From Clostridia bacterium (GTDB lineage Bacteria > Bacillota_A > Clostridia > Oscillospirales > CAG-272): 7,859 bases of DNA. The position numbers were made by a program, and so were the translations under genes. Each line of letters begins with the position of its first letter. Position 1 is the stretch's first letter. Below are positions 1-7,859 of this stretch, in pieces. The notes under the pieces are model-generated. The model was not told where the DNA came from and did no database searches. It saw only the letters and a program-made list of their open reading frames with translations. The stretch spans positions 1-7,859 of the forward strand of contig JAGBGV010000356.1 in assembly GCA_017935805.1 (NCBI GenBank). The letters run 5' to 3'.

Positions 1-711
1 AACAGCGTCCACCATGTGCTCGAGCACTTTAGGACCTGCGATACCGCCTTCCTTATTGACGTGACCTACGATGATCACCGAAGCACCGTCATTTTTCGCA
101 CGATTTATGAGCATGGCAGAGCATTCGCGCACCTGTGTCACGCTTCCGCTTGTTGAGGTGGATTCGTCGGTGTACATAGTCTGAATGGAGTCAACGATCA
201 TGATGTCAGGCTTTATTCTGTCATACTCTGAGAGAATATCATCAATATTCGTTTCCGTCAGCACATAGAGATATTCAGCGTTCACTCCGAGGCGGTCCGC
301 GCGCATCTTAAGCTGACCTTTCGATTCCTCGCCGGATACATACAGCACCTTGCAGGAGTCACCGATCTGTCCGCAAAGCTGCATCAGCAAGGTGGACTTG
401 CCGATACCGGGCTCACCTGCCAACAGGATGACAGACCCCTTAACAAGACCGCCGCCGAGCACGCGATCAAATTCATTGATACCTGTACTGTGGCGGAGAT
501 ATTCGGGAAGCTCAAACTCTCCGAACTTTACTGCGTGCTCCCGTTCTCCTCTTGCGCGAGTGGGAGACTTGCCGCCGGAGGTCTTTTGCGGTGCGGTATA
601 TGTTTCCTCTGTGAATGTGTTCCATGCGTTGCACTGAGGACATCTTCCCAGCCATTTTGCACTTTGATAATCACATTCGGAGCAAACGTAAACGGTTTTC
701 GATGATTTCAT
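1..711 (-). CDS. radA: DNA repair protein RadA, 3' end cut by window edge
   Basis: RadA (Sms) is a RecA-like ATPase that drives branch migration of recombination intermediates in the cytoplasm. The first 237 residues are present. An N-terminal C4 zinc finger is visible (C10, C13, C24, C27; CSEC then CPQC). It is followed by a linker and the ATPase core: Walker A GEPGIGKST at residues 99-107, a GEES segment at 127-130 and Walker B IMIVDSIQT at about 170-178. A GHVNKEG segment lies at 216-222, where most family members have GHVTKEG. The reading frame is still open at base 1, inside the conserved region that precedes the RadA-specific KNRFG motif; the rest of the core and the Lon-like C-terminal domain are missing. 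Family length is about 450-460 residues. The start is the only ATG before an upstream in-frame stop and has a weak GAGAG site 7 bases ahead. The gene follows the amidase gene on the same strand but has its own promoter. Identification is very secure. Confidence 0.97.
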   Translation of the reverse strand, partial: MKSSKTVYVCSECDYQSAKWLGRCPQCNAWNTFTEETYTAPQKTSGGKSPTRARGEREHAVKFGEFELPEYLRHSTGINEFDRVLGGGLVKGSVILLAGEPGIGKSTLLMQLCGQIGDSCKVLYVSGEESKGQLKMRADRLGVNAEYLYVLTETNIDDILSEYDRIKPDIMIVDSIQTMYTDESTSTSGSVTQVRECSAMLINRAKNDGASVIIVGHVNKEGGIAGPKVLEHMVDAV

Positions 712-746
712 TATGTAACTCTCATTCTGAATGATTTATTACATTA

Positions 747-775
747 ATTATACCGCGAAAGGTTCTCTCTTGCAA
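747..775 (-). promoter_or_regulatory. Sigma-A-type promoter of radA
   Basis: On the minus strand, -35 TTGCAA (770-775) and a perfect -10 TATAAT (747-752) are separated by exactly 17 bases. Transcription should begin near 740, giving a leader of about 30 nucleotides before the radA ATG at 711. The -35 hexamer lies within a perfect 12-bp palindrome (767-778), reported separately. Element match and spacing are direct observation; activity is inferred. Confidence 0.8.
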
Positions 776-785
776 GAGTTTTCGC
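755..785. repeat. Nested inverted repeat over the radA -35 element
   Basis: Outer arms GCGAAA (755-760) and TTTCGC (780-785) enclose the perfect 12-bp palindrome CTCTTGCAAGAG (767-778). The palindrome contains the radA -35 hexamer, which is where an operator would sit. The outer right arm overlaps the last base of the amidase stop codon. There is no T-run after either orientation, so it does not look like an intrinsic terminator. Function is unknown. Confidence 0.5.
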
Positions 786-1528
786 TATTTTTCTGCCGCA
801 ATCAAGTATTCCGCGCAGGAAGAGAATATCACAGCGGCAAGCCTTGCGCGATATTCGGGAGTAAGCAGGGCGGCGCGCTCATCGGGATTGGAGATAAACC
901 CGCATTCCACAAGTATAGCGGGCATCTCAATTCGCTTCAGAATGTAAATAGAGTCGCCGCTTGCCTTGATTTCGCGAGTGTTGGTGGGATCTGTGTATTT
1001 CTTGGCATATGACTGCACAAGTCGAGCCGCAGTTTCGCTGCCCTGGTTGTTTGGCGAGTAGTACACCTGAAGTCCACGGTATTTTTCCTCGGGAAACTTG
1101 TTCATGTGTATCCCCACGAACAGCTCTGCCTCATTTTCTTCAGCTATGCGAAGACGGTTTTTCAGGTCATATGTTTTCTTCTTGCCGGTGTAATCGGTGA
1201 GATCATCATAATAGTCGTACAGCAGTCTGTCATCCGTTCGTGTCATTCGGGTAGAATAGCCAAAAACCGTACATATATCGTACAGACACTCGGAGACCTG
1301 CAGGTTCAGCTCCTTTTCCATAACTTCCCCTACATTTGCACCTCCGTCCTCGCCCCCGTGCCCCGGGTCAATAACAAGCTGAACGATCGGTTTTTCCGCA
1401 ATGGCAGGGGCAATATCATTGACGGAGAAATCGGTCTCAAGTGCCGCTTTGCCTGTAAGTAATGCTGCTCCGGCAAACAGCAGGGAAAAGATCATGTAAT
1501 TGAGAATAACTCCCTTTGGCTTTTTCAT
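785..1528 (-). CDS. cwlD: N-acetylmuramoyl-L-alanine amidase, CwlD-like (Amidase_3)
   Basis: This is a zinc-dependent amidase that cleaves the MurNAc-L-Ala bond of peptidoglycan outside the membrane. It has 247 residues. A positive start (MKKPKG) and a hydrophobic segment at about 8-28 form a signal anchor or signal peptide. The catalytic domain spans about 49-245. It shows VIDPGHGGEDGG with ligand H57, E73 in EKELNL, H141 in GIHMN and catalytic E208 in LVECGFISNPDE. The single short domain without SH3 or SPOR repeats, the length near 240 and the KNRLRIAEENEAELFVGIHMN segment all resemble CwlD, the spore-cortex amidase that helps form muramic delta-lactam. Whether this organism sporulates cannot be told here, so a vegetative role is possible. 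ATG 1528 was chosen because GGAGGA lies 5 bases upstream. A longer in-frame start at 1606 would put 26 residues in front, of which the first runs into the recG terminator. I saw no convincing promoter of its own. Confidence is high for the family and moderate for CwlD. Confidence 0.9.
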   Translation of the reverse strand: MKKPKGVILNYMIFSLLFAGAALLTGKAALETDFSVNDIAPAIAEKPIVQLVIDPGHGGEDGGANVGEVMEKELNLQVSECLYDICTVFGYSTRMTRTDDRLLYDYYDDLTDYTGKKKTYDLKNRLRIAEENEAELFVGIHMNKFPEEKYRGLQVYYSPNNQGSETAARLVQSYAKKYTDPTNTREIKASGDSIYILKRIEMPAILVECGFISNPDERAALLTPEYRARLAAVIFSSCAEYLIAAEK

Positions 1529-1533
1529 ATAAG

Positions 1534-1539
1534 TCCTCC
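1534..1539 (-). promoter_or_regulatory. Ribosome binding site deciding the amidase start
   Basis: GGAGGA on the minus strand sits 5 bases before ATG 1528, an ideal arrangement. The upstream in-frame ATG codons near 1606 have no comparable site, so translation should begin at 1528 with the signal anchor directly at the N-terminus. Confidence 0.85.
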
Positions 1540-1547
1540 GAATGAGA

Positions 1548-1568
1548 AATATTACATTCAATAATATT
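1548..1568. repeat. AT-rich inverted repeat upstream of the amidase gene
   Basis: Arms AATATTA (1548-1554) and TAATATT (1562-1568) are perfect 7-bp inverted repeats with a 7-base spacer. They lie between the recG terminator and the amidase ribosome binding site, where a promoter or operator would be expected. The minus strand here offers TATTAT and TAATAT as loose -10 candidates, but none has a -35 at proper spacing. The low sequence complexity means chance cannot be excluded. Confidence 0.35.
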
Positions 1569-1589
1569 CGGCAAGACTTGCGGAAATAC

Positions 1590-1613
1590 AAAAACCCCCA
1601 CATCATGTGAGGG
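1590..1613 (-). terminator. Rho-independent terminator after recG
   Basis: On the minus strand, CCCTCACA and TGTGGGGG pair over 8 bp (one G-T) around a TGA loop and are followed at once by TTTTT. The stem begins 7 bases after the recG stop codon. It should end most recG transcripts, so the amidase gene depends on read-through or on its own unrecognised promoter. Confidence 0.85.
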
Positions 1614-1620
1614 CTTTGAT

Positions 1621-3786
1621 TCAGTTAAGTGTTTTTTCACTTTTCTTTTCCAGTCGGATGAGCTTTTCACTGATCTTTCTGTTGGCTTCACTCTTGAGAT
1701 GCGGATCATTCTTCAGAGTTCGGTTTGCGTAGAATGATGCTCTCTCGATCAGCGATGTATCGCGGCAGGTGGCGGCAAGCTGAAGGCTCATCTGACCATG
1801 CTGACGGATGGTGCCTCCCTCGCCGAAGAAGTCGCCGGGTCCGCGCATCTGCAGGTCATATTCCGCGATCTCAAATCCGTCCGTTGTGCTCTTTATGGCG
1901 CGGAGTCTGTCCATTGCCGACGGGTCCTTTGTGTCAGAGACCAAGATGAAGTATGACTTTGCCTCTCCTCTGCCCACACGTCCGCGAAGCTGATGTAGCT
2001 GTGACAGACCGAATCGCTCGGCATTCTCAACTATCATCAGAGTGGCATTAGGCACGTTCACGCCTACCTCAATAACTGTAGTTGATACAAGAACGTCCAC
2101 ATTTCCTGCGGCAAACTCGTTCATCACTCGCTCTTTTTCTGCAGATTTCAGCTTTCCGTGGACGAATCCTACATTAAGCTCGGGAAGCTCATCAGCAAGA
2201 TAATCCGCGTGTGCTGTTGCGGCTTTAAGGGGAACTGACGTGTCAATAGTTACATCAACATCAAACAGTTCGAATGTTGCGGCGTTTTCGATGTCCTCTT
2301 GCTTCTTTTCCGATTCCTCAACTGCAGGGCAGACAACATAAGTCTGATGCCCCTCATCCGCTTGCTTTTTTATAAATCCGTTTAGTCGCTCACGGTAGCC
2401 TTCGTTTACGATAAACGTATCTATTTTCTGACGTCCTGCGGGGAGCTCATCGATTCTGGATACATCAATGCTTCCGTATGCGGCGAGAGTCAGTGTGCGA
2501 GGAATAGGTGTTGCGCTCATAACAAGTGAGTGAACGTTTTTCGCTTTGTCGAAGAGAGCCGCCCGCTGATTTACACCAAAACGGTGCTGCTCGTCAATTA
2601 TTGCAAGTCCGAAGTCATCTATCTCTACTCCGTCGGAGATGAGTGCGTGTGTTCCAATGACGATGTCAATGCGCTCGTGTCCGCTGTTTGCGATTCCACG
2701 CAGTATTCTGTCTCGCTCACGCTTTGGAGTTGATCCTGTGAGGCAGGCACAGCTGATACCGAGTTTCCCAAAGATGGCGGAAAAGCTGTCATAGTGCTGC
2801 ATCGCAAGTATTTCTGTGGGAACCATTAACGCAACACGGTAGCCGTTCCTTACAGCCGCATATGCCGCTGCCTCAGCTACTGCTGTTTTACCGCTTCCTA
2901 CGTCTCCCGTTAGAATTCGGTTCATGAGCCGATCTCCGCTCATATCCCCGATGATTTCATCTACGGAACGTCTTTGCGCACCTGTCATTTTGAAGGGAAG
3001 TGCGGATAAGAATTCATTTATATCTGTGTCAATTATCTTTGCGGTATTGGGCTTCTGAACCACTGCACGGCCAAGCGCCATCGAAAGGAACATGAGATAC
3101 AGCTCATCAAACACAAGCCTGCGCTTTGCCGATTCAAGAGCAGAAAGACTCTCGGGACGGTGAATGCAGCTTACTGTATAGCCGTAGGTGGGCAGACGAA
3201 GCTCCTCAAGGGCGTCGGTTGGCATATACTCGGCAAGCTCCCGACTGCACAGCCGCAATGCTTCACCTGTTATGGACCCCATGAACTTTTGATTCAGTCC
3301 GGCGGTGAGAGGATATACCGGAACTATATCGGGAAGCGGAATACCGTCTTCATACTTTTCCATGATGGGGCTGTTTATCTGCATCCGCTTGTTTTCTGCG
3401 GTAAATCGACCGAAGAATCTGAAGGTCATGCCTGTGTGAACGGAGTCACGGAGATACTGCTGATTGAACCAGGTGATCTCAACCGAGCCTGTTTCGTCAA
3501 AAGCACGCACCTTCATCAGCACCATACCGCGGCGGATCATGTTGACCTTCGGCTCTGAGGAGATGGTGAGTATACATGAAAACGGACCTTTCTCACCGTC
3601 GATCAGTCGCTCACGAATTTCACGGAGAGTCAAGGTGTCTCCGCGATTCTGATAACCTCGGGGATAGCAGGCGAGAAGATCTCCGACAGTCTCAATTCCC
3701 ATTTTTGAGAGAGCTTTTTTTCTTGCTTCTCCTATCCCTTTGAGGCAGGAAACGTCCCGCTCGAGTACGCTTGCTTTTTCGCTCAC
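1621..3786 (-). CDS. recG: ATP-dependent DNA helicase RecG
   Basis: RecG is a cytoplasmic superfamily 2 helicase that remodels stalled replication forks and Holliday junctions. The 721-residue product has the N-terminal wedge (OB-fold) domain in roughly the first 200 residues, starting with a helix-hairpin-like segment (LKGIGEARKKAL). The helicase motifs follow in order: GDVGSGKT (294-301), VPTEIL (322-327), DEQHRFG (398-404), MSATPIPRT (423-431), VHGK (542-545), STTVIEVGVNVP (568-579) and QLRGRVGRG (599-607). The RecG-specific translocation motif AEYDLQMRGPGDFFG ends near 655. Length exceeds the usual 680-695, mainly from about 23 extra residues near 495-530. GTG 3786 is chosen as start because the near-perfect GGAGGTGAT lies 8 bases upstream; the GTG at 3795 is part of that Shine-Dalgarno sequence and cannot be the start. 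The gene has its own promoter and is followed by a terminator, so it is probably mostly monocistronic. Confidence 0.98.
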   Translation of the reverse strand: MSEKASVLERDVSCLKGIGEARKKALSKMGIETVGDLLACYPRGYQNRGDTLTLREIRERLIDGEKGPFSCILTISSEPKVNMIRRGMVLMKVRAFDETGSVEITWFNQQYLRDSVHTGMTFRFFGRFTAENKRMQINSPIMEKYEDGIPLPDIVPVYPLTAGLNQKFMGSITGEALRLCSRELAEYMPTDALEELRLPTYGYTVSCIHRPESLSALESAKRRLVFDELYLMFLSMALGRAVVQKPNTAKIIDTDINEFLSALPFKMTGAQRRSVDEIIGDMSGDRLMNRILTGDVGSGKTAVAEAAAYAAVRNGYRVALMVPTEILAMQHYDSFSAIFGKLGISCACLTGSTPKRERDRILRGIANSGHERIDIVIGTHALISDGVEIDDFGLAIIDEQHRFGVNQRAALFDKAKNVHSLVMSATPIPRTLTLAAYGSIDVSRIDELPAGRQKIDTFIVNEGYRERLNGFIKKQADEGHQTYVVCPAVEESEKKQEDIENAATFELFDVDVTIDTSVPLKAATAHADYLADELPELNVGFVHGKLKSAEKERVMNEFAAGNVDVLVSTTVIEVGVNVPNATLMIVENAERFGLSQLHQLRGRVGRGEAKSYFILVSDTKDPSAMDRLRAIKSTTDGFEIAEYDLQMRGPGDFFGEGGTIRQHGQMSLQLAATCRDTSLIERASFYANRTLKNDPHLKSEANRKISEKLIRLEKKSEKTLN

Positions 3787-3790
3787 CTGT

Positions 3791-3799
3791 ATCACCTCC
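3791..3799 (-). promoter_or_regulatory. Strong ribosome binding site deciding the recG start
   Basis: GGAGGTGAT on the minus strand matches the 16S rRNA 3' end over nine bases. With GTG at 3786 the spacing from GGAGG is 8 bases. The other in-frame GTG (3793-3795) is embedded in this element, so the three N-terminal residues it would add are not translated. Confidence 0.88.
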
Positions 3800-3820
3800 G
3801 CTTTTTAAGCTTATATGAAT

Positions 3821-3849
3821 ATATTATCATAAATTCTCCCTCAATTCAA
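3821..3849 (-). promoter_or_regulatory. Extended -10 sigma-A-type promoter of recG
   Basis: On the minus strand, -35 TTGAAT (3844-3849) and -10 TAATAT (3821-3826) are separated by 17 bases. A TG one base before the -10 makes it an extended -10 element. Transcription should start near 3814, about 28 nucleotides before the GTG. The promoter faces away from the plus-strand ppk2 gene, and the nested inverted repeats begin 4 bases upstream of the -35. Confidence 0.8.
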
Positions 3850-3852
3850 GTG

Positions 3853-3901
3853 CCGCGAGATCAGATTTTTATCTGCAAGATAATATTATCGCGCCTCGCG
3901 G
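3853..3901. repeat. Nested inverted repeats in the divergent intergenic region
   Basis: Outer arms CCGCGAG (3853-3859) and CTCGCGG (3895-3901) are perfect 7-bp inverted repeats. Inside lie CAGAT-TTTT-ATCTG (3862-3875) and the perfect palindrome GATAATATTATC (3879-3890). Together they could form a three-way junction in RNA or cruciforms in DNA. No T-run follows either side, and no gene ends here, so a terminator is unlikely. The element lies between the recG promoter and the ppk2 start, a suitable place for an operator or a structured 5' leader. I found no convincing plus-strand promoter for ppk2 in the 160-bp gap. Confidence 0.55.
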
Positions 3902-3908
3902 GAATAAT

Positions 3909-3950
3909 ATGAACAAAAGAATGATAGCGGAGATGAATACGAAAAAATGA
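3909..3950 (+). other. Possible 13-codon upstream ORF overlapping the ppk2 start
   Basis: ATG at 3909 opens a short frame (MNKRMIAEMNTKK, stop TGA 3948-3950) whose stop overlaps the ppk2 ATG at 3947 as ATGA, the classical arrangement for translational coupling. Its own ribosome binding site is poor (GGGA 5 bases ahead). Because ppk2 itself has only a distant GGAG, 14 bases away, coupling would explain how ppk2 is translated. The ORF is very short and could be chance. Confidence 0.25.
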
Positions 3951-4648
3951 TAGAGGAAGTAATAGAGATTGCGTCTTGCGAGACAGACTACAAAACTCGC
4001 ATTAAGGAGCTGCAGAAGGAGATGGAGAAAGCGGCGGAGAAGCTGAAATCTGCTGAAGCACCGCTTATTGTTGTGTTTGAGGGCTTGGATGCGTCGGGGA
4101 AGAGTGGGTGTATTCGGCGGCTGACAAGGGAACTGGACACAAAGCAGTACCGTGTAATTCCTATTTCTGCGCCGACCGATGAAGAAAAACGGTATCACTA
4201 CCTCCACCGATTCTGGAAAAACTTGCCGATGAGAGGGAATATTGCATTTTTTGACAGAAGCTGGTACGGCAGAGTGCTTGTGGAGCGGGTGGAGGGCTTT
4301 TGTTCGAATGCAGAGTGGCAGAGAGCGTACCGTGAGATAAATGAATTTGAAAAGCTGCTTGCCGATGACGGTACACTCATCATAAAATTCTGGCTTGAGG
4401 TCAGTGAGGATGAGCAGCTGAGGAGGTTCCGCGCGAGGATGGAAAACCCGGAAAAAGCTCATAAGATCACAGATGAGGACTGGCGAAACAGATCTCGGAG
4501 GGAGGAATATGAGACTGCGAGGGATGACATGCTCAGACGGACAGACACGCCTTATGCTCCGTGGAAAGTAATACCTGCCAACGACAAAAAACTTGCGAGA
4601 ATCGCGGTGGCTGAAGAAATAATTTATTATGTTAATTTGCAAAAATAG
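3947..4648 (+). CDS. Polyphosphate kinase 2 family nucleotide phosphotransferase
   Basis: PPK2 enzymes move phosphate between inorganic polyphosphate and nucleotides (NDP to NTP or NMP to NDP, by class) in the cytoplasm. The 233-residue product is a single PPK2 domain. It shows the lead-in helix YKTRIKELQKEMEKA (15-29), Walker A GLDASGKSG at 46-54 where most members have GxDAAGKGG, Walker B IAFFDRSWYGR at 99-109, KFWLEVS at 147-153, the Arg-rich lid region 159-186 (RRFRARMENPEKAHK, DEDWRNRSRR) and the ending YAPWKVIPANDKKLARI at 203-219. Class and substrate cannot be assigned by eye. ATG 3947 is the only start that keeps the N-terminal helix, though its GGAG is 14 bases away. Codons such as CGG, AGG and GGG seem commoner than in aroF, suggesting lower expression or a different history. 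No terminator separates it from the aro promoter, so some transcripts may run on into the aro leader. Confidence 0.93.
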   Translation: MIEEVIEIASCETDYKTRIKELQKEMEKAAEKLKSAEAPLIVVFEGLDASGKSGCIRRLTRELDTKQYRVIPISAPTDEEKRYHYLHRFWKNLPMRGNIAFFDRSWYGRVLVERVEGFCSNAEWQRAYREINEFEKLLADDGTLIIKFWLEVSEDEQLRRFRARMENPEKAHKITDEDWRNRSRREEYETARDDMLRRTDTPYAPWKVIPANDKKLARIAVAEEIIYYVNLQK

Positions 4649-4651
4649 GTA

Positions 4652-4680
4652 TTGACAAGCTAAAAATGCTGTGCTATAAT
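4652..4680 (+). promoter_or_regulatory. Perfect consensus sigma-A promoter of the aro operon
   Basis: TTGACA (4652-4657), 17 bases, TATAAT (4675-4680): both hexamers and the spacing match the consensus exactly. Transcription should start near 4687, giving a leader of about 236 nucleotides before aroF. The -35 begins 3 bases after the ppk2 stop codon. A promoter this strong fits an operon whose output is limited downstream by attenuation rather than by initiation. Confidence 0.93.
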
Positions 4681-4710
4681 ATTTGCAAGTTTTATGATAG
4701 GGATATAGAT

Positions 4711-4773
4711 ATGAGAAACTTCGTAGGCTTCGCAAACAGCTTTTATTATTACTCTTACTTTTTTACACTGTAA
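4711..4773 (+). CDS. Phe/Tyr-rich leader peptide of the aro operon attenuator
   Basis: A 20-codon ORF, MRNFVGFANSFYYYSYFFTL, begins 24 nucleotides after the predicted transcription start and ends in TAA (4771-4773). AGGGA (4699-4703) lies 7 bases before the ATG, a usable ribosome binding site. Five Phe (TTC, TTC, TTT, TTT, TTT) and four Tyr (TAT, TAT, TAC, TAC) make up 9 of 20 codons, and 7 of the 8 residues at 11-18 are Phe or Tyr; there is no Trp. It ends upstream of a terminator and a DAHP synthase/prephenate dehydrogenase operon. It therefore has the form of a control peptide like those of the enterobacterial pheA, trp and his leaders: its translation senses charged tRNA-Phe and tRNA-Tyr, and the peptide itself probably has no function. 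This ORF is easily missed because of its length. Coding is inferred from composition, ribosome binding site, position and the surrounding RNA structure. Confidence 0.88.
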   Translation: MRNFVGFANSFYYYSYFFTL

Positions 4774-4791
4774 AATGTAAGAGTGTTTGTG
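4731..4791 (+). promoter_or_regulatory. Attenuator protector hairpin (1:2) overlapping the control codons
   Basis: Three stacked helices can form: CGCAAAC (4731-4737) with GTTTGTG (4785-4791, one G-U); ACTCTTAC (4751-4758) with GTAAGAGT (4777-4784); and TTTTAC (4761-4766) with GTAAAA (4770-4775). That is 21 bp in total. The left strand is the leader ORF around its Phe/Tyr codons, so a ribosome stalled there would prevent the structure. The right strand shares ten bases (4782-4791) with the antiterminator. Pairings are direct observation; the regulatory role is inferred. Confidence 0.75.
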
Positions 4792-4850
4792 CTGGCCATT
4801 TGGTTTTTATATCATAAGATATATAAGCGGGATTCCTCAGTATAGGCACT
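4782..4850 (+). promoter_or_regulatory. Attenuator antiterminator hairpin (2:3)
   Basis: Bases 4782-4795 (AGTGTTTGTGCTGG) can pair with 4837-4850 (TCAGTATAGGCACT) over 14 contiguous bp, five of them G-U. Inside it, after an internal loop, 4803-4806 pair with 4825-4828 and TATATC (4808-4813) pairs with GATATA (4818-4823) around an ATAA loop. This long hairpin uses or encloses the whole 5' arm of the terminator (4825-4841), so the two structures exclude each other. The many G-U pairs make it weaker than the terminator, as expected for a structure that forms only when the ribosome stalls upstream. Confidence 0.68.
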
Positions 4851-4872
4851 GGGCGATCCCGTTTTCCGTTTT
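4825..4872 (+). terminator. Attenuator intrinsic terminator (3:4) before aroF
   Basis: CGGGAT (4828-4833) pairs with ATCCCG (4856-4861). The stem continues with a T-G pair, one C-C mismatch, C-G and T-G pairs, then CAGT (4838-4841) with ACTG (4848-4851) around loop ATAGGC. It is followed by TTTTCCGTTTTG (4862-4873). It sits after the leader peptide stop and 50 bases before aroF with no other gene between, so it must act as a conditional stop for the operon. It could also limit read-through from ppk2. Confidence 0.85.
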
Positions 4873-4922
4873 GTAAACTAAATAGATAATAATTTTCTAA
4901 CATAAAGGAAAGAGGCAAAAAA

Positions 4923-5924
4923 ATGATTGCAGTACTCAAAAGTTCAACAACACAACAGCAGCTTGACAATTTCTGTGAATGGATACGCGCTCAGGGCGTT
5001 GACGCACACATTTATACAGGCGAATTCCAGACAGTTGTAGGACTTATCGGAGACGTTACAAAGGTTGACGCTGATATGCTTTCCGGTCTTGATATCGTTG
5101 AGTCCGTAAAGAGAATTTCCGACCCCTTCAAGAGCGCAAACCGTAAGTTCCATCCCGATGATTCTGTAATTGACATCTCCGGCAAAACATCTGTGGGCGG
5201 CAATATCTTTGCAGTTATCGCAGGTCCTTGCTCCATTGAATCCGAGGAGCAGATACTTGAAGTTGCAAGAGCAGTAAAAGCGGCGGGAGCAACAATGCTT
5301 CGCGGCGGTGCATTCAAGCCCAGAACTTCTCCTTACGATTTCCAGGGACTTCGTGCTGACGGCATCGAGCTTCTTCTTGAAGCAAAGAAGGAAACAGGAC
5401 TTCCTATCGTAACAGAGATCATGAACGCGGCTCACCTGCCTCTATTTGAAGATGTTGACGTTATTCAGGTTGGCGCAAGAAATATGCAGAACTTCGAGCT
5501 TCTCAAGGAGCTCGGCAAAACAAACAAGCCTATTCTCTTAAAGCGCGGTCTCGCAAACACACTCAAGGAATTCCTCATGAGTGCTGAATACATCATGGCA
5601 GGCGGCAACGAAAACGTTATCCTTTGCGAACGCGGCGTTCGTACATTCGAAACATACACAAGAAACACTCTTGACCTTTCCGCTGTACCCATGCTTCAGG
5701 AGCTGTCACATCTTCCCATTATTGTTGACCCCAGCCACGCAACAGGTCTTTCACGTCTTGTTAAGCCTATGGCGCTTGGTGCTGCTGCAGTTGGTGCAGA
5801 CGGTCTCATGATCGAAGTACATAATAATCCCCAGAAGGCTCTGTGCGACGGCCCCCAGTCTCTCACTCCCGACCAGTTCGAGGATGTAATGAAGGCAGTA
5901 AACCGCGTGCTCACAGCACTTTAA
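4923..5924 (+). CDS. aroF: 3-deoxy-7-phosphoheptulonate (DAHP) synthase, type I beta
   Basis: This enzyme condenses phosphoenolpyruvate and erythrose 4-phosphate to DAHP, the first step of the shikimate pathway. It has 333 residues. Residues 1 to about 70 form a ferredoxin-like N-terminal domain (MIAVLKSSTTQQQLDNF...), which in the Thermotoga maritima enzyme gives Tyr/Phe feedback inhibition. The catalytic barrel follows, with the signature GGAFKPRTSPYDFQG at 128-142. Expected metal ligands are C103 in AGPCSIES, H272 in DPSHATG, E298 in MIEVH and D309 in CDG. There is no C-terminal chorismate mutase. GAGG (4912-4915) lies 7 bases before the ATG. The gene uses many C-ending codons (AAC, TTC, ATC) and looks highly expressed. 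It is the first structural gene after the Phe/Tyr attenuator and is followed by tyrA after 30 bases. In other naming schemes it is called aroA or aroG. Confidence 0.97.
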   Translation: MIAVLKSSTTQQQLDNFCEWIRAQGVDAHIYTGEFQTVVGLIGDVTKVDADMLSGLDIVESVKRISDPFKSANRKFHPDDSVIDISGKTSVGGNIFAVIAGPCSIESEEQILEVARAVKAAGATMLRGGAFKPRTSPYDFQGLRADGIELLLEAKKETGLPIVTEIMNAAHLPLFEDVDVIQVGARNMQNFELLKELGKTNKPILLKRGLANTLKEFLMSAEYIMAGGNENVILCERGVRTFETYTRNTLDLSAVPMLQELSHLPIIVDPSHATGLSRLVKPMALGAAAVGADGLMIEVHNNPQKALCDGPQSLTPDQFEDVMKAVNRVLTAL

Positions 5925-5954
5925 TTGAGGCTTCAGAAACAGAGGTAAGAAAAA

Positions 5955-6785
5955 ATGACAGTCGGAATAATCGGCCTTGGACTCATCGGCGGCTCCATGG
6001 CTAAAGCATATCACAATGCAGGACATACAGTTCTCGGCCTTGACACACACAAGGTGACACAGGGCTGGGCTGAGTTGTCCGGAGTTATTAACGGAAATCT
6101 CGAAAAAAGCGAGAGCATTGGCAAGTGCGATCTTATCCTTATCGCTATCTGTCCTGAAGCTGCTGTGCAGTGGTTAAAGGATAATTCCGCATACATCAGC
6201 AAGGATACTCTTGTAATTGACCTGTGCGGTAACAAGCGCATCGTTTGCGAAACAGGCTTTGCCGTGGCAGCAAAATACGGATACACATTTGCCGGAGGTC
6301 ATCCCATGGCGGGCACTCATCTTGCTGGAATCAAGAACTCCCGTGAGGATCTTTTCCGCGATCAGCCTATGGTTATCGTACCTCCGAAGCATGATGACAT
6401 TGCCTTGTATGACCGTATAAAGCAGGCACTTGCTCCTGCAGGCTTTGGAAAGATCACTTACACTACTGCAGAGAAGCATGATGAGATGATCGCATTCACC
6501 TCACAGCTTGCCCACGTTGTGTCAAACGCATACATCAAGAGTCCTCGTGCAACTGCTCACAGCGGTATGTCAGCGGGAAGCTACAAGGATATGACCCGTG
6601 TTGCACTGCTGAACGAAAATATGTGGGCAGAGCTATTCATGGAAAACAGCGACAATCTGGCTAATGAGATCAATTTGCTCATTGATGAGCTGACAAAATA
6701 CAGAGACGCTCTTGTAGACGGAGACAGAGAAAGAATGACTGAACTTCTCCGGGAGGGCAGAATTGCAAAAGAGATCGCAGACTAA
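5955..6785 (+). CDS. tyrA: Prephenate dehydrogenase, monofunctional
   Basis: TyrA oxidatively decarboxylates prephenate to 4-hydroxyphenylpyruvate (or arogenate to tyrosine in some variants), using NAD(P), in the cytoplasm. The 276-residue protein opens with a Rossmann fold, GIIGLGLIGGS at 4-14, with an acidic D30 at the end of strand 2 that suggests preference for NAD. The all-helical C-terminal domain follows. Family-conserved features are GGHPMAGTHLAGI (114-126, with H116), HDEMIAFTSQLAH (175-187, with H187) and KDMTRVA (211-217, with R215). At 276 residues it has neither the ACT domain of Bacillus TyrA (about 370) nor a chorismate mutase fusion, so it may lack direct Tyr inhibition. AGAGGT (5941-5946) precedes the ATG by 8 bases. 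It lies between aroF and aroB in the same operon and should be under the same Phe/Tyr attenuator. Prephenate versus arogenate preference cannot be settled from sequence. Confidence 0.95.
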   Translation: MTVGIIGLGLIGGSMAKAYHNAGHTVLGLDTHKVTQGWAELSGVINGNLEKSESIGKCDLILIAICPEAAVQWLKDNSAYISKDTLVIDLCGNKRIVCETGFAVAAKYGYTFAGGHPMAGTHLAGIKNSREDLFRDQPMVIVPPKHDDIALYDRIKQALAPAGFGKITYTTAEKHDEMIAFTSQLAHVVSNAYIKSPRATAHSGMSAGSYKDMTRVALLNENMWAELFMENSDNLANEINLLIDELTKYRDALVDGDRERMTELLREGRIAKEIAD

Positions 6786-6792
6786 AAATTAC

Positions 6793-6796
6793 GGAG
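6793..6796 (+). promoter_or_regulatory. Ribosome binding site deciding the aroB start
   Basis: GGAG lies 6 bases before ATG 6803. The in-frame ATG at 6797 directly abuts this site with no spacing and so is unlikely to be used. Starting at 6803 gives the N-terminus MKIDAGTYNIII, which begins directly at the first beta strand of the family. Confidence 0.75.
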
Positions 6797-6802
6797 ATGA
6801 CC

Positions 6803-7855
6803 ATGAAGATCGACGCAGGAACTTACAACATAATAATCGAGCGTGGAGCTCTGTCAAAGGTGGGCGAATACTCGGCTCAGGTAATGAAGCCTTGCCGCTG
6901 TGTTATCGTGTCTGACGATAATGTACATCCCTTATATGCGGATGTTGTGCGTGACAGCCTTGTCGAGGCAGGATTTGATGTGGCAGCCGACTTTGTATTC
7001 CCTCACGGTGAAGAGAGCAAGAATATGTGCACACTTGAAGCATTGCTCGATCATCTTTGCGGTGAAGGAATAACTCGTACGGATGCTGTATTTGCTCTTG
7101 GCGGAGGCGTAACGGGAGATATGGCAGGCTTTGCGGCGGCGGTTTATCTTCGCGGAATGAAGTTTGTGCAGATTCCTACCTCTCTTTTGGCTTGTGTGGA
7201 TTCATCCGTGGGAGGCAAGACGGCGGTTGACTTGGCGTCCGGTAAGAATCTCGTTGGTGCGTTCCATATGCCATCTCTTGTTGTGTGCGACCCTGATACG
7301 CTGAAGACACTACCGCAAGAGTACTTCTCTGACGGTATGGCGGAGGTCATCAAAATGGGATTCATCGGTGATCCCAAACTGCTTGATCTTCTCGACGGCG
7401 ATATTTCAGATAAAATTGATACAGTTATTGCAACCTGTGCGGGAGACAAGGTGAATATCGTAGCAGGTGATGAGTTTGACAAGGGTGTTCGTCAGAAGCT
7501 TAATCTCGGTCACACAGTAGGTCACGCAATGGAGGCGCTCTCAAAATATAAGACCCATCACGGCATGGCTGTTGCGGCGGGTATGCATATTATTACCCGT
7601 GCTGCAGTTGCTCGAGGCATTTGTCCTGCAGAGGTACTGACACGACTCGACGCTCTGCTCGAAAAATACGGACTTGATCCATATATTTTCAAGGCATATA
7701 CTGCAGAGGATATGTACGCAGTCACTCTTCATGACAAAAAGTTGCGTGGAGACAGGATAACCTTGGTCGTTCCCGAGGATATGGGCAGACGCGAGCTTTA
7801 TGAGTATCCTGTAACTTATCTGCTTTCAATAATAAAGGATTGTACTGCAGAATGA
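6803..7855 (+). CDS. aroB: 3-dehydroquinate synthase
   Basis: AroB converts DAHP to 3-dehydroquinate, the second shikimate step, using NAD and a divalent metal (Zn or Co) in the cytoplasm. The 350 residues match the usual 350-365. The NAD-binding half carries VFALGGGVTGDMAGF (96-110), then QIPTSLLACVDSSVGGKTAVD (123-143) and KNLVGAFHMP (148-157). Expected metal ligands are E181 in GMAEVIKMG, H237 in LNLGHTVGH and H253 in THHGMAVA; the usual HGE/HGD is HGM here. HDKKLRGDRITLVVPEDMG (310-328) is the conserved end of the active site. The gene begins 17 bases after the tyrA stop. Together with aroF it supplies the first two steps of the common aromatic pathway. The nearest upstream promoter I see is the attenuated one at 4652. 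Confidence 0.96.
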   Translation: MKIDAGTYNIIIERGALSKVGEYSAQVMKPCRCVIVSDDNVHPLYADVVRDSLVEAGFDVAADFVFPHGEESKNMCTLEALLDHLCGEGITRTDAVFALGGGVTGDMAGFAAAVYLRGMKFVQIPTSLLACVDSSVGGKTAVDLASGKNLVGAFHMPSLVVCDPDTLKTLPQEYFSDGMAEVIKMGFIGDPKLLDLLDGDISDKIDTVIATCAGDKVNIVAGDEFDKGVRQKLNLGHTVGHAMEALSKYKTHHGMAVAAGMHIITRAAVARGICPAEVLTRLDALLEKYGLDPYIFKAYTAEDMYAVTLHDKKLRGDRITLVVPEDMGRRELYEYPVTYLLSIIKDCTAE

Positions 7856-7859
7856 ATGT
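7852..7859 (+). other. Possible start of a further operon gene at the window edge
   Basis: The aroB stop TGA (7853-7855) overlaps an ATG at 7852, and a second ATG follows at 7856. AAAGGA (7834-7839) lies 12 or 16 bases ahead of them. The operon may continue with another translationally coupled gene, but only a few bases are visible and nothing can be said about the product. Confidence 0.3.

Follow-up and report, generated by a model that had tools for sequence, protein, structure and literature searches.

The window, by which we mean the whole 7,859-nucleotide stretch of DNA analysed here, ends in three genes in the order aroF-tyrA-aroB (Table 1). The AroF protein scored 487 bits against NF006421 (cut-off 335) and the AroB protein 340 bits against TIGR01357 (cut-off 305); the TyrA protein reached 148 bits with its best prephenate dehydrogenase model, under the cut-off of 295. 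Upstream of these genes, a PPK2-like polyphosphate kinase gene occupies 3947-4648 and stops 3 nt short of the leader promoter's -35 box, and the minus strand of 1-3795 carries genes that we take, by eye, to be radA, an N-acetylmuramoyl-L-alanine amidase gene and recG.

A 20-codon ORF in front of aroF had been picked out in a first-pass annotation of this DNA as a Phe/Tyr leader peptide. Its coordinates and composition proved exact: MRNFVGFANSFYYYSYFFTL contains five Phe (residues 4, 7, 11, 17 and 18) and four Tyr (residues 12, 13, 14 and 16), and residues 11-18 read FYYYSYFF. That such a run lies beyond normal composition was likewise borne out, as no short ORF reached seven Phe/Tyr in eight residues in any of 2000 dinucleotide-preserving shuffles of the leader region (4687-4922), and at least six in eight were found in a single one of the 2000. 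The leader ribosome binding site had been called good; the AGGGA present is moderate, not strong. An alternative, longer in-frame ORF could begin at an ATG at 4666, but because this codon falls within the promoter, ahead of the likely start of the transcript, which promoter spacing would put near 4687, we consider 4711 the credible leader start.

Table 1. Features of the aroF leader region and operon, in window coordinates.
Feature	Position	Strand	Details and basis
Sigma-70 promoter TTGACA-17-TATAAT, TG before the -10 box	4652..4680	+	12/12 consensus
Leader ribosome binding site AGGGA, 7 nt 5' of ATG	4699..4703	+	moderate match only, from sequence
Leader ORF, MRNFVGFANSFYYYSYFFTL	4711..4773	+	ATG, 20 codons, TAA
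1:2 hairpin (anti-antiterminator)	4726..4797	+	fold; equivalent inner stem covaries in 41-row alignment
Control codons F Y Y Y S Y F F, residues 11-18	4741..4764	+	inner part within region 1
Region 2, AGTGTTTGTGCTG	4782..4794	+	fold, duplex
3:4 intrinsic terminator hairpin and U-rich tail TTTTCCGTTTT	4825..4872	+	fold, terminator scan
Region 3, CAGTATAGGCACT, in terminator 5' arm and loop	4838..4850	+	pairs with region 2
Purine-rich stretch holding likely aroF ribosome binding site	4904..4915	+	read from sequence
aroF, 3-deoxy-7-phosphoheptulonate (DAHP) synthase	4923..5924	+	NF006421 and TIGR01361 above cut-off
tyrA, prephenate dehydrogenase	5955..6785	+	best models below cut-off
aroB, 3-dehydroquinate synthase	6797..7855	+	TIGR01357 above cut-off

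The whole leader folded at -57.5 kcal/mol, far more stable than its shuffles (z-score -5.6). In the 1:2 hairpin, 4726-4729 pairs with 4794-4797, 4731-4737 with 4785-4791, 4751-4758 with 4777-4784 and 4761-4766 with 4770-4775, so that region 2 has its upstream partners (4726-4737 and 4751-4758) in the leader ORF, around its control codons. Region 2 can also pair with region 3 at 13 of 13 positions, G-U included, and the whole-region 2:3 duplex reached -22.2 kcal/mol; its shuffles averaged -12.3, and none of 200 equalled it. The terminator hairpin itself (4825-4864, -21.0 kcal/mol) has stems 4825-4834/4855-4864 and 4836-4841/4848-4853; a simple terminator pattern scan of the window did not list the terminator because its stem is interrupted and its U tract broken. 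The locus carries sequence features expected of a ribosome-mediated transcription attenuator: a short ORF, furnished with start signals of its own, that lies between the promoter and aroF (its translation being predicted), a run of codons for an amino acid made by the operon, an intrinsic terminator before the first gene, though not of textbook form, and a conserved 2:3 antiterminator exclusive with both 1:2 and 3:4. The perfect promoter and the terminator/antiterminator pair, which the first-pass annotation did not mention, make the case for attenuation.

We consider it very probable that 4711-4773 encodes the leader of a ribosome-mediated transcription attenuator through which the cell senses how much charged tRNA-Phe and tRNA-Tyr it has. 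RNA polymerase would start near 4687 and a ribosome would translate the leader. If Phe or Tyr were short, with either shortage presumably sufficient alone, the ribosome would stall on codons 11-14, covering region 1 and leaving region 2 free; free region 2 would pair with region 3, no terminator would form, and aroF-tyrA-aroB would be transcribed. If both were plentiful, the ribosome would reach the last control codons and the stop and cover region 2, regions 3 and 4 would pair, and transcription would end near 4870. Without translation, the 1:2 hairpin would form and the terminator would win by default. Events in this order are those of classical attenuation.

The footprint model applied to this scheme keeps the RNA from -18 to +12 of the A-site codon single-stranded, an assumed footprint size, on a transcript that ends at region 3. 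In the window, a ribosome at codons 11-14 gave about 18 region 2:3 pairs, a ribosome anywhere from codon 16 to the stop about 7, and no ribosome 7.6. Any stall before codon 15 left region 2 free in the model; as stalls on earlier codons would also free it, specificity would come from the codons, not from geometry. A ribosome on control codons 16-18 would mask region 2 instead of freeing it.

The first-pass annotation had proposed a check in relatives, namely whether a Phe/Tyr-rich ORF is kept upstream of their aroF genes. We ran it on loci from species-level genomes found by an AroF protein search, taking the best 80 among the matches listed; with the window added and L003 dropped (57 nt upstream), 80 upstream regions were compared. 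At least five Phe/Tyr in eight residues were present in a short ORF within 300 nt upstream of aroF in 66 of these 80 (best 80 listed, window included). The same criterion was reached by 3.0% of 4000 shuffles and by 3 of the 80 regions when reverse-complemented, which excludes chance and indicates wide conservation; the check thus did not refute the leader proposal. Sporobacter termitidis DSM 10068 (L010) and Angelakisella massiliensis (L027) both have such aroF leaders. No Phe/Tyr leader (at least five in eight) was seen in the upstream stretch searched at 14 of the 80 loci (best 80 listed): L011, L012, L015, L020, L023, L031, L033, L036, L040, L047, L054, L061, L071 and L079.

The other parts of the device were found with the leaders. 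A promoter-like site lay within 110 nt 5' of the leader in 51 of the 66 loci (window included; mean of 11.2 in base shuffles), and the scan found a terminator at 64 of the 66. At 50 of these loci the control window lay within an ORF opened by an ATG that has a Shine-Dalgarno core of 4 nt or longer, leaving 16 without one at this threshold. Each locus's own 2:3 duplex averaged -18.8 kcal/mol, against -13.2 kcal/mol with the regions 2 of other loci; at 63 of 64 loci it surpassed the median mismatched duplex, but at only 10 of the 64 did it surpass every mismatched one, and it reached strict shuffle support (at most 2 of 200 as good, the 1% level) in only 33 of 64. In the footprint model, the 64 loci averaged 10.6 region 2:3 pairs with the ribosome on the control codons, 3.9 with it at the stop and 5.4 with none, and the control-codon stall exceeded the ribosome-free state in 56 of 64 loci and the ribosome at the stop in 60 of 64.

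Alignment of 41 of these 64 loci, after divergent loci were excluded by eye, allowed the 1:2 inner stem to be followed column by column. In this stem 82.2% of cells were paired, as against 46-57% in slid controls and 78.4% in column shuffles, none of 500 of which was as high. Both sides had changed in 9 of 11 pairs, and in 6 sequences a U-A pair had become A-U at the codon position that converts Phe to Tyr. RNAalifold on the whole 41-row alignment (A1) returned a weak consensus of 5 pairs only, because region 3 and the outer stem are poorly aligned; in its place we used the named inner stem, the per-locus duplex test and the footprint model. Together, the anatomy of the locus and its relatives strongly support the ribosome-mediated attenuation that had been suggested for it.

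A covariance model, R1, was built from the 41 aroF attenuator rows, and hits were taken at E up to 0.01. It matched 51 of 391 genomes of one class and 77 of 295 genomes of one order (some genomes being in both draws), low estimates of prevalence given that R1 misses part of the leaders outside its training set. The arrangement had been thought unusual; within this clade it is not. In total, the 686 genome draws gave 139 distinct hits, with about 7 expected by chance at E 0.01; seven of the hits are loci already in the AroF set, and L304 and L098 duplicate L052 and L024. The immediate downstream gene was called by tblastn or, for proteins that gave no match, by inspection of the sequence, and 126 of 139 hits stand before amino acid biosynthesis or tyrosyl-tRNA synthetase genes: aroF (102), pheA (8), tyrA (4), ilvB (4), trpB-like (4), tyrS (2), leuA (1) and ilvE (1). 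The rest precede paaK (1), an operon encoding an XRE-cupin protein and an AMP-ligase (1) or genes given no assignment (11). With one protein of each kind run against NCBIfam, ilvB and leuA passed the cut-off, and prephenate dehydratase, PaaK and TrpX fell short of it; the trpB, tyrS, ilvE and ligase operon identities come from reading of the sequences. All 21 non-aroF leaders checked, a set that left out L108, L118, L135, L140 and L144, had a terminator by scan and a possible antiterminator, the weak cases being L322 (duplex -8.5 kcal/mol) and L300 (terminator -11.9). The leaderless loci L079 and L012 gave weak R1 matches located away from aroF.

Across this family, the leader codons follow operon content. 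Phe/Tyr content in the R1 aroF hits is expected from the training of the model, whereas the Phe-only, Tyr-rich, Trp-bearing and Ile/Val/Leu leaders are not; some of the non-aroF leaders were chosen by eye among Shine-Dalgarno-led ORFs. In the 8-residue window, the Tyr share of Phe plus Tyr was 0.54 in the 66 aroF leaders, 0.53 in 51 aroF R1 hits, 0 in 7 pheA leaders (34 Phe, 0 Tyr) and 0.83 in 4 tyrA leaders. Rank tests against the pooled aroF leaders gave 9e-6 for pheA and 0.005 for tyrA, rough values as related genomes are not independent. At the 7 Phe-only pheA loci, the 2.7-3.1 kb of downstream sequence compared contained no match to aroF, tyrA or aroB, and the 3 tyrA loci without an aroB match in the 0.6-1.3 kb fetched downstream had Tyr shares of 0.8, 1.0 and 0.83. 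Where aroB follows, both residues appear in the leader: at L332 (tyrA then aroB; Tyr share 0.67) and at L108, the eighth pheA hit, whose Phe and Tyr codons led us to read the codons by operon content. The ilvB, ilvE and leuA hits had Ile/Val/Leu leaders such as MSYLFVSLIVFLIGIIVIIDNAF..., MLGMATFFGIISTILISAIIIADVIIIN... and MKSQFSAQLNLLNLALLLQG; the trpB-like hits had Trp in their leaders (Trp-Trp in one), and the tyrS hits Tyr-Tyr or Tyr-Tyr-Tyr. A separate scan yielded two further pheA leaders, the Phe-only L158 and L156, with 5 Phe and 1 Tyr and no aro neighbour within about 1.2 kb. A Phe-only rule for every pheA leader thus fails, at L156 and at the pheA-aroB locus L108.

We lean towards a reading in which one RNA scaffold, with a single terminator/antiterminator design, makes up a codon-programmable attenuator family across Clostridia, operating alongside T-boxes in the same genome. 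Its targets would be aroF (Phe and Tyr), pheA (Phe), tyrA and tyrS (Tyr), trpB-like genes (Trp) and ilvB, ilvE and leuA (Ile/Val/Leu), and perhaps operons of the types at L127, L145 and L316.

Four loci are recorded here for their downstream genes. At L127, the leader MFLSVLFVFICLYFYFFAFLFCKSKSVLCCG, with terminator and antiterminator, precedes a phenylacetate-CoA ligase-like (PaaK-like) gene, 3' of which a 148-residue ORF looks ACT-like by eye; the leader may mark arylacetate use for Phe/Tyr synthesis. At L145 (G011:C97), a further R1 hit (E 2.9e-4), the leader MKAGKFAVFAYFYRYYFTVCE stands before a TrpX-like ABC binding protein gene, which suggests that the operon encodes a Phe/Tyr importer. 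The Ile-rich leader MLTDFVKVNSVIIIISIIEISNSAVLRCAE at L316 (G457:C9) precedes genes named by eye as an XRE-cupin regulator and an AMP-dependent ligase and may mark branched-acyl assimilation to Ile. Another Ile-rich leader, MNNIYFVIISIILISIIIIRDTAVLRCAKIKG at L339 (G176:C164), is an R1 hit before what appears by eye to be a spore germination operon and does not fit an amino acid operon.

The same attenuator could in principle sense only Phe, or only Tyr, with the other codons as passengers, and we regard this as unlikely. The leader of the Corynebacterium glutamicum aroF operon, AroR, was reportedly described by Neshat in 2014. According to the available portions of two papers, this Phe-Tyr-Phe leader before aroF answers to Phe and not to Tyr (PMC11802643, PMC4046766), a precedent for Phe-only sensing. 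The control run of the window opens with a Phe codon and continues with three Tyr codons (12-14). Moreover, both residues occur in the 8-residue window of 63 of the 66 aroF leaders, 55 having at least two of each, while Tyr is absent from all 7 pheA hits without aro neighbours and the tyrA leaders are mostly Tyr. The combination of both residues at aroF, Phe alone at pheA and abundant Tyr at tyrA suggests that both codons are selected. Judged by its codon content, the aroF attenuator would sense Tyr, Phe or both.

It is very improbable that RNA structure or protein binding is what maintains the U-rich stretch, with the peptide a by-product. In favour of this, the control codons are indeed among the pairing partners of region 2 and show a third-base bias (TTT 160, TTC 32 in the control windows); the corresponding TTY:TTR ratio of 192:0 partly reflects selection, as the 66 leaders were picked on Phe/Tyr content. 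Nevertheless, the Phe/Tyr frame is the frame of the Shine-Dalgarno-led ATG ORF in 50 of 50 loci, the Phe-to-Tyr changes are compensated in region 2, and the leader amino acid shifts with the pathway. Equally slight is the chance that the peptide itself acts, whether through nascent-chain arrest that senses free Phe/Tyr or in trans as a small protein. Such self-acting peptides exist, TnaC being an example and peTrpL, by the excerpt available on it, another. Unlike what is generally known of arrest peptides, however, the leaders here share little outside their control residues (by eye), and the RNA architecture accounts for the conservation.

That a T-box or known riboswitch controls aroF can practically be dismissed: although T-box matches occurred in 40 of 41 leader-bearing genomes searched (over cut-off in 38), an Rfam scan of the window at E up to 1 matched no family, T-box RF00230 and the leader families included, 28 other R1-hit loci held no T-box or leader family at E up to 0.1, and the 14 leaderless aroF loci had no T-box at gathering score. 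The only Rfam matches at the 28 loci were an SRP RNA in L322 and an sRNA over the L314 attenuator, the latter at 27.3 bits against a gathering score of 39 and taken as chance. As RF00230 is found elsewhere in such genomes, the T-box search works. The idea that leader genomes lack T-boxes was rejected on the same counts. In the first-pass annotation the leader had been set apart from the T-box or TRAP control of Firmicutes aromatic genes. A TRAP leader carries an array of about 11 (G/U)AG repeats. With regard to T-boxes, the contrast holds for the aroF leader, which matches none, and does not hold for the genomes, nearly all of which carry them, in some cases at trpE, leuA or ilvB.

To control for specificity, 132 upstream regions from the 41 genomes were compared (hisG 30, trpE 12, leuA-like 30, ilvB-like 30, pheA 30), with gene starts set by a crude ORF rule, distant homologues within the leuA and ilvB sets, and many of the pheA loci lying 4-8 kb downstream of an aroF attenuator. 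At least five Phe/Tyr in eight occurred at 5 of the 132 non-aroF loci (L156, L158, L188, L262 and L266). No short ORF upstream of the 30 hisG loci had more than 2 His in 8, and none upstream of the 12 trpE loci more than 2 Trp in 8. Seven of 12 loci scanned with Rfam had T-boxes: trpE L176 and L182, leuA L190 and L193, and ilvB L253, L259 and L266. The notion that such leaders precede every amino acid operon was therefore rejected, on the hisG and trpE results and the T-boxes at some loci. Short Ile/Val/Leu-rich ORFs (6-7 of 8) were seen before ilvB-like genes at L249, L252, L256, L257, L262 and L263, so that the ilvB-like genes of related genomes show two devices, leader ORFs and the T-boxes of L253, L259 and L266. 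Leaders and T-boxes at different operons of such genomes indicate that both devices share the work.

The classical attenuators are pheL/pheA and trpL of E. coli, and we know of no Phe plus Tyr sensor in the classical set. The system described here resembles them in having a leader peptide and a mutually exclusive terminator and antiterminator, and differs in that none of the Rfam leader families (Phe, Trp, His, Leu, Thr) matches it. It is like AroR, by the accessible description of that leader, in having Phe and Tyr codons in a leader peptide ahead of the gene for DAHP synthase and in its ribosome-mediated attenuation, which is predicted here and has transcript data for AroR; AroR, as described there, belongs to an actinobacterium and has Phe-Tyr-Phe only, whereas here seven of eight codons are Phe or Tyr and the host is a member of the Clostridia. 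A motif before aroF in Acholeplasma, uORFC-13-1, has 24 representatives from Acholeplasma and environmental sequences (PMC8632094, in part). Its available text describes a predicted promoter, ribosome binding site, start codon, Phe-coding U run and adjacent terminator, as here; in contrast, that text gives at least one Phe and includes neither Tyr nor the 1:2/2:3/3:4 scheme. In the available part of a survey of five genomes, Clostridium novyi among them, two candidate uORFs before shikimate metabolism genes have Phe and Tyr as notable residues (PMC6429828); compared by that description, they may overlap the present family. Partial sources also report leader-peptide attenuators in Firmicutes for his operons of Bacilli, Peptostreptococcaceae and Erysipelotrichales (PMC9413887, PMC2965389) and for ilv-leu of S. 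aureus (PMC5794164); as there described, the same mechanism is proposed in place of T-boxes, for other amino acids and in other clades. The locus had been called possibly undescribed; by these partly available sources the kind is in print, both as Firmicutes his and ilv-leu attenuators and as leaders with Phe, or with Phe and Tyr, that precede aroF or genes of shikimate metabolism. Among the literature matches listed, with subscription journals mostly outside their scope, there was no Phe/Tyr aroF attenuator in Oscillospirales-type Clostridia and no codon-swapped attenuator family.

Leader-peptide attenuation is usually taught with enterobacterial examples; these findings put it in a large group of Clostridia, many of them from gut or rumen, that also use T-boxes, and make it possible to ask of a single genome why a leader serves some of its amino acid operons and a T-box others. 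A shared scaffold with swapped codons amounts to a natural experiment on amino acid specificity. Leader codons also give sequence-based predictions of operon function, such as a Phe/Tyr role for the PaaK-type ligase operon and for the TrpX-like importer. If the scaffold reading is true, the codon mix of each leader would write out the amino acids that its operon serves.
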